From Sphingomonadaceae bacterium 3R27C6 (lineage in GTDB: Bacteria; Pseudomonadota; Alphaproteobacteria; Sphingomonadales; Sphingomonadaceae): a DNA stretch of 64,000 nt. Both the position numbers and the translations under genes were made by a program. The notes below the pieces were generated by a model. It saw only the letters and a list, made by a program, of their open reading frames with translations. It did no database searches and was not told the DNA's origin. Of this stretch, positions 1 through 64,000 are shown piece by piece. The stretch's first letter is position 1. Each line of letters starts with the position of its first letter. The stretch is taken from the NCBI GenBank assembly GCA_005503215.1, contig SCNS01000001.1:124001-188000 (forward strand), given 5' to 3'.

Positions 1-380
1 AGTTCGGGCCATTTCAGGAATTCGACCGCGAAATCGCACGCCGCGACGCTGCCTTCGAGCGCATAGCCCTTGCCGGCGAATTTGGCGCGCACGCCGTAAC
101 CGATCTCGGGCGCCGGCCAGCCGTCGGGCTCCCACGGGCCGAGGCGTCCGACCCATTCGCCGGTCGCGCGCTCGATCACCGAGAACATCGAAAAGCCGCG
201 GATATGCCAGGCACCTGCGAGCGTGCACCACATCCGCCACGCCTGCGAGCGCGGGCAGGTGCCGCCGATGAAGCGCATCGTGTCTTCCTCGGCGCACATT
301 TCGGCGAAGCCATCGAAATCCTCGGTCGCGGGCGGACGCAGGATCAGCCGCTCGGTGACGAGCAGGGGGCCGTTCAACAT
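1..380 (-). CDS. GNAT-family N-acetyltransferase (C-terminus cut by window edge)
   Basis: The first 126 codons of a GNAT acetyltransferase, transferring an acetyl group from acetyl-CoA to an unknown amine. The N-terminus reads MLNGPLLVTERLILRPP, the 'TERLxLRP' opening typical of RimJ/RimL-like acetyltransferases. The segment EIGYGVRAKFAGKGYALEG matches the Y-x-V/I...G-K/R-G-x-A acetyl-CoA-binding region. The ATG at 380 is preceded by an A/G-rich stretch on the minus strand. The remaining C-terminus lies outside the window, so total length and substrate cannot be judged. Family assignment is secure; the substrate (protein N-terminus, antibiotic or metabolite) is not. Confidence 0.85.
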   Translation of the reverse strand, partial: MLNGPLLVTERLILRPPATEDFDGFAEMCAEEDTMRFIGGTCPRSQAWRMWCTLAGAWHIRGFSMFSVIERATGEWVGRLGPWEPDGWPAPEIGYGVRAKFAGKGYALEGSVAACDFAVEFLKWPE

Positions 381-463
381 ATTTTTTCTCTCTCTTGCGC
401 GGCGATGGCGACGCTTCTGCGGCAAGAGGAGGTTTTGGGCAAGCAAATGCGACGGATACGCTT

Positions 464-492
464 GAGGGCACCGGCGGTTAACCGGTGCCCTC
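464..492 (-). terminator. 11-bp perfect inverted repeat, probable terminator
   Basis: GAGGGCACCGG (464-474) pairs perfectly with CCGGTGCCCTC (482-492) across a 7-base loop. It lies 60 bases downstream of the stop of the minus-strand glycine-zipper gene and before the minus-strand acetyltransferase. No clear T run follows, so it may be a weak or Rho-assisted terminator. Confidence 0.45.
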
Positions 493-551
493 TCCATCAG
501 CGTGTACGGGCGGAGGGGTCCAAACCCGCACTCGAGACGGGAGCGGTTATG

Positions 552-947
552 TTAGCGGCAGCGATATTTCGACTTGTCGATCTCGCGGCCAAGCAGAGCG
601 CCACCGGCAGCACCCAGAACGGTGCCGAGCAGCTTGTCGCCGCCGCCGGCGATTTCGTGACCGGCGAGGCCGCCGACCGCACCGCCGATCAGCAGACCGG
701 TGGTGCCATTATCCTTTTTACAGCGATAACGGCCGTCCCGATCGCGCCACACGCGGGTGTTGTTATTGACGCGCTCGTCGCGGGCATAATAGCGGCGATC
801 CTTCTTACGATGGAAGTTCGACGACTGGTCGAGCTGATGGAAGCCTTCGGCCTTCGCCGGAGCCGCGATACCCGCATAGGCAGGCGCGGTCAGGGCGACA
901 CTGGCGGCAGCAAAAGCGCCCATCATGCCCTTGGTGAAATTACGCAT
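552..947 (-). CDS. Exported glycine-zipper 2TM protein
   Basis: A 131-residue protein with an N-terminal signal peptide (MRNFTKGMMG... cleaving near APAYA). The central part is charged and rich in Arg, Asn and Tyr. The C-terminal half is a glycine zipper (LLIGGAVGGLAGHEI, then LGTVLGAAGGALLGREID) of the kind in the '17 kDa surface antigen / glycine zipper 2TM' family, which usually sits in the cell envelope. The start at 947 was chosen because AAGGA lies just upstream and the signal peptide begins there; the frame is open further upstream without a plausible start. Function is unknown; envelope stress or membrane association is only a family-level guess. Confidence 0.8.
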   Translation of the reverse strand: MRNFTKGMMGAFAAASVALTAPAYAGIAAPAKAEGFHQLDQSSNFHRKKDRRYYARDERVNNNTRVWRDRDGRYRCKKDNGTTGLLIGGAVGGLAGHEIAGGGDKLLGTVLGAAGGALLGREIDKSKYRCR

Positions 948-1129
948 AAAAAGTCCTTTCCTGGTCTCGGCGCCTCGTCCCGCTTGCACAAGACCGGGCG
1001 CTTCGATGGGAAAACGAGCCGGGCTGCAAAGCCGTTGCATGAACCCAAGGCAACAAGACGAACCGAGCGCTTCCATCGACGAACCGAAAGGCTCTTGCCG
1101 CATCGGCGGCGGCATGCGACAATCCCGGC

Positions 1130-1351
1130 ATGCTCAATATCGGATCGCTCGTCATTGGCGCTATCGCCTTGGTTCTGGCCGTTTTTGCGTTCATCCCGCT
1201 GCTCGGCTGGGCGAACTGGGTGATCATACCCTTCGCCGTCGTCGGCCTTGCGCTCGGCGCGATGTCGGACAAGACGAGCGGGCGAAACCTGAACATCGTC
1301 GTCATCGTCATCGGCGTCATCCGCCTGATGCTCGGCGGCGGCATCATCTGA
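1130..1351 (+). CDS. Small hypothetical membrane protein
   Basis: A 73-residue, very hydrophobic protein with two or three predicted membrane segments (about residues 4-22, 27-44 and 54-72) and a short polar loop DKTSGRN. No family is recognised. It ends 20 bases before the RarD-like permease gene and is probably cotranscribed with it. No strong Shine-Dalgarno sequence precedes the ATG. Codon use looks like that of the neighbours, which favours a real gene. Confidence 0.6.
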   Translation: MLNIGSLVIGAIALVLAVFAFIPLLGWANWVIIPFAVVGLALGAMSDKTSGRNLNIVVIVIGVIRLMLGGGII

Positions 1352-1371
1352 TCCAGCCGGACTAGCCGACC

Positions 1372-2289
1372 ATGAACCAGCCAGCGGCCCCCGCGGGGAG
1401 CAATCAGGGCGGCTTGCCCTTTGCGATCAGCGCTTATTTGATCTGGGGTTTCGTTCCGCTCTTTTTCAAACTGCTGTCGAGCGTTCCACCGGTCGAAGTG
1501 CTGGCGCAGCGCATCGTCTGGTCGCTGCCGCTCTGTTTCCTGATCATGGTCTTCCGCCGCCAGATCGGCGAATATCTCGCGGCGCTTCGCGATTGGCGCG
1601 TGCTGCGGCTGCTGCTTGTCAGTTCGGTGCTGATCGCACTCAACTGGCTCGTCTATATCTATTCGATCTTCACCGACCATGTGCTCGCGGCCAGCCTCGG
1701 CTATTATCTCAACCCGCTCGTCAATGTGATGCTCGGCATGACCTTCCTCGGCGAACGGCTCTCGCGGCTTCAGGCGCTTGCGGTCGTCATCGCCGGGATC
1801 GGCGTCGCGATCCTGCTCGCGGGCGCGCTCGACACGCTGTGGATCAGCCTGACCCTGGCGTTCAGTTTCGGCACCTATGGCCTGATCCGCAAGATCGTGC
1901 CCGTTGGCTCGCTTCCGGGTCTCGCAATCGAGACGACGTTGCTGTTGCCGCTCTCGGTCGCCGGCGCGGCCTATTATATCTGGCTCGGCGACGGCCGCGG
2001 TTTCGGCTCGGAAGCGGGGATCAGCTGGCTGCTCGCGGCGGGCGGTGTCGTCACCGCGGTGCCGCTCCTGCTCTTCGCGACCGCGGCGCGGCGGATGAGC
2101 TATGCCGCGCTCGGCTTCGTCCAGTATCTCGCGCCGAGCATCGCCTTCCTGCTCAGCCTCTTCGTGTTCCATGAACCGCTGAAGCCCGCGCAGCTAGCCT
2201 GCTTCCTGCTGATCTGGGTCAGCATCGCGGTGTTCAGCTTCGACATGTGGCGCAAGATGCGCGCCGACCGGATGATGCCGGCGGCTTAG
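1372..2289 (+). CDS. rarD: RarD-like EamA/DMT-family permease
   Basis: A 305-residue inner-membrane transporter of the drug/metabolite superfamily with about ten membrane helices. The opening [15 protein letters not shown] and the segment around residues 95-120 ([20 protein letters not shown]) are characteristic of RarD, annotated in other bacteria as a chloramphenicol-sensitive permease; its true substrate is poorly known. It follows a small membrane-protein gene by 20 bases. Its 3' end overlaps the convergent dihydroorotase gene by four bases. Family call is firm; substrate unknown. Confidence 0.88.
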
Positions 2290-3311
2290 GAGGCGAGCCG
2301 CCAGCCGAGCGTCTCGCCGGCGTGGAACGGAACGACCTCGCCGACGCGTTCGGGAACGAGTGTCTCGCCGCGTTCGAGCGTTACCGTGCCGGTGTTGAGC
2401 GGCAGGCCGTAGAAATTCGGCCCATGTTCGCTGGCGAAGCCTTCGAACCTGTCCAGCACGCCTTCCTCGTCGAACACCTGGATATAGGATTCGAGCGCAT
2501 AGGGGGCGTTGAAGATACCGGCGCAGCCGCACGCGGCTTCCTTCGTATGCACCGCATGCGGCGCGCTGTCGGTGCCAAGGAAGAATTTGGGCGAGCCCGA
2601 CACCGCAGCGGCGCGGACGGCGAGCCGGTGCTGCTCGCGCTTGGCGACGGGCAGGCAGTAAGCGTGCGGCCGGATGCCGCCGACGAGCATCGCGTTGCGG
2701 TTGATATGAAGATGTTGCGGCGTGATCGTCGCCGCGACATTGGCGGGGGCGGCCGTCACAAAATCGACCGCTTCCGACGTCGTGATATGTTCGAACACGA
2801 TTCTCAGGCCCGGCAGGTCGCGGACGAGGCCCTTGAGCGTGCGCTCGATGAACACCGCCTCGCGGTCGAAGATGTCGACGTCATGGTCGGTGACCTCGCC
2901 ATGGATGAGCAGCGGCATGCCGATGTCGGCCATCCGTTCGAGCACGGGCATGATCTTCGCGACGTCGGTGACGCCATGCGCGCTGCCGGTGGTGGCGTGC
3001 GCGGGATAGAGTTTCGCCGCGGTGAAGATGCCTTCGTCATGGCCGCGCGCCATCTCGTCGGGGCTGCTGTGGTCGGTCAGATACGCGACGATCAGCGGGG
3101 TGAAGTCGAGCCCGGCCGGAACCGCGGCGTTGATCCGGTCGCGATACGCCGCGCCCTCTTCCGCGGTCGTAACCGGCGGCGACAGGTTCGGCATGATGAT
3201 CGCGCGCGCGAACTGGCGCGCGGTATATTGCGCGACATGGTCCAGCATCGCGCCATCGCGCAGATGGACATGCCAGTCGTCGGGGCGGCGGATCGTCAGG
3301 CGGTCGGTCAT
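2286..3311 (-). CDS. pyrC: Dihydroorotase
   Basis: A 341-residue class II (PyrC-type) dihydroorotase that cyclises N-carbamoyl-aspartate to dihydroorotate in pyrimidine synthesis. The metal-binding HVHLRDG lies near the N-terminus (residues about 13-19). KLYPAHATT carries the lysine that becomes carboxylated, and a late LGTDSAPH supplies the catalytic aspartate. The start [17 protein letters not shown] matches the usual family N-terminus; the frame extends 43 codons upstream, but without homology. Single metabolic gene, convergent with the RarD gene and divergent from ygfZ 57 bases away. Confidence 0.95.
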
Positions 3312-3368
3312 TGTCGGACTCGTCAACTTGTGGGTTGGTTTTGGCTGGGGCGTCCCTAGATTATCGCC

Positions 3369-4094
3369 ATGACCAATACCACCCTCAACGACCGCGCCCT
3401 CATCCGTCTGTCGGGGGAGGATGTCCGCGGCTTCCTGCAAGGGCTGGTGACCAACGATACTTCGGGCAATCTGCCGGTGTGGGCGGCGCTGCTGACCGCG
3501 CAGGGCAAGGCGCTGTTCGATTTCCTGATCTGGGGCGACGAAGGCGACATATTGATCGATTGCGAGCGCGAGGCCGCCGAGGCGTTGACGAAGCGCCTGA
3601 CGCTCTATCGGCTACGGCGTGCGATCACCATTGCGGCCGAACCCGATCTGGCCGTCCATTGGGCACCGCAGGGCGATCTGGGTGTCGTCGACCCGCGCCT
3701 TCCCGAACTCGGGCAGCGCTGGCTGGCCCCCGCCGGTGAAGGTGAGGGCGCCGACACGGCATGGCGCGCGCACCGCCTCGCGCTCGGCGTCACCGAAGGA
3801 CGCGCCGAACTGGGTGACGGCACGACCCTGTGGCTCGAATGCAATGCCATCGACCTCAATGGCGTCAGCTTCACCAAGGGCTGCTATGTCGGACAGGAAA
3901 ACACCGCGCGGATGAACTGGCGGCAAAAGGTCAACCGGCGGCTGGTCGTCGTGCCGATCGCCGAGGCCGATGAAAAGCGGCAGGTCATCGCCTATCCCGA
4001 TCTCGGCTGGTCGGTCGAGCACCGGCGAGTGGAGAATATCGAAGCGGCCGCCGCACCCGCGTGGCTCCGCGAGGGGCTCGCCGCCGGTTCATGA
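3369..4094 (+). CDS. ygfZ: YgfZ/GcvT-like folate-binding Fe-S maintenance protein
   Basis: A 241-residue protein of the YgfZ (IBA57/CAF17) family, which uses tetrahydrofolate to help maintain or repair Fe-S clusters. The diagnostic KGCYVGQEN motif with its conserved cysteine is present at about residues 170-178. Length is short compared with E. coli YgfZ (326 residues) but usual for alphaproteobacteria. It is divergent from pyrC. Its stop overlaps an ATG of the next frame (ATGA at 4091-4094), hinting at translational coupling. Confidence 0.9.
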
Positions 4095-4126
4095 CAGATG
4101 CAGTCTTTGCTGCTAGACTGCCGGGC

Positions 4127-4711
4127 ATGCGCGCTATGCTGATTTCGTCGGCGCTCGCCGCTTTCGCCCTGTCGGCTCCCGTCGTTGCGGCGCCGACATC
4201 GTTGCTGCCGACCGAGCCCGAGGCCGCGCAGCCCTCCTCCAAACTCGCGCCCCTGGCCGCGGACTCGGCCTGGACGCCGCGCTTCGCGGCTGCGGCGGAC
4301 CAGCTCGCGACCGCGCTCCGCTCGCGCGATGAGGCGCAATGGGCGCCGCTGCTCGGCGGGCAATGGCTGTCCGCCGCGGATCGCGAGCGCGTCCGGAATT
4401 TGCTGGGCGACCGGAACAGTCCGTTCCTGCAGGCTCTCTCCGCGACGGGCGTTACCCACCGCGCGATCCTCGGCTGGAGTGCGCCTGCGTCGCTCAGCGC
4501 AGACGAACGTGCTGCGATCGAGAAAGGCCAAGAGGCCGAGGCGCTGGTGTGTTGGTCGCCGGGCGGAAACAGCCCAGGGCCATGGCCGGCAACCGCGATC
4601 GAGGCCGACAATCGGCCGGGCCGTTCCTATGCCTGCGCGCGGATCGCTTACAGCATTCGCGGCGAGACGCCGACATGGCGGGCGTTCATCGAGCAGGGCG
4701 AGCCCGCTTAA
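4127..4711 (+). CDS. Hypothetical exported protein
   Basis: A 194-residue protein with a signal peptide (MRAMLISSALAAFALSAPVVAA) and no domain I recognise. The mature part is Ala/Arg-rich with two cysteines (in ALVCWSPGG and YACARI) that could form a disulfide. The ATG at 4127 gives a clean signal peptide; an upstream in-frame ATG at 4091 overlaps the ygfZ stop and would add 12 residues. It lies in the same direction as ygfZ and the following protease gene and may be cotranscribed. Confidence 0.65.
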   Translation: MRAMLISSALAAFALSAPVVAAPTSLLPTEPEAAQPSSKLAPLAADSAWTPRFAAAADQLATALRSRDEAQWAPLLGGQWLSAADRERVRNLLGDRNSPFLQALSATGVTHRAILGWSAPASLSADERAAIEKGQEAEALVCWSPGGNSPGPWPATAIEADNRPGRSYACARIAYSIRGETPTWRAFIEQGEPA

Positions 4712-4745
4712 CCAATCTCGAACCCTCTTCTGCGAAAAGCGCCTC

Positions 4746-5312
4746 ATGTTGGGGCGCTTTCTCGGTCTGGCTGCGGTGATCGCGGCGGTTTCGGTCGGCT
4801 TGGCGGGCGTCGCCAGCCGGTCCTCGTCCAATGACGCGGTCGAAACGTCGAATGCCATTTCGGGCAATCACGACAATTGGACGACGCACAAGGTTCGCAA
4901 GGACCGGTCCTTGGCCGCCGCCGAAGCCAGGGGCGATTCGGGCCGGCCGAGCGAGGTATTGCTCGCGCGTTCAGCCGATTCGCATTTCTATGCCGATACC
5001 GAGATCGACGGGCGGAACATTCGCATGCTCGTCGACAGCGGCGCGTCGATTGTCGCGCTGACCCGCAGTGATGCCGAGGCGATCGGGATCAACGTCGACG
5101 ATCTTCCGGTCGGCGGTAGCGCGAACACCGCGGGCGGCGTCGTGCCGATGCGGATGGTCACGCTCGACAGTGTCGAGGTCGAGGGGATCGAGGTGCGCGG
5201 CGTGCAGGCGGCGGTCATCGACGCCGACATGGGCGTATCGCTGCTCGGCCAGAGCTTCCTCTCGAAACTCGCCGCGGTGAACGTCGAAGGCGATACGATG
5301 ACGTTGCGCTGA
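4746..5312 (+). CDS. Retropepsin-like clan AA aspartic protease (TIGR02281 type)
   Basis: A 188-residue membrane-anchored protein: an N-terminal hydrophobic segment (residues 1-24), a polar linker, then a single retropepsin-like domain. The catalytic motif LVDSGASIVALT (D-S/T-G) is near residue 98, followed by GGVVPMR and a C-terminal GVSLLGQSFLSKL, the usual pattern of TIGR02281 proteins. As with retroviral proteases it should dimerise, each subunit giving one aspartate. The active domain probably faces the periplasm. The frame is open far upstream, but only the ATG at 4746 gives the membrane anchor. Physiological substrate unknown. Confidence 0.82.
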   Translation: MLGRFLGLAAVIAAVSVGLAGVASRSSSNDAVETSNAISGNHDNWTTHKVRKDRSLAAAEARGDSGRPSEVLLARSADSHFYADTEIDGRNIRMLVDSGASIVALTRSDAEAIGINVDDLPVGGSANTAGGVVPMRMVTLDSVEVEGIEVRGVQAAVIDADMGVSLLGQSFLSKLAAVNVEGDTMTLR

Positions 5313-5359
5313 TCGGACGTCGGCTTTGACGCGGGGGCCTGCCACCGCTTATTTTCCTT

Positions 5360-5451
5360 CGTCACCCCGGACTTGATCCGGGGTCCCGCTTGAAATCAAA
5401 GCCAGTTGATGCCTCAAAAAAGCGGGATCCCGGATCAAGTCCGGGGTGACG
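5360..5451. repeat. Long inverted repeat, 31-bp arms
   Basis: Arms 5360-5390 and 5421-5451 are reverse complements with one mismatch, separated by 30 bases. Each arm contains CACCCCGGACTTGATCCGGG, itself holding the small palindrome CCGGA...TCCGG. Such elements recur between genes in sphingomonad and other alphaproteobacterial genomes as REP-like palindromes. It lies between the protease gene and the MBL hydrolase and would form a strong hairpin in RNA. Confidence 0.85.
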
Positions 5452-5535
5452 AGATAGGATATGTCGCGCGTAGATCGGGTAGCGATGTTTGCCCCACGCT
5501 TGCCATTCCCTCCACTTTTCCCCACATCGGCCGCC

Positions 5536-6207
5536 ATGAACGCTCCCAATCCTCCGATGCGCGCGGCGATCGTGCCCGTCACCGCTTTCCAGCAGAATTG
5601 CACCTTGCTCTGGTGCACTGCGACCAACAAGGCGGCCTTTGTCGATCCCGGCGGCGATCTCGACAAGCTCAAGGACGCCGTCCGCCAGACTGGCGTCGAG
5701 GTCGAGAAGATCCTCGTCACCCACGGCCATATGGACCATTGCGGACAGGCGGGGATGCTCGCGAAGGAACTCGGCGTGCCCATCGAAGGGCCGCACGAGG
5801 ACGACCGTTTCTGGATCGATGCCTTCGCCGAGGATGGTGCACGTTTCGGGATGGTCGGCGAATCGTTCGAGCCCGATCGCTGGCTGGTCGACGGCGACAC
5901 GGTGACCGTCGGCAATCTCACCATCGACGTCATCCATTGCCCGGGGCACACGCCGGGGCATGTCGTCTTCCACCACGCGCCGTCGAAGCTCGCGATCGTC
6001 GGCGACGTGATCTTCCAGGGATCGATCGGCCGCACCGACTTTCCGCGCGGCAATCACCAGCAATTGCTCGATTCGATCACGCAGAAGCTATGGCCGCTCG
6101 GCGGCGACACGACCTTCCTGCCCGGACACGGCGCACACAGCAATTTCGCGCACGAACGGCGTACCAATCCGTTCGTTAGCGATATGGCGCTGGGGGCGGC
6201 GGGTTAA
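5536..6207 (+). CDS. MBL-fold metallohydrolase, glyoxalase II-like
   Basis: A 223-residue metallo-beta-lactamase-fold hydrolase. It carries the metal-binding THGHMDHCG (HxHxDH) near residue 64, the later histidine in CPGHTPGHV, the bridging aspartate in IVGDVIF and a terminal LPGHGAHS. This pattern is that of the glyoxalase II/YcbL group, which hydrolyses thioesters such as S-lactoylglutathione. The start MNAPNPPMRAAIVPVT was chosen by homology; an in-frame ATG at 5461 would add 25 residues of repeat-derived sequence. Substrate not settled. Confidence 0.85.
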   Translation: MNAPNPPMRAAIVPVTAFQQNCTLLWCTATNKAAFVDPGGDLDKLKDAVRQTGVEVEKILVTHGHMDHCGQAGMLAKELGVPIEGPHEDDRFWIDAFAEDGARFGMVGESFEPDRWLVDGDTVTVGNLTIDVIHCPGHTPGHVVFHHAPSKLAIVGDVIFQGSIGRTDFPRGNHQQLLDSITQKLWPLGGDTTFLPGHGAHSNFAHERRTNPFVSDMALGAAG

Positions 6208-6229
6208 CCCCTCCCGCTTGCGGGAGGGG
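6208..6229. terminator. Perfect 9-bp hairpin between convergent genes
   Basis: CCCCTCCCG (6208-6216) and CGGGAGGGG (6221-6229) form a perfect stem with a four-base loop just after the MBL-hydrolase stop and just before the stop of the convergent MAPEG gene. The same 22-base sequence recurs at 26781-26802, so it is a dispersed repeat as well as a probable bidirectional terminator. Confidence 0.6.
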
Positions 6230-6234
6230 AGCAT

Positions 6235-6675
6235 TCACTTCGGCGCGGCGACTTCGGTTTCGACGATCTCGGTCGTCGTGATACTCGTCGGCGTCAGATA
6301 GACGATCGCGAGGGCGCCGATTGCCAGGCCGAGCTGGGTCAGCATCGTAATGATCGTGCCGACCATCCGGCCCCACATCATCCCGTCCATGCCGATCGCG
6401 TGGAGGATGCGCCCGACAAGATAGAGGGCGCCAACGCCCCACAGCCAGAGCGAGGAGCCGAGGCCCAGCTCGACCAATGCGAGCAGGATCAGCACGAACG
6501 CCGTGTTTTCGACGAAATTGCTGTGCGCGCGCATGCGCCGCGTCAGAGGTTCGTTACCGCCGTCGCCGATGAAGACCTTTTCCTTTGTGCGGACGCGGCC
6601 GACGCGCAGCGAAAGCCACAGGTTGAGCAGCGCCGCGCCGGCGGCAATCGTCAGGCTGATCGGCAAGATAATCAT
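6235..6675 (-). CDS. MAPEG-family membrane protein
   Basis: A 146-residue integral membrane protein of the MAPEG family (eicosanoid and glutathione metabolism relatives) with about four helices. Typical features are the opening ILPISLTIAAGAALLNLWLSLRVG, the polar RxxxxN stretch around RRMRAHSNFVENTAF, and LYLVGRILHAIGM. Bacterial members may have glutathione transferase or peroxidase activity, but most are untested. The ATG at 6675 follows a good GGGGGAAA ribosome-binding site on the minus strand. Confidence 0.85.
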   Translation of the reverse strand: MIILPISLTIAAGAALLNLWLSLRVGRVRTKEKVFIGDGGNEPLTRRMRAHSNFVENTAFVLILLALVELGLGSSLWLWGVGALYLVGRILHAIGMDGMMWGRMVGTIITMLTQLGLAIGALAIVYLTPTSITTTEIVETEVAAPK

Positions 6676-6992
6676 CTGGTTTCCCCCTTATGGACCGGCG
6701 CGTTTCGCTTGCCGGCAGCGGGCAGGGTGTGACATCCCCCGACCAAGGCGGCAAGCCTGCACGGGGATGGACGCAATAGGCTTGCCTTTGCGGGCAAAAA
6801 CGCTATAGCCCCGCCCGATCCGGCACCCGACACCATATGGCGTTGAGGCACCCTCCAGCGGAAGCTTTTCCTTGCCCAATATCGGCGGGAGCGGGCTTCG
6901 GCGTGGCGGGCGGGCCAGTCATTTCCGGCGACGGCGGTGACAAATCCGGGTAGCCGATTCGTGACACACACTTTAAGAATGCAGGAAATATC
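6676..6992. other. Intergenic region between MAPEG gene and rpmF
   Basis: 317 bases between divergent genes. No convincing reading frame is seen on either strand. It holds a probable promoter for rpmF (6782-6809), leaving an untranslated leader of about 175 bases. The DUF177/YceD gene that often precedes rpmF in bacteria is absent. Confidence 0.6.
6782..6809 (+). promoter_or_regulatory. Putative sigma-70 promoter for rpmF-plsX-fabH
   Basis: TTGCCT (6782-6787) and TATAGC (6804-6809) with a 16-base spacer resemble the CTTG...CTATA promoter of alphaproteobacteria. It is the best match in the region but has no experimental support. Confidence 0.45.
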
Positions 6993-7172
6993 ATGGCCGT
7001 TCCCAAGCGAAAAACCTCGCCCTCGAAGCGCGGCATGCGTCGCAGCCACGACAGCCTGAAGGTTGAAGCCTTTCAGGAATGCCCGAACTGTGGCGAGCTG
7101 AAGCGCCCGCACAATCTTTGCAACGCCTGCGGCCATTATAACGGTCGTGAAGTGGTGTCGGTCGGCGCATAA
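6993..7172 (+). CDS. rpmF: 50S ribosomal protein L32
   Basis: A 59-residue protein beginning [20 protein letters not shown], the almost invariant N-terminus of L32. It has a zinc-ribbon-like pair CPNCG and CNACG. The ATG follows CAGGAAATATC, a reasonable ribosome-binding site. It sits 22 bases before plsX, giving the conserved rpmF-plsX-fabH arrangement that links ribosome production with phospholipid and fatty acid synthesis. Confidence 0.97.
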
Positions 7173-7194
7173 GCATTAGCCGGAGGGCGTCCTG

Positions 7195-8229
7195 ATGGCA
7201 CTGACACCGCGAATCGCAATCGATGCGATGGGCGGTGACGTTGGCGTGCGCATGATGCTCGCCGGCGCCGCGATGGCGCGCCACAAGCACGACGGCCTCC
7301 GCTTCATCCTCGTCGGCGACGAGGTGCAGATCAAGGCGGCGCTTGAAAACCACCCCAATCTGCGCGCGGCGTCGGATATCATCCACACCGACGGCGTGGT
7401 GTCGGGTTCGGACAAGCCGAGCCAGGCGCTGCGCAAGGCAAAAAGCACCTCGATGGGGCTCGCGATCGACGCGGTGAAGCGCGGCGATGCCGGCGGTGCC
7501 GTGTCGGCGGGCAACACCGGCGCGCTGATGGCGATGGCGAAGCTCGCGCTGCGCACGATGCCGGGCATCGACCGGCCGGCGCTCGCGGCGCTGCTGCCGA
7601 CGCTCGGCGACAATGACGTCGTGATGCTCGACCTTGGCGCCAACACCGATTGCGACGCCAACAACCTCATCCAGTTCGCCGTGATGGGCGCCGCTTATGC
7701 GCGCACCGCGATGGGGCTCGAAAAGCCGCGCGTCGCGCTGCTCAACATCGGCACCGAGGAACTGAAGGGCACCGACGAGATTCGCGACGCTGCCGCGCGG
7801 CTGCGCGAGGCGCACGGCCTACCGATGCAATTCACCGGCTTTATCGAGGGCGATAAATTGTCGCGCGGCGACGTCGACGTGATCGTCCACGACGGTTTTT
7901 CGGGCAATATCGCGCTCAAGACGATCGAGGGAACGGCGCGGTTCGTCACCGACCTGCTTCGCCGCGCCTTCACCAGCTCGACGCGCTCGAAGATCGGCTT
8001 CCTGATCTCGCGCCCCGCGACCGAACTGCTCAAGCATCATCTCGATCCCAATAACCACAATGGAGCGGTGTTCCTCGGCCTGAACGGCGTGGTGCTCAAA
8101 AGCCACGGCAGCGCCGATGCGAAGGGGGTCGCGAACTGCGTCCACCTCTGCGCCGAACTGATCGAGAAGGATATCACGCGTCAGGTGACCGAGGATCTCG
8201 CAAATTTCCGTAGCGGAGCCGCAGCATGA
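7195..8229 (+). CDS. plsX: Phosphate acyltransferase PlsX
   Basis: A 344-residue enzyme converting acyl-ACP and phosphate to acyl-phosphate, the first step toward phosphatidic acid by the PlsX/PlsY route. The N-terminus [15 protein letters not shown] is diagnostic, as are [13 protein letters not shown] near residue 100 and LDLGANTDC further on. The stop overlaps the fabH start by four bases (ATGA, 8226-8229), indicating translational coupling. Soluble, peripherally membrane-associated in characterised species. Confidence 0.97.
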
Positions 8230-9191
8230 CGCTCCGCGCCATATTGGCCGGCACCGGCTCGGCCTTGCCGCGCACGCGGGTCTCGAACGCCGAGCTCGCG
8301 GCGCGCGTCGACACCAGCGACGAATGGATCGTCGAACGCACCGGCATCCGTTTCCGCCACATCGCCGAACCCGACGAGACGACGGCAACGCTCGGCGCCG
8401 ATGCGGCGAAGCAGGCGCTGACGGCTGCGGGGCTTGAGCCCGCCGACATCGGCCTGATCATCGTCGCCACCGCGACCCCCGACAATACCTTCCCCGCCAG
8501 CGCCACCAAGGTGCAGGCGCTGCTCGGCATCCCCGATTGCATCGCCTTCGACGTCGCGGCGGTCTGCTCGGGCTTCCTTTATGCGGTATCGGTCGCCGAC
8601 TCGATGCTCCGCACCGGCGCCACGCAGCATGCGCTGGTGATCGGTTCGGAAACCTTCAGCCGCATCCTCGACTGGGAAGATCGCACGACCTGCGTCCTCT
8701 TTGGCGATGGCGCGGGCGCGGTCGTGCTGTCGGCCAAGGATGTCGAGGACGATCAGGGCATCCTCGCGACGCGCCTCCATGCGGAGGGAAAATACGCAGA
8801 TATGCTCTATGTCGACGGCGGGCCGTCGACGACGGGGACGGTCGGCCACGTCCGGATGCAGGGCCGCGAAGTCTTCCGCCACGCCGTCACCAATCTCGCC
8901 TCGGTGCTGGGCGAAGTGATGGCCGATGTCGGCCTGTCGGCCGAGTCGATCGACTGGGTCGTGCCGCATCAGGCGAACAAGCGGATCATCGACGCAACCG
9001 CGAAAAAGCTGGGTTTGCCGCCCGAACGCGTCGTGCTCACGGTCGACCAGCACGCCAATACATCGGCGGCCTCGGTGCCGCTCGCGCTCGACCTCGCGGT
9101 GCGCGACGGACGCATCAAGCGCGGCGACCTGGTGGTGCTCGAAGCGATGGGCGGCGGCTTCACCTGGGGCGCTGCGGTTTTGCGCGTCTGA
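8226..9191 (+). CDS. fabH: 3-oxoacyl-ACP synthase III
   Basis: A 321-residue KAS III that condenses acetyl-CoA with malonyl-ACP to start fatty acid synthesis. The catalytic triad is visible: Cys114 in [10 protein letters not shown], His248 in VPHQANKRI and Asn278 in [11 protein letters not shown]. Length and motifs are standard. It is coupled to plsX by a four-base overlap. Confidence 0.97.
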
Positions 9192-9247
9192 CGCTTCGCT
9201 CCGGCGCGTCAACTTCTCGCTCCATCCGTTTCAGTTTGGCGGATTAA

Positions 9248-9270
9248 TTCGCATTTGTTACATATGCGAA
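9248..9270. promoter_or_regulatory. Inverted repeat upstream of ihfA
   Basis: TTCGCAT (9248-9254) and ATGCGAA (9264-9270) form a perfect 7-bp inverted repeat around a nine-base AT-rich centre, about 75 bases before the ihfA start. Its shape suits a dimeric DNA-binding protein. The MerR-type gene two genes downstream is one possible binder, but that is only proximity. Confidence 0.4.
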
Positions 9271-9343
9271 CAGGGACTCGTGACGGTGGGGGCTGTCAGG
9301 GAACCCATCGTGCATTTTCGCTTCAGAGGGGGAAGGGATCAAC

Positions 9344-9637
9344 ATGACCGCAGGGACTCTTACGCGGGCCGACATTGCGACGCGGATCAACCAGCAGATC
9401 GGGCTGTCGCGCAATGAATCGGCCGCCATCGTCGAATCGATTCTCGATCATATGTCCGACGCGCTCGCGGTCGGTCAGAATGTGAAAATCTCGGGTTTCG
9501 GAACCTTTGTCCTGCGCGACAAGGCGCAGCGGATCGGCCGCAATCCCAAGACCGGCATCGAAGTGCCGATCCTGCCGCGGCGCGTGATGACCTTTCGCGC
9601 CAGCCAGACGATGCGAGCCCGCGTTGCCGGCAAATAG
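9344..9637 (+). CDS. ihfA: Integration host factor subunit alpha
   Basis: A 97-residue HU/IHF-family DNA-bending protein. [21 protein letters not shown] is the IHF-alpha-type N-terminus, and [12 protein letters not shown] is the conserved beta-arm with the intercalating proline. The ATG follows a good GGGGGAAGGG site. In alphaproteobacteria ihfA commonly lies downstream of fabH and upstream of a MerR-type gene, as here. Confidence 0.95.
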
Positions 9638-9651
9638 ACCGCACCTGACCC

Positions 9652-10050
9652 ATGTCGGGTTTTGAGATGACCGACGATGGCGGCAAGGCGTCCGGCGCCA
9701 TGCTCGCCATCGGCGAACTGGCGGTGCGCATCGGCGTCCCGACGCATGTGCTGCGTTATTGGGAAACGCGTTTTCCGCAGCTGAAGCCGCTCCAGCGGTC
9801 GGGCCGCCGCCGCTATTACCGCGCCGAGGACGTCGCGCTTGCCGAGCGCATCCATCACCTGCTGCATGTCCAGGGCTTCACCGTCGAGGGCGCGCGCAAG
9901 GCGCTGTCCGAGCCGGGCGCAGCGCCCACGGCGCGTGCGCCATTGACCCGCGAGCTGCTCGACAGCGCCGCGCCGATGCGCGTGGTGAAGGGAATTCCGG
10001 TCGAGGCGCTGGTCGCGCTCCGCCAGCGGCTCGCCGCGGCGCTCGGCTAA
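9652..10050 (+). CDS. MerR-family transcriptional regulator
   Basis: A 132-residue protein with an N-terminal MerR winged helix-turn-helix (residues about 17-85), with the family signature VLRYWETRFPQLKP and RRYYRAEDV. No metal- or drug-binding C-terminal domain is evident, as in the short MerR proteins regularly found after ihfA. Start is ambiguous between ATG 9652 and ATG 9667. It ends three bases before the convergent phosphatase gene. Target unknown. Confidence 0.88.
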   Translation: MSGFEMTDDGGKASGAMLAIGELAVRIGVPTHVLRYWETRFPQLKPLQRSGRRRYYRAEDVALAERIHHLLHVQGFTVEGARKALSEPGAAPTARAPLTRELLDSAAPMRVVKGIPVEALVALRQRLAAALG

Positions 10051-10053
10051 GCC

Positions 10054-10605
10054 TTAGTCGTTATCCATCGCCGGCGCGAGCGCCGGGTCGAGATCGCGCG
10101 GGCGGATGAAACCCACAAACCGCGCGCTGTTCGTGTCGAGATCGTGCCAGTCGGCGATGTCCAGTTCCAGCCGCGCCAGCGCCGAGGTCGGCAGCTTTTC
10201 CTCAACCTTCGCGCGGAGTTCGTCGCCCGCCGATTCGGGAACGAGCATCAGGATCAGATCCTCGAGCCCCGGATTATGCCCCGAAATCAGCAGATGATCC
10301 GAATTCTTGCCGGTGTCGCGGATGACGTCGATCAGCGTCGCGGCCGATGCAAGATAGATGCGCCGGTCCCAATGCGGCTCAAGTGTGTCGAGGTCGGCAG
10401 CGGGCTGGAAGATATCGAGCGTTTCGGTCACGCGCACCGCGGGCGAGGCGATGATGCGGTCGACGGGCAGTTTCTGGCGCTTCAGCCATTGTCCGATCAG
10501 TTCGGCGCCGCGCGCGCCGCGTTTGTTGATCGGGCGGTCGAAATCGCGCTCGACCTGCACGTCCCAACCCGATTTGGCATGGCGCAGGATAGTCAAAGTC
10601 TTCAA
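10054..10605 (-). CDS. SixA-like histidine phosphatase
   Basis: A 183-residue histidine phosphatase of the SixA branch. The catalytic LRHAKSGW (RHG-like motif) is at residues 7-14, RVTE lies near residue 58 and the second histidine is in LLISGHNPGLED. SixA proteins remove phosphate from phosphohistidine domains; the target here is unknown. The start codon is TTG at 10605, chosen because GGGGAG lies seven bases upstream and no ATG precedes the RHA motif. Confidence 0.85.
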   Translation of the reverse strand: MKTLTILRHAKSGWDVQVERDFDRPINKRGARGAELIGQWLKRQKLPVDRIIASPAVRVTETLDIFQPAADLDTLEPHWDRRIYLASAATLIDVIRDTGKNSDHLLISGHNPGLEDLILMLVPESAGDELRAKVEEKLPTSALARLELDIADWHDLDTNSARFVGFIRPRDLDPALAPAMDND

Positions 10606-10661
10606 AATCGCTCCCCGCGCCGTTGCGCCATGCCCTCGTTCGCGGGCCTTGTGCCGGAAAC

Positions 10662-13397
10662 TTATGACGGTGAAAAGGCTGGAAAGGCGCTTTTTCGCCT
10701 TTCCACATTCGCCGCAGCGACATGGTTGACCGCTTCGTCGAGCGGCAGGCGGCGGATCGGCGTGCCCTCGGGAAAGGCGCTGAGCAGGCGCGAGGGAAAG
10801 CTGGGTGAGAGCATCACGAACTGCCCGAAATCGTCGGCGCGGCGGATCAGCCGGCCGAACGCCTGACCGATGCGGGCGCGGATGACCATGTCGTCATAGG
10901 CGCTGCCGCCCTGCGCCGCGCGTCGCGCCGCGTGCAGGATCGTCGGGCGCGGCCACGGCACGCCCTCCATCACCACGAGCCGCAGCGAATCGCCGGGAAC
11001 ATCGACCCCGTCGCGCAAGGCATCGGTGCCGAGTAGCGAGGCGTGCGGATCTGCGCGGAAAATGTCGACGAGCGTCCCGGTGTCGAGCGGATCGACATGC
11101 TGCGCGAACAGCGGCAGCCCCGCGCGCGCCAGCCGGTCGGCGATACGCGAATGGACGATGCGCAGCCGCCTGATCGCGCTGAACAGCCCCAAGGCGCCGC
11201 CGCCCGACGCCTCGATCAGCCGGCTGTACGCGCCAGCGAGCGCGGGCAGGTCGCCGCGCGGAATGTCAGTGACGATCAGCACCTCCGACTGGCGCGCATA
11301 ATCGAACGGGCTCGGCACCGCGAAATGCTGGACGCCGCCGTCCATGTGGCGCGCGCCGGTGCGGATGTCGGCGTCGGTCCAGCCGCCGCGCCCGTGACCA
11401 CCGTTGCGCAGCGTCGCCGAGGTGACGAGGACGCCCTGCGCCGGGCGGTACACGACGTCGGCGATGGGTTTTGCAGGGTCGAGCCAGTGGCGGTGCAGCC
11501 CGCAGTCGAACTCGCGCCCGTCGTACCGATCGACCGCCAGCCAGTCGACGAAATCGGGATCGGCGGGACCGCCGACGCGCCCGAGCAACGAAAGCCAGCC
11601 GCCCAATGTGTCGATGCGCGTGCCAAGGCTGTGGCGCGCGCCGTCGACCCTCGCCCGGGCTTGCCCGTCGAGCCAGTCGGGCGGGTCCTCGATCAGGACC
11701 TCGAGCCGCTTGCCGAGCGCCATCAGCGGCCGGAGCAACGCCTCGACCGCGTCGCTCGCCGCCGCGGCTGCGGTCACCAGATCGGAATCGGGATCGGCAA
11801 GTTCGGTTTCGAGCCCATAGCCCGCGTCGGCGGTGCGCGTGTCGACCGCGCGCGCATAAACCTGTCCGCGCACCGCGACGAGCAGCCGCTCGATCGCGCC
11901 CCACGGGTCATTCTCCGACAATCGGCCGAGCCAGCCGTCGCCGGGCAGTTCGGCGGCGGCGGCGATCGCCGTCTGGATCGCGCGGTCGCCCGCCTCGTCA
12001 TAGCTTGCGACGTCGGCGAGCCGTGCGGCGAGCCCGCGCCGCCGCCCACGCGACTTGCCCTCGGGACCCAGCACCCAGCGTCGGATTTCGACCGCTTCCT
12101 GCCCCGTCAGCGCGGCCGCGAACATCGAATCCGCCGCGTCCCACAGATGATGGCCTTCGTCGAAGATCAGCCGCGTCGCGGGCGCCCCGCCGTCGCGCGG
12201 GCGCGCCGCCTGCACCATCGTCAGCGCATGGTTGGCAATCACGATATCGGCCTGCGTCGCCGCGCGCGCCGAATGCTCGATGAAGCATTTCCTGAAATGC
12301 GGGCAGCCCGCATAGATGCACTCGCCGCGCCGGTCGGTGAGCGCGGTGGTGCCGTTGCGGCGGAAGAGGGCAGGGAGCCAGCCGGGCAGATCGCCGCCGA
12401 CCATGTCGCCGTCGCGCGTATAGGCGGCCCAGCGTGCGACGAGCTGCGCGAGGATCGCGGCGCGGCCCGAAAAACCGCCTTGCAAAGCATCCTCGAGGTT
12501 GAGCAGGCAGAGATAATTTTCGCGCCCCTTGCGTACCACGACCTTTTCACGATGCGTCGCGGCGTCGGGGTAGAGCCGTTCGGTCTCGCGCGACAATTGG
12601 CGCTGCAACGCCTTGGTGAAGGTCGAGATGCAGACCGCGCCAGCCGACTGGTCGATCCATTGTTTCGCGGGGGCGAGGTAGCCCAAAGTCTTGCCGATGC
12701 CCGTCCCGGCCTCGGCGACGAGCATCTGCGGCGCATCCTTGCGCTCGCGCGGGGCAAAGATCGCGGCGGTCGCACGCGCATAATCCTGCTGCCCCGGCCG
12801 CCGCTCGGCGCCGTCCCCGGTCAGCCGGTCGAGCCGCGCCGATACATCGTCCGCGTTGATCGTCACCTGGCGCGGCGTCCCGCGCGGCGGCGCTTCCTCC
12901 CACTCGGGCAGGCGCGCGAACAGCCAGCGTTCATTGGCGTCGGGTTGCGAGAGCCGCGGCTGGACGAGCGGCGACCACGACCAGCGCTGGCGCGACAATG
13001 CCTGCACGCCGTGCCACGCGCCTTCGCGCTCCTCCCACGCGGGATCGTTGATGCTCGCGAGCATCGCCGCCGCGGCCTTGGGCAGAAAGGCCGCGATAAC
13101 CTCTTCGCCTTTTGGCGGCGTCAGGCCGATCGCGGCGGCGATTCCCGCCGGAGTCGGTACGGCGAAGCGTGCGGGATAGAGGAAAGCGAAGAGTTCGAGC
13201 AGGTCGAGTCCTGACAGCTCGGGATAGCCGAGCCGGTCGCCCGTCAGCGTCGCGTTGAGCAGCAGGTGCGGGGTGGCCGCGACCGCGGCGATCGCCTCAC
13301 CACGCCCGACGCGCTGCACGCGGCCGAGCGTGTCGGCGATCCAGATGCCGATATGGCTCGCGTGGATCGCGGGCAGGGTAAGCGGGTCGGGAGCCAT
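10662..13397 (-). CDS. DinG-type Fe-S ATP-dependent DNA helicase
   Basis: A 911-residue superfamily 2 (XPD/DinG-like) helicase. Walker A is EAGTGIGKTLG at about 229-239 and the DEAH-like box is FDEGHHLWD near 412-420. Cysteines at 297, 360, 365 and 371 are spaced like the 4Fe-4S ligands of this family. The first ~170 residues are an extra domain resembling the exonuclease-derived N-terminus of some DinG proteins, but without a visible DEDD active site. It should unwind 5'-3' at DNA damage or R-loops. Stands alone, with its promoter in the 119-base gap to the divergent NTF2-like gene. Confidence 0.9.
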   Translation of the reverse strand: MAPDPLTLPAIHASHIGIWIADTLGRVQRVGRGEAIAAVAATPHLLLNATLTGDRLGYPELSGLDLLELFAFLYPARFAVPTPAGIAAAIGLTPPKGEEVIAAFLPKAAAAMLASINDPAWEEREGAWHGVQALSRQRWSWSPLVQPRLSQPDANERWLFARLPEWEEAPPRGTPRQVTINADDVSARLDRLTGDGAERRPGQQDYARATAAIFAPRERKDAPQMLVAEAGTGIGKTLGYLAPAKQWIDQSAGAVCISTFTKALQRQLSRETERLYPDAATHREKVVVRKGRENYLCLLNLEDALQGGFSGRAAILAQLVARWAAYTRDGDMVGGDLPGWLPALFRRNGTTALTDRRGECIYAGCPHFRKCFIEHSARAATQADIVIANHALTMVQAARPRDGGAPATRLIFDEGHHLWDAADSMFAAALTGQEAVEIRRWVLGPEGKSRGRRRGLAARLADVASYDEAGDRAIQTAIAAAAELPGDGWLGRLSENDPWGAIERLLVAVRGQVYARAVDTRTADAGYGLETELADPDSDLVTAAAAASDAVEALLRPLMALGKRLEVLIEDPPDWLDGQARARVDGARHSLGTRIDTLGGWLSLLGRVGGPADPDFVDWLAVDRYDGREFDCGLHRHWLDPAKPIADVVYRPAQGVLVTSATLRNGGHGRGGWTDADIRTGARHMDGGVQHFAVPSPFDYARQSEVLIVTDIPRGDLPALAGAYSRLIEASGGGALGLFSAIRRLRIVHSRIADRLARAGLPLFAQHVDPLDTGTLVDIFRADPHASLLGTDALRDGVDVPGDSLRLVVMEGVPWPRPTILHAARRAAQGGSAYDDMVIRARIGQAFGRLIRRADDFGQFVMLSPSFPSRLLSAFPEGTPIRRLPLDEAVNHVAAANVERRKSAFPAFSPS

Positions 13398-13516
13398 CGC
13401 CCCACGCTAGGGACAAAAGGCGAACGCGACAAGGCGCGGCGGCTCGTTTTGCTTTCTTCTTGCGATAGGACGGAAATAGCGGATGGTTCGACCGACCGGG
13501 CGAAGGGAGGCAGCAG

Positions 13517-13951
13517 ATGAGCGACGAACAGGCGATCGGTAGCGTGATTGACGAGATGTATGCGATGATTTCGGGGCCGAAAGGCCCGCGCGACTGGTCG
13601 CGGCAGGCCAATTGTTTTCATCCCGATGCGCGGCAGATTCGCACATGGATCGGCGACGACGGACGCGCGACGTTCCGGAGCATGGGTCTCGACGATTATG
13701 CGCGCGACACGACGCCCTTCTTTGCTGCGAATGATTTTTTCGAGATCGAGATCGGGCGGCGGATCGATATATTGGGGAATATCGCGCACGTCTGGAGTGC
13801 ATATGAAGCGCGCGGCTCGCTCGACGACAGGTTGCCTGAACGGCGCGGCGTCAATTCGATCCAGTTGTTCAACGACCCCGGCCATGGCTGGCGGATCATG
13901 GCGATGATCTGGGACAATGAGCGCACAGGCGTCGCGATCGCGCCCTTCTGA
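13517..13951 (+). CDS. NTF2-like/SnoaL-like protein
   Basis: A 144-residue protein with an NTF2-like cone fold pattern: an N-terminal helix, FHPDARQIR, IGNIAHVWSAYEARG, then SIQLFNDPGHGWRIMAMIWDNE. The WRI...W-x-N/D ending is common in SnoaL/DUF4440-type proteins with binding or minor catalytic roles. GGGAGG precedes the ATG by seven bases. No signal peptide. Function cannot be inferred further. Confidence 0.75.
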   Translation: MSDEQAIGSVIDEMYAMISGPKGPRDWSRQANCFHPDARQIRTWIGDDGRATFRSMGLDDYARDTTPFFAANDFFEIEIGRRIDILGNIAHVWSAYEARGSLDDRLPERRGVNSIQLFNDPGHGWRIMAMIWDNERTGVAIAPF

Positions 13952-13969
13952 CGCTTGGCTTCCTGATGC

Positions 13970-14338
13970 TTAACTTAGCCCGCGGCGCCCAAACGCTGAA
14001 GGGCGTTGGCTCATGAATATTTGCGCTGGCTGAACCATCGAAGCCGTCCGCGCGCGTTTCAGTGCGGTGTACAGCGGGCCGTGCGTGAGCTCGTACGGGA
14101 AGCGCACGCCCATGCGGTCATACTCGGACCACATGACGACCGCGTAGGTTACCTGTCCGCCATAATGGATTTCGCAGCGCGAGCGTGCGGGCATGCTCGC
14201 CCCATCGATGCGCGCGCCGCCTTCGGACAGGTCGGTGATCCGGCCGTCGACGAAGTTGAGCACGCCATTGACGGTGACGTCGATGGCAACGGCGGTGCGC
14301 TTGTGGCCGCGGGCGGCGGGGGGGCGAAAATTGTCCAT
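13970..14338 (-). CDS. PilZ-domain protein (probable c-di-GMP receptor)
   Basis: A 122-residue single-domain PilZ protein. Both c-di-GMP-binding elements are present: RGHKR (RxxxR) near residue 10 and DLSEGG (D/NxSxxG) near residue 35. Start MDNFRPPAARGHKR was preferred; the frame is open a further 39 codons toward the divergent LuxR gene. With two GGDEF proteins elsewhere in the window it probably belongs to a c-di-GMP network, but its partner is unknown. Confidence 0.85.
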   Translation of the reverse strand: MDNFRPPAARGHKRTAVAIDVTVNGVLNFVDGRITDLSEGGARIDGASMPARSRCEIHYGGQVTYAVVMWSEYDRMGVRFPYELTHGPLYTALKRARTASMVQPAQIFMSQRPSAFGRRGLS

Positions 14339-14438
14339 GTCAGGGACGCTACGCCCACATGGTAAATTATCCGGTAACGATGTTGGCTCGTGCCGGGACA
14401 ATGTTGCAAGCGATCGCCGACAATGGTCTACGCGGATC

Positions 14439-14849
14439 ATGGTCCGTCCGATCATCCTCTATGGCATCGGTCTCGCCGCCGCGGCGTTCCTGCTCGAGTG
14501 GCTGAATTACAAACATGTCGTGCATCGCTGGTCGACCGAATTTTATATTGTCTGCGTCGCGGTCATTTGCGTTGCGCTCGGCATATGGGCCGGCAACCGG
14601 CTGACCGCGCGGCCGCGTCAGGCTTTTGTACGCAACGATGCGGCGATCGCGGCGCTGGGGCTCAGCGCGCGCGAATGCGAGGTGCTCGAAATGCTGGCGG
14701 CGGGGCACGCCAATAAGGTAATCGCGCGCCAGCTCGATATCTCGCCGAACACGGTGAAGACGCATGTCGCGCGGGTCTATGAGAAGCTGGCGGTCGCCAG
14801 CCGCACGCAGGCGGTGCAAAAGGCGCGGACGCTCGACATCCTGCCGTAA
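14439..14849 (+). CDS. Membrane-anchored LuxR-type transcription regulator
   Basis: A 136-residue protein with two predicted membrane helices (about residues 5-20 and 36-53), a short linker and a LuxR/GerE helix-turn-helix (about 74-134: LSARECEVLEMLAAGHANKVIARQL, then SPNTVKTHVARVYEKL). There is no receiver, PAS or ligand-binding domain. The ATG at 14439 begins the first helix; the frame continues upstream over the divergent PilZ gene. It precedes a DUF4199 membrane protein by about 100 bases, a pairing suggesting that the two work together at the membrane. Confidence 0.85.
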   Translation: MVRPIILYGIGLAAAAFLLEWLNYKHVVHRWSTEFYIVCVAVICVALGIWAGNRLTARPRQAFVRNDAAIAALGLSARECEVLEMLAAGHANKVIARQLDISPNTVKTHVARVYEKLAVASRTQAVQKARTLDILP

Positions 14850-14948
14850 AATCGGGCGACGGGGGTCAAATCACCCATTTGGGCGATAGATTTCGGCCGT
14901 TGTTCCGGTCCATCCCGCATGGCATTCACCAGATGGGGAGACAGGGTC

Positions 14949-15485
14949 ATGGGCAGGATTATTGCGGTTTACGGCGCCATTGCGGGCGTCATCGTCATTA
15001 TCGGCATGTTTATCAGCATCACCTTCGTCGCCGATCATGGCACGATGGGCATGGTCGCGGGCTATCTGTCGATGCTCGTCGCGCTGCTTTTCGTGTTCAT
15101 TGGCGTGAAGCGCTATCGCGACGTCAATCTGGGCGGCGTGATCACCTTCTGGAAGGCGCTCGGCGTCGGCCTCGGCATCGGGCTCGTCGCGTCGCTTTTT
15201 TACGTTTTCGGCTGGGAACTCTATATGTGGCAGACCGGCGGGACCTTCATGGCCGACTATATCGCGAAGAGCGTCGAGGATATGCGCGCCGCCGGCAAAT
15301 CGGCGGGCGAGATCGCGAGATTTTCGGCCGAGATGGGCGCGATGGCGGAGCAATATAAAAATCCGCTGTTCCGCATGGCGCTCACGCTGACCGAGATATT
15401 CCCGGTCGCGCTGCTGGTGTCGCTCGTGTCGGCCGCGCTGCTGCGCCGGAGCAGCTTCATGCCGGCGCTGCAATCGCGGGGCTGA
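14949..15485 (+). CDS. DUF4199 membrane protein
   Basis: A 178-residue protein with four predicted membrane helices and an amphipathic stretch (about 110-140, IAKSVEDMRAAGKSAGEIAR) between helices three and four, the usual layout of DUF4199. The ATG at 14949 was taken because a GGGGAGACAGGG purine tract precedes it; an ATG at 14919 would add ten residues. It lies downstream of the membrane-anchored LuxR gene, probably in one transcript. Function unknown. Confidence 0.8.
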   Translation: MGRIIAVYGAIAGVIVIIGMFISITFVADHGTMGMVAGYLSMLVALLFVFIGVKRYRDVNLGGVITFWKALGVGLGIGLVASLFYVFGWELYMWQTGGTFMADYIAKSVEDMRAAGKSAGEIARFSAEMGAMAEQYKNPLFRMALTLTEIFPVALLVSLVSAALLRRSSFMPALQSRG

Positions 15486-15601
15486 ATTTAGACGCGGCGG
15501 CACAGGCCGGTATCGGCCGGTATATCGGCTTTCCTACATTGCACCGGCATGCTTGATACTGTCCGATGCGATCGACAGCTGCCTCTCGCGATAAAGCGAC
15601 A

Positions 15602-15645
15602 AAGGAGACAAAATGGATGCGCGCATGCGTATCCTTTGTCTCCTT
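15602..15645. repeat. Inverted repeat with 11-bp arms upstream of lysK
   Basis: AAGGAGACAAA (15602-15612) and TTTGTCTCCTT (15635-15645) are perfect reverse complements; the interior contains GGAT...ATCC, which extends the pairing. It lies in the 261-base gap before lysK, which otherwise holds no gene. It could be a palindromic repeat, or a leader hairpin acting on lysK. Confidence 0.6.
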
Positions 15646-15746
15646 AAGCCCGGAAGAGCCGAACGATGTTGGCGATTCACGAGTGAAGTTGCGCAGTTTT
15701 CCGTGCTCCTTTCCATCGGCGCTTCTTGTCGCTATGGGGCGCAGCT

Positions 15747-17348
15747 ATGACTGACTTGCACCTTCACCCTTCGCTGCGCGAGCCCGCGCAAACGTCCAAG
15801 GCATGGCCGTTCGAGGAAGCGCGCAAGATCGTCAAACGCTATCCGGGCGGCAAGCCCGGCGGCGAGGCGGTGCTGTTCGAGACGGGCTATGGCCCCTCGG
15901 GATTGCCGCATATCGGCACCTTCAACGAAGTGCTGCGTACGACGATGGTCCGCCGCGCCTATGAGGCGCTGACCGGCGGCGCGGCGACGCGGCTGGTCGC
16001 GTTCAGCGACGATATGGATGGCCTCCGCAAGGTTCCCGACAATGTACCAAACGGCGACATGCTGCGCGAATATCTCGGCAAGCCGCTGACCGCTATCCCC
16101 GATCCGTTCGCCAAGTATGAAAGTTTTGCGCATCATAACAATGCGATGCTGCGCGAGTTTCTCGACCGTTTCGGCTTTCAGTACGAGTTCGTGAGCTCGA
16201 CCGAGCGCTATCAGTCGGGCGCATTCGACGAGGCGCTGCGAAACGTCCTCCGCCACAATCAGGACATCCTCGACATCATGCTCCCGACGCTGCGCGCCGA
16301 GCGTGCGGCGACCTATTCGCCGATCTTGCCGGTCAGCCCAAAGTCGGGGATCGTGCTGCAGGTGCCGGTGACCGTCGTCGATGCCGATGCGGGGCTGGTG
16401 TCGTTCGAGGATCAGGGCGAGACAATCACGCATTCGATCCTTGGCGGCGGCGCGAAGCTGCAGTGGAAGGTTGACTGGGCGATGCGCTGGGTCGCGCTCG
16501 GCGTCGATTATGAAATGTATGGCAAGGACCTGACCGACAGCGGCGTCCAGTCGGGCAAGATCGCCAAGGCGCTCGGCGGGCGCAAGCCCGAGGGGCTGAT
16601 CTACGAGATGTTCCTCGACGAAAAGGGCGAGAAGATCTCGAAGTCGAAGGGCAATGGCCTCAGCCTTGAGCAATGGCTCGACTATGGCAGCGAGGAGAGC
16701 CTCGCCTTTTTCGCTTACCGCGAGCCCAAGGCGGCAAAGCAGCTCCACATCGGCGTGATCCCGAAGGCGGTCGACGAATATCTGCAGATGCGCGGCAATT
16801 ATCCGTCGCAGGAGCCCGACAAGCGGCTCGGCAACCCCGCGCATCATGTCCATGTCGCGCGCGGCGAGGCGATTCCGGCGACCGAACTGCCGGTGACCTT
16901 CGGCCTGCTGCTCAACCTCGTGGGGGTGATGGGCGCCGATGCTTCGAAGGATCAGATCTGGCGCTACCTCGGCCAATATGTCGAGGGCGCGAATGCGGCG
17001 ACCTATCCCGAGCTCGATGGTCTGATCGACAATGCGATGGCGTATAACCGCGACTATGTCGCGCCGACGCTGCAGCGTCGCAAGCCGCAGGGCGGCGAGG
17101 TTGCGGCCTTGCAGGAACTCGACGGCGAACTCGCGGCGCTGCCGGCCGAGGCCTCGGCCGACGATATCCAGAACATCGTATACGCGATCGGCAAGAACGA
17201 GGCCTATGGCTTTGAAAACCTGCGCGATTGGTTCAAGGCGCTCTACGAGACGCTGCTCGGGTCGAGCGCCGGGCCGCGCATGGGCAGCTTCATCGCGCTG
17301 TTCGGCATCGACAATACGCGGCGGCTGATCGCCGAGGCGCTTGCATAA
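15747..17348 (+). CDS. lysK: Lysine--tRNA ligase, class I
   Basis: A 533-residue class I lysyl-tRNA synthetase, the archaeal/alphaproteobacterial type unrelated to class II LysS. The HIGH-like motif is GPSGLPHIGTFNEV near residue 50 and the KMSKS-like motif is KISKSKGNG near residue 298. Start MTDLHLHPSLREPAQ was chosen; the frame opens seven codons earlier. It charges tRNA-Lys in the cytoplasm. Confidence 0.95.
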   Translation: MTDLHLHPSLREPAQTSKAWPFEEARKIVKRYPGGKPGGEAVLFETGYGPSGLPHIGTFNEVLRTTMVRRAYEALTGGAATRLVAFSDDMDGLRKVPDNVPNGDMLREYLGKPLTAIPDPFAKYESFAHHNNAMLREFLDRFGFQYEFVSSTERYQSGAFDEALRNVLRHNQDILDIMLPTLRAERAATYSPILPVSPKSGIVLQVPVTVVDADAGLVSFEDQGETITHSILGGGAKLQWKVDWAMRWVALGVDYEMYGKDLTDSGVQSGKIAKALGGRKPEGLIYEMFLDEKGEKISKSKGNGLSLEQWLDYGSEESLAFFAYREPKAAKQLHIGVIPKAVDEYLQMRGNYPSQEPDKRLGNPAHHVHVARGEAIPATELPVTFGLLLNLVGVMGADASKDQIWRYLGQYVEGANAATYPELDGLIDNAMAYNRDYVAPTLQRRKPQGGEVAALQELDGELAALPAEASADDIQNIVYAIGKNEAYGFENLRDWFKALYETLLGSSAGPRMGSFIALFGIDNTRRLIAEALA

Positions 17349-17351
17349 AAT

Positions 17352-17435
17352 TCCGTTCGCATCGAACGAAGTCGAGTGCCCCTCGACCTTGCTCGATGCC
17401 GATGGGTGTCTCGACTTCGCTCGACACGAGCGGGA
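17352..17435. repeat. Imperfect inverted repeat after lysK
   Basis: TCCGTTCGCATCGAACGAAG (from 17352) and the reverse complement of 17410-17435 match closely, sharing the core CGAACGAAGTCGAG / CGAGCGAAGTCGAG. Such palindromic intergenic repeats are common in sphingomonads. Here it sits between lysK and the DUF3291 gene and may end lysK transcription. Confidence 0.7.
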
Positions 17436-17451
17436 ATTAGGGAGTGGTTTC

Positions 17452-17946
17452 ATGCCTGTAGAGCCTGCTTTCCAACTCGCGCAGATCAACATCGGCCGTT
17501 TCCGCCTGCCGCCCGAGCATGTCGCGAACCGCGATTTCATGGACGCGCTCGACCATGTGAACGCCGTTGCCGAAGCCGCCGACGGCTTCGTCTGGCGGCT
17601 CACCGGCGAGGGTAACAATGCGACCGATGTGCCGGTGACCGACGATCCGCACCTGATCGCCAACATGTCGGTGTGGCGCGACATCGATGCGCTCGCGGCC
17701 TATGTCTACCGCACCCCCGACCATCTGACGGTGATGAAGCGGCGCAAGGAATGGTTCGACCATATGGCGGTCTATCAGGCGCTATGGTGGGTTCCCGCGG
17801 GGCATCGTCCGACCGTTGCGGAGGGCATGGCGCGCATCGCGATGCTCGACGCGAACGGGCCGACCGCTGAGGCTTTCACTTTCAAGCGGCCCTTCGCCGC
17901 GCCCGACGGCACCGCGGCGCTGCCGATCCAGGACGAATGCGCATGA
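17452..17946 (+). CDS. DUF3291 domain protein
   Basis: A 164-residue protein of the DUF3291 family, related by fold to antibiotic-biosynthesis-type monooxygenases (dimeric alpha-beta barrels). Typical segments are QLAQINIGRFRLP at the N-terminus, LIANMSVWRDIDALAAYVY in the middle and WWVPAGHRPTVAEGMARI near residue 115. AGGGAG lies about seven bases before the ATG. Its stop overlaps the start of the asparaginase-like gene (ATGA), so the two are translationally coupled. Biochemical function unknown. Confidence 0.85.
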   Translation: MPVEPAFQLAQINIGRFRLPPEHVANRDFMDALDHVNAVAEAADGFVWRLTGEGNNATDVPVTDDPHLIANMSVWRDIDALAAYVYRTPDHLTVMKRRKEWFDHMAVYQALWWVPAGHRPTVAEGMARIAMLDANGPTAEAFTFKRPFAAPDGTAALPIQDECA

Positions 17947-18434
17947 GCGACGTGATCGATATCTTCACGACCGGCGGGACGATCGACAAAGTCTATTTCG
18001 ACGCCTTGAGCGAGTTCCAGATCGGTCCCGCGGCGATCCCCGACATGCTGCGCGAAAACAACGTCCATGTGCCGCACCGCGTCACGCAGTTGATGCGCAA
18101 GGACAGCCTCGAACTCGACGATGCCGATCGCGAGACGATCCGCGCCGCGGTCGCCGCCAGCGATGCGTCGCGCATCCTCGTCACCCACGGCACCGACACG
18201 ATGGTCGTCACCGGGCGCGTGCTGGCGGGGATCGCGGGCAAGACGATCGTGATGACGGGCGCGATGCAGCCCGCTTCGGTGCGCGCGAGCGATGCCGAAT
18301 TCAACGTCGGCTTCGCGCTCGCCGCGGCGCAGACGCTGCCGCCGGGTGTCTATGTCGCGATGAACGGGATGATCTTCGACCCCGAAAAGACGGTCAAGGA
18401 CCGCGCTGGGGCGCGTTTCGTGCAGGAGGGCTGA
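17943..18434 (+). CDS. Single-domain L-asparaginase-like protein
   Basis: A 163-residue protein corresponding to only the N-terminal domain of L-asparaginase. It has the first catalytic threonine motif IFTTGGTIDK at residues 7-16 and the second TDT motif in VTHGTDTMVVTGR near residue 84. Full asparaginases are about 330 residues and need a C-terminal domain for tetramer active sites, so this is a compact relative or a trimmed enzyme. The frame is intact and ends one base before the convergent desaturase stop, so it is not an obvious recent truncation. Coupled to the DUF3291 gene. Confidence 0.82.
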   Translation: MSDVIDIFTTGGTIDKVYFDALSEFQIGPAAIPDMLRENNVHVPHRVTQLMRKDSLELDDADRETIRAAVAASDASRILVTHGTDTMVVTGRVLAGIAGKTIVMTGAMQPASVRASDAEFNVGFALAAAQTLPPGVYVAMNGMIFDPEKTVKDRAGARFVQEG

Positions 18435-19466
18435 TTAGCCCTTGGCGGTGACCTGCCGCAACACCGCGGCGTAGCCCGGCGCAATCGTCATCGAATCATG
18501 CTTGCCCGCGCGGCCGAGCGCGGCATGCACTTCGGGCAGTCGATAACAGGGCACACCCATGAACAGGTGATGCTCGGCGTGATAATTCACCCAATATGGA
18601 GCGACCGTCGCGCGCGCCAGCCAGCCGGCGTGCGTCGTCCGCGCATGGGTGAAGGGGTCCTCGCTGCCCGTCGTCGTGCAGGCATGTTCGGCGATATTGC
18701 GGATCCGCAGATACAGCTGAAAGGTCGTCGCAAGACCCGCGAGCCACAGCAGGTACGGCGTCCAGCCATAGAGCGCGAGCGACACCGCGAGCAGCACCGC
18801 CTGCACGACCAGGAAACGCCCGACCGCGCGCGCCACCGCCATCGCGCCCGCGACGTCGATCGTCGGTGACGTCATGCCGTCGTCGGACTGCTTGTTGAAC
18901 GGTGTCCCCGCCTTGGTGCTCGCGCCGCTTTTCTGCCCCTGTTCGCCGCGTAGCATCGCTTTCAGGCCGACGAAGGCGAATCCGAATTGCGCCATCCGCT
19001 GCTTGAAGAAGGTCTGGCCGGTCAGGTCGCGCAACACCTTGCGCCAAAGGCTGGCGCGCGTGGTGGGGAAGGGCTTCGACAGCGACAGGTCGGGGTCTTC
19101 GGGCTGCTGGGTGAATTTATGATGCTGGAGATGATAGGTGCGATAGGCGATGAGGTCCGATCCGACCGCCGCGCCCGTCAGCCATTGCCCAAGGAAATTG
19201 TTGATTTTCCGGTTGGGATGGAGCGCGCCATGCGCCGCGTCGTGCATCAGGATCGCGAGCCCGAGCTGGCGTCCGCCGACGAAGATGACGGCGAGCAGCC
19301 ATAGGGCAGGGTTCCGCGACCAGGCGGCAAGGCCGACGAGCGCGATGCTGACGATCCATGCATGCGCCACCAGCCAGATGCCGCGCCATGACGATGCGCG
19401 CGTGATCGCCGACCATTCGGCGCGGTCGAAAAAGCGGTCGGGCGGGAACAGGCGAACAGCAGGCAT
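18435..19466 (-). CDS. Membrane fatty acid desaturase-family protein
   Basis: A 343-residue integral membrane di-iron enzyme with the three histidine boxes of fatty acid desaturases and hydroxylases: HDAAHG near residue 76, HLQHHK near 113 and YHAEHH near 292. Several hydrophobic segments surround them. It should introduce a double bond or hydroxyl into a lipid acyl chain or a related hydrophobic substrate; the exact substrate cannot be read from the sequence. Start MPAVRLFPPDRFF was chosen because upstream codons lack homology. Confidence 0.85.
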   Translation of the reverse strand: MPAVRLFPPDRFFDRAEWSAITRASSWRGIWLVAHAWIVSIALVGLAAWSRNPALWLLAVIFVGGRQLGLAILMHDAAHGALHPNRKINNFLGQWLTGAAVGSDLIAYRTYHLQHHKFTQQPEDPDLSLSKPFPTTRASLWRKVLRDLTGQTFFKQRMAQFGFAFVGLKAMLRGEQGQKSGASTKAGTPFNKQSDDGMTSPTIDVAGAMAVARAVGRFLVVQAVLLAVSLALYGWTPYLLWLAGLATTFQLYLRIRNIAEHACTTTGSEDPFTHARTTHAGWLARATVAPYWVNYHAEHHLFMGVPCYRLPEVHAALGRAGKHDSMTIAPGYAAVLRQVTAKG

Positions 19467-19656
19467 GGCTCGACTATAACAAGTTGCGATCCGAAACGTA
19501 ACCCCTTCCGTTTTGGCACAATATCGGCGGAAATCACCGGCTTGCGGTAAGGATTTGGAAACCCCTTTTTGGCCACTGGTCGCCGCGACCAGAAAAGCGG
19601 GGAAGTTCGGAACATTGGGGGTTCGGCGTAACATCATCCGGCCGGGAGGCGGCGAT

Positions 19657-22254
19657 TTGCCATCGGGCGAATCGCTGTTCGATTCACCCGAATTCGTCAT
19701 GCACCTGATGCGCGTGGCGAAGCTGTGGCATTATGTGCTGATCGGCCGCGTCCTTGCATTCCTGACCTTCGCCTTTCTGCCGGGTCTTGCAGGCTTCCTC
19801 GATCACCCTTCGCACTGGCTGGTCATGGCGGCCGGCTTGCCATGCGATGTCGCGCTGACGGTGATCGGGCAGGCGATGCGCAAACCGCGTCCGATCGCGC
19901 ACAGCCGCGTGCGGCTGATGGCGATGCTGTGCATGGCGCTGATCGCGCTTGGCACCTTGCTCAACGCCGCAGCGATGTTCGGCGCGATCGCCGTCCCCGA
20001 CGGCAGCCACCATTTCGATGCTTTTACCGCGATCCACATCGGCTCGCTGCTCGTCGCGGCGTCGGCGGTCGCGGTGGTCCGTCCCGCCTTTTTCGCCTTC
20101 GCGGGTGCAACCGCGCTGGGCGGCGCGATCGGCGTCGCCTCCTGGCCGTTCGCGGTCGCCGGCTTCGTCTTCCTCGGCCTGCTGATCGTCATGATGCGCG
20201 AGGATGTCCGGCACCAGCGCCGCGCGACGCGCGCCGCGCGGCAGGGCGTTAGCGACCAGCAGCGCGCGCTCAATCTGATGCGCGATTTCGAGCGCGCGGG
20301 ACGCGGCTGGTTCTGGGAAACCGATCGTTATGGCCAGCTCGTCTATATCTCGCCGACCGTCGCGGCGCGGCTCGACCGGCCGCTCGCCGACCTGCTCGGC
20401 CATCCCTTTACCGACATCATCCGCAAGCGGATCGGCAACGACGAAAGCGAAGAGCGGACGCTCGGTTTCAGCCTGTCGTCGCGTACACCGTTCAAGGAGC
20501 TGACGGTGCAGGCCGCGGTGCCGGGCGAGGAGCGATGGTGGTCGATTTCGGGCCAGCCGATCAGCAATGAACTCGGCAATTTCCAGGGGTTTCGCGGCAG
20601 CGGAACCGACCTTACCGACAAGAAGAGGTCCGAGCGCGAGATCAACCAGCTCGCGCGCTACGATACGCTCACCGGCCTCGCGAACCGCCGCCACATCACC
20701 GACCTGCTCGAGCGCGCGCTGAAGAGCCATAGCGGGCAGCCGCAGCCCTGCGCGCTGCTGCTGATGGATCTCGACCGCTTCAAGGCGGTCAACGACACGC
20801 TGGGGCATCCCGTCGGCGACCAGTTGCTGCAACAGGTCGCGGGGCGGCTGACGCAGATCGTCGGCGACAAGGGACAGGTCGGGCGGCTCGGCGGCGACGA
20901 GTTCCAGATCGTCGTGCCGCAGCTCAGCCAGCCCGAAAAGCTCGCCGGCATCGCCAATGCGATCATCCTCAGCCTCGCCAAGCCCTTTTCGATCGAGGGA
21001 GAACAGGTCCGCATCGGATCGTCGCTCGGCATCGCGGTATCGGACGGGCAGGGGGTGTCTGCGTCGGCGCTCGTTCGTAACGCCGATCTTGCGCTGTATG
21101 CCGCGAAGGATGCGGGGCGCGGCGTCTATCGTTTCTATGCCGACGCGATGCATAATCAGGCGAGCGAGCGCAAGGCGATCGAGGATGCGCTGCGCGACGC
21201 GCTGGCCAAGGACGAACTCAGACTGCTTTACCAGCCGATCGTCGACGTCGGGAGCGAGCGGATTACCGGGTTCGAGGCGTTGATCCGCTGGCATCACGCG
21301 ACCGACGGGCTGATCAGCCCGTCGAAATTCATTCCCATAGCCGAAGAATCGAACCTGATCGTGCCGATCGGCGAGTGGATCATCCGGTCCGCCTGCGCCG
21401 CGATCGGGCACCTTGGCCCCGGATACCGTGTCGCGGTCAATGTCTCGCCGCGCCAGTTCGCCAACGAAAAGCTGCCGGCGACGATCATGAGCGCGGTGTC
21501 GGCGGCGGGCATCCGTCCCGAGCAGCTCGAGCTTGAGATCACCGAGGGCGTCTTCCTCGACGAGAGTCCCGAAAACCTCGCGATGTTCCAGAAGTTGAAG
21601 CGCACCGGCGTGCGGCTGGCGCTCGACGATTTCGGCACTGGCTATTCGGCGCTCGGCTATCTGAAAAAGGCACCCTTCGATAAGATCAAGATCGACCAGA
21701 GCTTCGTCCTCGGCGCCGCCGATCCCAGCAGCATGAACGCCGCGATCATTTCGTCGATCGTCGGGCTGGCCGCCGCGCTCGACATGGAAACGACCGCCGA
21801 AGGGGTCGAGACGCACGACGACCTCGCGCTGATCCGCGGGCTCGGGTGCAGCCATGTCCAGGGTTATATCTATGGGCGTCCGATGGATCTGGTCGAGGTG
21901 CTGGCCCTGCTTCGCGAGGGCGGCGGCCGCGCCGAGGCGAAGGGGTATAAGAGCGCGCGCGAGGCGCGGCTGACGACCTTTCGCACGATCCAGGTCGGCA
22001 GCGGGGGGTATCGCTATGAGGGGATCGTCCGCAACATATCGTCGCGCGGCGCGCTGATCGAGGGACTATGGAATGTCCCGCCCGGGACGGTGCTGACGCT
22101 CGAATTCGGCGCAGACCAGAGCTTCGATGCCGAGGCGCGCTGGTCGGCGGGCAATCGCGTCGGCGTGAAATTTGCCGAGGCGGTCGAGATCGACGGGCTG
22201 ATTGGCCCGAAGACGGTCACGCCGGCGCGGGGACGAATCCGCCGCGCCGCGTGA
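19657..22254 (+). CDS. Membrane PAS-GGDEF-EAL-PilZ c-di-GMP protein
   Basis: About 865 residues. An N-terminal block of six or so membrane helices is followed by a PAS domain (around GWFWETDRYGQLVYISP). Next is a GGDEF domain with intact RLGGDEFQIV, then an EAL domain with FEALIRW, ELEITEG, DDFGTGYS, KIDQSF and AEGVET intact. A C-terminal PilZ-like domain follows (IVRNISSRGALIEG). It may both make and degrade c-di-GMP and sense it. No RxxD inhibitory site is seen before GGDEF. The TTG at 19657 was chosen because GGGAGG lies seven bases upstream; ATG 19699 is the alternative. Confidence 0.88.
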   Translation: MPSGESLFDSPEFVMHLMRVAKLWHYVLIGRVLAFLTFAFLPGLAGFLDHPSHWLVMAAGLPCDVALTVIGQAMRKPRPIAHSRVRLMAMLCMALIALGTLLNAAAMFGAIAVPDGSHHFDAFTAIHIGSLLVAASAVAVVRPAFFAFAGATALGGAIGVASWPFAVAGFVFLGLLIVMMREDVRHQRRATRAARQGVSDQQRALNLMRDFERAGRGWFWETDRYGQLVYISPTVAARLDRPLADLLGHPFTDIIRKRIGNDESEERTLGFSLSSRTPFKELTVQAAVPGEERWWSISGQPISNELGNFQGFRGSGTDLTDKKRSEREINQLARYDTLTGLANRRHITDLLERALKSHSGQPQPCALLLMDLDRFKAVNDTLGHPVGDQLLQQVAGRLTQIVGDKGQVGRLGGDEFQIVVPQLSQPEKLAGIANAIILSLAKPFSIEGEQVRIGSSLGIAVSDGQGVSASALVRNADLALYAAKDAGRGVYRFYADAMHNQASERKAIEDALRDALAKDELRLLYQPIVDVGSERITGFEALIRWHHATDGLISPSKFIPIAEESNLIVPIGEWIIRSACAAIGHLGPGYRVAVNVSPRQFANEKLPATIMSAVSAAGIRPEQLELEITEGVFLDESPENLAMFQKLKRTGVRLALDDFGTGYSALGYLKKAPFDKIKIDQSFVLGAADPSSMNAAIISSIVGLAAALDMETTAEGVETHDDLALIRGLGCSHVQGYIYGRPMDLVEVLALLREGGGRAEAKGYKSAREARLTTFRTIQVGSGGYRYEGIVRNISSRGALIEGLWNVPPGTVLTLEFGADQSFDAEARWSAGNRVGVKFAEAVEIDGLIGPKTVTPARGRIRRAA

Positions 22255-22263
22255 CGGCCGCGA

Positions 22264-23535
22264 TCAATCGGCGATGCGGCCGCGCGCCATCACCCAATCG
22301 ACCTTTTCCAGCACGGTAACGTCGCTCAGCGGGTCGCCGCTGACCGCGATCATGTCGGCCGACATGCCCGGCGCGATGCGGCCGATCTCGTTTTCGAGCG
22401 ACAACAGTTTCGCGGCGACCGTCGTCGCGCTCGCCAGCGCCTCGCGCGGGGTGAGGCCATGTTTGACGAGTAGCGCGAACTCCTGCCCGTTGCGGCCATG
22501 TTCGAACACGCCGGCGTCGGTGCCGAAGGCGACCGGGACGCCGAGCGCCTTCGCGCGAGTCACCGCCTTGCCGACGTCGTTCAGCGTCATGCGCACCTTG
22601 GTCTCGACCGTCGGGGTATAGATGCCCTTGCCGAGCCGCTCGCGGATGCCCTCGAACGCCATCAGCGTCGGGACGAGATAGGTGCCCTTTGCCTTCATCA
22701 CCTTCAGCGTCGCATCGTCGGCGAAGGTGCCATGTTCGATGCTGTCGATGCCCGCGGCGGCCGAGGCGGTGATCCCGCCCGCGCCATGCGCATGCGCCAT
22801 GACCTTCAGGCCCAGCGAATGCGCGGTGTCGGCGATGCTCTGCAATTCGGGGCTGGTGAAATGGCCTTCGAGCCCGCGCCCCTGCTGCGACAGCACGCCG
22901 CCGGTCGCGGTGATCTTGATGACGTCGGCGCCCGCGCGCGACGCCTTGCGCACCTTTTCGGCGCATTCGAGCGGGCCGGTGCAGGTATAGCCGAGGTCGA
23001 GCACGTCGTGGATATCCTCGCGGAATCCGGTCACGTCGCCATGCCCGCCGATGATCGACAATGAGGGTCCCGCCGCGACGATGCGCGGCCCTTCGATAAA
23101 GCCGTTGGTCGTACCGCGGCGGAGCGAATAGGCGGTATATTGCGCCGAGCCGGCTTCGCGTACGGTGGTGAAGCCCGCGCGGAGCGTGATCGCGGCATTT
23201 TTCGCGCCGACGACAACGCCCCATTCGTCGGGGTCGACCGTCGCGGCACGATAATCCTCGCCCGGATCGCCGGTCAGGTGGACGTGCAGGTCGACGAGGC
23301 CGGGCAGCAAAGTCTTGTCGCCAAGGTCGACAACCTCGGCGCCGGCGGGCGCTTCGGCGCGACCGGGGGTGATCGCGGTGATGCGGTCGTCGGTGATGGT
23401 AACGGTCGACGGGCCCTGTGCGGGTTTGCTGGCGTCGGTGATGACGCGGCCGGCATAGACGATAGTGGTTTTCGCATAGGCCGTCGTGCCGAGCAGCGCG
23501 AGCGTCGCTGCTGCGACCATTCCCAATTTACGCAT
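22264..23535 (-). CDS. Exported amidohydrolase (imidazolonepropionase/prolidase-like)
   Basis: A 423-residue metal-dependent amidohydrolase with a signal peptide (MRKLGMVAAATLALLGTTAYA). Metal ligands are visible: VDLHVHLTG (HxH), a lysine in VIKITATGG, histidines in MAHAHGAGG and IEHGTF, and the aspartate in FGTDAGVF. This pattern is shared with exported Xaa-Pro/Xaa-Arg dipeptidases of the amidohydrolase superfamily, so a periplasmic dipeptidase is likely but unproven. GGGGAGA precedes the ATG. Transcribed alone, after the terminator of the RcnB-like gene. Confidence 0.85.
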   Translation of the reverse strand: MRKLGMVAAATLALLGTTAYAKTTIVYAGRVITDASKPAQGPSTVTITDDRITAITPGRAEAPAGAEVVDLGDKTLLPGLVDLHVHLTGDPGEDYRAATVDPDEWGVVVGAKNAAITLRAGFTTVREAGSAQYTAYSLRRGTTNGFIEGPRIVAAGPSLSIIGGHGDVTGFREDIHDVLDLGYTCTGPLECAEKVRKASRAGADVIKITATGGVLSQQGRGLEGHFTSPELQSIADTAHSLGLKVMAHAHGAGGITASAAAGIDSIEHGTFADDATLKVMKAKGTYLVPTLMAFEGIRERLGKGIYTPTVETKVRMTLNDVGKAVTRAKALGVPVAFGTDAGVFEHGRNGQEFALLVKHGLTPREALASATTVAAKLLSLENEIGRIAPGMSADMIAVSGDPLSDVTVLEKVDWVMARGRIAD

Positions 23536-23593
23536 GAAGTCTCCCCTGTCTGATCGCGCCACCGTGGCGCGGCGGGCGGGGGAGGGCAAGCGC

Positions 23594-23624
23594 ATAAAAA
23601 GAGGGGCCGGCGGACCGACCCCTC
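23594..23624 (-). terminator. Intrinsic terminator of the RcnB-like gene
   Basis: On the minus strand a ten-base-pair GC-rich stem (arms 23601-23610 and 23615-23624, one G-U pair, four-base loop) is followed directly by TTTTTATGCG. It lies 30 bases after the stop of the minus-strand gene at 23654. Confidence 0.8.
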
Positions 23625-23653
23625 AGTTTGTCATCTGATAACCGAAAGGAATA

Positions 23654-24709
23654 TTACCAGAAGAAATCGTAAATCACGTCGATCACTTCGCCCGAGTAGG
23701 TGTCGACCAGAAGCGCATCATTGTAATAGCGGATCCAGCGCGCGCCTCCATAAGCGGGCGGCAGGCGGTAATAGCCCGGATCGTTGATCCAGTAGCGCTG
23801 GCTGTAGAACAGCGAGTTCAGCGAAAAACCGATGCTGAACCGCGTGTAGCCATAACCGCGATACGGGTTGTAATAGCGCGGCATGCGGTAATAGTGCCGG
23901 TTCCGCTCGCGATAGCTGCGCCAGTCGTAGCGGCGGTCATTGCGCCAGTCACGGTTCCACCGATTGTTGCGGTCGCCCCGGTCCCAGCGATCGTTGCGGC
24001 CGTCGCGATAGCGCCGGTCGACATAGCCGTTGCGATTATTGTCCCAGCGGCGGTCGACGCGGTTGTTGTCGTTGCGATCCCAGCGGCGATCGAGATCGCC
24101 ATTGCGATTGCGGTCGTAGCGGCGGTCGACCTGGCCATTGCGGTTGCGGTCCCACTGACGATCGACCCGGCCGTCGCGATTGCGATCCCACTGGCGGTCG
24201 GTGCGGCCGTCGCGGTTGCGGTCATAGGTGTCGCGCTGGCGCTGTTCGGCCTGACGCTGCCACTGCTGGCGCTGGGCTTGCCGCTGCTGGTCGTTACCGC
24301 GCTGCTGCTGCCACCGCTCGCGCTGGGCCTGACGCTGCTGGTCGTTGCCGCGCTGCTGCTGCCACCGCTCGCGCTGAGCCTGACGTTGCTGGTCGTTACC
24401 ACGCTGCTGTTGCCACTGCTGCCGCTGCGCCTGACGTTGCTGGTCGTTACCACGCTCTCGCCATTGCTGCTGGCGCATTTCGCTGCGCTGCTGGCGCTCG
24501 ACCCGCGGCTGCTGGCTTTGCTGGCGCTCAGGGCGGGCCTGGCCGCCCCAATTGCCGCCGCGGCGTGCTTCGGGGCCGCGTGGTCCGCGGTCCTCCCGGT
24601 CGCCGCGCTGCGCGATCTGCACCCGCTCGCCCGACGCCTGTGCGGCTGCCGGGGCGATTGGAGTCAGGATCGTCGCAGCGATCAGCAACCCTCCGAACAT
24701 CTTCTTCAT
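23654..24709 (-). CDS. RcnB-like exported protein with EF-hand-like and Q/R repeats
   Basis: A 351-residue secreted protein: signal peptide (1-24), Arg/Gln-rich region, four 17-residue repeats starting RGNDQQRQAQR (86-153), six 12-residue repeats of the form DRNRDGRxDRxW (163-234), then an RcnB-like C-terminus (WINDPGYYRLPPAY, WIRYYNDALLVD, VIDVIYDFFW). RcnB proteins are small periplasmic factors, linked in E. coli to Ni/Co homeostasis. The DxNxDGxxD spacing resembles EF-hand/dockerin calcium loops, suggesting metal binding, but the basic residues are unusual. Start MKKMFGG chosen; MENGE upstream is an in-frame alternative. Confidence 0.8.
   Translation of the reverse strand: MKKMFGGLLIAATILTPIAPAAAQASGERVQIAQRGDREDRGPRGPEARRGGNWGGQARPERQQSQQPRVERQQRSEMRQQQWRERGNDQQRQAQRQQWQQQRGNDQQRQAQRERWQQQRGNDQQRQAQRERWQQQRGNDQQRQAQRQQWQRQAEQRQRDTYDRNRDGRTDRQWDRNRDGRVDRQWDRNRNGQVDRRYDRNRNGDLDRRWDRNDNNRVDRRWDNNRNGYVDRRYRDGRNDRWDRGDRNNRWNRDWRNDRRYDWRSYRERNRHYYRMPRYYNPYRGYGYTRFSIGFSLNSLFYSQRYWINDPGYYRLPPAYGGARWIRYYNDALLVDTYSGEVIDVIYDFFW
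24008..24223 (-). repeat. Six 36-bp coding repeats (12-residue EF-hand-like units)
   Basis: Six consecutive 36-base units encode D-R-N-R/D-D/N-G/N-x-x-D-R-x-W/Y inside the RcnB-like gene. They are in-frame and diverged in sequence, so they are stable rather than recent slippage products. Confidence 0.8.
24251..24454 (-). repeat. Four 51-bp tandem repeats (17-residue Gln/Arg units)
   Basis: Four near-identical 51-base units encode RGNDQQRQAQR followed by a QQWQQQ- or ERWQQQ-like tail. High identity between units suggests recent duplication and possible copy-number variation between strains. The frame is kept by unit changes because 51 is a multiple of three. Confidence 0.8.
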
Positions 24710-24843
24710 CTCGCCATTCTCCAACTCATGTCCCGTGTGCTGGAGACGCCAGCCGGGATGATGAATCGATTCTTACCAGTGGCAAGATGATCGATGGCTG
24801 ACCGCGCTGTTGCCTGCGGTTCAGCTAGATGAACGGGCCGCGG

Positions 24844-25389
24844 TCAGCTGCCCGGCGGCAGACGGAGCGCGGGAACGGCGCGCGCCGCGTCTTCGGGGCG
24901 GATGCCCGGCGGGGGGGCGGCGGCGATGCGCTCCTCGCCGCGGATCACGCGCCCGGCGAGCCGGATCGCGGTGCGGATGCGCGGATAGGTGCCGCAGCGG
25001 CAGATATTGGTCATTGCCGCGTCGATCTCGGCATCGCTGGGATTGCTGTTCGATCGGAGGAGGGCTGCGGCGGCCATGATCATCCCCGACTGGCAGAACC
25101 CGCATTGCGGAACCTGCTCGGCGACCCACGCCTGCTGCACCGGATGGCTGCGGTCGCGCGCCAGCCCCTCGATCGTCGTGACGAAGCGGCCCTCGCACTC
25201 GGCGATCGTGACCATGCAGCTGCGAATCGCCTCGCCGTCGATGTCGACGGTGCAGGCACCGCATTCGCCGGTGCCGCAGCCATATTTGGTGCCCGTCAGG
25301 TTCGACGCGTCGCGCAGCGCCCACAGCAGGGGCGTTTCGGGCTCCATGCGATATTCGACCGGGCGGTCGTTGACCGAGAATCGCGTCAT
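24844..25389 (-). CDS. 2Fe-2S subunit of a molybdenum hydroxylase (orphan)
   Basis: A 181-residue protein with two iron-sulfur domains. A plant-ferredoxin-like cluster site (YGCGTGECGACT and a later cysteine) is followed by the helical second site (CGFCQSGM and CRCGTY). This is the small subunit of xanthine-dehydrogenase-family enzymes such as isoquinoline 1-oxidoreductase or aldehyde oxidase. The molybdopterin subunit normally lies next to it, but here the neighbours are the RcnB-like gene and an aldolase, so the partner must be elsewhere or the protein serves another role. A C-terminal extension of about 30 residues is present. Confidence 0.88.
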   Translation of the reverse strand: MTRFSVNDRPVEYRMEPETPLLWALRDASNLTGTKYGCGTGECGACTVDIDGEAIRSCMVTIAECEGRFVTTIEGLARDRSHPVQQAWVAEQVPQCGFCQSGMIMAAAALLRSNSNPSDAEIDAAMTNICRCGTYPRIRTAIRLAGRVIRGEERIAAAPPPGIRPEDAARAVPALRLPPGS

Positions 25390-25416
25390 GCCGCCCTTGT
25401 TAGCGCACCGGCCGGA

Positions 25417-26181
25417 TTAGTCACGCCAGCTTGAGTCGATCTTGTCGACCTTGCGCACCATTGCGTCGAATTCGGCTTTGCCCGCCTGTCCGGGGATCGA
25501 CGCCATGAACAGGTCGCGCTGGTGGACCGCGATCACCTCGCTCGGGACGGTGATCGGCTTGCCCATGCTCATCGTCGCCATCTGAATCTCGCACGCGCGC
25601 TGCAGCGCCCAATATTTGATGAAGGCTTCGGTCAGCGTCTTGCCCATCACGACGGGGCCGTGATTCTTGAGCATCAGGATGCGCTTGTCGCCGAGGTTCT
25701 GGACGAGCCGTTCGCCTTCCTCCTCGCGCACCGTGACGCCCTCGAAATCATGATAGGCGAGCTGGCCGGCGAAGTTGCAGGCGTAGAAATTGACCGGCTG
25801 CAACCCACCTTCGAGTGCGCAGACGGCGACCGTCGCGGTCGTGTGGGTGTGGATGATCGCATGCGCGTCGGGCAGCACGCGGTGGAACAGGCTGTGCTGG
25901 ACGAAGCCCGCCTTGTTCACGTGCCAGGGATTGTCCTCGTCGACCTTGTTGCCGTCGATGTCGATCTTGATCAGGTTCGACGCCGTCACTTCGCTGAAAT
26001 GCAGGCCATAGGGGTTGATCAGGAAGGCGCCTTCCTCGTCCGGGACCTTCACCGTGATATGGTTGAAGATCATCTCGTCCCAGCCCATCATCGCGAAGAT
26101 GCGGTAGCAGGCGGCAAGCTCTTGCCGCGCCGTCCATTCGGCTTCGCTATATTTGCTGTTGCGCTTGAGCTGGGTCGCCAT
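25417..26181 (-). CDS. Class II aldolase/adducin-family protein
   Basis: A 254-residue zinc-dependent aldolase-like protein. It has the metal-binding HTHTTATVAV near residue 110, an early NHITVKVPDE, and MLKNHGPVVMGKT with the third histidine. Relatives include fuculose-phosphate aldolases, decarboxylases and proteins of unknown function. It lies 27 bases from the 2Fe-2S gene in the same direction and may be cotranscribed. Substrate not predictable. Confidence 0.85.
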   Translation of the reverse strand: MATQLKRNSKYSEAEWTARQELAACYRIFAMMGWDEMIFNHITVKVPDEEGAFLINPYGLHFSEVTASNLIKIDIDGNKVDEDNPWHVNKAGFVQHSLFHRVLPDAHAIIHTHTTATVAVCALEGGLQPVNFYACNFAGQLAYHDFEGVTVREEEGERLVQNLGDKRILMLKNHGPVVMGKTLTEAFIKYWALQRACEIQMATMSMGKPITVPSEVIAVHQRDLFMASIPGQAGKAEFDAMVRKVDKIDSSWRD

Positions 26182-26459
26182 GGCCTGTCCCTCATTGTGA
26201 TGTTAGTTTCGTCCTGCTACCTATGCCATAAGGATGGGGCGCGGCACAATCCCGGGAGCGGGCGAGGCGGTTCCATAGCGAGGCAGGCGCGGTTTACCGC
26301 GCAAGGGCTTGCATTTTGCCGCGAATCCTTTTAGTGGCCCAGCCATCGGAACGTCGCGGGTTCGCGGCGCTTCTTTTATTGCCCTTATATCGGCGATTTA
26401 TGGCGGACCGGATGGCCGGTAGCCGTTCATCGTTGGACGAACCGGAGACGACACGGCGT

Positions 26460-26666
26460 ATGCAGATCATCGTTCGCGACAATAATGTCGACCAGGCCCT
26501 TCGCGCGCTCAAGAAGAAGCTGCAGCGTGAGGGCGTGTATCGCGAAATGAAGCTGCGCCGTCATTACGAGAAGCCCAGCGAAAAGCGCGCGCGTGAGCAC
26601 GCCGCCGCTGTCCGCCGCGCCCGCAAGATGGAGCGCAAGCGGATGGAGCGCGACGGTATCAAGTAA
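26460..26666 (+). CDS. rpsU: 30S ribosomal protein S21
   Basis: A 68-residue basic protein, [20 protein letters not shown]..., the standard S21 sequence with an Arg/Lys-rich C-terminal helix. The start at 26460 is fixed by homology; the frame extends upstream without meaning. It has its own strong terminator and an upstream gap of 278 bases that holds no other gene. Confidence 0.97.
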
Positions 26667-26696
26667 GACCGTCTCCCGTTCGGGATCCTGATCGTG

Positions 26697-26729
26697 AAAA
26701 GGGCGCCGCGGCAACGCGGCGCCCTTTTT
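26697..26729 (+). terminator. Intrinsic terminator of rpsU
   Basis: A perfect ten-base-pair stem GGGCGCCGCG / CGCGGCGCCC with a GCAA loop is preceded by AAAA and followed by TTTTT, 30 bases after the rpsU stop. A textbook Rho-independent terminator. Confidence 0.95.
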
Positions 26730-26780
26730 CGTTGGCGCGGGGCGGGATGGCGGTTTTCGACCGGTTGCGGACTTTTTTCT

Positions 26781-26897
26781 CCCCTCCCGCTTGCGGGAGG
26801 GGTCGGGGGAGGGCCTGTGACGGTGCGATAACCCTCCCCGCTGCGGCTAGCCAGCAAGCTGGCAAGCCTCGCTGCCCTTCCCGCAGGCGGGAGGGGT
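26781..26897. repeat. Composite palindromic repeat
   Basis: CCCCTCCCGCTTGCGGGAGG with its final GG (26781-26802) is identical to the hairpin at 6208-6229. It is followed by GCCAGCAAGCTGGC and by a second CCCGC...GCGGG palindrome ending near 26897. This looks like a dispersed REP-like family built from Gly/Pro-codon-like GC palindromes. Confidence 0.7.
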
Positions 26898-27056
26898 GAT
26901 CAGCTCGCTGCTGTAATTGCCGCTTCCCACCCCAAAAACGACATTGGCGGATAAGCATCACCCGCGCATATTGCCTCTGGACCGCCGCGCGCCGCACGGC
27001 CTATAGGCCTCGCCAGCATTTTCGCCCCGGCCGGGGCAGCGGAAGGATCAGCTAAG

Positions 27057-27611
27057 ATGAGCGTAACGACGGTTCCATTGCGTCCGGTGAGCAAGGGCGG
27101 GCTGTGGCTGATGTGGTTTGGCCTCGCCGCGCTGTTGGTCGCGGGCGCGGCCTTTGCCTGGCACATGACCCCGCGCATCGGGTTCGAAGTCGTCAAGGAA
27201 GGCACCGGGCCAAGCCCGACCAAGGCCGACGTCGTGCTGGTCAAATATGAAGGCAAGCTCGACGACGGCACCGTCTTCGACGCGAACGAACAGGCGCCGA
27301 TGCAGGTTGCGCAGGTCGTCCCCGGTTTCTCCGAGGCACTGACCCGGATGAAAAAGGGCGGCGAGTACAAGATCACCATCCCCGCGCAGCTCGGCTATGG
27401 CGACCGCGCGGTCGGTCCGATCCCGGCCGGTAGCACGCTGCACTTCGCCGTCACGCTGCTCGACTTCCGTTCGGAGGCCGAGGTTCGCGCGATGCAGCAG
27501 CAGATGCAGCAACAGCAGCAGATGATGCAGCAGCAACAGATGATGCAGGGTGCCCCCGGTGGCGCTCCGGGTGGCCCGGGCGGTCCGCCGCCGGGCATGC
27601 CGCCGCAGTAA
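27057..27611 (+). CDS. Membrane-anchored FKBP-type peptidyl-prolyl isomerase
   Basis: A 184-residue protein with one N-terminal membrane helix (about 15-34), an FKBP domain (about 43-140: VLVKYEGKLDDGTVFDA, QVVPGFSEALTRMKKGGEY, PAQLGYGDRAVGPIPAGSTL) and a Gln/Met-rich then Gly/Pro-rich tail. It should catalyse proline isomerisation and aid folding in the periplasm. AAGGA lies upstream of the ATG. The gene stands alone and converges on the AI-2E-type permease gene. Confidence 0.92.
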   Translation: MSVTTVPLRPVSKGGLWLMWFGLAALLVAGAAFAWHMTPRIGFEVVKEGTGPSPTKADVVLVKYEGKLDDGTVFDANEQAPMQVAQVVPGFSEALTRMKKGGEYKITIPAQLGYGDRAVGPIPAGSTLHFAVTLLDFRSEAEVRAMQQQMQQQQQMMQQQQMMQGAPGGAPGGPGGPPPGMPPQ

Positions 27612-27633
27612 CAAGCGAGCGGTCGCTACGAAA

Positions 27634-27670
27634 TCGAAACGGCGGTGGGCTCAGGTGCCCGCCGCCGTTT
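27634..27670. terminator. Bidirectional terminator between convergent genes
   Basis: GAAACGGCGGTGGGC (27634-27648) pairs with GCCCGCCGCCGTTTT (27655-27669), a stem of about 14 pairs with one wobble. The arms end in AAA/TTT so it can act on both strands. The 3' arm overlaps the last codons of the minus-strand AI-2E-type gene. Confidence 0.8.
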
Positions 27671-28772
27671 TCGTATTGGCGCCGTTGGCGTTGCGTTCGG
27701 CCTCGCGTTCCAGCGCGACCTTGATCATCGCGACGATCGGGTCGGCGAGGAACAGCCCCATCAGGCCGAGCAGCGCGCCGAACAAGATCTGCGCGCCGAG
27801 CACGAGTGCAGGGGCGAGGTCGACGGTCTTCTTGGCAACCATCGGGACGATCAGATAGCCGTCGACCGTCTGGACGACGAAATAGATCAGGATCGCATAC
27901 AAACCCGTGTCGGTGCCCGCCGAGAAGCCGACGAGGACGAGCAGCACGCCCGACACGATCGCGCCAATATTGGGAATGAACGCCAGCAAACCGGTGAGCA
28001 GGCCCATCAGCGCCGCCATCGGGATGCCAACCGCCATGCACGCGAGCCAGGTGCCGATGCCCTCGACCAGCATGCCTAGCAGGCGCCCTGCCATCAGGCG
28101 GCGCAGCGTGAAGCCCATGCGCGCGGTGGTGATGTAGAAATTCTCGCGTGACTTCATCGGCAGCATCCACGCGACGCCGCGTTCGTAAAGCCGCGGCTCG
28201 ATCGCGATGAAGATGCCGAGCACGAGGATCATGATCAGGCTGGTCAGCCCGCCGAGAACCGTACCCACCGCCGCCGTGACGCGGCCGACGGTGCCCGCGA
28301 TATTGTCGGTGATCGTCTTGGTATCGAGCTGAAGATTGCCCATGCCATGATCACTGGCCCACGCGGCGATGCGTTCGATCTGCGCCATCACGACGGTCTG
28401 CAATGTCGCCGCCTGGTCGGCGATCTGCGAACCCGCGAACATAATGGTCCAGACAAGGAAGGCGAGGAGCGAGAGGCAGACGATGAGCAGCCGCCAGCCA
28501 CGCGCGATCGGCAGCACGCGGCCGAGCAGGCGAGCCCCGCCGTCGAGCATCGACGCCATTACGATGCCGGCAAAGATCAGCAGGATCGGCTGGATCAGGA
28601 CGATGCACAGGCCGATGAGCAGCGCGAGGCCGATCCAGACACCGGCCTTCAAAAGCTCGGTGCGGACCAACTGGCTGCGGATCTCGGTGGGGCCGGGGGC
28701 CTCTTTGTGCGCGTCCGCCTTGGCGGTGGCGCTGGCGGCGCGCGTTCCGGTTGTCTTCCTTGTCGCCGCCAT
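27651..28772 (-). CDS. AI-2E family transporter
   Basis: A 373-residue inner-membrane protein of the AI-2E (TqsA/PerM/YhhT) family with about eight helices. It shows a central IAIEPRLYERGVAWMLP region and a late LVEGIGTWLACMAVGIPMAALMGLLTG segment. The N-terminal 30 residues are polar and Ala/Thr/Lys-rich. Members have been linked to autoinducer-2 export or Na+/H+ exchange; the substrate here is unknown. It begins 20 bases after lepB and is probably the last gene of the pyrE-pdxJ-acpS-lepB transcript. Confidence 0.87.
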   Translation of the reverse strand: MAATRKTTGTRAASATAKADAHKEAPGPTEIRSQLVRTELLKAGVWIGLALLIGLCIVLIQPILLIFAGIVMASMLDGGARLLGRVLPIARGWRLLIVCLSLLAFLVWTIMFAGSQIADQAATLQTVVMAQIERIAAWASDHGMGNLQLDTKTITDNIAGTVGRVTAAVGTVLGGLTSLIMILVLGIFIAIEPRLYERGVAWMLPMKSRENFYITTARMGFTLRRLMAGRLLGMLVEGIGTWLACMAVGIPMAALMGLLTGLLAFIPNIGAIVSGVLLVLVGFSAGTDTGLYAILIYFVVQTVDGYLIVPMVAKKTVDLAPALVLGAQILFGALLGLMGLFLADPIVAMIKVALEREAERNANGANTKTAAGT

Positions 28773-28792
28773 GTCTTTTGTTCCCTGTTGTG

Positions 28793-29629
28793 TTAGTTGC
28801 CCTGACGCTCGGGTCGCAGGTCGGTTCCGGCGCGCCCCGATCGCAAGGCATTAAACCAGCTCAATGGGTTATACCACTCGGCGGTTCCATCGGTCGAAAA
28901 GCTGACGATCTCGGCGCGTCCGGCGATCGCGTCGAAGGGGACGGCGCCGCCGAGGCCCTTCTGGTCCGTGCCGACGCGGCTGTCGGCGCTGCCGTCGCGG
29001 TTGTCGCCCATCAGGAAGACATGATCGGCAGGCACGGTGATTGGGCCATAATTGTCGGTCGCATAGCCGGGTCCCATGTCGATCGTGTCGAAGGTCGCGC
29101 CACCGGGCAGCGTTTCGCGGACGATCGGCAGCTCGAGCACTTCCTTTCCATCGGCACCGCGGTTCACGAAGCGGAACAGGCTGCTGTCGGGGCCGGGCAG
29201 ATTGGGGTCGGCCGGGATAGACAGCATCGGCTGGACCTCGCGCTTCACCGGTTTGCCGTTGATGCTGAGTTCGCCGTTACGCAGTGCGATCGTGTCGCCG
29301 GGCAGCCCGATCACGCGTTTGATATAGTCGATGCGTGTCACCGGATGTTCGAGCACGACGATGTCGCCGCGTTCGGGCAGCTTGCCGAACAGCCGGCCCG
29401 CGACCTTGGGCGCCAAGTGAAAGCTGACCGACGAATAGGACCAGCCATAGGGATATTTGCTGACGATCAACCGGTCGCCGTTGCGCAGCACCGGCATCAT
29501 CGAATCGGACGGAATATAAAAGGGCTTGGCGACGCAGCTGTGGATGCCGAGCACGAGCAGCAAGATCACCACGACGTCGCGGATCAGCTTGCCCCAGCTC
29601 CCGTCATCCTTCGTCTTGTCCTTCGCCAT
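28793..29629 (-). CDS. lepB: Signal peptidase I
   Basis: A 278-residue type I signal peptidase that cleaves Sec and Tat signal peptides at the outer face of the inner membrane. One N-terminal membrane helix (about 16-33) is followed by the catalytic Ser43 in IPSDSMMP and Lys104 in YIKRVIGLPGD; MGDNRDGSADSR is the conserved box E. It follows acpS by seven bases. Length is usual for the family. Confidence 0.96.
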   Translation of the reverse strand: MAKDKTKDDGSWGKLIRDVVVILLLVLGIHSCVAKPFYIPSDSMMPVLRNGDRLIVSKYPYGWSYSSVSFHLAPKVAGRLFGKLPERGDIVVLEHPVTRIDYIKRVIGLPGDTIALRNGELSINGKPVKREVQPMLSIPADPNLPGPDSSLFRFVNRGADGKEVLELPIVRETLPGGATFDTIDMGPGYATDNYGPITVPADHVFLMGDNRDGSADSRVGTDQKGLGGAVPFDAIAGRAEIVSFSTDGTAEWYNPLSWFNALRSGRAGTDLRPERQGN

Positions 29630-29636
29630 ATTGATG

Positions 29637-30038
29637 TCAGTCCTTGATTGCTTCGATGATGACGAATGCCTGCGCCCACGGATGGTCGTCGGTCAGCGTC
29701 AAATGGATATGCGCGGTGTGACCCGATGGGATCATCTGCGCGAGCCGTTCGGCGGCGCCGCCGGTCAGCGCCAGCGTCGGGGCGCCCGATGGGGCGTTGA
29801 CGACGCCGATGTCCTTCATGAACACGCCGCGCTTGAAACCCGTGCCGACGGCCTTCGAAAAAGCCTCCTTCGCGGCGAAGCGCTTGGCGTAGGTGCCGGC
29901 GCGGGTGAAGGGGCGCCGCGCCGCCTTCGCACGCTCGATTTCGGTGAAAACGCGATTTTCGAAGCGCTCCCCGAAGCGGTCGAGCGACGCCTGGATACGC
30001 TCTATATTACAGAGGTCGGAGCCGAGGCCGATGATCAC
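29637..30038 (-). CDS. acpS: Holo-[acyl-carrier-protein] synthase
   Basis: A 133-residue AcpS that transfers 4'-phosphopantetheine from CoA to apo-[17 protein letters not shown] (with the Mg-binding aspartate) and [11 protein letters not shown] (with the second acidic ligand) are diagnostic. The start codon is GTG at 30038, overlapping the pdxJ stop as GTGA. It lies in the conserved order pdxJ-acpS-lepB. Confidence 0.95.
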
Positions 30039-30784
30039 AGCGCGCCTCGCGCCTCGTCCATCAGCGCGCGCATCCGGCGCACCGCGTCTTCGAGTCCGGT
30101 AAAGATCGCCTCGCCGATCAGATAATGGCCGATATTGAGTTCGGCGAGCTGCGGGATCGCCGCGACGGGCACGACATTCTCATAGGTCAGCCCGTGCCCC
30201 GCGTGCGGCTCGATACCATTCTTCCACGCGAGCGCGGCGGCGTCGGCGAGGCGGCGGAGTTCGGCGGCGCGTTCCTCGCCCTCGACATGCGCATAGCGGC
30301 CGGTGTGGAATTCGACGACGGGCGCGCGGAGGCGCATCGCCGCCTCGATCTGGCGCGCGTCGGGCTCGATGAACAGGCTGACACGAATGCCTGCGTCATT
30401 GAGCCGTGAGACGATCGGCGCGAGGTGGTTGTGCTGTCCCGCCGCGTCGAGGCCGCCCTCGGTCGTGCGCTCCTCGCGCTTTTCGGGAACGATGCACGCC
30501 GCATGCGGCATGTGGCGCAGCGCGATCTCGAGCATCTCTTCGGTCGCCGCCATTTCGAGGTTCAGCGGCAGGTCGGTCGCCGCCTGAATGCGCGCGAGGT
30601 CGTCGTCGCGGATATGGCGCCGGTCTTCGCGCAGATGCGCGGTGATCCCGTCGCCGCCGACCGCCGCGACGATTTCGGCCGCGCGCACCGGATCGGGATG
30701 CTCGCCCCCGCGCGCGTTGCGGATCGTCGCGACATGGTCGATGTTGACGCCCAGCCGCAGGCGCGAAGGGGCGCCGCCGTTCAA
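30035..30784 (-). CDS. pdxJ: Pyridoxine 5'-phosphate synthase
   Basis: A 249-residue PdxJ, which joins deoxyxylulose 5-phosphate with 3-amino-2-oxopropyl phosphate to form pyridoxine 5'-phosphate. [20 protein letters not shown] is the signature N-terminus; [12 protein letters not shown] and [11 protein letters not shown] follow. Translation appears to start at a TTG (30784) overlapping the pyrE stop, since no ATG lies before the conserved region. Tight coupling on both sides marks an operon. Confidence 0.95.
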
Positions 30785-31368
30785 GCCGCCTTGCTCCGGC
30801 TGCCGGGCTTCACCGCTTCGGTTCCTGCCAGCGTCTCGGGCAATTCATCTTCGGCATAGGTCGGGAAATTGATCGCGACGAGCGGATGGAAGGGCACGCC
30901 GAGTTCGACATTGCCCGCCGAGCGGTCGACAAGCGCGGCCTCGGCTATGACTTCGCCGCCCGCGGCGCGCACCGCCTCCATCGCCTCGCGCGACGACAGG
31001 CCCGTGGTTACGACATCCTCGACCATCAGCACTTTGGCGCCGGGGTCGATCGTGAAGCCGCGGCGCAGTTCGAAGGTGCCCGTCGGCCGTTCGACGAAAA
31101 TCGCGGGCTTGCCAAGCGCGCGGCCCATTTCATGCCCGATGATCACCCCGCCCATCGCGGGCGAGACGACGATATCGATCGCCTGTTTCAGGTCGCGCGG
31201 CAGCTTGGCGGCGAGCGCGACCGCGAGCCGTCCGGCGCGTTCGGTGTCCATCAATACGCGCGCGCACTGCAGATAATATTCGCTGTGGCGGCCCGAGGAG
31301 AGCAGGAAGTGGCCCTGGAGCAGGGCGTCGGCGGCGCGGAATTCGGCCAGGATTTCATCATCGGTCAT
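30781..31368 (-). CDS. pyrE: Orotate phosphoribosyltransferase
   Basis: A 195-residue enzyme converting orotate and PRPP to orotidine 5'-phosphate. The PRPP-binding motif [14 protein letters not shown] lies near residue 115 and [15 protein letters not shown] near residue 20. The ATG at 31368 was chosen by homology; no strong Shine-Dalgarno is seen and the frame extends upstream. First gene of the minus-strand pyrE-pdxJ-acpS-lepB operon. Confidence 0.95.
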
Positions 31369-31444
31369 GGAGGAGTTGTTCTTTTGTCCTGTGCGTCGCT
31401 CATCATGGGCGACCGGGTTTTGGCGGCGAAGATTATCCAGCCGC

Positions 31445-31472
31445 AAAATAGTGTTAGAGATGCTTGAGGCAA
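31445..31472 (-). promoter_or_regulatory. Putative pyrE operon promoter
   Basis: On the minus strand TTGCCT (31472-31467) and TATTTT (31450-31445) are separated by 16 bases, giving a transcription start near 31438 and a leader of about 70 bases. The -35 box overlaps that of the divergent coxB promoter. Confidence 0.5.
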
Positions 31473-31492
31473 GCGGCAAGCGGGTCTATAGC
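31464..31492 (+). promoter_or_regulatory. Putative coxB operon promoter
   Basis: TTGAGG (31464-31469) and TATAGC (31487-31492) with the ideal 17-base spacer lie about 110 bases before coxB. This resembles the alphaproteobacterial CTTG...CTATA housekeeping promoter. Confidence 0.55.
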
Positions 31493-31600
31493 GCCCGCGA
31501 GATTCAGCCCCTTGCCGGCTGCCGCGACGCGTGTCCGGCGGCTGCCGCAAAGGGGGTGGGGCATCAATAAGAACAACAGGCAACGGGCGGCACTATCCTT

Positions 31601-32698
31601 ATGAAGAGCTTGAAAACCCTTGTAATTGCGGCGGCTTTGTCGCTGGGCGCGGTGGGCGCCGGCCATGCGCAGGCACCCGCGACGGCTCCGGCCGAAGCAC
31701 CCGCCGCAACGGCTGTGGCGAATCCGGTTCCGGCCGCCACCGATGCAGCGGCACCGGTCGCGACGACCGCCGCGGCTCCGGCTGGCGATGCCACATACGT
31801 CCCGATGAAGCCGACCCCCGGGGTTGGCCAGCCGGTCGACGCGGGCATTGATTTCCAGCCGCAGGTCAGCCCGATCGGCGAACAGGCTTATTGGTTCAAC
31901 CATGTCATCCTGCTGCCCGTCATCACGGTGATCACGCTGCTCGTCCTCGGGCTTCTGCTCTGGGTCATGTTCCGCTTCCGCGCCAAGGCGAACCCGGTGC
32001 CGTCGAAGACGACGCACAACACCCTCATCGAAATCATCTGGACCGCGATCCCGGTCTTGATCCTCGCGGTGATCGCGGTGCCGTCGATCCGCCTGCTCGC
32101 GGCGCAATATGAGCCGCCGAAGAAGGAAGCGCTGACGATCAAGGTCACGGGTTACCAGTGGTATTGGGGCTACGCCTATCCCGACCAGGGCATCGGCGAA
32201 TATGTCTCGAAGATCCTGCCCGAAGACAAGGCGAAGGCCGCGGGTGAGCCCTATCACCTCGCCGTCGACAACCGCATGGTCGTTCCCGTCGGCCGTCAGG
32301 TGAAGCTGATCATCACCGGCGCCGACGTGATCCACAGCTTCGCGGTTCCGGCCTTCTGGACCAAGATGGACGCGGTCCCCGGCCGCGCCAACGAAACGAC
32401 CTTCACCGCGAACAAGGTCGGCGTCTATTACGGCCAGTGTTCGGAACTCTGCGGTGTCGATCACGGCTATATGCCGATCGCGGTCGAAGTGCTCCCGGTC
32501 GACAAGTGGGAAGCGTGGGTCCGCTCCAAGGGTGGTAACCCGGCCGGTCCGGTCGCCGCGGCTCCCGCCGCTGCCGCACCGGCACCCGCCGCCGCTCCGG
32601 CTGCGGCGCCCGCCGCGACGCCGGCTGCCGCCCCGACCAAAGCACCCGAAGCTGCTCCGGCAGCGGCGCCCGCCGCCGCGCCGGCCGCCAAGAATTAA
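31601..32698 (+). CDS. coxB: Cytochrome c oxidase subunit II
   Basis: A 365-residue CuA-bearing subunit of aa3-type oxidase, receiving electrons from cytochrome c. Signal peptide, Ala/Pro-rich linker, two membrane helices (about 103-125 and 145-165), the aromatic patch GYQWYWGY, and the CuA site YGQCSELCGVDHGYMP near residue 280 with both cysteines, histidine and methionine. The C-terminus carries a long Ala/Pro repeat tail (about 310-365) beyond the usual end. First gene of the oxidase cluster. Confidence 0.96.
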   Translation: MKSLKTLVIAAALSLGAVGAGHAQAPATAPAEAPAATAVANPVPAATDAAAPVATTAAAPAGDATYVPMKPTPGVGQPVDAGIDFQPQVSPIGEQAYWFNHVILLPVITVITLLVLGLLLWVMFRFRAKANPVPSKTTHNTLIEIIWTAIPVLILAVIAVPSIRLLAAQYEPPKKEALTIKVTGYQWYWGYAYPDQGIGEYVSKILPEDKAKAAGEPYHLAVDNRMVVPVGRQVKLIITGADVIHSFAVPAFWTKMDAVPGRANETTFTANKVGVYYGQCSELCGVDHGYMPIAVEVLPVDKWEAWVRSKGGNPAGPVAAAPAAAAPAPAAAPAAAPAATPAAAPTKAPEAAPAAAPAAAPAAKN

Positions 32699-32713
32699 TA
32701 AGGGGTCCGACAG

Positions 32714-34384
32714 ATGACCGATATCGCAGCGACTGCACCCGCGCACGGCCACACCCATGCGCATGACGACCATGATCACGACACGCCCGGCTTCTTTGTC
32801 CGCTGGTTCATGTCGACGAACCACAAGGACATCGGCACCCTCTACCTGATCTTCGCGATCGTCGCCGGCATCGTCGGCGGCGGGCTGTCGGGCATGATGC
32901 GCCTCGAACTCGCCGAGCCCGGCGTCCAGTATCTTTCGGGCTGGGCGCATATGCTGGGCGGTGCGGGCGATGAGGTCGCGGGCAAGCATTTCTGGAACGT
33001 GATGATCACCGCGCACGGCCTGATCATGGTGTTCTTCATGGTCATGCCTGCGATGATCGGCGGTTTCGGCAACTGGTTCGTGCCGTTGATGATCGGCGCG
33101 CCCGACATGGCGTTCCCGCGCATGAACAACGTGTCCTTCTGGCTGACCTTCGTCGCCTTCGTCATGCTCTTCGGCTCGATGTTCGTGCCGGGCGGCAGCG
33201 GCAACGGCGCCGGCACCGGCTGGACGGTCTATGCTCCGCTGTCGACCAGCGGTTCGGCAGGGCCCGCGGTCGACATGGCGATCTTCTCGCTCCACCTCGC
33301 TGGCGCGGCGTCGATCCTCGGTGCGATCAACTTCATCACCACCATCTTCAACATGCGCGCGCCCGGAATGACGCTGCACAAGATGCCGCTGTTCGTGTGG
33401 TCGGTGCTCGTCACCGCCTTCCTGCTGCTGCTCGCGCTGCCGGTGCTCGCCGCGGCGATCACGATGCTGCTGACCGACCGCAACTTCGGCACCACCTTCT
33501 ATGATGCGGCCGGCGGCGGCGACCCCGTCCTCTACCAGCATCTCTTCTGGTTCTTCGGCCACCCCGAAGTGTACATCATGATCCTGCCGGGCTTCGGCAT
33601 CGTCAGCCAGATCATCTCGACCTTCAGCAAGAAGCCGGTGTTCGGTTACCTCGGCATGGCGTACGCCATGGTCGCGATCGGCGTGGTCGGCTTCATCGTG
33701 TGGGCGCACCACATGTTCACGGTCGGCATGAGCGTGAACCTGAAGATGTACTTCACCGCCGCGACGATGGTCATCGCGGTCCCGACGGGCATCAAGATCT
33801 TCAGCTGGATCGCCACCATGTGGGGCGGCTCGATGACGTTCAAAACGCCGATGATGTGGTCGCTCGGCTTCATCTTCATGTTCACCGTTGGCGGCGTGAC
33901 CGGCGTCGTGCTCGCCAATGGCGGCGTCGACACCAACCTGCACGACACCTATTATGTCGTCGCGCACTTCCATTATGTGTTGTCGCTGGGCGCGGTCTTC
34001 TCGCTCTTCGCCGGCTTCTATTACTGGTTCCCGAAGATGTCGGGCCGGATGTACAGCGAGCTGCTCGGCCAGCTGCACTTCTGGATCTTCTTCATCGGCG
34101 TGAACGTCATGTTCTTCCCCCAGCACTTCCTGGGCCAGCAGGGCATGCCGCGCCGTTACCCCGACTATGCGGAAGCCTATGCCTATTGGCATTATGTCTC
34201 GTCGTTCGGCTATGTGATCATGGGCGTCGGCATGCTCTTCTTCTTCGTGAACATTCTCTACTCGCTGTTCGCTGGCAAGAAGGCCGCCGACAATCCGTGG
34301 GGCGAAGGCGCGACGACGCTCGAATGGACGCTGTCGAGCCCGCCGCCGTTCCACCAGTTCAACGAACTGCCCCGGATCGCGTGA
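32714..34384 (+). CDS. coxA: Cytochrome c oxidase subunit I
   Basis: A 556-residue catalytic subunit with heme a and the heme a3-CuB centre, twelve membrane helices. Seen are [28 protein letters not shown] (heme a ligand), [18 protein letters not shown] with the cross-linked His-Tyr, [13 protein letters not shown] (CuB histidines) and [15 protein letters not shown]. The N-terminus has a His/Asp-rich stretch ([13 protein letters not shown]) of unknown role. It follows coxB by 15 bases. Confidence 0.97.
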
Positions 34385-34407
34385 CGTTTATCGCCTGATT
34401 TGGTTTC

Positions 34408-34434
34408 GCCCCCTGCTGACATCCGGCAGGGGGC
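34408..34434 (+). terminator. Hairpin between coxA and ctaB
   Basis: GCCCCCTGC (34408-34416) and GCAGGGGGC (34426-34434) form a perfect 9-bp stem. No long T run follows, so it may stop only part of the transcripts or protect the coxBA mRNA 3' end, lowering assembly-gene expression relative to the structural subunits. Confidence 0.55.
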
Positions 34435-34458
34435 TTAGCCCTTCGGGCCGGAGTAAAT

Positions 34459-35370
34459 ATGGCGCAGAGCCTGACCCACGGCGAAACGGCACTTCCCGCC
34501 GATTGGCGCGACCTGTTCGCGCTGACGAAGCCGCGCGTCATGTCGCTGGTGGTGTTCACCGCCTTGTGCGGCCTGCTCGCGGCGCCGGGCCATGTGCCGC
34601 CGGTGCTCGCCTTCTCGTCGATCCTCGCGATCGCGCTGGGGGCAGGGGCTTCGGGCGCGCTCAACCAATGGTATGAGGCCGGACTCGACGCGAAGATGAA
34701 GCGGACCGCCGGCCGGCCGCTTCCCGCCGGGCGCCTCGACCCGCAGACCGCGTTGCAGTTCGGCGTTGGGCTCGCGGCCTTTTCGCTGTTCCTGATGCTG
34801 TTCGCGTCGAACTGGCAGGCGACGCTGCTACTCGCCGCCTCGATCCTCTTCTATGTCTTCGTCTATACGATGTGGCTGAAGCCGCGGACGCCGCAAAATA
34901 TCGTCATCGGCGGCGCGGCGGGCGCCTTTCCGCCGCTGATCGGCTGGGTCGCCGCGACGGGGTCGATCGCGCCGCTGCCGGTGCTGCTTTTCCTGCTGAT
35001 TTTCCTGTGGACGCCGCCGCATTTCTGGGCGCTCGCGCTGTTCATGCGCTCGGACTATGCCGCCGCGGGCATTCCGATGATGCCCGTCGTCGCGGGCGAG
35101 AAATCGACGCGGCGCCAGATCCTCTTTTACGCATTGATCATGGCCGCCGCCGCGATCGCGCCGTGGCCGCTCGGCTACACCGGCGCGCTTTATGGCTGGA
35201 CCGCGGTGATTCTGTCGGCCGTCTTCGTATTGCTGTCGATCCAAGTCGGCACGCGCACGACGGGCGAGGGCGACCTGATGCAGCCCGAAAAGCGCCTGTT
35301 CGCTTATTCGATCGCCTATCTTTTCATTCTGTTCGGCGCTGTCGTCGCCGACCATTGGTGGCCGTTATGA
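34459..35370 (+). CDS. ctaB: Protoheme IX farnesyltransferase (heme O synthase)
   Basis: A 303-residue UbiA-family prenyltransferase attaching farnesyl to heme b to make heme o, the precursor of heme a. It has about eight or nine helices; the prenyl-diphosphate site [15 protein letters not shown]...GRPLPAGR lies near residue 64. GGAG lies six bases before the ATG. Its stop overlaps the next start (ATGA). Confidence 0.96.
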
Positions 35371-35516
35371 CCGAAGAAACTCCGAACGAACCGTTTGACG
35401 AGATCGAATATCGCCGCCGTCAGCGCAGCCGCGCGAACCTGATGGCATGGATGCTGGGCGCATTGGCGATCCTGTTCTTCTTCATCACCATCGCCAAGAT
35501 GCAGATTTTCTCATGA
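35367..35516 (+). CDS. Small membrane protein of the cox cluster (CoxF-like)
   Basis: A 49-residue protein: an acidic/basic N-terminus ([22 protein letters not shown]) followed by one membrane helix and IAKMQIFS at the end. It is wedged between ctaB and ctaG with four-base overlaps on both sides, where alphaproteobacteria often carry a short 'CoxF' protein. A role in oxidase assembly is inferred from position only. Confidence 0.8.
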
Positions 35517-36088
35517 GAGCCTTTCCGGTCATTGGGCGCCTGTCCCCGAACGCGAAGACCGCAAGCCTGGCCGCGTTGATGGCGCTCGCGATGACCGGTC
35601 TCGGGTTCGCGGCAGTGCCGCTTTATGACCTGTTCTGCCGCGTCACGGGGTTCGGCGGTACGACGCAGCGTTATGATCCGGTCGCCGCGGCGGCCGAGCC
35701 CGAAATATTGAGCCAGACGGTCTCGGTTCGCTTCGACGCCAATGTCTCGCCGAACCTGCCGTGGAAATTCTATCCCGAGCATCCGACCGACACGGTGAGC
35801 ATCGGCGCGCGCGACATGGCGATCTTCATCGCCGAGAATAATTCGGCGCACCCCGTCGTCGGGACCGCCAGCTTCAACGTCACGCCCGATCAGGCGGGCA
35901 AATATTTTACCAAGATCCAGTGCTTCTGCTTCACCCAGCAACGGCTGGAGCCGGGGCAGCAGATGCGCATGCCGGTGCTGTTCTTCGTCGATCCCAAGAT
36001 CATGGACGACCCCGACGCGCGCGACGTGCAGGAAATCACCCTCAGCTACACCTTCCACCCTGTAGACGAGGGTAAAAAGGCGAGCTAA
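35513..36088 (+). CDS. ctaG: Cytochrome c oxidase assembly protein CtaG (Cox11)
   Basis: A 191-residue copper chaperone that delivers copper to CuB of subunit I. One N-terminal membrane helix (about 16-36), VPLYDLFCRVTGFGGTTQ just after it, and the copper-binding KIQCFCFTQQ near residue 140. The periplasmic domain is of normal length. ATGA overlap with the preceding small gene. Confidence 0.95.
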   Translation: MRAFPVIGRLSPNAKTASLAALMALAMTGLGFAAVPLYDLFCRVTGFGGTTQRYDPVAAAAEPEILSQTVSVRFDANVSPNLPWKFYPEHPTDTVSIGARDMAIFIAENNSAHPVVGTASFNVTPDQAGKYFTKIQCFCFTQQRLEPGQQMRMPVLFFVDPKIMDDPDARDVQEITLSYTFHPVDEGKKAS

Positions 36089-36168
36089 GGCCGCGAACAA
36101 GAGTCTAACAAGACCGGCAGATGATGGGGAATCATCATGCTGGGGCTGCTAAAAACGGGAAACACGCC

Positions 36169-37044
36169 ATGTCCGGTGCGAAACATCATGACTACCACCT
36201 CGTAAATCCCAGCATCTGGCCGCTCATCGGCTCGGTCGCTGCGCTCGTGATGTTCTTCGGACTCGTCATGGCGATGCATGCCGATTATTTCGGCGGCATC
36301 GGCAAGTGGGTTCTCGGCCTCGGCTTCATGGGCGTCATCGCGACCTTCTTCAGCTGGTGGTCGGACGTCATCAACGAAGCGCATGCAGGCGACCACACGC
36401 CGGTCGTCCAGCTTCACCTGCGTTACGGCATGATCCTGTTCATCGCGTCCGAAGTCATGTTCTTCGTCGGCTGGTTCTGGGCGTGGTTCGACTTCTCGCT
36501 CTTCCCGGTTCCGATCGAATATGCCGAAGGCGCGGTGACCTCGCTCTTCGGTCAGGACGGCGCGGCGGCGATCACGATGTGGCCGCCGAAGGGCATCGAA
36601 GTCATCGATCCCTTCTCGCTGCCCTTGCTCAACACGCTGATCCTGCTCTGCTCGGGCACGACGATCACCTGGGCGCACCACGCGCTGATCCACGGCGACC
36701 GCGAAGGGCTGAAAAAGGGCCTGTGGCTGACGATCATCCTCGGCGCGGTCTTCTCGACGATCCAGGCTTACGAATATATGCACGCGCCGTGGGGCTTCGG
36801 TCAGAGCAACTATAGCTCGGCCTTCTACATGGCGACCGGCTTCCACGGCTTCCACGTGCTCGTCGGCACGATCTTCCTGATCGTCTGCCTCGTGCGCACC
36901 TACAAGGGCCACTTCACCCCGCAGCAGCATTTCGGTTTCGAAGCCGCTGCCTGGTATTGGCACTTTGTCGACGTCGTGTGGCTGTTCCTCTTCATCATCG
37001 TCTATGTATGGGGCGGCTGGGGCGCGCCGGTCGCCGCGCACTAA
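36169..37044 (+). CDS. coxC: Cytochrome c oxidase subunit III
   Basis: A 291-residue, seven-helix subunit of the aa3 oxidase core. Typical features: YHLVNPSIWPLIGSVAAL at the start, WWSDVINEA, SEVMFFVGWFWAWFDFSLFP, TTITWAHHAL and a terminal WYWHFVDVVWLFLFI. The ATG at 36169 matches the usual N-terminus (MSGAKHHDYH); an in-frame ATG at 36121 would add 16 residues. It follows ctaG by 80 bases. Confidence 0.95.
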   Translation: MSGAKHHDYHLVNPSIWPLIGSVAALVMFFGLVMAMHADYFGGIGKWVLGLGFMGVIATFFSWWSDVINEAHAGDHTPVVQLHLRYGMILFIASEVMFFVGWFWAWFDFSLFPVPIEYAEGAVTSLFGQDGAAAITMWPPKGIEVIDPFSLPLLNTLILLCSGTTITWAHHALIHGDREGLKKGLWLTIILGAVFSTIQAYEYMHAPWGFGQSNYSSAFYMATGFHGFHVLVGTIFLIVCLVRTYKGHFTPQQHFGFEAAAWYWHFVDVVWLFLFIIVYVWGGWGAPVAAH

Positions 37045-37045
37045 A

Positions 37046-37438
37046 TTGCCGGCTGGCGATCACATTCAAAAGGGGCAGCCGCCGGTCTGGCGCGCTGCCC
37101 TTTTTGGTCTTTGCCCCGAATGCGGCGCGCCGACGCTGTTCGACGGGCCGGTGAGATTCCGGGCGAAATGCGAAAGCTGCGGGCTCGATTATGGCCGCTA
37201 CAATGTCGGCGACGGCCCCGCGGCGTTCCTGACCTTGATCATCGGCGCGCTGCTGATCGCGATCGCGCTGACGCTCGATGCCATGGTGCGCCCGCCCTTG
37301 TGGGTGCATATCATCCTCTGGGTGCCGCTCACCGCCGCCGCGGTCGTCTATGGCCTGCGCGTCGGCAAGGGCGCGCTGCTGGCAAGCGAGCATCAGCGTC
37401 AGGCCGCCGAAGGCCGCAAGGTGGACAAGAATGACTGA
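37046..37438 (+). CDS. DUF983 protein of the cox cluster
   Basis: About 130 residues with a zinc-ribbon-like pair (GLCPECG and KCESCG) followed by two membrane helices (about 63-80 and 88-105), the pattern of DUF983 proteins found with oxidase genes. No ATG lies before the conserved PPVWRAALFGLCPEC; the TTG at 37046, two bases after the coxC stop, is the best available start. The first codons overlap a terminator-like hairpin. It overlaps the SURF1 gene by eight bases. Confidence 0.75.
   Translation: MPAGDHIQKGQPPVWRAALFGLCPECGAPTLFDGPVRFRAKCESCGLDYGRYNVGDGPAAFLTLIIGALLIAIALTLDAMVRPPLWVHIILWVPLTAAAVVYGLRVGKGALLASEHQRQAAEGRKVDKND
37068..37105 (+). terminator. Terminator-like hairpin inside the start of the DUF983 gene
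   Basis: AAAAGGGGCAGC (37068-37079) pairs with GCTGCCCTTTTT (37094-37105): a perfect seven-base GC-rich core, a G-U pair, then A-T pairs ending in five T. It begins 24 bases after the coxC stop and overlaps coding sequence for DUF983, so it may attenuate transcription into the assembly genes. Confidence 0.7.
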
Positions 37439-38075
37439 ACCAGCCCAACAGCCGACGCGGCGCTGGCCGCTGATCCCGACGTTCCTTGTGCTCGTCGCGG
37501 TCGCGGCAATGATCGCGCTCGGCGTCTGGCAGCTGCAGCGCAAGAGCGAGAAGGAAGCGTTGATCGCGCTCTACCAGCGCAATGTGGCGATGTCGTCGAT
37601 GGTCGCTTATCCCGAGCTGCCGCCCGTTGCCGACGCCTTCCTCTATCGCAAGAGCAGCGTCGTCTGCCTCGAACCCGTGCGCTGGGACCCGCGCAGCGGC
37701 ACCGACATCAAGGGCAAGTCGGGCATCCGCATGATCGCCGATTGCCGCACCGGCGCCGAAGGGCCGGGCGTGCTCGTCGATGTCGGGATCGGCGACAATT
37801 TCACGCCGCCCAAATGGACCGGCGGAACGGTGCAGGGGACGATCGTTCCCGGACCCGGGCAGCCGACGGTGATGGAGCGCGCGATGGGCAAGGCGACCCC
37901 CGCACGCGCGATGCTGCTCGCCGATCAACCGGTCGCGGGATTGCGGGCCAGCGCGGTGCCATCGGCCGACGATACGCCGAACAACCACCTTGCCTATGCG
38001 TTCCAATGGTTCTTCTTTGCGATCGTGGCGCTGATTATCTACATCCTCGCGGTCCGCCGCCGCTTGCAGCCGTGA
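37431..38075 (+). CDS. SURF1-family oxidase assembly protein
   Basis: A 214-residue SURF1 protein, which helps insert heme a into subunit I. Two flanking membrane helices: residues about 13-31 (IPTFLVLVAVAAMIALGVWQLQRKSEK is the signature) and about 188-206 (NNHLAYAFQWFFFAIVALI). The intervening domain is somewhat shorter than mitochondrial SURF1. Overlaps the DUF983 gene and is followed by thrC after 26 bases. Confidence 0.92.
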   Translation: MTEPAQQPTRRWPLIPTFLVLVAVAAMIALGVWQLQRKSEKEALIALYQRNVAMSSMVAYPELPPVADAFLYRKSSVVCLEPVRWDPRSGTDIKGKSGIRMIADCRTGAEGPGVLVDVGIGDNFTPPKWTGGTVQGTIVPGPGQPTVMERAMGKATPARAMLLADQPVAGLRASAVPSADDTPNNHLAYAFQWFFFAIVALIIYILAVRRRLQP

Positions 38076-38101
38076 CGGCGCGCCGCTAGGCGCTGTCGAT
38101 C

Positions 38102-39499
38102 ATGGACTATATCAGCACCCGCGGCTCCGCGCCGACCCTCGACTTTCGTGCCGCGACGCTTGCCGGCCTTGCCAGCGATGGCGGCCTCTATGTGCCGGCG
38201 AAATGGCCGCAGATGTCGACCGACGAAATCCGCGCGCTCGCGGGTCTCGATTATGCCGAAACCGCGGTGCGGATCATGCGCCCCTTCGTCGCGGGTGTGC
38301 TGACCGAGGACGAGCTGCGCGCGCTTTGCCGCGCCGCGTACGGCCGCTTCAGCCATGATGCGGTGACCCCGCTCGTCCAGCTCGATCATCGCCATTGGCT
38401 GCTCGAACTGTTCCACGGCCCGACGCTCGCGTTCAAGGACGTCGCGCTGCAGCTGCTGGGCGAACTGTTCGAAAAATTCCTCGCCGGCGGCGATACGAAC
38501 ATCACGATCGTCGGCGCGACCTCGGGCGATACCGGGTCCGCGGCGATCGAGGCGGTCGCGGGGCGCGAGCATATCCAGATTTTCATGCTGCATCCCGAGG
38601 GCCGCGTCAGCGACGTCCAGCGGCGCCAGATGACGACGGTGCTCGCGCCCAACGTCCACAATATCGCGATCGACGGCAGCTTCGACGACGCGCAGGCGAT
38701 GGTGAAGCGGCTGTTCGGCGACGAAGAGGCGCGCAGCCAGGTCACGCTGTCGGCGGTGAACAGCATCAACTGGGCGCGGCTGATGGCGCAGGTCGTCTAT
38801 TATTTTTACGCCGCGGTCCGCCTCGGCGGGCCCGACCGTCCGATTGCGTTCAGCGTTCCGACGGGCAATTTCGGCGACGTGTTCGCAGGCTATGTCGCGG
38901 CGCAGATGGGCCTGCCGATCGCGAAGCTGGTCGTCGCAACGAACGTCAACGACATCCTCCACCGCGCGCTGACCAACGGCGACTACAGCGCCGGGACGGT
39001 CACCGCGACCGCGACCCCCAGCATGGACATCCAGGTCAGCAGCAATTTCGAACGGCTGCTGTTCGACCTCGCGGGCCGCGACGGCGCCGCGATCACCGCG
39101 ATGATGGGGGAATTCGACACGAACCGCGCGATGACGATCCCCGCCGACATGCTAGCGGGCGCGCGCGGGCTGTTTTCGAGCGCGAGCATCGACGGCGACG
39201 CGATGGCGCTCGCGCTGCGCTGGGCGCAGGAACATGGCGGGCAGATCATCGACCCGCACAGCGCGGTCGGCCTCGCCGCGGCGCGCGCGCTCGAGATCGA
39301 TGCTGACATCCCCGTCGTCACGCTCGCGACCGCGCATCCGGCGAAGTTTCGTGAAGCCGTCGAGCGCGCGACCGGCGTGCGCCCGCCGCTCCCCGCGCGG
39401 CTCGGCAATCTGTTCGATCGCGAGGAACGCTATACGCGCCTGCCCGGCGACTATGACGCGGTGAAGGCCTTTGTCCTCGCGGAAGCCGCGCGTGGCTGA
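38102..39499 (+). CDS. thrC: Threonine synthase
   Basis: A 465-residue PLP enzyme converting O-phosphohomoserine to threonine. The N-terminus MDYISTRGSAPTLDFRAATLAGLASDGGLYVP is that of the long (type 1) group. The PLP lysine is in GPTLAFKDVALQ near residue 108, and VGATSGDTGSAAIEA binds the phosphate. Sits directly after the oxidase genes, as in many sphingomonads. Confidence 0.95.
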   Translation: MDYISTRGSAPTLDFRAATLAGLASDGGLYVPAKWPQMSTDEIRALAGLDYAETAVRIMRPFVAGVLTEDELRALCRAAYGRFSHDAVTPLVQLDHRHWLLELFHGPTLAFKDVALQLLGELFEKFLAGGDTNITIVGATSGDTGSAAIEAVAGREHIQIFMLHPEGRVSDVQRRQMTTVLAPNVHNIAIDGSFDDAQAMVKRLFGDEEARSQVTLSAVNSINWARLMAQVVYYFYAAVRLGGPDRPIAFSVPTGNFGDVFAGYVAAQMGLPIAKLVVATNVNDILHRALTNGDYSAGTVTATATPSMDIQVSSNFERLLFDLAGRDGAAITAMMGEFDTNRAMTIPADMLAGARGLFSSASIDGDAMALALRWAQEHGGQIIDPHSAVGLAAARALEIDADIPVVTLATAHPAKFREAVERATGVRPPLPARLGNLFDREERYTRLPGDYDAVKAFVLAEAARG

Positions 39500-40382
39500 T
39501 CTTCTGCCCCTCGTCACGCTCGTCGGTGAGGCATGGGACGATTATGGACTGGTCGACAGCGGCAATGGACGCAAGCTCGAACGCTATGGCCGCTATCGTT
39601 TCATCCGTCCCGAACCGCAGGCGATGTGGGCGCCCGCGCTGCCCGCCAGCGAGTGGGAAAAGGCTGACGGAGAGTTCATCCCCGCGTCGGACGACGATGG
39701 CGGCGGCCGCTGGTATTACAACAAGCCCGTGCCCGCCGAGGGCTGGCCGCTCGCGTGGCGCGAAACGCGCTTCACCGCATCGTGCACACCGTTTCGCCAC
39801 CTCGGCTTTTTCCCCGACATGGCGCCGGTGTGGGACTGGCTGCGCGACCAGGTCGCGGACAAGCCCGACCCCGCTTTCCTGAACCTGTTCGGCTATACCG
39901 GCGTCGGCAGCCAGGCGCTCGCCGCGGTGGGCGCATCGGTCACGCATGTCGATGCGTCGAAGAAGTCGGTGGGGCAGGCGCGCGAGAATGCCGCGCTCGC
40001 GGATATGGCCGACAAGCCTGTCCGATGGATCCTCGACGATGCAGGCAAATTCACCGCGCGCGAGGTCCGGCGCGAGAAGCGCTACGACGCGATCCTGCTC
40101 GATCCGCCCAAATTCGGCCGCGGCCCGACCGGCGAACGCTGGCAGATCGAGGAGGGGCTCGCGCCCTTGCTCGCCGACTGCCGCCAACTGCTCGACGAAG
40201 ACAGCCGCGCGCTCTTCCTCACTGTCTATGCGGTGCGCATGTCGGCGCTCGCGATCGGCGAGTTGCTGGCGCAGCTTTTCGCCGACCTGCCCGGCAAGGT
40301 CGAGTGCGGCGAACTCGCGGTGCGCGAAGAGGGGCGGGGATTGCTGCTCCCGACCGCGATTTTTGCGCGCTGGAGCCGCTGA
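39492..40382 (+). CDS. Class I SAM-dependent methyltransferase (RlmI/RlmK-like)
   Basis: A 296-residue methyltransferase with the SAM motif LNLFGYTGVGSQALAAVGA near residue 138 and DPPKFGRG near residue 214, as in RlmI/RlmK-type rRNA methyltransferases, but without an N-terminal PUA domain. The start is a GTG at 39492 inside the end of thrC (eight-base overlap) with GGAAG upstream. An RNA substrate is likely but not proven. Confidence 0.85.
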   Translation: MADLLPLVTLVGEAWDDYGLVDSGNGRKLERYGRYRFIRPEPQAMWAPALPASEWEKADGEFIPASDDDGGGRWYYNKPVPAEGWPLAWRETRFTASCTPFRHLGFFPDMAPVWDWLRDQVADKPDPAFLNLFGYTGVGSQALAAVGASVTHVDASKKSVGQARENAALADMADKPVRWILDDAGKFTAREVRREKRYDAILLDPPKFGRGPTGERWQIEEGLAPLLADCRQLLDEDSRALFLTVYAVRMSALAIGELLAQLFADLPGKVECGELAVREEGRGLLLPTAIFARWSR

Positions 40383-40465
40383 TCGCGGACTTCGCGCTTA
40401 TTATGTCGCATACGTTTGCGGCGCAGAATCTGTAATATTGTGACCGAAATGCCACAGCCGATGCG

Positions 40466-40503
40466 TTGACAATGAGAACGTTCCCATTTAGATAACGTTC
40501 ACA
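40466..40503 (+). promoter_or_regulatory. Promoter with two LacI-type operators before the TonB receptor
   Basis: TTGACA (40466-40471) and TAGATA (40489-40494) have a 17-base spacer. Two palindrome-centred sites overlap it: TGAGAACGTTCCCA (40473-40486) between the boxes and AGATAACGTTCACA (40490-40503) over the -10 box. The AACGTT centres are 17 bases apart. The second site recurs upstream of the GH3 gene. This layout predicts direct repression by a LacI-family protein, most likely the one at 49370. Confidence 0.8.
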
Positions 40504-40551
40504 TAACGGGAATGCCGCCAAAAAAAGAGCGGCTATTTGGGAGGAATGGGG

Positions 40552-43536
40552 ATGCGGGCGTCTCAAAAGCAGTGGCTTGCCAAATTTCTGGTCGGTACGT
40601 CGGCGCTGTCCTTGATGGGCGTGGCGCAAGCGGCCGCCGCGCAGGAAGCACCGGCCGAGGGCGAAGTGAACGGCGACGAGATCGTCGTGACGGGCATCCG
40701 CGCCAGCCTTGCGGCATCGGCCGATATCAAGCGCGAGGCGCAGGGCGTCGTCGACGCGATCTCGGCCGAAGACATCGGCAAATTCCCCGACACCAATCTC
40801 GCCGAATCGCTGCAGCGCATCACCGGCGTGTCGATCGACCGCCAGAATGGTGAAGGCCAGTTGGTCACCGTCCGCGGCTTCGGCCCCGAATTCAACCTGG
40901 TCACGGTCAACGGCCGCCAAGTGCCGACCGCCGTCATCGGTGATGGCGGCAGCGCGCCGTCGTCGCGCTCGTTCGACTTCGCCAATCTCGCATCCGAAGG
41001 CATCGCGGGCGTCGAAGTCTATAAGAGCGGCCGCGCGACGATCGAATCGGGCGGCATCGGTTCGACCATCAACATCCGCACGCCGCGCCCGCTCGACAAT
41101 CCGGGCCTGCGCGGCAGCCTTTCGGTCAAGGGCGTGTACGACAGTTCGCGCAACGAGGGGAAGCCGATCACGCCCGAAGTGTCGGGCATCATCAGCACGA
41201 CCTTCGCCGACGACCGGGTCGGCATCATGATTGCCGGCTCGTATCAGAAACGCAAATCGAGCACGAACACGGCGAACGTCGGTTGGCGTGATGGCTATCT
41301 TGGCAGTGAGAACAACTGGGGTTCGCTGGCGCAGCCGGGCACGCCGCGCGCCGCGAATATTACCAATCGTCCCGAAGCGAACGACGTGTATCAGGTTCCG
41401 CAGAATGCGTCCTATGCGCTCGAAGATATCGATCGCGAGCGCATCAATGGTCAGGCGGTGCTGCAATTCCGTCCCAGCGACAATCTCACCGCGACGGTCG
41501 ACTATATCTATTCACGTAACACCGTCGAAACGCGCAACAGCAATGTCGGCGTGTGGTTCAACCATGAGGACACGTCGAGCGCGTGGACCGATGGTCCGAT
41601 CGCCGGCCCGCTCTTCTATACCGAACGCTTCGCCGCGCCGACGGGGGTTCCGGGCCCGAATGCACTCTATGGCGGTAAGGATCTGTCCTACAGCGGCGCC
41701 CTCCAGGAGAATCGGGCGGAGAATAAATCGGCGGGTTTCAACCTCGAATGGAAGGGGCCGGACGGCGTAACCTTCGAACTCGACGCGCATCATTCGACGG
41801 CGGAGGTCAAGCCGGTCAACCGTTTCGGTTCGAGCATGTCGCTGGGCAACGCCGTCTTCGGCGTTCAGAACCAGACGATCAATTTCGAAAACGACCTGCC
41901 GGTCATTTCCTATAACATGTTCTCGGGGATCGATCCGCTGAACCGGTCGCTGGTCACCCCGACGGGCAGCGCCTTTCGAAATGCCTATTTCCGCAACCGG
42001 ATCAATCAGGTGCAATTGCGCGGTCAGTATGACCATGAAGGCGGCTTCCTCGACAGCATCGATTTCGGTGTGTCGTATGTCGACAGCAAGGTGCGCTCGG
42101 CGTTCGGTACGATCCAGAACGACGACACCTGGGGCGGTGCGGGTCCGGCATCGGGGATTCCCGACGATATCTTCGATCTCGTGACGCTTCCGGACAAATT
42201 TCCGGGGCTTGCCCAGCCGGGGATGATCCAGAGCTTCTACGGTTTCAACTTCGAACGGATGGCCGATCTTTTCGAGCAAAATTATCAGGCGTGCAGCAAT
42301 CCGGCGACGGGTTCGGCCCAGTCGGGCACATGTCTCGCCAATTTCGACACCGACCGGCGCATCGGCGAAAAAACGCTGGCTCCCTATCTGCAGGTCGCGA
42401 CGGAGTTCGACCTGTTCCAGAATCCGGCCCATTTCGTGGCCGGGATCCGCTACGAAACGACCGATGTCGCATCGGCGGCGCTGGTGCCGGTGCCGGTTAC
42501 GACCACCTGGGTGGGCGATAACGAGCTCAACGTCGTCTTTTCGGGCGAGAGCGACTTCACGCGGTTCAAGGGATCGTATGACAATTGGCTGCCCGCCTTC
42601 GATCTCGACATCTCGCCGATGGAGAATGTTAAATTGCGGGCGTCGTACAGCCACACGATCACCCGCTCCAACTTCGCCAATTTGCAGGGCGGGCGCACGA
42701 TCGACACGCTGTTCCGCGTCGGCGGCGGCACGGGCGCGCAGGGCAATCCCGGGCTGATCCCCTTCAAATCGAAGAATATCGATCTGTCGGCCGAATGGTA
42801 TTACGCACCCGACAGCTATGTGTCGGTGGGTTATTTCCACAAGGATGTGAGCAACTTCATATCGACGACGCGCATCGACTCCAACGCGTTCGGGCTGACG
42901 ACGCCGATAGGCGGGCCGCGGTGGAATGCTGCGCTGGGCGCGCTTGGCGCCAATGCGACCGTCAGCCAGATCCGGCAATATATCATCACGAACTTCCCAA
43001 GCACGGTGACCGGCAATGTCATCAACGCGGCGCCGGGCGATCCGCTGGTCAATTTCGAGATCACGACGCCGATCAACAGCGATCAGACGGCGGCGCTCAA
43101 CGGCTGGGAATTCGCGATACAGCACAGCTTCTGGGATACCGGTTTCGGCGTGATCCTGAACTATACGATCGTCAACGGCGACGCGGTTTACGACAACACC
43201 CAGCCGTCGTCGGTGCCGCAGTTCGCACTGACTGGTCTCAGCGACAGTGCCAACGCGGTTGCCTATTATGACAAGAATGGGCTCCAGGCGCGTGTCGCAT
43301 GGAACTGGCGCGACGAATTCCTCGCCCAAACGGGTCCCAATCCCAACTATACCGAGGAATATTGGCAGATCGACGCCAGCGCGAGCTATGAGTTCATCCC
43401 CGGCCTGACCGGCTTCGTCGAGGCGATCAACCTGACCGGCGAGGGGCGCCGCGGGCATCTTCGCCACAACAATAATGTCACCTTCGTACAGCCGGGCTTC
43501 GCCCGCTATGCGGCAGGGGTCAGGTTCAGCTTCTAA
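40552..43536 (+). CDS. TonB-dependent receptor (Xanthomonas/Caulobacter type)
   Basis: A 994-residue outer-membrane receptor for energised uptake. Signal peptide to about residue 30, TonB-box-like EIVVTGIRASL, a plug domain (about 55-190; AISAEDIGKFPDTNLAESLQRI, VTVRGFGPEFNLVTVNGR), then a large beta-barrel ending in the aromatic terminus RYAAGVRFSF. This subfamily (TIGR01782-like) is often tied to glycan uptake. Start ATG 40552 follows GGGAGGA by six bases; TTG and ATG codons just upstream are alternatives. Its promoter carries two operators. First gene of the carbohydrate locus. Confidence 0.93.
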   Translation: MRASQKQWLAKFLVGTSALSLMGVAQAAAAQEAPAEGEVNGDEIVVTGIRASLAASADIKREAQGVVDAISAEDIGKFPDTNLAESLQRITGVSIDRQNGEGQLVTVRGFGPEFNLVTVNGRQVPTAVIGDGGSAPSSRSFDFANLASEGIAGVEVYKSGRATIESGGIGSTINIRTPRPLDNPGLRGSLSVKGVYDSSRNEGKPITPEVSGIISTTFADDRVGIMIAGSYQKRKSSTNTANVGWRDGYLGSENNWGSLAQPGTPRAANITNRPEANDVYQVPQNASYALEDIDRERINGQAVLQFRPSDNLTATVDYIYSRNTVETRNSNVGVWFNHEDTSSAWTDGPIAGPLFYTERFAAPTGVPGPNALYGGKDLSYSGALQENRAENKSAGFNLEWKGPDGVTFELDAHHSTAEVKPVNRFGSSMSLGNAVFGVQNQTINFENDLPVISYNMFSGIDPLNRSLVTPTGSAFRNAYFRNRINQVQLRGQYDHEGGFLDSIDFGVSYVDSKVRSAFGTIQNDDTWGGAGPASGIPDDIFDLVTLPDKFPGLAQPGMIQSFYGFNFERMADLFEQNYQACSNPATGSAQSGTCLANFDTDRRIGEKTLAPYLQVATEFDLFQNPAHFVAGIRYETTDVASAALVPVPVTTTWVGDNELNVVFSGESDFTRFKGSYDNWLPAFDLDISPMENVKLRASYSHTITRSNFANLQGGRTIDTLFRVGGGTGAQGNPGLIPFKSKNIDLSAEWYYAPDSYVSVGYFHKDVSNFISTTRIDSNAFGLTTPIGGPRWNAALGALGANATVSQIRQYIITNFPSTVTGNVINAAPGDPLVNFEITTPINSDQTAALNGWEFAIQHSFWDTGFGVILNYTIVNGDAVYDNTQPSSVPQFALTGLSDSANAVAYYDKNGLQARVAWNWRDEFLAQTGPNPNYTEEYWQIDASASYEFIPGLTGFVEAINLTGEGRRGHLRHNNNVTFVQPGFARYAAGVRFSF

Positions 43537-43560
43537 GGCGGATGGGCCATTTCCGCCGGG

Positions 43561-43606
43561 ACGCAGGCAAGAGGGTCGCATCTTTCGGGGTGCGGCTCTT
43601 TTGCGT
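43561..43606 (+). terminator. Hairpin after the TonB receptor gene
   Basis: CAAGAG...CGCA (43569-43580) pairs with TGCG...CTCTT (43591-43600), followed by TT; outer ACGCA and TGCGT extend it. It lies between the receptor and the halogenase operon and may let only part of the transcription continue. Confidence 0.55.
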
Positions 43607-43641
43607 GACGGCGGCGGAGGGTTGGCTTAGGATCGACGGCA

Positions 43642-45171
43642 ATGAATAGCGCGATCGAGAGGGTTGTCATCGTGGGCGGCGGCACCGCCGGATGGCTCGC
43701 GGCTTGCCTTCTCGCCAGCGCGCCTCGCGCCGCAAAGCTCGACGTCACGCTGATCGAGGCGCCCGACATTCCGACGATCGGCGTTGGCGAGGGAACCTGG
43801 CCGACGATGCGCGCGACACTGGCATCGATCGGGATCGGTGAGGGTGAATTCCTTGCCGCGTGCGACGGATCGTTCAAACAGGGATCGCGCTTCGACGGCT
43901 GGGTGACCGGCGCCGAGGGCGACCGCTATCTGCACCCGTTCACGCCGCCGCCGGCCGCTCCGACCGCCGAGTTGCTCGCGGCCTGGCAGCGGTGCGTGCC
44001 CGAGCTTCCGTTCGCGGCGGCGATGACCGCGCAGGCGCATGTTTGCGACCTCGACCTTGCGCCGCGCCAACGCGCGATGCCCGACTATCAGGGCGCGGCG
44101 AATTACGCCTATCACCTCGATGCGGGCAAGTTCGCGGCGCTGCTTGCGATGCATGCGGTCCAGCGGCTCGGGGTGCGCCATATATCGGACCATGTCGTCG
44201 ATGTGGCGCGCGACGATGCGGGCGGCATCGCATCGGTGGCGACGCGCCGGAATGGCGATATCGCGGGCGATCTGTTCATCGATTGCAGCGGCCATGCATC
44301 GTTGCTGATCGGCGGCGAGCTCGGCGTCGAATGGATCGATCGCGGCGATGTCTTGTTCAACGACCGTGCGCTCGCGGCGCAGGTGCCGGTCGCGCCGGGC
44401 AGCCCGATCGCGTCGCAGACGGTGTCGACCGCGCATGAAGCGGGCTGGATCTGGGACATCGGCCTGCCGGGCCGCCGCGGCATCGGCTGTGTCTATGCCA
44501 GCCGCTTTATGGACGACGATGCGGCGGAGGCGACCTTGCGCGCCTATATCGCGCGCGTGCTGCCCGATGCGCCCGATGTTCCGGCGCGGCGGCTGACCTT
44601 TCCGACCGGGCACCGCGCGCGTTTCTGGGAAGGCAATTGCGTCGCGATCGGCCTGTCAGCGGGGTTCATCGAACCGCTCGAGGCATCGGCGATCGTGATG
44701 ATCGAATTGTCGCTGAAGGCGCTCATCGACAATTTCCCGGCGCGCCGCGCGGCGATGCCGATCCACGCCGCCCGCTTCAACGAGCTGTTCCGCTATCGCT
44801 GGGATCGCATCGTCGAGTTCCTCAAGCTCCATTATGTGCTGAGCCGGCGCGAAGAGCCCTATTGGCGTGCGCAGCGCGACCCCGCGCACATGCCGCCGCG
44901 CCTGACGGAGATGCTGGAGCTGTGGCGCGACCAGCCGCCGTCGGCTTGGGATTTCCCGCGCGTCGACGAGATATTCTCGGCCGAAAGCCACCAATATATC
45001 CTCTATGGCATGGGTTATCCGGTGCCCGCCGATCTGCCCGCGAGCGAGCGGGCGGACGCCTTGCTCGCCGAGAACCGGCAGCGCGCCCGCGCGCTCGCCG
45101 CGGCGCTGCCCGCCAATCGCGACTATCTCGACGCCCTCGCGCCCGGCGCCCATAGCGCTGCAGCGCGATAG
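43642..45171 (+). CDS. Tryptophan-halogenase-like flavoprotein 1
   Basis: A 509-residue FAD-dependent halogenase-family protein. The FAD motif GGGTAGW is at 12-18, and a lysine at 79 (SFKQG) matches in position the catalytic Lys79 of PrnA. EPLEAS lies at 344-349. The halogenase signature WxWxIP is altered to WIWDIGLP (269-276), with Gly replacing Pro. It would need a flavin reductase, not encoded here. It starts the tight operon leading to SapC, JmjC, halogenase 2 and GH16. Whether it halogenates free indoles, a peptide or a glycan ligand is unknown. Confidence 0.88.
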
Positions 45172-45183
45172 GAAAGGAATTTG

Positions 45184-45903
45184 ATGACCCGCCACGCCGT
45201 CCTCGACAACAAGACCCACCGCGACCTGCGCATCCGGACCGACGCGGGGGCGGACCTCGGCGACGACATCATGGCCACGCTGACGGTGCCGAGCGAGTTC
45301 CGGCGGGTGCAGGCGCATTTCCCGATCCTCTTCCGCCGCGAAACCGGGCGCGAGGAATTTACCGCGCTGGCGATGTTCGGTTTCGAAAATGGCGAGAATC
45401 TGTTCCTCGACGGCGACCGCTGGGATGCGCGCTATCGCCCGCTGTCGGCGGCGATCCAGCCGTTCCTGATCGGGCGTCCGGCGGGCGGTGACGGTCCGGG
45501 GCAGATCCATATCGACATGGACCACCCGCGCATCGCCGCGACCGGCGAGGGCATAAGGCTGTTCGATGCCGACGGCATGGCCACGCCCTATCTCGATGAC
45601 ATCGCCGGGCGGCTCGGCGACCTCGACGAAGGCTATCGCGAGAGCGGCGCCTTTTACGACGCGCTGCTCGCCTATGACCTGCTCGAACCGTTCAGCCTCG
45701 AAGTCACACTCGACGACGGATCGATCCATTCGCTCGTCGGCTTCCACATCATCGACGAGGCGAAGCTGCGTGCGCTCGATGCCGAGGCGCTCGGCGCGCT
45801 CCACGCGGCGGGGCATCTGATGCCCATGTTCATGGCACTCGCCTCGCTGTCGCAGCTGTCGGTGCTCGTCGCGCGCAAGAACCGCAGGCTGGCCGGTGGC
45901 TGA
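45184..45903 (+). CDS. SapC-family protein
   Basis: A 239-residue protein of the SapC family (named after a Campylobacter S-layer-associated protein, function unclear). Recognisable segments are FRRVQAHFPILFRRE near residue 38, ALAMFGFENGENLFL and a late MPMFMALASLSQLSVLVARKN. No signal peptide. AGGAA precedes the ATG. It lies 12 bases after halogenase 1 and overlaps the JmjC gene by eight. SapC, cupin_8 and halogenase genes travel together beside TonB receptors in several proteobacteria, so a shared job is likely. Confidence 0.87.
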   Translation: MTRHAVLDNKTHRDLRIRTDAGADLGDDIMATLTVPSEFRRVQAHFPILFRRETGREEFTALAMFGFENGENLFLDGDRWDARYRPLSAAIQPFLIGRPAGGDGPGQIHIDMDHPRIAATGEGIRLFDADGMATPYLDDIAGRLGDLDEGYRESGAFYDALLAYDLLEPFSLEVTLDDGSIHSLVGFHIIDEAKLRALDAEALGALHAAGHLMPMFMALASLSQLSVLVARKNRRLAGG

Positions 45904-46927
45904 GCGCGACCGCGTCCTATACGACCGCCTCGCGCCGGTGCCCGAGCGCGAATGGAATAAGGGGGCGGGGCTCGACGCGTTGCTGGAAGGCGCGCGCGAG
46001 CCCTTTGTCCTTCGCGGGCTGGTAAGCGACTGGCCGCTGGTTGCGGCGGGCAAGCGCTCGGCGCGCGACGCACGGCGCTATTTGCTCGATCACGCGCGCG
46101 ACCGCCCGTTCAAGGTGTCGATCGGCGCGCCGGGGCACGATGGGCGGCTGTTCTACGACGCCGAGATGGAGATGAATTTCCGCATCGGGACGGGCAAGCT
46201 CGCCGACATCTTCGGCGGCATCGATACCGCCGAGGACCGCGGCGAAAACCGCACCGTCTATCTCGCGTCGATCGACATCCCCTCGCATTTCGACGGGCTC
46301 GACGAAGCCAATAGGGTCGATCTTGGCGCGCGCGATCCGTTGAAGAGTATCTGGATCGGGACGCGTACGAAGATCGCGGCGCATAACGATTTCCCCGACA
46401 ACCTTGCTTGCTGTGCGGTGGGCCGGCGCCGTTTCACGCTGTTTCCGCCGCACCAGTTTCGCAACCTCTATCTGGGCCCGATCGACAACACGCCCGCGGG
46501 CCGCGCGGTCAGCATGGTCGATTTCGATGCGCCCGACCTGACGGCCTTCCCGCGCTTCGTCGATGCGATGGCGGAGGCGCAGACGATCGAACTCGAACCC
46601 GGCGACGCGATTTTCATCCCGTCGATGTGGTGGCACCATGTCGAGGGGCTCGCCGACTTCAATGTGCTGGTCAATTATTGGTGGCGCAGCACGCCCGCCT
46701 GGCTCGGGCAGCCACAGGTCGCGCTGAACCACGCGATCCTCGCGATCCGCGACCTGCCGCCCGAGGACAAGGCGATCTGGCGCGAGCTGTTCGACCATTA
46801 TGTGTTCGAGAATGACGAGCAGGTCACCGACCATATTCCCGAAAAGGCGCGCAGCATCCTGGCGCGGCTTACCCCCGAAAGCGCCGGGCGCCTCCGCGCT
46901 TTCCTGTTGAGGACACTCAGCCGATGA
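45896..46927 (+). CDS. Cupin_8/JmjC-like putative Fe(II)/2-oxoglutarate oxygenase
   Basis: A 343-residue protein of the cupin_8 (JmjC-like) family. The facial-triad HxD is H163-N-D165 in AAHNDFPDN; the distal histidine is in MWWHHVEG (247 or 248). Spacing and context match FIH-type hydroxylases that act on protein side chains. The start is GTG at 45896 overlapping sapC; the stop overlaps halogenase 2 (ATGA). A protein or peptide substrate made in the same locus is possible; not demonstrable from sequence. Confidence 0.85.
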   Translation: MAERDRVLYDRLAPVPEREWNKGAGLDALLEGAREPFVLRGLVSDWPLVAAGKRSARDARRYLLDHARDRPFKVSIGAPGHDGRLFYDAEMEMNFRIGTGKLADIFGGIDTAEDRGENRTVYLASIDIPSHFDGLDEANRVDLGARDPLKSIWIGTRTKIAAHNDFPDNLACCAVGRRRFTLFPPHQFRNLYLGPIDNTPAGRAVSMVDFDAPDLTAFPRFVDAMAEAQTIELEPGDAIFIPSMWWHHVEGLADFNVLVNYWWRSTPAWLGQPQVALNHAILAIRDLPPEDKAIWRELFDHYVFENDEQVTDHIPEKARSILARLTPESAGRLRAFLLRTLSR

Positions 46928-48426
46928 AAGAAGATAAACACGTCCAGCGCATCGTGATTGCGGGCGGCGGCACCGCGGGCTGGATGGCCGCGGCCGCGAT
47001 CGCGCGCACGCTGGGGCAGGCGGTCGACCTGACGCTCGTGGAGTCCGAGGCAATCGGGACGATCGGCGTCGGCGAGTCCACGATTCCGCCGCTGGTCAAT
47101 TTCAATCGCATCCTGCGCATCAACGAAGCCGATTTCATGCGCGCGACGCAGGCGACCTTCAAGCTCGGCATATTGTTCGACGACTGGAAGGATCTGGGGA
47201 CGCAATATTTCCACAGCTTCGGCCTGACCGGCAAGGATCACTGGTCGGCGGGCTTTCAGCATTTCTGGCTCTATGGTCGCACCAAGGGGCATCAGCAGCC
47301 CTATGACGATTATTGCATGGAGCTGAAGGCGGCGATCGCGGGCAAGTTCGCGCATCTGCCCGAAGACCGCATGAACTACGCCTATCAGCTCGATTCCGGC
47401 CTCTACGCGCGCTTCCTGCGCGAGATGGCCGAGGCCGACGGAACGAAGCGCATCGAGGGCAAGATCGCGCGCGTCGAACTCGACGGGACAAGCGGCGACA
47501 TCGCGGCGCTCGTCCTCGACGGCGACCGGCGGATCGAGGGCGATATGTTCATCGATTGCACGGGCTTTCGCGCGCTGTTGATGGAGGGCGCGCTCCACGC
47601 AGGCTTCGACGACTGGAGCAACTGGCTGCCGTGCGACAGCGCGATCGCGCTCCAGACCCCGAACGTCCATCCGCCGGTCCCCTATACGCGCGTCATGGCG
47701 CACGACGCAGGTTGGCAATGGCGCATTCCGCTCCAGCACCGCACCGGCAACGGCATCGTCTATTGCAGCCGCTATCTCGACAAGGATGCGGCGCTCGACC
47801 GGATGCTCGGCAATATCGAAGGCGACGTGCTGACCGAGCCCAATTTCCTGCGCTTCACCGCGGGCACGCGGCGCAAGCAATGGTATCGCAACTGCGTCGC
47901 CATGGGGCTGTCGGCGGGCTTCATGGAGCCGCTGGAATCGACCGCCATCCACCTGATCCAGCGATCGGTGCTGCGCTTCATCCGCATGCTGCCCGCGGGG
48001 CGCGTCAGCGAGCGCGACGTCGCCGAGTTTAACGAGCAGCAGATGCAGGACATGCTGCAAATCCGCGATTTCCTTGTCCTTCATTACAAGGTGACCAACC
48101 GCCGTGACAGCCCGTTCTGGCGCCATTGCGCGGCGATGCCGATCCCCGATACGCTGGCGCAGAAGATCGAGCTGTTCCGCGAAACCGGCCGCGTCTTCCG
48201 CAAGAATGAGGAATTGTTCGCCGAAAACAGCTGGGTGCAGGTTATGATGGGGCAGGGGATCGAGCCGCAAAGCCATCACCCGATTGCCGAAAAGCTGCGC
48301 GACGACGAGCTCGACCGGTTGCTCGAAGCGATCCGCAGCGAGGTGCGCCAGACGGTCGCCGGCCTGCCCGCGCATCAGGATTATGTCGCCCGCTATTGCG
48401 GCGCCGCGGTCCCACAGGCGGCCTGA
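46924..48426 (+). CDS. Tryptophan-halogenase-like flavoprotein 2
   Basis: A 500-residue flavin-dependent halogenase-family protein with all hallmark motifs: GGGTAGW at 14-20, catalytic-type lysine at 80 (TFKLG), the full WQWRIP at 264-269 and EPLEST at 335-340. Unlike halogenase 1 it keeps the canonical WxWxIP. Sequence similarity to halogenase 1 is clear but moderate, so the two are old paralogues. Overlaps the JmjC gene by four bases and the GH16 gene by one. Substrate unknown. Confidence 0.9.
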   Translation: MKEDKHVQRIVIAGGGTAGWMAAAAIARTLGQAVDLTLVESEAIGTIGVGESTIPPLVNFNRILRINEADFMRATQATFKLGILFDDWKDLGTQYFHSFGLTGKDHWSAGFQHFWLYGRTKGHQQPYDDYCMELKAAIAGKFAHLPEDRMNYAYQLDSGLYARFLREMAEADGTKRIEGKIARVELDGTSGDIAALVLDGDRRIEGDMFIDCTGFRALLMEGALHAGFDDWSNWLPCDSAIALQTPNVHPPVPYTRVMAHDAGWQWRIPLQHRTGNGIVYCSRYLDKDAALDRMLGNIEGDVLTEPNFLRFTAGTRRKQWYRNCVAMGLSAGFMEPLESTAIHLIQRSVLRFIRMLPAGRVSERDVAEFNEQQMQDMLQIRDFLVLHYKVTNRRDSPFWRHCAAMPIPDTLAQKIELFRETGRVFRKNEELFAENSWVQVMMGQGIEPQSHHPIAEKLRDDELDRLLEAIRSEVRQTVAGLPAHQDYVARYCGAAVPQAA

Positions 48427-49370
48427 TGCGCCTCGCCGCCTTTCTGTTGATGGCGACGGTGTTCGCGGGCGCGGCCGATGCGCGCGCGCCAGCGGGCGGC
48501 GACTGGCGGCTCGCTTGGTCGGACGAATTCGACAGCCCCGCGATCGATCGAGGCAAATGGGACTTCGACGTCGATTGTTGGGGCGGCGGCAACAACGAGC
48601 GGCAATGCTACACCGACAAGCGCCGCAACGCCGCGATCGAGGACGGCAAGCTGGTCATCACCGCGCGCAAGGAAAAGGCGACGGGACCCGCCTTCCCGCT
48701 GGCGCAGCGCGGCGATCCGGAAAAGGCAAGGGCGGTGGCGACGAAAGGCTTCACATCGGCCCGCCTCGTCACGCGCGGCCAGGCGGCGTGGACCTATGGC
48801 AAGATCGAGGTGCGCGCGCGGCTGCCGCAGGGGCAGGGGACATGGCCCGCGATCTGGATGCTGCCCGAGACCAATCATTATGGCACCTGGGCCGCGTCGG
48901 GCGAGATCGACATATTGGAAGCGGTGAACCTCGGCGTGCGCTGCGACACCTGCGAAGGCGGGATCGAGAACCGCATTCTCGGCACGCTGCATTTCGGCGG
49001 CCAATGGCCGGACAACAAGCACAAGGGCGACGAAACCGCGCTCCCGGCGCCGCTCGATGGCTTCCACATCTTCGGCATCGTCTGGAAAAAGGGCAGGATC
49101 GTCTGGACGGTCGACGGCAAGCCCTATGCGACGCGCGTCGCGAGCGAGTGGTCGACGAGCGGATCGACCGATCCCGCGGCGCCGTTCGACCGCCCCTTTC
49201 ACCTCATCCTGAACCTCGCGGTCGGCGGCGGGCTCGCCGAAGGACGCGGGCTGAAGGGCGTCGATGAACGCGGCTACCCGAAAATTATGGAAATAGATTG
49301 GGTTCGCGTATGGCAATGCGGGGACGATGGCGTTAGCGATTGCGGCAGTACGGGGGATCAAGAGCGATAA
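48426..49370 (+). CDS. GH16 family endo-beta-glucanase
   Basis: A 314-residue secreted glycoside hydrolase with a signal peptide (about 1-20). The catalytic ExDxxE motif is E160-I-D162-I-L-E165 in SGEIDILEAVN, typical of GH16 laminarinases/lichenases. WSDEFD near the N-terminus and WPAIWMLP add support. It should cut beta-1,3- (or mixed-linkage) glucans outside the inner membrane. Overlaps halogenase 2 by one base (TGATG) and the LacI gene by one (TAATG). Confidence 0.92.
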   Translation: MRLAAFLLMATVFAGAADARAPAGGDWRLAWSDEFDSPAIDRGKWDFDVDCWGGGNNERQCYTDKRRNAAIEDGKLVITARKEKATGPAFPLAQRGDPEKARAVATKGFTSARLVTRGQAAWTYGKIEVRARLPQGQGTWPAIWMLPETNHYGTWAASGEIDILEAVNLGVRCDTCEGGIENRILGTLHFGGQWPDNKHKGDETALPAPLDGFHIFGIVWKKGRIVWTVDGKPYATRVASEWSTSGSTDPAAPFDRPFHLILNLAVGGGLAEGRGLKGVDERGYPKIMEIDWVRVWQCGDDGVSDCGSTGDQER

Positions 49371-50434
49371 TGGGGCGTCGGCGGCAGTCGGTTACGATCA
49401 AGCATGTTGCGGCCGACGCGGGGGTGTCGCTGCAGACCGTGAGCCGCGTCATCAACAACGAGCCCAATGTCCGGCCCGAGATGAAAGAGCGGGTGCAGGC
49501 GTCGATCGACAAGCTCGGCTATGTTCCCTCGATCGCGGCGCAGCGGATGAGCGGTTCGCGTTCCTATCTGATCCTCGCGATCAACGACCGCGAACGCACG
49601 ATCGCCGACTGGCAGGGGCGGCAGGGGGTCGACTGGGTCGACCAGATGCTGCTCGGCGGGATGCTGAAATGCGCCGAATATGGCTACCGCATGATCTTCG
49701 AGCTGGTCGACACGCACAATGATCATGTCGAACGCGAACTGCGCGCGGCGATCGCGGCGCTGCAGCCCGACGGGGTGATCCTGACCCCGCCGCATTCGGA
49801 CAATCCGCTGATCGTCGGCCTGCTCGACCAGCAGAAGATCCCGTTCGCGCGCATCGGATCGCGCGGCGGCGCGGCGGGCATTGCGCTGACGATGGACGAC
49901 GAAGGATCGGCGCGGCGCGCGACGCGGCACCTGATCGACCTTGGTCACAAACGCATCGGGTTCATTCCGGGCTCGCCCGAATATAGCCTCAGCCGCTGGC
50001 GCATCGACGGCTGGGAAGGCGAAATGGCGGCGGCTGGCCTCGCCACCGACGGGCTGCTTGCCGAGGGCGATTTCACTTATGCGTCGGGCGCCGCCGCGGC
50101 GCGGCACCTGCTCGGCGGCGCCAATCCGCCGACGGCGATCATCGCGAGCAGCGACCAGATGGCGCTCGCGACCTTGGAGGTTGCGCGCGACCTCGGCATC
50201 GATGTGCCGGGACAATTGTCGATCGTCAGTTTCGACAACACGCCGGTCGTCCGCTTCACCCAGCCGGCGCTGACCGCGGTCGACCAGCCCGTCGCCGAAA
50301 CCGCGTCGCGCGCGGTCGAACTGATCATCGCGGCGCAGCGCGGGGCGCCGCGCCCGACCGAACCGACGCGTGTTCAGGGCGGCCTCGTCCAGCGCGGGTC
50401 GACCGCTGCGCCGCCTGTCGCCGTCCATGGCTGA
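49370..50434 (+). CDS. LacI-family transcriptional regulator
   Basis: A 354-residue repressor-type regulator: N-terminal LacI helix-turn-helix (VTIKHVAADAGVSLQTVSRVI, about 9-30), hinge PSIAAQRMSGSRS, then a periplasmic-binding-protein-like sugar domain with IIASSDQMALATLEVARDLGI. The start at 49370 overlaps the GH16 stop. It is the only LacI protein in the window, and LacI operators of the AACGTT type occur before the TonB receptor and GH3 genes, so it is the likely regulator of both. Confidence 0.92.
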   Translation: MGRRRQSVTIKHVAADAGVSLQTVSRVINNEPNVRPEMKERVQASIDKLGYVPSIAAQRMSGSRSYLILAINDRERTIADWQGRQGVDWVDQMLLGGMLKCAEYGYRMIFELVDTHNDHVERELRAAIAALQPDGVILTPPHSDNPLIVGLLDQQKIPFARIGSRGGAAGIALTMDDEGSARRATRHLIDLGHKRIGFIPGSPEYSLSRWRIDGWEGEMAAAGLATDGLLAEGDFTYASGAAAARHLLGGANPPTAIIASSDQMALATLEVARDLGIDVPGQLSIVSFDNTPVVRFTQPALTAVDQPVAETASRAVELIIAAQRGAPRPTEPTRVQGGLVQRGSTAAPPVAVHG

Positions 50435-51626
50435 CGCCGGAACCCCGCGCCGCCAGTCTCTCCCGTTCCTCCTGCTTTATGCGCTCGCGTCGGCGGGCGG
50501 GGCGATCGCCTATGTTCCCTTCCTGACCATCTGGCTGCCCGGGCGCATGACCCAGCTGGCGGGAACCGCCGACGTGCAGACGCTGGGATATGTCACCTTT
50601 TTCGGCGCGGTGGCGGCGAGCATCGGCGGCATCGGTTTCGGCTGGCTCAGCGATTTGACGCGCAATCGGCGCGGCTGGATATTGGCGGGGCTGATCCTGA
50701 CGATCGTCTTGCTGCTGGCTGTCCCGCTGGCGCATGACATATGGTCGCTGGTGGCGATGATCGTTGCGTGGCAACTCACGCTCAACATGATGCTCGGGCC
50801 GCTCGCGGCATGGGCGGGCGACTGCGTTCCCGACGAACAAAAGGGCCTGCTCGGCGGGTTGCTCGCCTTTTCGCCCGCGCTCGGCGGCTGGTCGGGATGG
50901 CTTGTCACCTGGCCGGGGCTGGTGTCGGCGGAGCAGCGGCTGGTGGTCATTGCACTGCTGGTAGCGAGCGCCGTCCTGCCGGTGCTGCTGCTTGGCCGCC
51001 CGCGCGCCTTCCCCGATCTCACCGCACCGCCGCCGGTGCGCGCGGTTGGGGAGGCGCGTCGGCGGCGGCCGACCGGTCCGGCGGTGCGGATGTGGCTGGC
51101 GCGCCTGCTCGTCCAGATCGCCGAGGCGGCGCTGTTTGCCTATCTCTATTTCTGGTTCCGCTCGATCGATCCCGGCATGCACGACAATGAAAAGGCGCGA
51201 TTGTTCGGCATGGCGCTGACGATCGCGATTCCGATCGCGCTGGCGGCCGGCCGCTGGGCCGACCGCAACGACCGGCCCTTCCTGCCGCTTGTCGCCGCCG
51301 CGGCGGTGTCGAGCCTCGGAATGGTCGGCATGGCACTGGCGACGGGGCTCGACGCGGCGAAGGCGAGCTACCTCGTCTTCGGCATCGCGTCGACGGTGTT
51401 CCTGTCGCTGCATAGCAGCCAGACGCTGCGCATCCTGCCGCGGTCGGACCGGCGCGGGCGCGACCTGGGCATCTTCAACCTGACCAACACCGTGCCGTCG
51501 CTGATCATGCCGTGGCTGACGATCTCGCTCGTCCCGGGCTTCGGTTTCGACGCGCTTTTCCTGCTGCTCGCCGGACTCTCCGCGATCGCGGTGCTGCTGC
51601 TCGCGACGATGCCGCGGCTACGCTGA
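50427..51626 (+). CDS. MFS transporter
   Basis: A 399-residue, twelve-helix major facilitator protein. Helix-rich sequence starts at residue 10 (LPFLLLYALASAGGAIAYVPFLTIWLP) and includes GWLSDLTRNRRGW, the loop 2-3 motif of MFS. It belongs to the nucleoside/oligosaccharide:H+ symporter-like end of the superfamily by general appearance. It overlaps the LacI gene by eight bases and ends the halogenase-to-MFS operon. Probably imports the sugar released by GH16/GH3. Confidence 0.87.
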   Translation: MADAGTPRRQSLPFLLLYALASAGGAIAYVPFLTIWLPGRMTQLAGTADVQTLGYVTFFGAVAASIGGIGFGWLSDLTRNRRGWILAGLILTIVLLLAVPLAHDIWSLVAMIVAWQLTLNMMLGPLAAWAGDCVPDEQKGLLGGLLAFSPALGGWSGWLVTWPGLVSAEQRLVVIALLVASAVLPVLLLGRPRAFPDLTAPPPVRAVGEARRRRPTGPAVRMWLARLLVQIAEAALFAYLYFWFRSIDPGMHDNEKARLFGMALTIAIPIALAAGRWADRNDRPFLPLVAAAAVSSLGMVGMALATGLDAAKASYLVFGIASTVFLSLHSSQTLRILPRSDRRGRDLGIFNLTNTVPSLIMPWLTISLVPGFGFDALFLLLAGLSAIAVLLLATMPRLR

Positions 51627-51681
51627 TATAGCCCGAAAACAGAGCGCTTGCTTTCATCCACCCACTATGCGAAGTGAAGAT

Positions 51682-51695
51682 TGATAACGTTCACA
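51682..51695 (+). promoter_or_regulatory. LacI-type operator before the GH3 gene
   Basis: TGATAACGTTCACA, followed by TAAG, shares GATAACGTTCACATAA with the second operator of the TonB receptor promoter. It lies 21 bases before the GH3 start. No clear -35/-10 pair was recognised around it. Confidence 0.75.
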
Positions 51696-51715
51696 TAAGA
51701 GGGATGGGAGAGACG

Positions 51716-54199
51716 ATGCGCCGACAGGCAATGGTCATGGCGACTGCGCTGCTTTTGGCAGGAACCGCTATGGCGGCACCCGAGACGACCGGAACAGACG
51801 CCGCGACGGTGCATCCCGAGCTATGGCCCGCAGCGAAAAGCCCCGCCGCGATCTCCGACGCCAAAACCGAAGCGCGCATCGATGCGCTGATCGCGAAAAT
51901 GACGGTCGAGCAAAAGGTCGGCCAGCTCGTCCAGGCCGACATCAGCACGGTCACGCCCAAGGACCTCGAAACCTACCCGCTCGGCTCGATCCTCGCCGGC
52001 GGGAACAGCGGGCCGAACGGCAATGAACGTTCGACCGCGGCTGACTGGGCGAAGCTGGTCGGCGATTTTCGTGCCGTGTCCTTGCGTCCGCAGGCGAATG
52101 GCGTTGCGATCCCGATCATCTTCGGCGTCGATGCGGTCCACGGTCACAACAATATCCCCGGCGCGACTTTGTTCCCGCACAATATCGGGCTCGGCGCCGC
52201 GCGCGATCCCGAGTTGATCCAGCGCATCGGCGCGGTTACCGCGGCCGAAATCGCGGGGAGCGGGATCGAGTGGACCTTCGCTCCGACGCTCGCGGTGCCG
52301 CAGGATTTGCGTTGGGGACGGAGCTATGAAGGCTATGCGTCCGACCCGAAGCTGATCGCCGACTATGCCAAGGCGATGGTGCTCGGGCTGCAGGGGCCGC
52401 TGGTCGCGGGAAAGACGGTCGACGCGCGCCATGTCGCGGCAACCGCCAAGCATTTCCTCGCCGACGGCGGGACGTTCGAGGGCAAGGACCAGGGCGATGC
52501 CAAGGTCGACGAAAAGGAACTGATCGCGAAACACGCGATGGGCTACCCCGCCGCGATCGACGCCGGCGCGCTGACCGTGATGGCGAGCTTCTCGAGCTGG
52601 CAGGGTGTCAAGCATCACGGCAATAAGGGGCTGCTCACCGACGCGCTCAAGGACAAGATGGGCTTTGCGGGCTTCGTCGTCGGCGACTGGAACGGGCATG
52701 GGCAGGTTGCGGGATGCAGCGTCACCGATTGCGCGCAGTCGATCAACGCCGGGCTCGACATGTTCATGGCGCCCGACAGCTGGAAGGGGCTGTACGAAAC
52801 GACGCTGAAGCACGCGAAAGACGGGACGATATCGGCCGCGCGGCTCGACGATGCGGTGCGGCGTATCCTGCGCGTCAAATACAAGCTCGGCCTGTTCCCC
52901 GAAGGCCATGTCGACCGCAGCATTGTGAAAGCCGTCGGTTCGCCGGAGCATCTGGCGGTTGCGCGCGAAGCGGCCGCCAAGTCGCTCGTCCTGCTCAAGA
53001 ACAATGGCAGCGTGCTGCCGATCAAGCCCGGGGCGCGCGTGCTCGTCACCGGCCCCGCGGCCGACAGCATGGCGATCCAGTCGGGCGGCTGGACGATCAG
53101 CTGGCAGGGCACCGACGTCACCCACGCCGACTTCCCCAACGGCCAGACGATCTGGGAAGCGCTGGACAAGTCGGTGCGCGACGCGGGCGGCGTCGCGACG
53201 CTGTCCGACGGCGGCGCGTATAAGGAAAAGCCCGACGTCGCGATCGTCGTGTTCGGCGAGGCGCCCTATGCCGAATTCCAGGGCGACGTGGCGACGCTCG
53301 ACTATCAGCCGTCGGAGGCAACCGATCTCACGGCGCTCAAGAAGCTGAAGGCCGCGGGCATTCCCGTGGTCGCGCTGTTCCTGTCGGGGCGCCCGATGTT
53401 CACCAACCCCGAAATCAACGCCGCCGACGCGTTCGTCGCGGGCTGGCTGCCGGGGTCGCAGGGCGCCGGCGTCGCCGACGTGCTCGTCGCGGGCAAGGAC
53501 GGCAAGACGGTGCGCGGCTTTACCGGCACGCTGCCTTTCGCCTGGCCCGCCGACGCGCGATCGCCCGTCGAAAAGCCGCAGTTCGCGGTCGGCTATGGTT
53601 TGAAATATGGTGCGAACACGACGGTTCCGCAGCTATCCGAGGAATTGGGCGTCGACATCGCGGCGGCGCTGAACGTCGAGAATTTCTTCTCGGGCGGACG
53701 CGCGCGCGCGCCTTGGGTGTTGACGGTAACCGACGCGGGCGGATCGCGCCCGGTGGAATCGCCGCCGGTATCGAGTCCGGGCGGCCTGATCGCCGCGCGC
53801 TCGGTCGATGTCCGCGCGCAGGAGGATGGCAAGAGCTTCGTCTGGACCGGTCCCGCCGCGCTGCATCTCAGCGGCCCCTATGCCGACCTGACGCGGCAGC
53901 TGAACAACAGTTTCGCGCTGCGCGTCGACTGGCGGGTCGACGCGATCGGCAGTGCCCCGGTCACTCTCGCGCTCGGCGGCAAGGCGTTCGACGTCTCGGC
54001 GGCAGTCAAGGCGGCGCCCAAGGGGCAGGTGTCGACGATCAAAGTGCCGCTCCGCTGCTTCGCCGATGCGGGCGCCAATCTGCGGCAGGTCGACTATGCC
54101 GCCTCGATCACGAGCGACAAGGGCTTCGCCGCGACGCTGCTGAATACGAATGTCGAGGCGGTCGGGGAGAATCTGCCTTGCCCACCGGCGGTAAAGTGA
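51716..54199 (+). CDS. GH3 family beta-glucosidase, exported
   Basis: An 827-residue GH3 enzyme with signal peptide (about 1-20). The catalytic nucleophile is Asp324 in FVVGDWNGHG; AKHF at 244-247 is the conserved Lys-His. The (alpha/beta)8 domain (about 50-400) is followed by the alpha/beta sandwich and a C-terminal beta-rich domain (about 660-827), as in ExoP-like exo-1,3/1,4-beta-glucosidases. It releases glucose from beta-glucan oligosaccharides, probably in the periplasm. GGGAG precedes the ATG; a LacI operator lies just upstream. Confidence 0.94.
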   Translation: MRRQAMVMATALLLAGTAMAAPETTGTDAATVHPELWPAAKSPAAISDAKTEARIDALIAKMTVEQKVGQLVQADISTVTPKDLETYPLGSILAGGNSGPNGNERSTAADWAKLVGDFRAVSLRPQANGVAIPIIFGVDAVHGHNNIPGATLFPHNIGLGAARDPELIQRIGAVTAAEIAGSGIEWTFAPTLAVPQDLRWGRSYEGYASDPKLIADYAKAMVLGLQGPLVAGKTVDARHVAATAKHFLADGGTFEGKDQGDAKVDEKELIAKHAMGYPAAIDAGALTVMASFSSWQGVKHHGNKGLLTDALKDKMGFAGFVVGDWNGHGQVAGCSVTDCAQSINAGLDMFMAPDSWKGLYETTLKHAKDGTISAARLDDAVRRILRVKYKLGLFPEGHVDRSIVKAVGSPEHLAVAREAAAKSLVLLKNNGSVLPIKPGARVLVTGPAADSMAIQSGGWTISWQGTDVTHADFPNGQTIWEALDKSVRDAGGVATLSDGGAYKEKPDVAIVVFGEAPYAEFQGDVATLDYQPSEATDLTALKKLKAAGIPVVALFLSGRPMFTNPEINAADAFVAGWLPGSQGAGVADVLVAGKDGKTVRGFTGTLPFAWPADARSPVEKPQFAVGYGLKYGANTTVPQLSEELGVDIAAALNVENFFSGGRARAPWVLTVTDAGGSRPVESPPVSSPGGLIAARSVDVRAQEDGKSFVWTGPAALHLSGPYADLTRQLNNSFALRVDWRVDAIGSAPVTLALGGKAFDVSAAVKAAPKGQVSTIKVPLRCFADAGANLRQVDYAASITSDKGFAATLLNTNVEAVGENLPCPPAVK

Positions 54200-54248
54200 C
54201 AAGACCGTCATCCGGGTTAGCCTGAGACAAGGCAAGGGGAGAGAGATA

Positions 54249-55541
54249 ATGGCATTGGCGCCGAACGTCGCGACGAACGCGACCGAACAGCCGGGCAAGG
54301 GCGGTAACAGCACACGCGTGGTGTTGATCCTCGCCTTTGCGGTGTTTTTCCTGCTGGGCGGGGTGACGAACATCAACGACCTGCTGGTCGGCAAGTTCAA
54401 GCCGATGTTCCACCTGACGCATGCGCAGGCGAACCTCGTGCAGATGGCGTTTTTCATCGCCTATGGCGCCTTTTCGATCCCCGCCGGCATCATCATGTCG
54501 AAACTGGGCTATATCCGCACCTTCGTGCTCGGGTTCATCATTGTGGCGGCGGCCGCCTTCCTCTTCATCCCGGCTTCGGCCGCGGCATCCTACCCCGGCT
54601 TCCTCGCGGCGCTCTTTTGCATCGGTGCGGGGATCACGGTCCTGCAGGTGGCGATGAATCCGGTGATCACCACGCTGGGCCCCGTCGAGACCTCGCACAG
54701 CCGGCTGACCTTTGCGCAGGCGTTCAATTCGATCGGGGTGTTCCTGATGGTCTATGGCGGCGCGACCTTCCTGCTCGGCGACGAGCAGCCGATCGACGCC
54801 GAGACCGCGAGCGAGGCGCAGATTCAGGCCTATCGCGTCGCCGAGGGCGCGTCGATCGGCACCGCCTATATGTGGCTCGGGGTACTGATGCTGGTGATCG
54901 CGGCGGTGTTCTGGATGTATCGGTCGGCGATCGACCACGCCAAAGCCGACGATGTGAAGCTCGAGGGCACCTGGGGCCTGCTTACCCATAACCGCCGCGT
55001 CCAGTTCGGCGCGCTGTGCATCTTCGTCTATGTCGGCGCCGAAGTGGCGATCGGCTCGAACCTGATGGCCTATCTCGCCGAACCGAGCGTGATGGGGCTG
55101 GGGCTCCAGGCGGCGGGCAAGCTGGTGGCGATGTATTGGCTCGGCGCGCTGGTCGGCCGGTTGCTCGGCGGTTTCATCCTGCGACTGGCGAAGCCCGGAC
55201 GCGTGCTCGCGACTTTTGCGGCGGGCGCGATTTCGCTGCTCATCCTGTCGGCGGTGACGACGGGCGCGCTGTCGGGTTGGGCGCTGATTCTGGTCGGCTT
55301 CTGCAATTCGCTGATGTTCCCGACGATCTTCAGCCTCGCGACCGAAGGGCTCGGCGAACGGACGCCGCAGGGGTCGGGCATCATGTGCACCGCAATCATC
55401 GGCGGGGCGATCGTCCCGTTCCTGTTCGGAACGGTCGCCGACCTCAGCGGCGACATCCGGCTCGCGCTGGTCGTGCCGCTGATCTGCTATGCGATCATCG
55501 CAAGTTTCGGGCTGTGGGCGGCGCGTTCGGCCACCGCGTAA
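54249..55541 (+). CDS. MFS sugar permease (FucP/GluP-like)
   Basis: A 430-residue twelve-helix permease resembling the fucose/glucose/galactose:H+ symporters. FFLLGGVTNINDLLVGKFK near residue 35, VQMAFFIAYGAFSIPAGIIMSKLGY and AMNPVITTLGP are typical. It follows GH3 by 49 bases with GGGGAG before its ATG, most likely in the same transcript. It would import the monosaccharide released by GH3. Confidence 0.9.
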   Translation: MALAPNVATNATEQPGKGGNSTRVVLILAFAVFFLLGGVTNINDLLVGKFKPMFHLTHAQANLVQMAFFIAYGAFSIPAGIIMSKLGYIRTFVLGFIIVAAAAFLFIPASAAASYPGFLAALFCIGAGITVLQVAMNPVITTLGPVETSHSRLTFAQAFNSIGVFLMVYGGATFLLGDEQPIDAETASEAQIQAYRVAEGASIGTAYMWLGVLMLVIAAVFWMYRSAIDHAKADDVKLEGTWGLLTHNRRVQFGALCIFVYVGAEVAIGSNLMAYLAEPSVMGLGLQAAGKLVAMYWLGALVGRLLGGFILRLAKPGRVLATFAAGAISLLILSAVTTGALSGWALILVGFCNSLMFPTIFSLATEGLGERTPQGSGIMCTAIIGGAIVPFLFGTVADLSGDIRLALVVPLICYAIIASFGLWAARSATA

Positions 55542-55560
55542 CGGTCGAGACAAATAAACT

Positions 55561-55594
55561 GCGGGCGATCGCGCTCTGGTGCGCAATCGCCCGC
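55561..55594. terminator. Hairpin between convergent genes
   Basis: GCGGGCGATCGCGC (55561-55574) and GCGCAATCGCCCGC (55581-55594) pair over 14 bases with one mismatch and a six-base loop. On the minus strand it is followed by AGTTTATTTG, making it a plausible terminator of the GGDEF gene as well as of the MFS gene. Confidence 0.75.
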
Positions 55595-55627
55595 GGCCTC
55601 CCGCCCCCTCGCGGGAATAGCTGAAAT

Positions 55628-56749
55628 TCAGGCCGGGTCGGCGATTTCGATCCGGTTCCGCCCGCCGGCCTTGGCCTTGTAGAGCGCGGCGTCGGCGGCC
55701 TTGAGCGCGGCGCGCGTGTCGCCATAGCCAAAGACGTCGGCGACCCCGCCCGAGAAGGTGATCTGGCCGAACGGTTCGTCGGTCTTGCGGTTGATCAAGC
55801 GCCGGTCGGCGAGCGCCTCGCGCGCATCATCGAGCTTTTCGGCCGCCTGCGTCGGGGTCAGGCCGCGGAACAGCATGACGAATTCTTCGCCGCCGTGGCG
55901 CGCGACATGGCAATGATCGTTCGAAATCCGCGCCAGCGTGTCGGCGATCGCCTTGATGACGCGGTCGCCCGCGTCGTGGCCGTGGATGTCGTTGACCTTC
56001 TTGAACTCGTCGATGTCGCAAAAGGCGACGCTGAGCGGTTCGCACGCCGCGCGCGCTTCCTTGTGGTGCCGGTCGAGCAGGACTTCGAACGCCCGCCTGT
56101 TGGGCAGGCCGGTCAGATAATCGACCTCGGCATCGCGCTTGGCGCGTTCGAGGCTGCGGCGAAGAGCTTTGGCCTCGTCTTCGCTCTTGCGCATGTCGTC
56201 CTCGGCCTTGCGCGTGCGGTCGAGCATGACCTTGGCAAGGTCGGCGAGGTTGGAGACGATACGCCCGGTTTTCTGCAATTGTTCAAGATCGATGACATGC
56301 TGTTCGAGTTCGGTCCCATAGTCGCTGGTGACGCTGCGGGCTTCTTTGGTGTTCGCGTGAAAGGATTCGAGGTTGGTTTCAAGCCGGGTCATCAGGCGGT
56401 CGAGATCGGCGCGGTCGGGCAGGCCGATATCCTGTTCGCCAAGCTCGTCGAGCCATTTCTGGTGGATGCCGTCGGCCGATTGCGCCTGCGCGATCACCTG
56501 CCGCGCGAGCCGGGGATTCCGGCCCGAAAAGGCGCTATGCGCGAGCAGCAGGTTGGCGGGCGACACGTCGAGGTCATTGTCGACGAGGAAGGAGGTGATC
56601 GAGGCGGCGAGCTCGTATCGCGCCTGCCGCACAAGGTCGAACGGGGGCGCATGGCCGCCTTCGGGGGGAGCGCCGCGCGATTGGCGAAGCCCCAGCCAAC
56701 CCAGGAACCGTCCTACCGGTTCGTTCGATTGTGTCGCTTTGGTGGTCAT
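55628..56749 (-). CDS. Diguanylate cyclase (GGDEF)
   Basis: A 373-residue protein with a soluble N-terminal helical region, a likely coiled coil (about 150-205: LEQLQKTGRIVSNLADLAKVMLDRTRKAEDDMRKSEDEAKALRRSL region) and a C-terminal GGDEF domain with HGGEEF intact, so it should make c-di-GMP from GTP. No PAS or membrane segment is seen. LTGLPNRRAF starts the catalytic domain. Transcribed alone, opposite to RimK. Confidence 0.9.
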   Translation of the reverse strand: MTTKATQSNEPVGRFLGWLGLRQSRGAPPEGGHAPPFDLVRQARYELAASITSFLVDNDLDVSPANLLLAHSAFSGRNPRLARQVIAQAQSADGIHQKWLDELGEQDIGLPDRADLDRLMTRLETNLESFHANTKEARSVTSDYGTELEQHVIDLEQLQKTGRIVSNLADLAKVMLDRTRKAEDDMRKSEDEAKALRRSLERAKRDAEVDYLTGLPNRRAFEVLLDRHHKEARAACEPLSVAFCDIDEFKKVNDIHGHDAGDRVIKAIADTLARISNDHCHVARHGGEEFVMLFRGLTPTQAAEKLDDAREALADRRLINRKTDEPFGQITFSGGVADVFGYGDTRAALKAADAALYKAKAGGRNRIEIADPA

Positions 56750-56963
56750 GCGATGTTTAACGAGCGCGGAGAGAGAGATTTAAGGCCGATTGGCGCAGGA
56801 GAAGGCATATTTTCAGGCGGAATTGGTTTGGTTCGGAGCGATCAGCTCAATCCAACCGGCAAATCAGGGGGTTAACCGAAAGTTCCGCATGAACGATTGC
56901 ACGAACGGGATATTCTCTGGCACTGAGCCTATGCGTTCGACCATATGTTGAAGGAGCCGATCG

Positions 56964-58322
56964 TTGCTGGGCTGGATATTCTTCCAACGGGATCTCGATC
57001 CGGCCCTGCCGGAGGTCCCCGAAATCCTGAGGTTTCAGGAGACCGCGGCGGCGCGCGGCATCGAACTGCACGTCCTGAAACCGCATAGTTTCGACATTGT
57101 CGCGGCGCCGGTCGATGGCTGGTCGGTGCATTATGAGGGTCATTCGCTGGCCCGGCCCGACTTCATCCTGTGCCGGACGGGCGCCGAGACCGACTATTTC
57201 ACGCTCGCGGTGCTCCGCCATTTCGAACGCCGCGGCGTCCGCCTGATCAACGGTCCCGAAGCCATCGACCTTGTCGCCGACAAGCTCCACACGATGCAGC
57301 GGCTCGCGCGCGCCGGACTGCCGATCCCGGCGACGATCCTCGGAAAATTCCCGATCGGGGTCGACATCGTCGAGGAAGAGCTGGGCTTTCCGATGATCGT
57401 TAAGACGCTGCGCGGCACGCGCGGCACCGGCGTCCTCAAATGCGAGGATCGCAGCCAGTTCGAGGATCTCGCCGGCTTGCTCGAGAGCGCCGATGCCAAG
57501 GCCGATTTCCTGTTCCAGCATTATGTCCGGTCGAGCCACGGGCGCGACGTGCGCGTGCTCGTGATCGGCGGCCGGGTGATCGCGGCGATGGAGCGGCGCT
57601 CGCCCGCGGGCCATTTCAAATCCAATGTTTCGCTCGGCGGCGTCGGCATCGCCTATACGCCGACGGGTGAAATGGCCGACCTCGCCGCGCGCGCCGCCGA
57701 CACGCTGGGGCTGGAGGTCGCCGGGATCGACATCTTGTTCGACAATGAGGGCTACCGGATCTGCGAGGCGAACAGCGCCCCGGGGTTCCAGGGGCTGGAA
57801 CGCGCGTGCAGCATCGATGTGCCGGGCGCGATCTTCGACTGGATTGAGGCCAGCCATCAGGTACAGGACCGGCCGATCAAGGCGGTGACCGGCGAGGCGC
57901 TGATCGACCTGGTGTTTGGCGGCCGGCTCAGTCTGCGCGCGGTCGGCGACCGGCTTCAGGAACCGCGCGCCTTTGCCCGCGCGGTCGGTGTCCGGCTGGT
58001 CGGCGCGGGGCTGGGATCAGTGCTGTCGTCGCTGACCCCGGGGCGGCGGGCGGCGCCGCATAGCCCGGTTGCGCGCCGCCTCGAAGCGCTGCGCGCCGAT
58101 GCGCGCGGCGTCCCGCTCGCGGTCGCCACCGATATCGATCAGGAACAGATTTTCCTGACCGTGCTCGGCGTGTCGATCTGGGCCGCGGTGCTGCCCTGGC
58201 TCGCGGGGGGCGAGCCGATCTTCGCCGGCGCGCTGTCGCTGATCGCGCTCTGCTTTCCCGCGGTGTTCCTCTTCACGCGCCGGACCCCGAAAGCCGCGCG
58301 CCGCCGGCCCGCAGCGCAATGA
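56964..58322 (+). CDS. RimK-like ATP-grasp ligase with C-terminal membrane segment
   Basis: A 452-residue protein. Residues about 1-290 are an ATP-grasp domain of the RimK type (DKLHTMQRLARAGLPIPAT, FPMIVKTLRGTRGTGVLKCE, DVRVLVIGGRVIAAMERRS, EANSAPGFQGLE), which normally adds glutamate to a protein or small molecule. A long C-terminal extension ends in two membrane helices (about 390-440), not present in RimK. TTG start at 56964 follows AAGGAG by seven bases. Its stop overlaps the TauE gene (ATGA). Confidence 0.85.
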   Translation: MLGWIFFQRDLDPALPEVPEILRFQETAAARGIELHVLKPHSFDIVAAPVDGWSVHYEGHSLARPDFILCRTGAETDYFTLAVLRHFERRGVRLINGPEAIDLVADKLHTMQRLARAGLPIPATILGKFPIGVDIVEEELGFPMIVKTLRGTRGTGVLKCEDRSQFEDLAGLLESADAKADFLFQHYVRSSHGRDVRVLVIGGRVIAAMERRSPAGHFKSNVSLGGVGIAYTPTGEMADLAARAADTLGLEVAGIDILFDNEGYRICEANSAPGFQGLERACSIDVPGAIFDWIEASHQVQDRPIKAVTGEALIDLVFGGRLSLRAVGDRLQEPRAFARAVGVRLVGAGLGSVLSSLTPGRRAAPHSPVARRLEALRADARGVPLAVATDIDQEQIFLTVLGVSIWAAVLPWLAGGEPIFAGALSLIALCFPAVFLFTRRTPKAARRRPAAQ

Positions 58323-59110
58323 CGATATTCGACGGGCTGACGCTCTGGGCGCTGCTGCCCTTCATCGTCGTGGGATTTGCGGCGCAGCTGATCGACAGCG
58401 CACTCGGCATGGCGTTCGGCGTCATCGGCACCGCGCTGCTGCTTGTTCTGGGCTTGCCGCCGGTGTCGGCTTCGGCGGCGGTGCATGTGGCCGAAAGCTT
58501 TACCGGCGGCGTGTCGGGGCTGGCGCATGCGATGCAGCGCAACGTCGATTGGCGGCTGTTCCGCCGCCTCGTCGTCCCGGGCATTGTCGGCGGGCTGATC
58601 GGCGTGTGGCTATTGACCAATATCGACAACAGCGTCGCGCGGCCGGTCGTGCTCGCCTATCTCGGCGCGGTCGGCATCTACCTGCTGTGGCGAGGGACGC
58701 GGCGCCCGCAAACCTATCGCAGCATCAAGTTCGTCGGGCCGCTCGGGCTGATCGGCGGGATCGCCGACGGATCGGGCGGCGGCGGGTGGGGGCCGATCGT
58801 CAGCGCCAATCTGCTCGCGCAGGGCGCGGAACCGCGGACGGTCATCGGCACGGTGAACGCGTCCGAATTCTTCGTCACCGTGACGATCGCGGCCGGCTTC
58901 CTCGGCGCGTTGGGCTGGCAAAGCTTCAGCACCGCGGCGATCGGCCTGCTCATCGGGGGCGTGATCGCCGCGCCGATCGGGGCGTATCTCGTCCGCCGCC
59001 TGCGCGCCGACTGGCTGGTCGGCGCCGCGGGCGTGCTGCTGCTGCTCGCGAGCGCCTATGGCTTCCTTATGCTCATGTTCGCGCCCGTACCTGCGTTCCG
59101 GGGTTTCTAG
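58319..59110 (+). CDS. TauE/SafE-family permease
   Basis: A 263-residue inner-membrane transporter of the TauE/SafE (sulfite exporter) family with about eight helices and the conserved GxIGGIADGSGGGGWGPI segment near residue 145 plus SFTGGVSGLAHA. Characterised members export sulfite, sulfoacetate or other small anions. Coupled to the RimK-like gene by a four-base overlap and convergent with the S9 peptidase gene (four-base overlap). Confidence 0.88.
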   Translation: MTIFDGLTLWALLPFIVVGFAAQLIDSALGMAFGVIGTALLLVLGLPPVSASAAVHVAESFTGGVSGLAHAMQRNVDWRLFRRLVVPGIVGGLIGVWLLTNIDNSVARPVVLAYLGAVGIYLLWRGTRRPQTYRSIKFVGPLGLIGGIADGSGGGGWGPIVSANLLAQGAEPRTVIGTVNASEFFVTVTIAAGFLGALGWQSFSTAAIGLLIGGVIAAPIGAYLVRRLRADWLVGAAGVLLLLASAYGFLMLMFAPVPAFRGF

Positions 59111-61275
59111 ACGCAGCGCATCGCAAAGGCCCAGAACAACGCCTTCTGATGATATTCGCTTTTCAGGTCGGCGCTTCCTTGGTGGCCGCTGTCCATGTCG
59201 GTCATCAGCAGCGCGGGGTTGCCGCTCGTCGAGCGGCGCCGCACTTCGGCGACCAGCTTGGCGGGCTCCCAATAGGCGACGCGGTCGTCCTTGAGGCCCG
59301 CAGTGCAGAGCAAAGGCGGGTAGGGTGCCGCGCGGACATTCTCATAGGGTGAGATCGACGCGATATAGTCATAGGCTTTCGGATCGGCGAGCGGATCGCC
59401 CCAGTCGGGACGGAACAGCGGCACCAGCGGGTGCGCGCCGTCGCTCATCGTGTTGAGCATGTCGACGAACGGCACCTGTGCGATCACGCCGCCCCACAGC
59501 GTCGGGGCGATGTTCATGCTCGCGCCGACAAGCAGCCCGCCCGCCGACAGGCCATAGGCGACGACCTTGCCCTTCGCGGTATAGCCCTCGGCCGCGAGAT
59601 GTTCGGCGCAGGCGATGAAATCGGTGAAGCTGTTGCGCTTGGTGAACTTGCGCCCGCCGAGGAACCAGCGCCGCCCTTTCTCCGACCCGCCGCGCACATG
59701 CGCAATCGCATAGCGCCAGCCGCGGTCGACGAGCGCGAGCGCGGGGATCGAAAATTCGGGATCGCTCGGCACGCCATAGGAGCCATAGCCATATTGGAGC
59801 AGCGGCGCCTTGCCGTCCTTCGGCGCGCCGCGGCGCGACAGCAGGGTGATCGGCACCATCTCGCCGTCGGGGGCGGGGGCGAACAGGCGCTCGACCTCAT
59901 AATCGTCGGGGTCGAAATTGGCGACCGCCTGCTCTTGGACGACGCTCTGCTTGCCGCTGGCCAGATCGACGCGGATCCAGCGGCGCGGCGATTTGGGCGA
60001 CTGGTGGACGATCATCACCGACGACGCGCCATAGCTTTGCTCGCCCGGCAGTTCGATCGCATAGGCGGGATCGTCGAAGGCGACCGTCCGCTCCGATCCG
60101 TCGGGGCGCAGGATGACGAGCCGGTGGAGGCCGTCGACGCGTTCGAGCCGGACGAGTGCGGCTGCGAAGGGCTGGAGCTGGAGGATCGGCGTGCCGGGGC
60201 GATGCGGAACGAGCGTTTCGAGCGTGCGAAAGCTCTTCGGATCGAGACGCCACAGCGCCATGTCGAACGCGTCATCGGCATCGGTGAGCGCGATCAGCCC
60301 GTCGTTCCACTCGTCGATGTCGTAGAGCACCCCCGTCTTGCGCGGCCAGACGATGGCGGGGGCGGCGGTTTCGTCGGCGGCGGATACCAGCCGCACTTCG
60401 GCGGTCTCGGGGCCCGCGAGGGTCAACGCGATGAAGCCGTCGGCGGCTGTGCGCTTCACCTGCATGAAGATCGCCGGGTCCTTTTCCTCATAGACGAGGT
60501 CGGTGACCTTCCCGTCGGCCGAAGTGCGATAGAGCCGCGTCGGGCGGTTGTGTGCGTCGCGCCAGATCCAGAACAGCCAGCGCGACGAGGGCGCGAAGAC
60601 GAGCCCGCCATAACCATAGGCATCCTTGCCGACGATCGTGCGTATCTCACCGCTCTGATTGTCGCGGATGACAATGCGGTGGCGGTCGTTGCCGATGACA
60701 TCCTCGGCCCAGGCGAAATAGCGGTGGTCGGGGCTCGGCTGATGCCCGGTGCTGCGGAAATAAGGCTGGCCTTTCGCGCGCACCGCCTCGTCGACTAGCT
60801 GTTCGGGCGTTCCGCCCTTCCGCTTGCGCGTATAGATCGCATGCGCCGCGCCCGCGAGCCGCGCCGATTCATAGTCCCAGCCGTCCTTTTCGAGCGCCGG
60901 CGCCGCCGTGTCGCCCGACGCGCGCGCGAGCATCGCGTCGAGCAATTTGGCGCGTTCGCTGGCGAGCGGCGCAAGGATCGCGTCCGCGTATGCATTCTCG
61001 GCCTTCAGCATCGCGCCGACGGCTTCGGGCAAATTATCGTGCGTGCGCTCGCCGGTCGCCGGGATAAACTTCATCCAGCTATAGGCGTCGTCGCGCTGAC
61101 GGCCCAATTGGTCGATAACATGCGAGATGCGCGGCGATTGCGGCGGCGCGACCTTGGGCCAGCGCCCGGCGCCGCCCTGTTCGAACGCCCACGCCGCGCG
61201 AGTCCCTAGCAGGAGCGCGGCCATCGCGGCGCTACCCATAAACGCGCGCCGACCCTTTTTCTCGATGTTCTGCAT
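59107..61275 (-). CDS. S9 family serine peptidase (prolyl oligopeptidase/OpdB-like)
   Basis: A 722-residue serine peptidase with an N-terminal twin-arginine signal (GRRAFMG at 8-14) suggesting Tat export. A beta-propeller region (about 100-450) precedes the alpha/beta hydrolase domain; the nucleophile is Ser577 in GLSAGG, with aspartate in LKDDRVA and histidine in DSGHQG. It cleaves short peptides after proline or basic residues. Divergent from the TonB receptor, with 257 bases between. Confidence 0.92.
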   Translation of the reverse strand: MQNIEKKGRRAFMGSAAMAALLLGTRAAWAFEQGGAGRWPKVAPPQSPRISHVIDQLGRQRDDAYSWMKFIPATGERTHDNLPEAVGAMLKAENAYADAILAPLASERAKLLDAMLARASGDTAAPALEKDGWDYESARLAGAAHAIYTRKRKGGTPEQLVDEAVRAKGQPYFRSTGHQPSPDHRYFAWAEDVIGNDRHRIVIRDNQSGEIRTIVGKDAYGYGGLVFAPSSRWLFWIWRDAHNRPTRLYRTSADGKVTDLVYEEKDPAIFMQVKRTAADGFIALTLAGPETAEVRLVSAADETAAPAIVWPRKTGVLYDIDEWNDGLIALTDADDAFDMALWRLDPKSFRTLETLVPHRPGTPILQLQPFAAALVRLERVDGLHRLVILRPDGSERTVAFDDPAYAIELPGEQSYGASSVMIVHQSPKSPRRWIRVDLASGKQSVVQEQAVANFDPDDYEVERLFAPAPDGEMVPITLLSRRGAPKDGKAPLLQYGYGSYGVPSDPEFSIPALALVDRGWRYAIAHVRGGSEKGRRWFLGGRKFTKRNSFTDFIACAEHLAAEGYTAKGKVVAYGLSAGGLLVGASMNIAPTLWGGVIAQVPFVDMLNTMSDGAHPLVPLFRPDWGDPLADPKAYDYIASISPYENVRAAPYPPLLCTAGLKDDRVAYWEPAKLVAEVRRRSTSGNPALLMTDMDSGHQGSADLKSEYHQKALFWAFAMRCV

Positions 61276-61532
61276 GCGACCCTCTCTCGCCCGGTGGGGA
61301 AGTCGCGTCCAGTGTATGTCGCCGCGATTGGCTTACTGCGCCGATCAGGCCGCCCAATCCATCGATCGGGCAAATTGGCCGAAAGCCCTCATGAAACCGC
61401 GCTTTCCTCAGCAAAGCTGCTGGCCCGATCCGGCTGGAAACTGGCCCGACCATCGCCGACACGCCAATTTCGCATGTTAGCTTGAGCATCGGATCTTCTT
61501 ACCAATAGGCAAAATCAATAAGGGAGGCAAAA

Positions 61533-63725
61533 ATGGGCTTTGCATCGATCAGGCGGATCGCCGCATGTGGCATCTCGATCCTGGCGCTGGGACAGGCATC
61601 GGGCGCGCTGGCGCAGGAGGTCGACGATACCGAGATCGTCGTCACCGCTGCGAAGCGCGAACAGTCGGTGCGCGACGTCAGCGGTTCGGTCGCCGCGGTC
61701 AGCGAAGCGACGCTGCAAAAGCTCAACGCCCAGAGCCTCTCCGATTACATCACGCGCGTCCCCGGCGTCATCTTCAACGATTACCAGCCGGGCGTTTCCG
61801 AAGTCGTGATCCGCGGCGTCGCCTCGTCGACCTATCATGAGGCGAACCAGGCGACGACGGGCTATTATCTCAACGAAGTGCCGCTGATCGAACCCGGCTT
61901 CCCGCTCGTCATCCCCGACGTCGACAGCTTCGACATCAGCCGCGTCGAGGTGCTGCGCGGACCGCAGGGCACGCTCTTCGGCTCCTCGTCGCTCGGCGGC
62001 GCGATCAACTATGTCGTGAACGAGGCCGATCCCGCGCGTTTCGACGCGGGTTTCGAAGGCGGCCTTTCGACGACCAAGCGCGCGGGCGAAGCGAGCTATG
62101 CGGTCAAGGCGATGGTCAATGTCCCGATCGCGACCGACAAGCTCGCCGTCCGTCTCGTCGCGCTGCAGCGCTACGACGCCGGCTATCTCGACAACACGCT
62201 GCTCGGCGAGAAGGGCAGCAACGACCTTCGCGTCCGCGGCCTGCGCGGTTCGATCGTCTTCACGCCGACCGAGACCACGCGCGTCTCGGCGCTCAGCATG
62301 TATCAGGAATATGATCTCGACGATCAGACCTATGTGATCTTCGGTCCGCCCAAGACCTTCGAGCGCGCCACGAACGTTGCCGAATATCAGGACACGCAGT
62401 TCATGATGCACAGCCTGCGGATCGAGCAGGACCTGGGCTTTGCGACGCTGACCGCGGTGGGCAGCTATACCGAGAAAAAGGCCGACCTGGCGTTCGACAA
62501 TTCGATCTTTGGCGGCAACGACCCGCGCACCGACACCCCCGAACTCGCGAGCGGTAAGGGCAAGTCGAAGACCGAATATGGCGAATTGCGGCTCGCGTCG
62601 CCCGACGGCAGCCGTTTCCGCTGGCTGCTCGGCGTCAACTATACGCGGCTGCGTTCGAACAACACCGACGGCACCTTTATCGAGGGCATCTCCGACTATA
62701 TCGACGCCAATCCCGGCGAGTTCGGCGGCCGGCCGGGGAGCGAACTGGCTCCCGACGATCTGGCGTCGCGGACGGTCAGCAGCAACCGCGTGACCGAAAA
62801 GGCGGTTTTCGGCGAAGCATCGTTCGACATCGTCGATACGCTGACGCTGACGCTCGGCGGGCGCCTGTTCGAATATCGCACCGCGCCGCGGCTGCAATAT
62901 CTGCCGAACGCCGACCTGATCCCGCCGTTCGACTATGCGCCGGAGACGAGCAAGGATTCGGATTTCATCCCGAAGGCGTCGCTGACGTGGAAGCCGTCAA
63001 AGGACTTCATGATCTATGGCCTCTATTCCGAAGGCTTCCGCATCGGCGGCCTCAACGTCTATTCGCTCGCGACCGCGGGGCTGCCGCTGACCTTCGAAAG
63101 CGACACGACGAAGAATTATGAAATCGGCACGCGCTTCGACCTGATCGACCGGACGCTCAGCGTCGATTTGACCGCCTATCATATCGATTGGGGCAATATT
63201 CAGGCGCGCCTGTTCACGCCCGGCGATTTCCGCGCTTACACGGTGAACGGCGGCGGCGCGGACATCGACGGCGTCGAAATCAGCCTTAACCTGCGCCCGA
63301 CGCGCAACCTCAGCTTCACGTCGAACATCGCGTACAACGATGCGCGGCTGTCGTCGCTCTTGCCCGACAGCTTCGCGCCGGGCGGCGGCTATGCCAAGGG
63401 AACGCGCCTGCCGGGCGCGTCCGAATGGACGCTCTCGAACTCGCTCGACCTGAGCTTCCCCGACATGTCACTGAAGCCGCGTTTCGGGATCGCACACCGC
63501 TATCTGTCGAGCGCACCCGTCGATTTCGCGGGGACGCTCGATAAGGGCGACTTCCATCTCGTCGATCTCAACGCGTCGGTGACGGTGAGCGACCGTATCG
63601 AGCTCAGCCTCTTCGCGAAGAACCTGTTCAACCAATATGGCATTTTGAACGCGCCCTTCGCTTTTGCGGGCTCGGTCGCGCGGCCGCGCACGCTGGGCGC
63701 GAGCGTAAGGTTCAGTCTGAACTGA
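61533..63725 (+). CDS. TonB-dependent receptor
   Basis: A 730-residue outer-membrane receptor: signal peptide (about 1-27), TonB-box region TEIVVTAAKREQSVRDV, plug domain (SLSDYITRVPGVIF, RVEVLRGPQGTLFGSSSLGGAINYV) and a beta-barrel ending LGASVRFSLN. This size and plug resemble siderophore/small-molecule receptors of sphingomonads more than glycan receptors. GGGAGG lies about seven bases before the ATG. The facing S9 peptidase raises the possibility of a peptide ligand. Confidence 0.93.
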   Translation: MGFASIRRIAACGISILALGQASGALAQEVDDTEIVVTAAKREQSVRDVSGSVAAVSEATLQKLNAQSLSDYITRVPGVIFNDYQPGVSEVVIRGVASSTYHEANQATTGYYLNEVPLIEPGFPLVIPDVDSFDISRVEVLRGPQGTLFGSSSLGGAINYVVNEADPARFDAGFEGGLSTTKRAGEASYAVKAMVNVPIATDKLAVRLVALQRYDAGYLDNTLLGEKGSNDLRVRGLRGSIVFTPTETTRVSALSMYQEYDLDDQTYVIFGPPKTFERATNVAEYQDTQFMMHSLRIEQDLGFATLTAVGSYTEKKADLAFDNSIFGGNDPRTDTPELASGKGKSKTEYGELRLASPDGSRFRWLLGVNYTRLRSNNTDGTFIEGISDYIDANPGEFGGRPGSELAPDDLASRTVSSNRVTEKAVFGEASFDIVDTLTLTLGGRLFEYRTAPRLQYLPNADLIPPFDYAPETSKDSDFIPKASLTWKPSKDFMIYGLYSEGFRIGGLNVYSLATAGLPLTFESDTTKNYEIGTRFDLIDRTLSVDLTAYHIDWGNIQARLFTPGDFRAYTVNGGGADIDGVEISLNLRPTRNLSFTSNIAYNDARLSSLLPDSFAPGGGYAKGTRLPGASEWTLSNSLDLSFPDMSLKPRFGIAHRYLSSAPVDFAGTLDKGDFHLVDLNASVTVSDRIELSLFAKNLFNQYGILNAPFAFAGSVARPRTLGASVRFSLN

Positions 63726-63739
63726 GATAAAAAAAAGGC

Positions 63740-63766
63740 GCTGCCCCGCCGGGAAGGCGGGGCGGC
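63740..63766 (-). terminator. Hairpin after the TonB receptor gene
   Basis: GCCCCGCC (63743-63750) and GGCGGGGC (63756-63763) form a stem with loop GGGAA; the run of A at 63728-63736 becomes a T run on the minus strand. As drawn it fits a terminator for minus-strand transcription, and it also follows the receptor stop. Confidence 0.65.
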
Positions 63767-64000
63767 CATCTGGAAATGACCGGAAACGACCGGTTGTCGC
63801 CGCTCGTTCATGATAGCAGCGCGCCTCAAAGCAGGCACTGGAGAGATCATCTGGACCGGCTTCCGCATCTACGAGACGAAAACGGTTCAACGGTCTCTCA
63901 CCAGAAATTTTCCTCGTGAATCCCGTCAGTTTGTTCGATTGAAGATTTGCTTATAAACAATCGGCGTAGAGAGCAATGGACTGACGATGGTGGTATCCAC
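63767..64000. other. Non-coding right end
   Basis: No supported gene. A late ATG at 63987 (MVVS...) may start a gene that continues beyond the window, but only 14 bases are visible and the ribosome-binding site is weak. Confidence 0.5.

What the first reader, a model, noticed from the sequence alone, without database searches (positions are those of the whole stretch)
40460..55541. Halogenase-bearing beta-glucan utilisation locus
A TonB receptor, GH16, GH3, two permeases and a LacI regulator make a clear carbohydrate-uptake system. Interleaved in the same operon are two flavin-dependent halogenase homologues, SapC and a JmjC-like oxygenase, none of which has an obvious role in glycan breakdown. 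Gene overlaps of 1-8 bases show they are expressed as one unit with GH16, LacI and MFS. Related clusters of halogenase, SapC and cupin genes near TonB receptors are known in other proteobacteria, but their function is not settled. The module may modify the receptor, a peptide or the incoming ligand.
Basis: partly seen in the sequence, partly recalled or inferred. Interest (0 to 1): 0.85.

Follow-up and report, generated by a model that had tools for sequence, protein, structure and literature searches.

The report
Halogenase cassette coupled to sugar receptor
A sugar-uptake operon of a Sphingopyxis-like bacterium carries two halogenases, a hydroxylase and a protein of unknown fold that in many bacteria stay beside, and evolve with, one type of outer-membrane receptor whatever the sugar, which suggests that they chemically modify the receptor and gives a testable lead on what such halogenases are for.

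Summary
Window 40546-55541 is a LacI-type glucan-uptake locus: TIGR01782 receptor (TBDR), halogenase FDH1, SapC, FIH-like Cupin_8, halogenase FDH2, GH16, LacI, MFS, GH3, gluP-type MFS. A 13-bp operator-like site occurs exactly twice in the 5.06-Mb genome, before TBDR and before GH3. But the halogenase cassette is not a beta-glucan module. Searches seeded with Cupin_8 gave 122 SapC cassettes, nearly all ordered TBDR-(FDH1)-SapC-Cup8-FDH2, in Alpha- and Gammaproteobacteria. TBDR, FDH2, SapC and Cup8 distances agree (r 0.87-0.90); GH3 does not (0.15). Neighbouring glycosidases vary. In five cassette-rich genomes 48 of 56 FDHs lie within 5 kb of a TIGR01782 TBDR (3.5 by chance). Catalytic residues are nearly invariant; SapC has a confident model and no PDB match. 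I propose that the cytosolic cassette halogenates or hydroxylates its partner receptor before export. Coupling to the receptor is shown; the substrate is inferred, and three residue tests found no shared target. FDH2 is close to Xcc4156, whose native substrate is reported unknown.

The parts
40491..40506 (+). LacI-family operator-like site GATAACGTTCACATAA upstream of the receptor (a second AACGTT core at 40477)
   Evidence: identical 16-mer only at 40491 and 51683 in the window; with up to 3 mismatches 0.13 expected, 2 of 100 shuffles reach two matches; the 13-mer core exactly twice in the 5.06-Mb genome, 0 for the reversed control; GAACGTTC near the receptor start in 59 of 114 loci vs 0 of 114 in-gene controls
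40546..43536 (+). TonB-dependent receptor, TIGR01782 (Xanthomonas-Caulobacter type)
   Evidence: TIGR01782 633.8 bits, cut-off 310; PF00593, PF07715; AF2 model pLDDT 83.7
43569..43602 (+). imperfect hairpin followed by TTTT between receptor and cassette (read by eye; missed by the scans)
   Evidence: sequence; perfect hairpin + T-run in the same gap of 33 of 119 related loci, 0 of 119 in-gene control, 0.6 shuffled
43642..45171 (+). FDH1, flavin-dependent halogenase homologue; nearest solved 9ltb, then 2pyx
   Evidence: PF04820 400.6 bits; 9ltb 740.7 bits; in cassettes Lys79 82 of 82, Glu344 80 of 82
45184..45903 (+). SapC-family protein (PF07277), function unknown, no match among solved folds
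   Evidence: PF07277 208.5 bits; AF2 pLDDT 95.1, pTM 0.90; no PDB match with E<=0.001 or Z>=2
45896..46927 (+). Cupin_8 / JmjC-like Fe(II)/2-oxoglutarate oxygenase, FIH-like
   Evidence: PF13621 225.7 bits; FIH E 4e-28 by profile; His163, Asp165, His247 122 of 122
46924..48426 (+). FDH2, flavin-dependent halogenase homologue of the Xcc4156/BrvH type
   Evidence: PF04820 612.6 bits; 6y1w Xcc4156 673.6, 9luq 537.1, 6frl BrvH 459.8 bits; Lys80 114 of 115, Glu335 115 of 115
48426..49370 (+). GH16 glycosidase with apparent signal peptide
   Evidence: PF00722 56.3 bits, cut-off 22; N-terminus (signal peptide judged by eye)
49370..50434 (+). LacI-family regulator
   Evidence: PF00356, PF13377
50427..51626 (+). 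MFS permease
   Evidence: PF07690 72.2 bits
51683..51698 (+). second copy of the operator-like site, before GH3
51704..54199 (+). GH3 beta-glucosidase-like enzyme with ExoP C-terminal domain and apparent signal peptide
   Evidence: PF00933, PF01915, PF18559; exo-beta-1,3/1,6-glucosidase model E 5.6e-78 but below its cut-off
54249..55541 (+). gluP-type MFS glucose/galactose permease
   Evidence: TIGR01272 240.6 bits, cut-off 202.55

Best explanation
The locus is a LacI-type glucan-utilisation operon built around a TIGR01782 receptor that carries its own enzyme cassette FDH1-SapC-Cup8-FDH2. Shown: the cassette is a conserved unit, its genes mostly keep their order, its enzymes keep their catalytic residues, and it is inherited with the receptor lineage while the glycosidases change. 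Inferred: the four proteins have no signal peptide by eye, so they work in the cytosol; they act on the nascent or unfolded receptor polypeptide before Sec export. SapC binds the receptor (or the enzymes) and presents it, the FIH-like oxygenase hydroxylates a residue, and one or two halogenases brominate, chlorinate or otherwise oxidise Trp/Tyr side chains. The modified receptor then goes to the outer membrane, where the modification tunes ligand binding, gating or exposure to phages and toxins.
For: Order TBDR-(FDH1)-SapC-Cup8-FDH2 in the 80 loci found by Cup8 plus the window: 63 have all five, 12 lack FDH1, 3 lack both FDHs, 3 miss genes on short contigs or near a contig start. 122 SapC cassettes in all: 80 with all five, 35 without FDH1, 3 without FDHs, 1 without FDH2, 2 without TBDR, 1 with SapC-Cup8 alone. 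Distance correlation over the 62 of 122 loci with all six genes: TBDR-SapC 0.895, TBDR-FDH2 0.889, TBDR-Cup8 0.875, TBDR-LacI 0.801, TBDR-GH3 0.147. In five genomes 48 of 56 FDHs, 15 of 17 Cup8, 12 of 17 SapC lie within 5 kb of a TIGR01782 TBDR; random means 3.5, 1.05, 1.03. FDH linkage on the receptor tree needs 10 changes, shuffled 31.6, 0 of 500 as low; the window's receptor sits in a group of 15, all FDH-linked, from its own class and from other classes of the phylum (support of the group 90, not starred). Varied glycosidases. Catalytic residues near-invariant. Cup8 is nearest to FIH and JMJD5. W content is 14.0 per 1000 residues in linked and 10.9 in unlinked receptors. Precedent: QhpG, a flavoprotein monooxygenase, dihydroxylates a Trp inside a protein in the cytoplasm before translocation (PMC7876137, abstract and passages). 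Receptor and cassette are in 33 of 119 loci separated by a terminator-like hairpin, as expected if receptor is made in excess of its modifiers.
Against: No residue test points to the receptor as substrate. Across 38 FDH-linked and 72 unlinked receptors no aromatic column separates the two; the best columns are R986 (0.84 vs 0.28) and, among Trp, W920 (0.66 vs 0.25). Contrasting four linked groups (34 of the 38 linked receptors) with their sisters gave a best score of 1.67 against 2.19 in the reverse direction. In the receptors of the three cassettes that lost both FDHs no residue conserved at 93% in the others is lost in all three, though other FDHs of those genomes could act in trans. Co-phylogeny and linkage also follow from vertical inheritance of an operon whose product acts on something else; the loci were found through Cup8 and the five genomes were chosen as cassette-rich. 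Nine of 64 Cup8 neighbourhoods have no FDH and three of these no TBDR. The Cup8 hits also include C2orf60 (3al5), recalled as a tRNA-modifying enzyme, so the fold does not prove a protein substrate. SapC as adaptor rests only on its place and lack of known fold. No FDH of this group is shown here to act on a protein; BrvH brominates free indole weakly (PMC5945002, passages).
Confidence: 0.42

Rival explanations
1. The cassette makes or degrades a small aromatic molecule (indole, tryptophan or phenol derivative) that serves as signal, inducer or deterrent during growth on glycans, and merely shares the operon with the receptor.
For: BrvH and three Xanthomonas halogenases act on indole derivatives in vitro and not on free tryptophan (PMC5945002, PMC7336383, passages). 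The FDHs have intact halogenase machinery.
Against: No scaffold-building gene among the ten genes of the locus. [quoted passage not shown] Does not explain why receptor lineage, rather than GH3, follows the cassette.
Confidence: 0.22
2. The cassette acts on the incoming ligand, for example an aromatic-decorated oligosaccharide or glycopeptide taken up by the receptor, removing or altering its aromatic group.
For: The operator-like site is shared by the halogenase operon and GH3.
Against: The enzymes occur beside GH3/GH16, GH67, GH9 and GH2 and, for FDH2 without SapC and Cup8, beside GH13/GH97; plain starch or laminarin carries no aromatic group (established knowledge). The enzymes appear cytosolic while the glycosidases appear exported.
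Confidence: 0.12
3. The protein substrate is not the receptor but another exported protein such as a secreted glycosidase or an outer-membrane partner encoded elsewhere.
For: Same cytosolic logic; residue tests on the receptor are negative.
Against: Glycosidases are swapped between loci while the cassette stays with the receptor.
Confidence: 0.12
4. Ordinary gene clustering without functional coupling: paralogous uptake loci share an ancestor that happened to contain FDHs.
For: Linked receptors form a few groups on the tree, so a few old associations could account for much of the count.
Against: Order and catalytic residues are kept at about 45% receptor identity, between the window and gammaproteobacterial records, while GH3 is exchanged.
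Confidence: 0.05

Closest known systems
Xcc4156 (PDB 6y1w) and BrvH (PDB 6frl) flavin-dependent halogenases
   Same: FDH2 is their close homologue (673.6 and 459.8 bits), with FAD, Lys and WxWxIP motifs. BrvH's gene also has a second FDH gene beside it (PMC5945002, passage).
   Different: Their native substrates are stated to be unknown (PMC7336383, passage). TonB, gene cluster and genomic context gave no hit in the Xcc4156 paper, and TonB and SapC none in the BrvH paper; their own gene neighbourhoods were not examined here.
CUT / carbohydrate-scavenging TBDR loci of Xanthomonas and Caulobacter
   Same: TIGR01782-type receptor with glycosidases, regulator and inner-membrane permease (the definition is recalled).
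   Different: Blanvillain 2007 (PMC1790865) has no hit for halogenase, SapC or Pass1 in its main text (only the word search and the opening of the abstract were seen).
QhpG flavoprotein monooxygenase
   Same: Flavoprotein, weakly matched by both FDHs, that modifies a Trp inside a protein in the cytoplasm before export (PMC7876137, passages).
   Different: Both FDHs score 32-35 bits against a QhpG cut-off of 240; no radical-SAM enzyme, protease or ABC exporter is among the ten genes of the locus.
FIH (factor inhibiting HIF) and JMJD5/JMJD7
   Same: Cup8 aligns with FIH over the HxD...H iron site; these are known as protein hydroxylases (recalled).
   Different: Bacterial, in a receptor operon; substrate unknown.

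Membership tests
Carbohydrate-utilisation TBDR locus (CUT/PUL-like) | TIGR01782 receptor with glycosidases, sugar permease and regulator in one gene run | tested here: met
Carbohydrate-utilisation TBDR locus (CUT/PUL-like) | common operator controlling receptor and glycosidase genes | tested here: inconclusive
   two identical operator-like sites, the only two in the genome; binding and regulation not tested
Flavin-dependent halogenase (PF04820) | GxGxxG, catalytic Lys and Glu, WxWxIP | tested here: met
   FDH2 all four; FDH1 has WxWxI with G (57 of 82) or A (22 of 82) in place of P
Flavin-dependent halogenase (PF04820) | halogenating activity | not testable with these tools
   needs an enzyme assay
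Cupin_8 / FIH-like 2OG oxygenase | HxD...H iron triad | tested here: met
   122 of 122; alignment to FIH
QhpG peptidyl-Trp monooxygenase | equivalog score above 240 bits | tested here: not met
   32.3 and 35.5 bits
RiPP biosynthetic cluster | conserved precursor-peptide gene in the cassette | tested here: not met
   other cassette junctions overlap or are 12 nt; only a 105-bp TBDR-FDH1 gap; the 35-aa and 51-aa ORFs there in the window have no recurring counterpart in the 12 of 96 gaps printed
Beta-1,3-glucan specific module | cassette restricted to loci with GH16/GH3 | tested here: not met
   35 of 122 without either within 9.5 kb; GH67, GH9, GH2 neighbours
Receptor-modifying cassette (proposed) | receptor residue(s) specific to FDH-linked receptors, or lost with the FDHs | tested here: not met
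   searches found none; trans-acting FDHs and group-specific targets could hide it
Receptor-modifying cassette (proposed) | modified residue in the mature receptor | not testable with these tools
   needs mass spectrometry

The most novel reading that the evidence does not exclude
A widespread proteobacterial system halogenates and hydroxylates TonB-dependent sugar receptors before export, with SapC, a protein with no match among solved folds, as the receptor-specific chaperone or adaptor; this would be the native role of the SapC-linked, Xcc4156-like halogenases, and perhaps of BrvH-like ones.
Probability: 0.33. Interest if true: 0.93.

Novelty: new variant of a known kind. Interest (0 to 1): 0.74.

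Why it matters
Halogenases of the Xcc4156/BrvH type have been crystallised and assayed, but their native substrates are stated as unknown. The data here say where to look: in five cassette-rich genomes 48 of 56 such genes sit beside TIGR01782 sugar receptors, they travel with SapC and an FIH-like oxygenase, and they follow the receptor rather than the glycosidases. If the receptor is the substrate, this would be enzymatic halogenation of an outer-membrane protein and a new layer of control of glycan uptake. Even if it is not, this is a conserved four-gene cassette, with a protein without a solved relative, for which my searches of the held library found no assigned function (most subscription journals are not held).

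Tried and rejected
Beta-glucan-specific role: rejected, because GH3 does not follow the cassette and other glycosidases occur. Of the 65 neighbour proteins scanned many were not glycosidases at all.

RiPP precursor: the window has a 35-aa and a 51-aa ORF at the TBDR-FDH1 gap; in the 12 of 96 plus-strand gaps that were printed no like ORF recurred, and several held terminator-like hairpins instead. One search counted perfect hairpins with a T-run in 119 loci (33); the window's own imperfect one was not counted.

Single modified residue shared by all linked receptors: not found. In one search, 72 of the 78 cassette receptors were used (ORFs of 900 aa or less dropped), 113 of 119 (880 aa or less dropped). 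Residues W528, Y677, Y751, W920 (numbering from codon 40549) are near-invariant in the 113 cassette receptors. Y677, Y751 and W920 also occur in unlinked receptors. W528 was in 0 of 13 unlinked receptors of the own genome, but the cassette receptors are one clade, so this cannot be told from shared descent.

Function of SapC from its stand-alone copies: among 35 stand-alone neighbourhoods no gene recurs beside SapC in more than a few; one oxidase-like gene (named by eye) lies directly upstream in 5 of 35, and others recur in at most 9 of 35 at kilobases' distance. The cluster in 27 of 35 is the antisense reading of SapC itself. Fold search empty.

Orphan FDHs (8 of 56 without a TIGR01782 receptor within 5 kb): three are a tandem beside GH67, one has a TBDR-like ORF of another kind nearby (L335), the others are unresolved.

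Literature: no paper linking these halogenases to SapC or to TBDRs was found (Pass1/SapC and PDB codes) led nowhere. The name 'Pass1' is recalled and was not confirmed.


Full report
What is in the sequence. The ten genes described lie on the plus strand at the stated coordinates and belong to the families named: TIGR01782 receptor, two PF04820 halogenases, PF07277 SapC, PF13621 Cupin_8, GH16, LacI, MFS, GH3 and a gluP-type permease above its cut-off. Overlaps of 1, 4 and 8 bases join SapC through the first MFS gene. The 16-mer GATAACGTTCACATAA occurs before the receptor and before GH3; its 13-base core occurs exactly twice in the 5.06-Mb genome. The AACGTT core lies near the receptor start in 70 of 114 related loci against 5 of 114 in-gene controls. 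So one LacI-type regulator probably controls both the halogenase-bearing operon and GH3-gluP; expression was not measured.

What the enzymes are. FDH2 is nearest to Xcc4156 (6y1w, 673.6 bits), then 9luq and BrvH (6frl, 459.8 bits); FDH1 is nearest to 9ltb and 2pyx. Cup8 is nearest to FIH, then JMJD5; JMJD7 and C2orf60 also match. In the cassettes the halogenase Lys and Glu (FDH2 114 and 115 of 115; FDH1 82 and 80 of 82) and the Cup8 iron triad (122 of 122) are kept (two FDH2 and one FDH1 ORFs of 440 aa or less were left out). FDH1 has WxWxIG (57 of 82) or WxWxIA (22 of 82). SapC folds with high confidence (pLDDT 95.1, pTM 0.90) but has no Foldseek match with E<=0.001 and no VIA-align match with Z>=2 in the PDB; predicted structures of cellular proteins were not searchable.

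The cassette. In these and the window, 81 of 81 have the genes that are present in the order TBDR-FDH1-SapC-Cup8-FDH2; 63 have all five, 12 lack FDH1, 3 lack both FDHs, and 3 miss genes on short contigs or near a contig start. Record titles include Sphingopyxis, Sphingomonas, Novosphingobium, Qipengyuania, Caulobacter, Hyphomonadaceae, Stenotrophomonas, Paraferrimonas and Porticoccaceae. A Cup8 profile search of 397 Pseudomonadota genomes gave 66 hits in 36 genomes (at most five candidates scored per genome). In the 64 stretches that cover these hits (four of them already held), TBDR is present in 61, FDH2 in 53, SapC in 42, FDH1 in 22, GH3 in 31, GH16 in 6. Variants exist: FDH1 after FDH2 (L224, L228) or between Cup8 and FDH2 (L225), and Cup8 between two FDHs without SapC (L242, L244, L247). 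Against the pattern: L226 (a contig end), L235 and L241 show Cup8 with neither TBDR nor FDH, and L199, L232, L243, L245, L248 and L249 have TBDR but no FDH.

It follows the receptor, not the glycosidases. Of 122 SapC cassettes (81 and the window, 41 from whole genomes; all hold Cup8 because they were sought by it), 80 have GH3, 46 GH16, 89 LacI and 35 neither GH3 nor GH16 within 9.5 kb. Over the 62 of 122 loci holding TBDR, FDH2, SapC, Cup8, LacI and GH3, patristic distances of TBDR correlate with SapC 0.895, FDH2 0.889, Cup8 0.875, LacI 0.801 and GH3 0.147 (GH3 may mix subfamilies, which is part of the point). Among the 65 large unassigned neighbours of 42 loci, Pfam found GH67 in 4, GH20 in 3, GH9 in 3 and GH13 in 2; of 20 of these scanned singly, beside SapC cassettes, one each had GH9, GH2, GH67 and SASA. 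In the window's own genome a second TBDR-FDH pair sits with GH13, GH13 and GH97; its FDH is nearest to 9luq.

Statistics on whole genomes. In five genomes chosen because they have several cassettes, 48 of 56 FDHs (39 on the same strand), 15 of 17 Cup8 and 12 of 17 SapC lie within 5 kb of a TIGR01782 receptor; random placement, on rounded genome sizes, gives 3.5, 1.05 and 1.03 (maxima 10, 6, 6 in 2000). The five unlinked SapC are one stand-alone copy per genome. 36 of 96 receptors have an FDH within 5 kb. On a tree of 110 receptors the FDH label changes 10 times against 31.6 for shuffled labels (FastTree, some long branches, weak deep forks). The group holding the window has 15 members, all FDH-linked, from its own class and other classes of the phylum.

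Mechanism. The four cassette proteins start without a signal peptide by eye, whereas receptor, GH16 and GH3 have one, so cassette and receptor would meet in the cytosol before export. QhpG gives a precedent for a flavoprotein that oxidises a Trp in a protein in the cytoplasm (PMC7876137, abstract and passages), and FIH-type enzymes act on protein segments (recalled). The stretch after the receptor gene holds a perfect hairpin with a T-run in 33 of 119 loci, against 0 of 119 in-gene controls, 0.6 in shuffles and 0 of 122 at the Cup8 end; this would give more receptor than enzyme. I therefore favour receptor modification. I could not find the target: no residue marks linked receptors as a group, none appears in parallel in four linked groups compared with their sisters (34 of 38 linked receptors; best 1.67, reverse 2.19), and the receptors of the three cassettes without FDHs (two of them near-identical loci) lose no conserved residue in common. 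These are results against the simple form of the hypothesis; group-specific targets or FDHs acting in trans could explain them.

Relation to the literature. BrvH acts weakly on indole, and its authors conclude that indole may not be its natural substrate; the gene has a second FDH beside it (PMC5945002, passages). The native substrates of BrvH and three Xanthomonas enzymes are stated to remain unknown (PMC7336383, passage). No paper with tryptophan halogenase and SapC, or with flavin-dependent halogenase, SapC and TonB, is in the held library; tryptophan halogenase with TonB gave four papers, of which one was read in passages and is not about this, the other three were seen only in the listing. 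PMC8269204 was seen in passages only and had no hit for TonB or cupin. The library lacks most subscription journals.

Verdict. A real, conserved cassette without an assigned function that I could find; the window is one member of it. Coupling to the receptor lineage is well supported; the substrate is the open question and is directly testable.

Noticed in passing
L332:5886-7715 and L283 (G574:C1:830424-831719): In tandem FDH arrays the middle gene is a divergent FDH-like protein that has lost the catalytic Lys and the WxWxIP motif (read by eye), between two intact FDHs; similarly low-scoring genes at G010:C1:348166 and G683:C3:89521. Possible pseudoenzyme subunit.
   Followed up: partly
L072:3696-14851 (own genome, G000:C5): Second TBDR-FDH2 pair in a GH13/GH13/GH97 alpha-glucan locus with divergent LacI and MFS.
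   Followed up: yes
L071 and other stand-alone SapC loci: Each of the five genomes searched whole for SapC and the window's own genome carries one stand-alone SapC with no TIGR01782 receptor or FDH within 5 kb (own genome: 10 kb); few genes recur beside it and its role is unknown.
   Followed up: partly
L073:9109-10734 and L334:6520-8142: Orphan FDH1-like halogenase genes without a receptor nearby; the first has a Na/H exchanger and a cytochrome P450 gene in its neighbourhood.
   Followed up: partly
L145: A record titled Bacillus sp. 2B10 carries the sphingomonad-type cassette; probably a mislabelled or contaminated assembly.
   Followed up: no
window 42292-42333, receptor residues C582 and C595: Two cysteines in a long loop of the receptor, conserved more often when FDH1 is present (0.87, 0.93) than when absent (0.43, 0.46); may only mark a subclade.
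   Followed up: no
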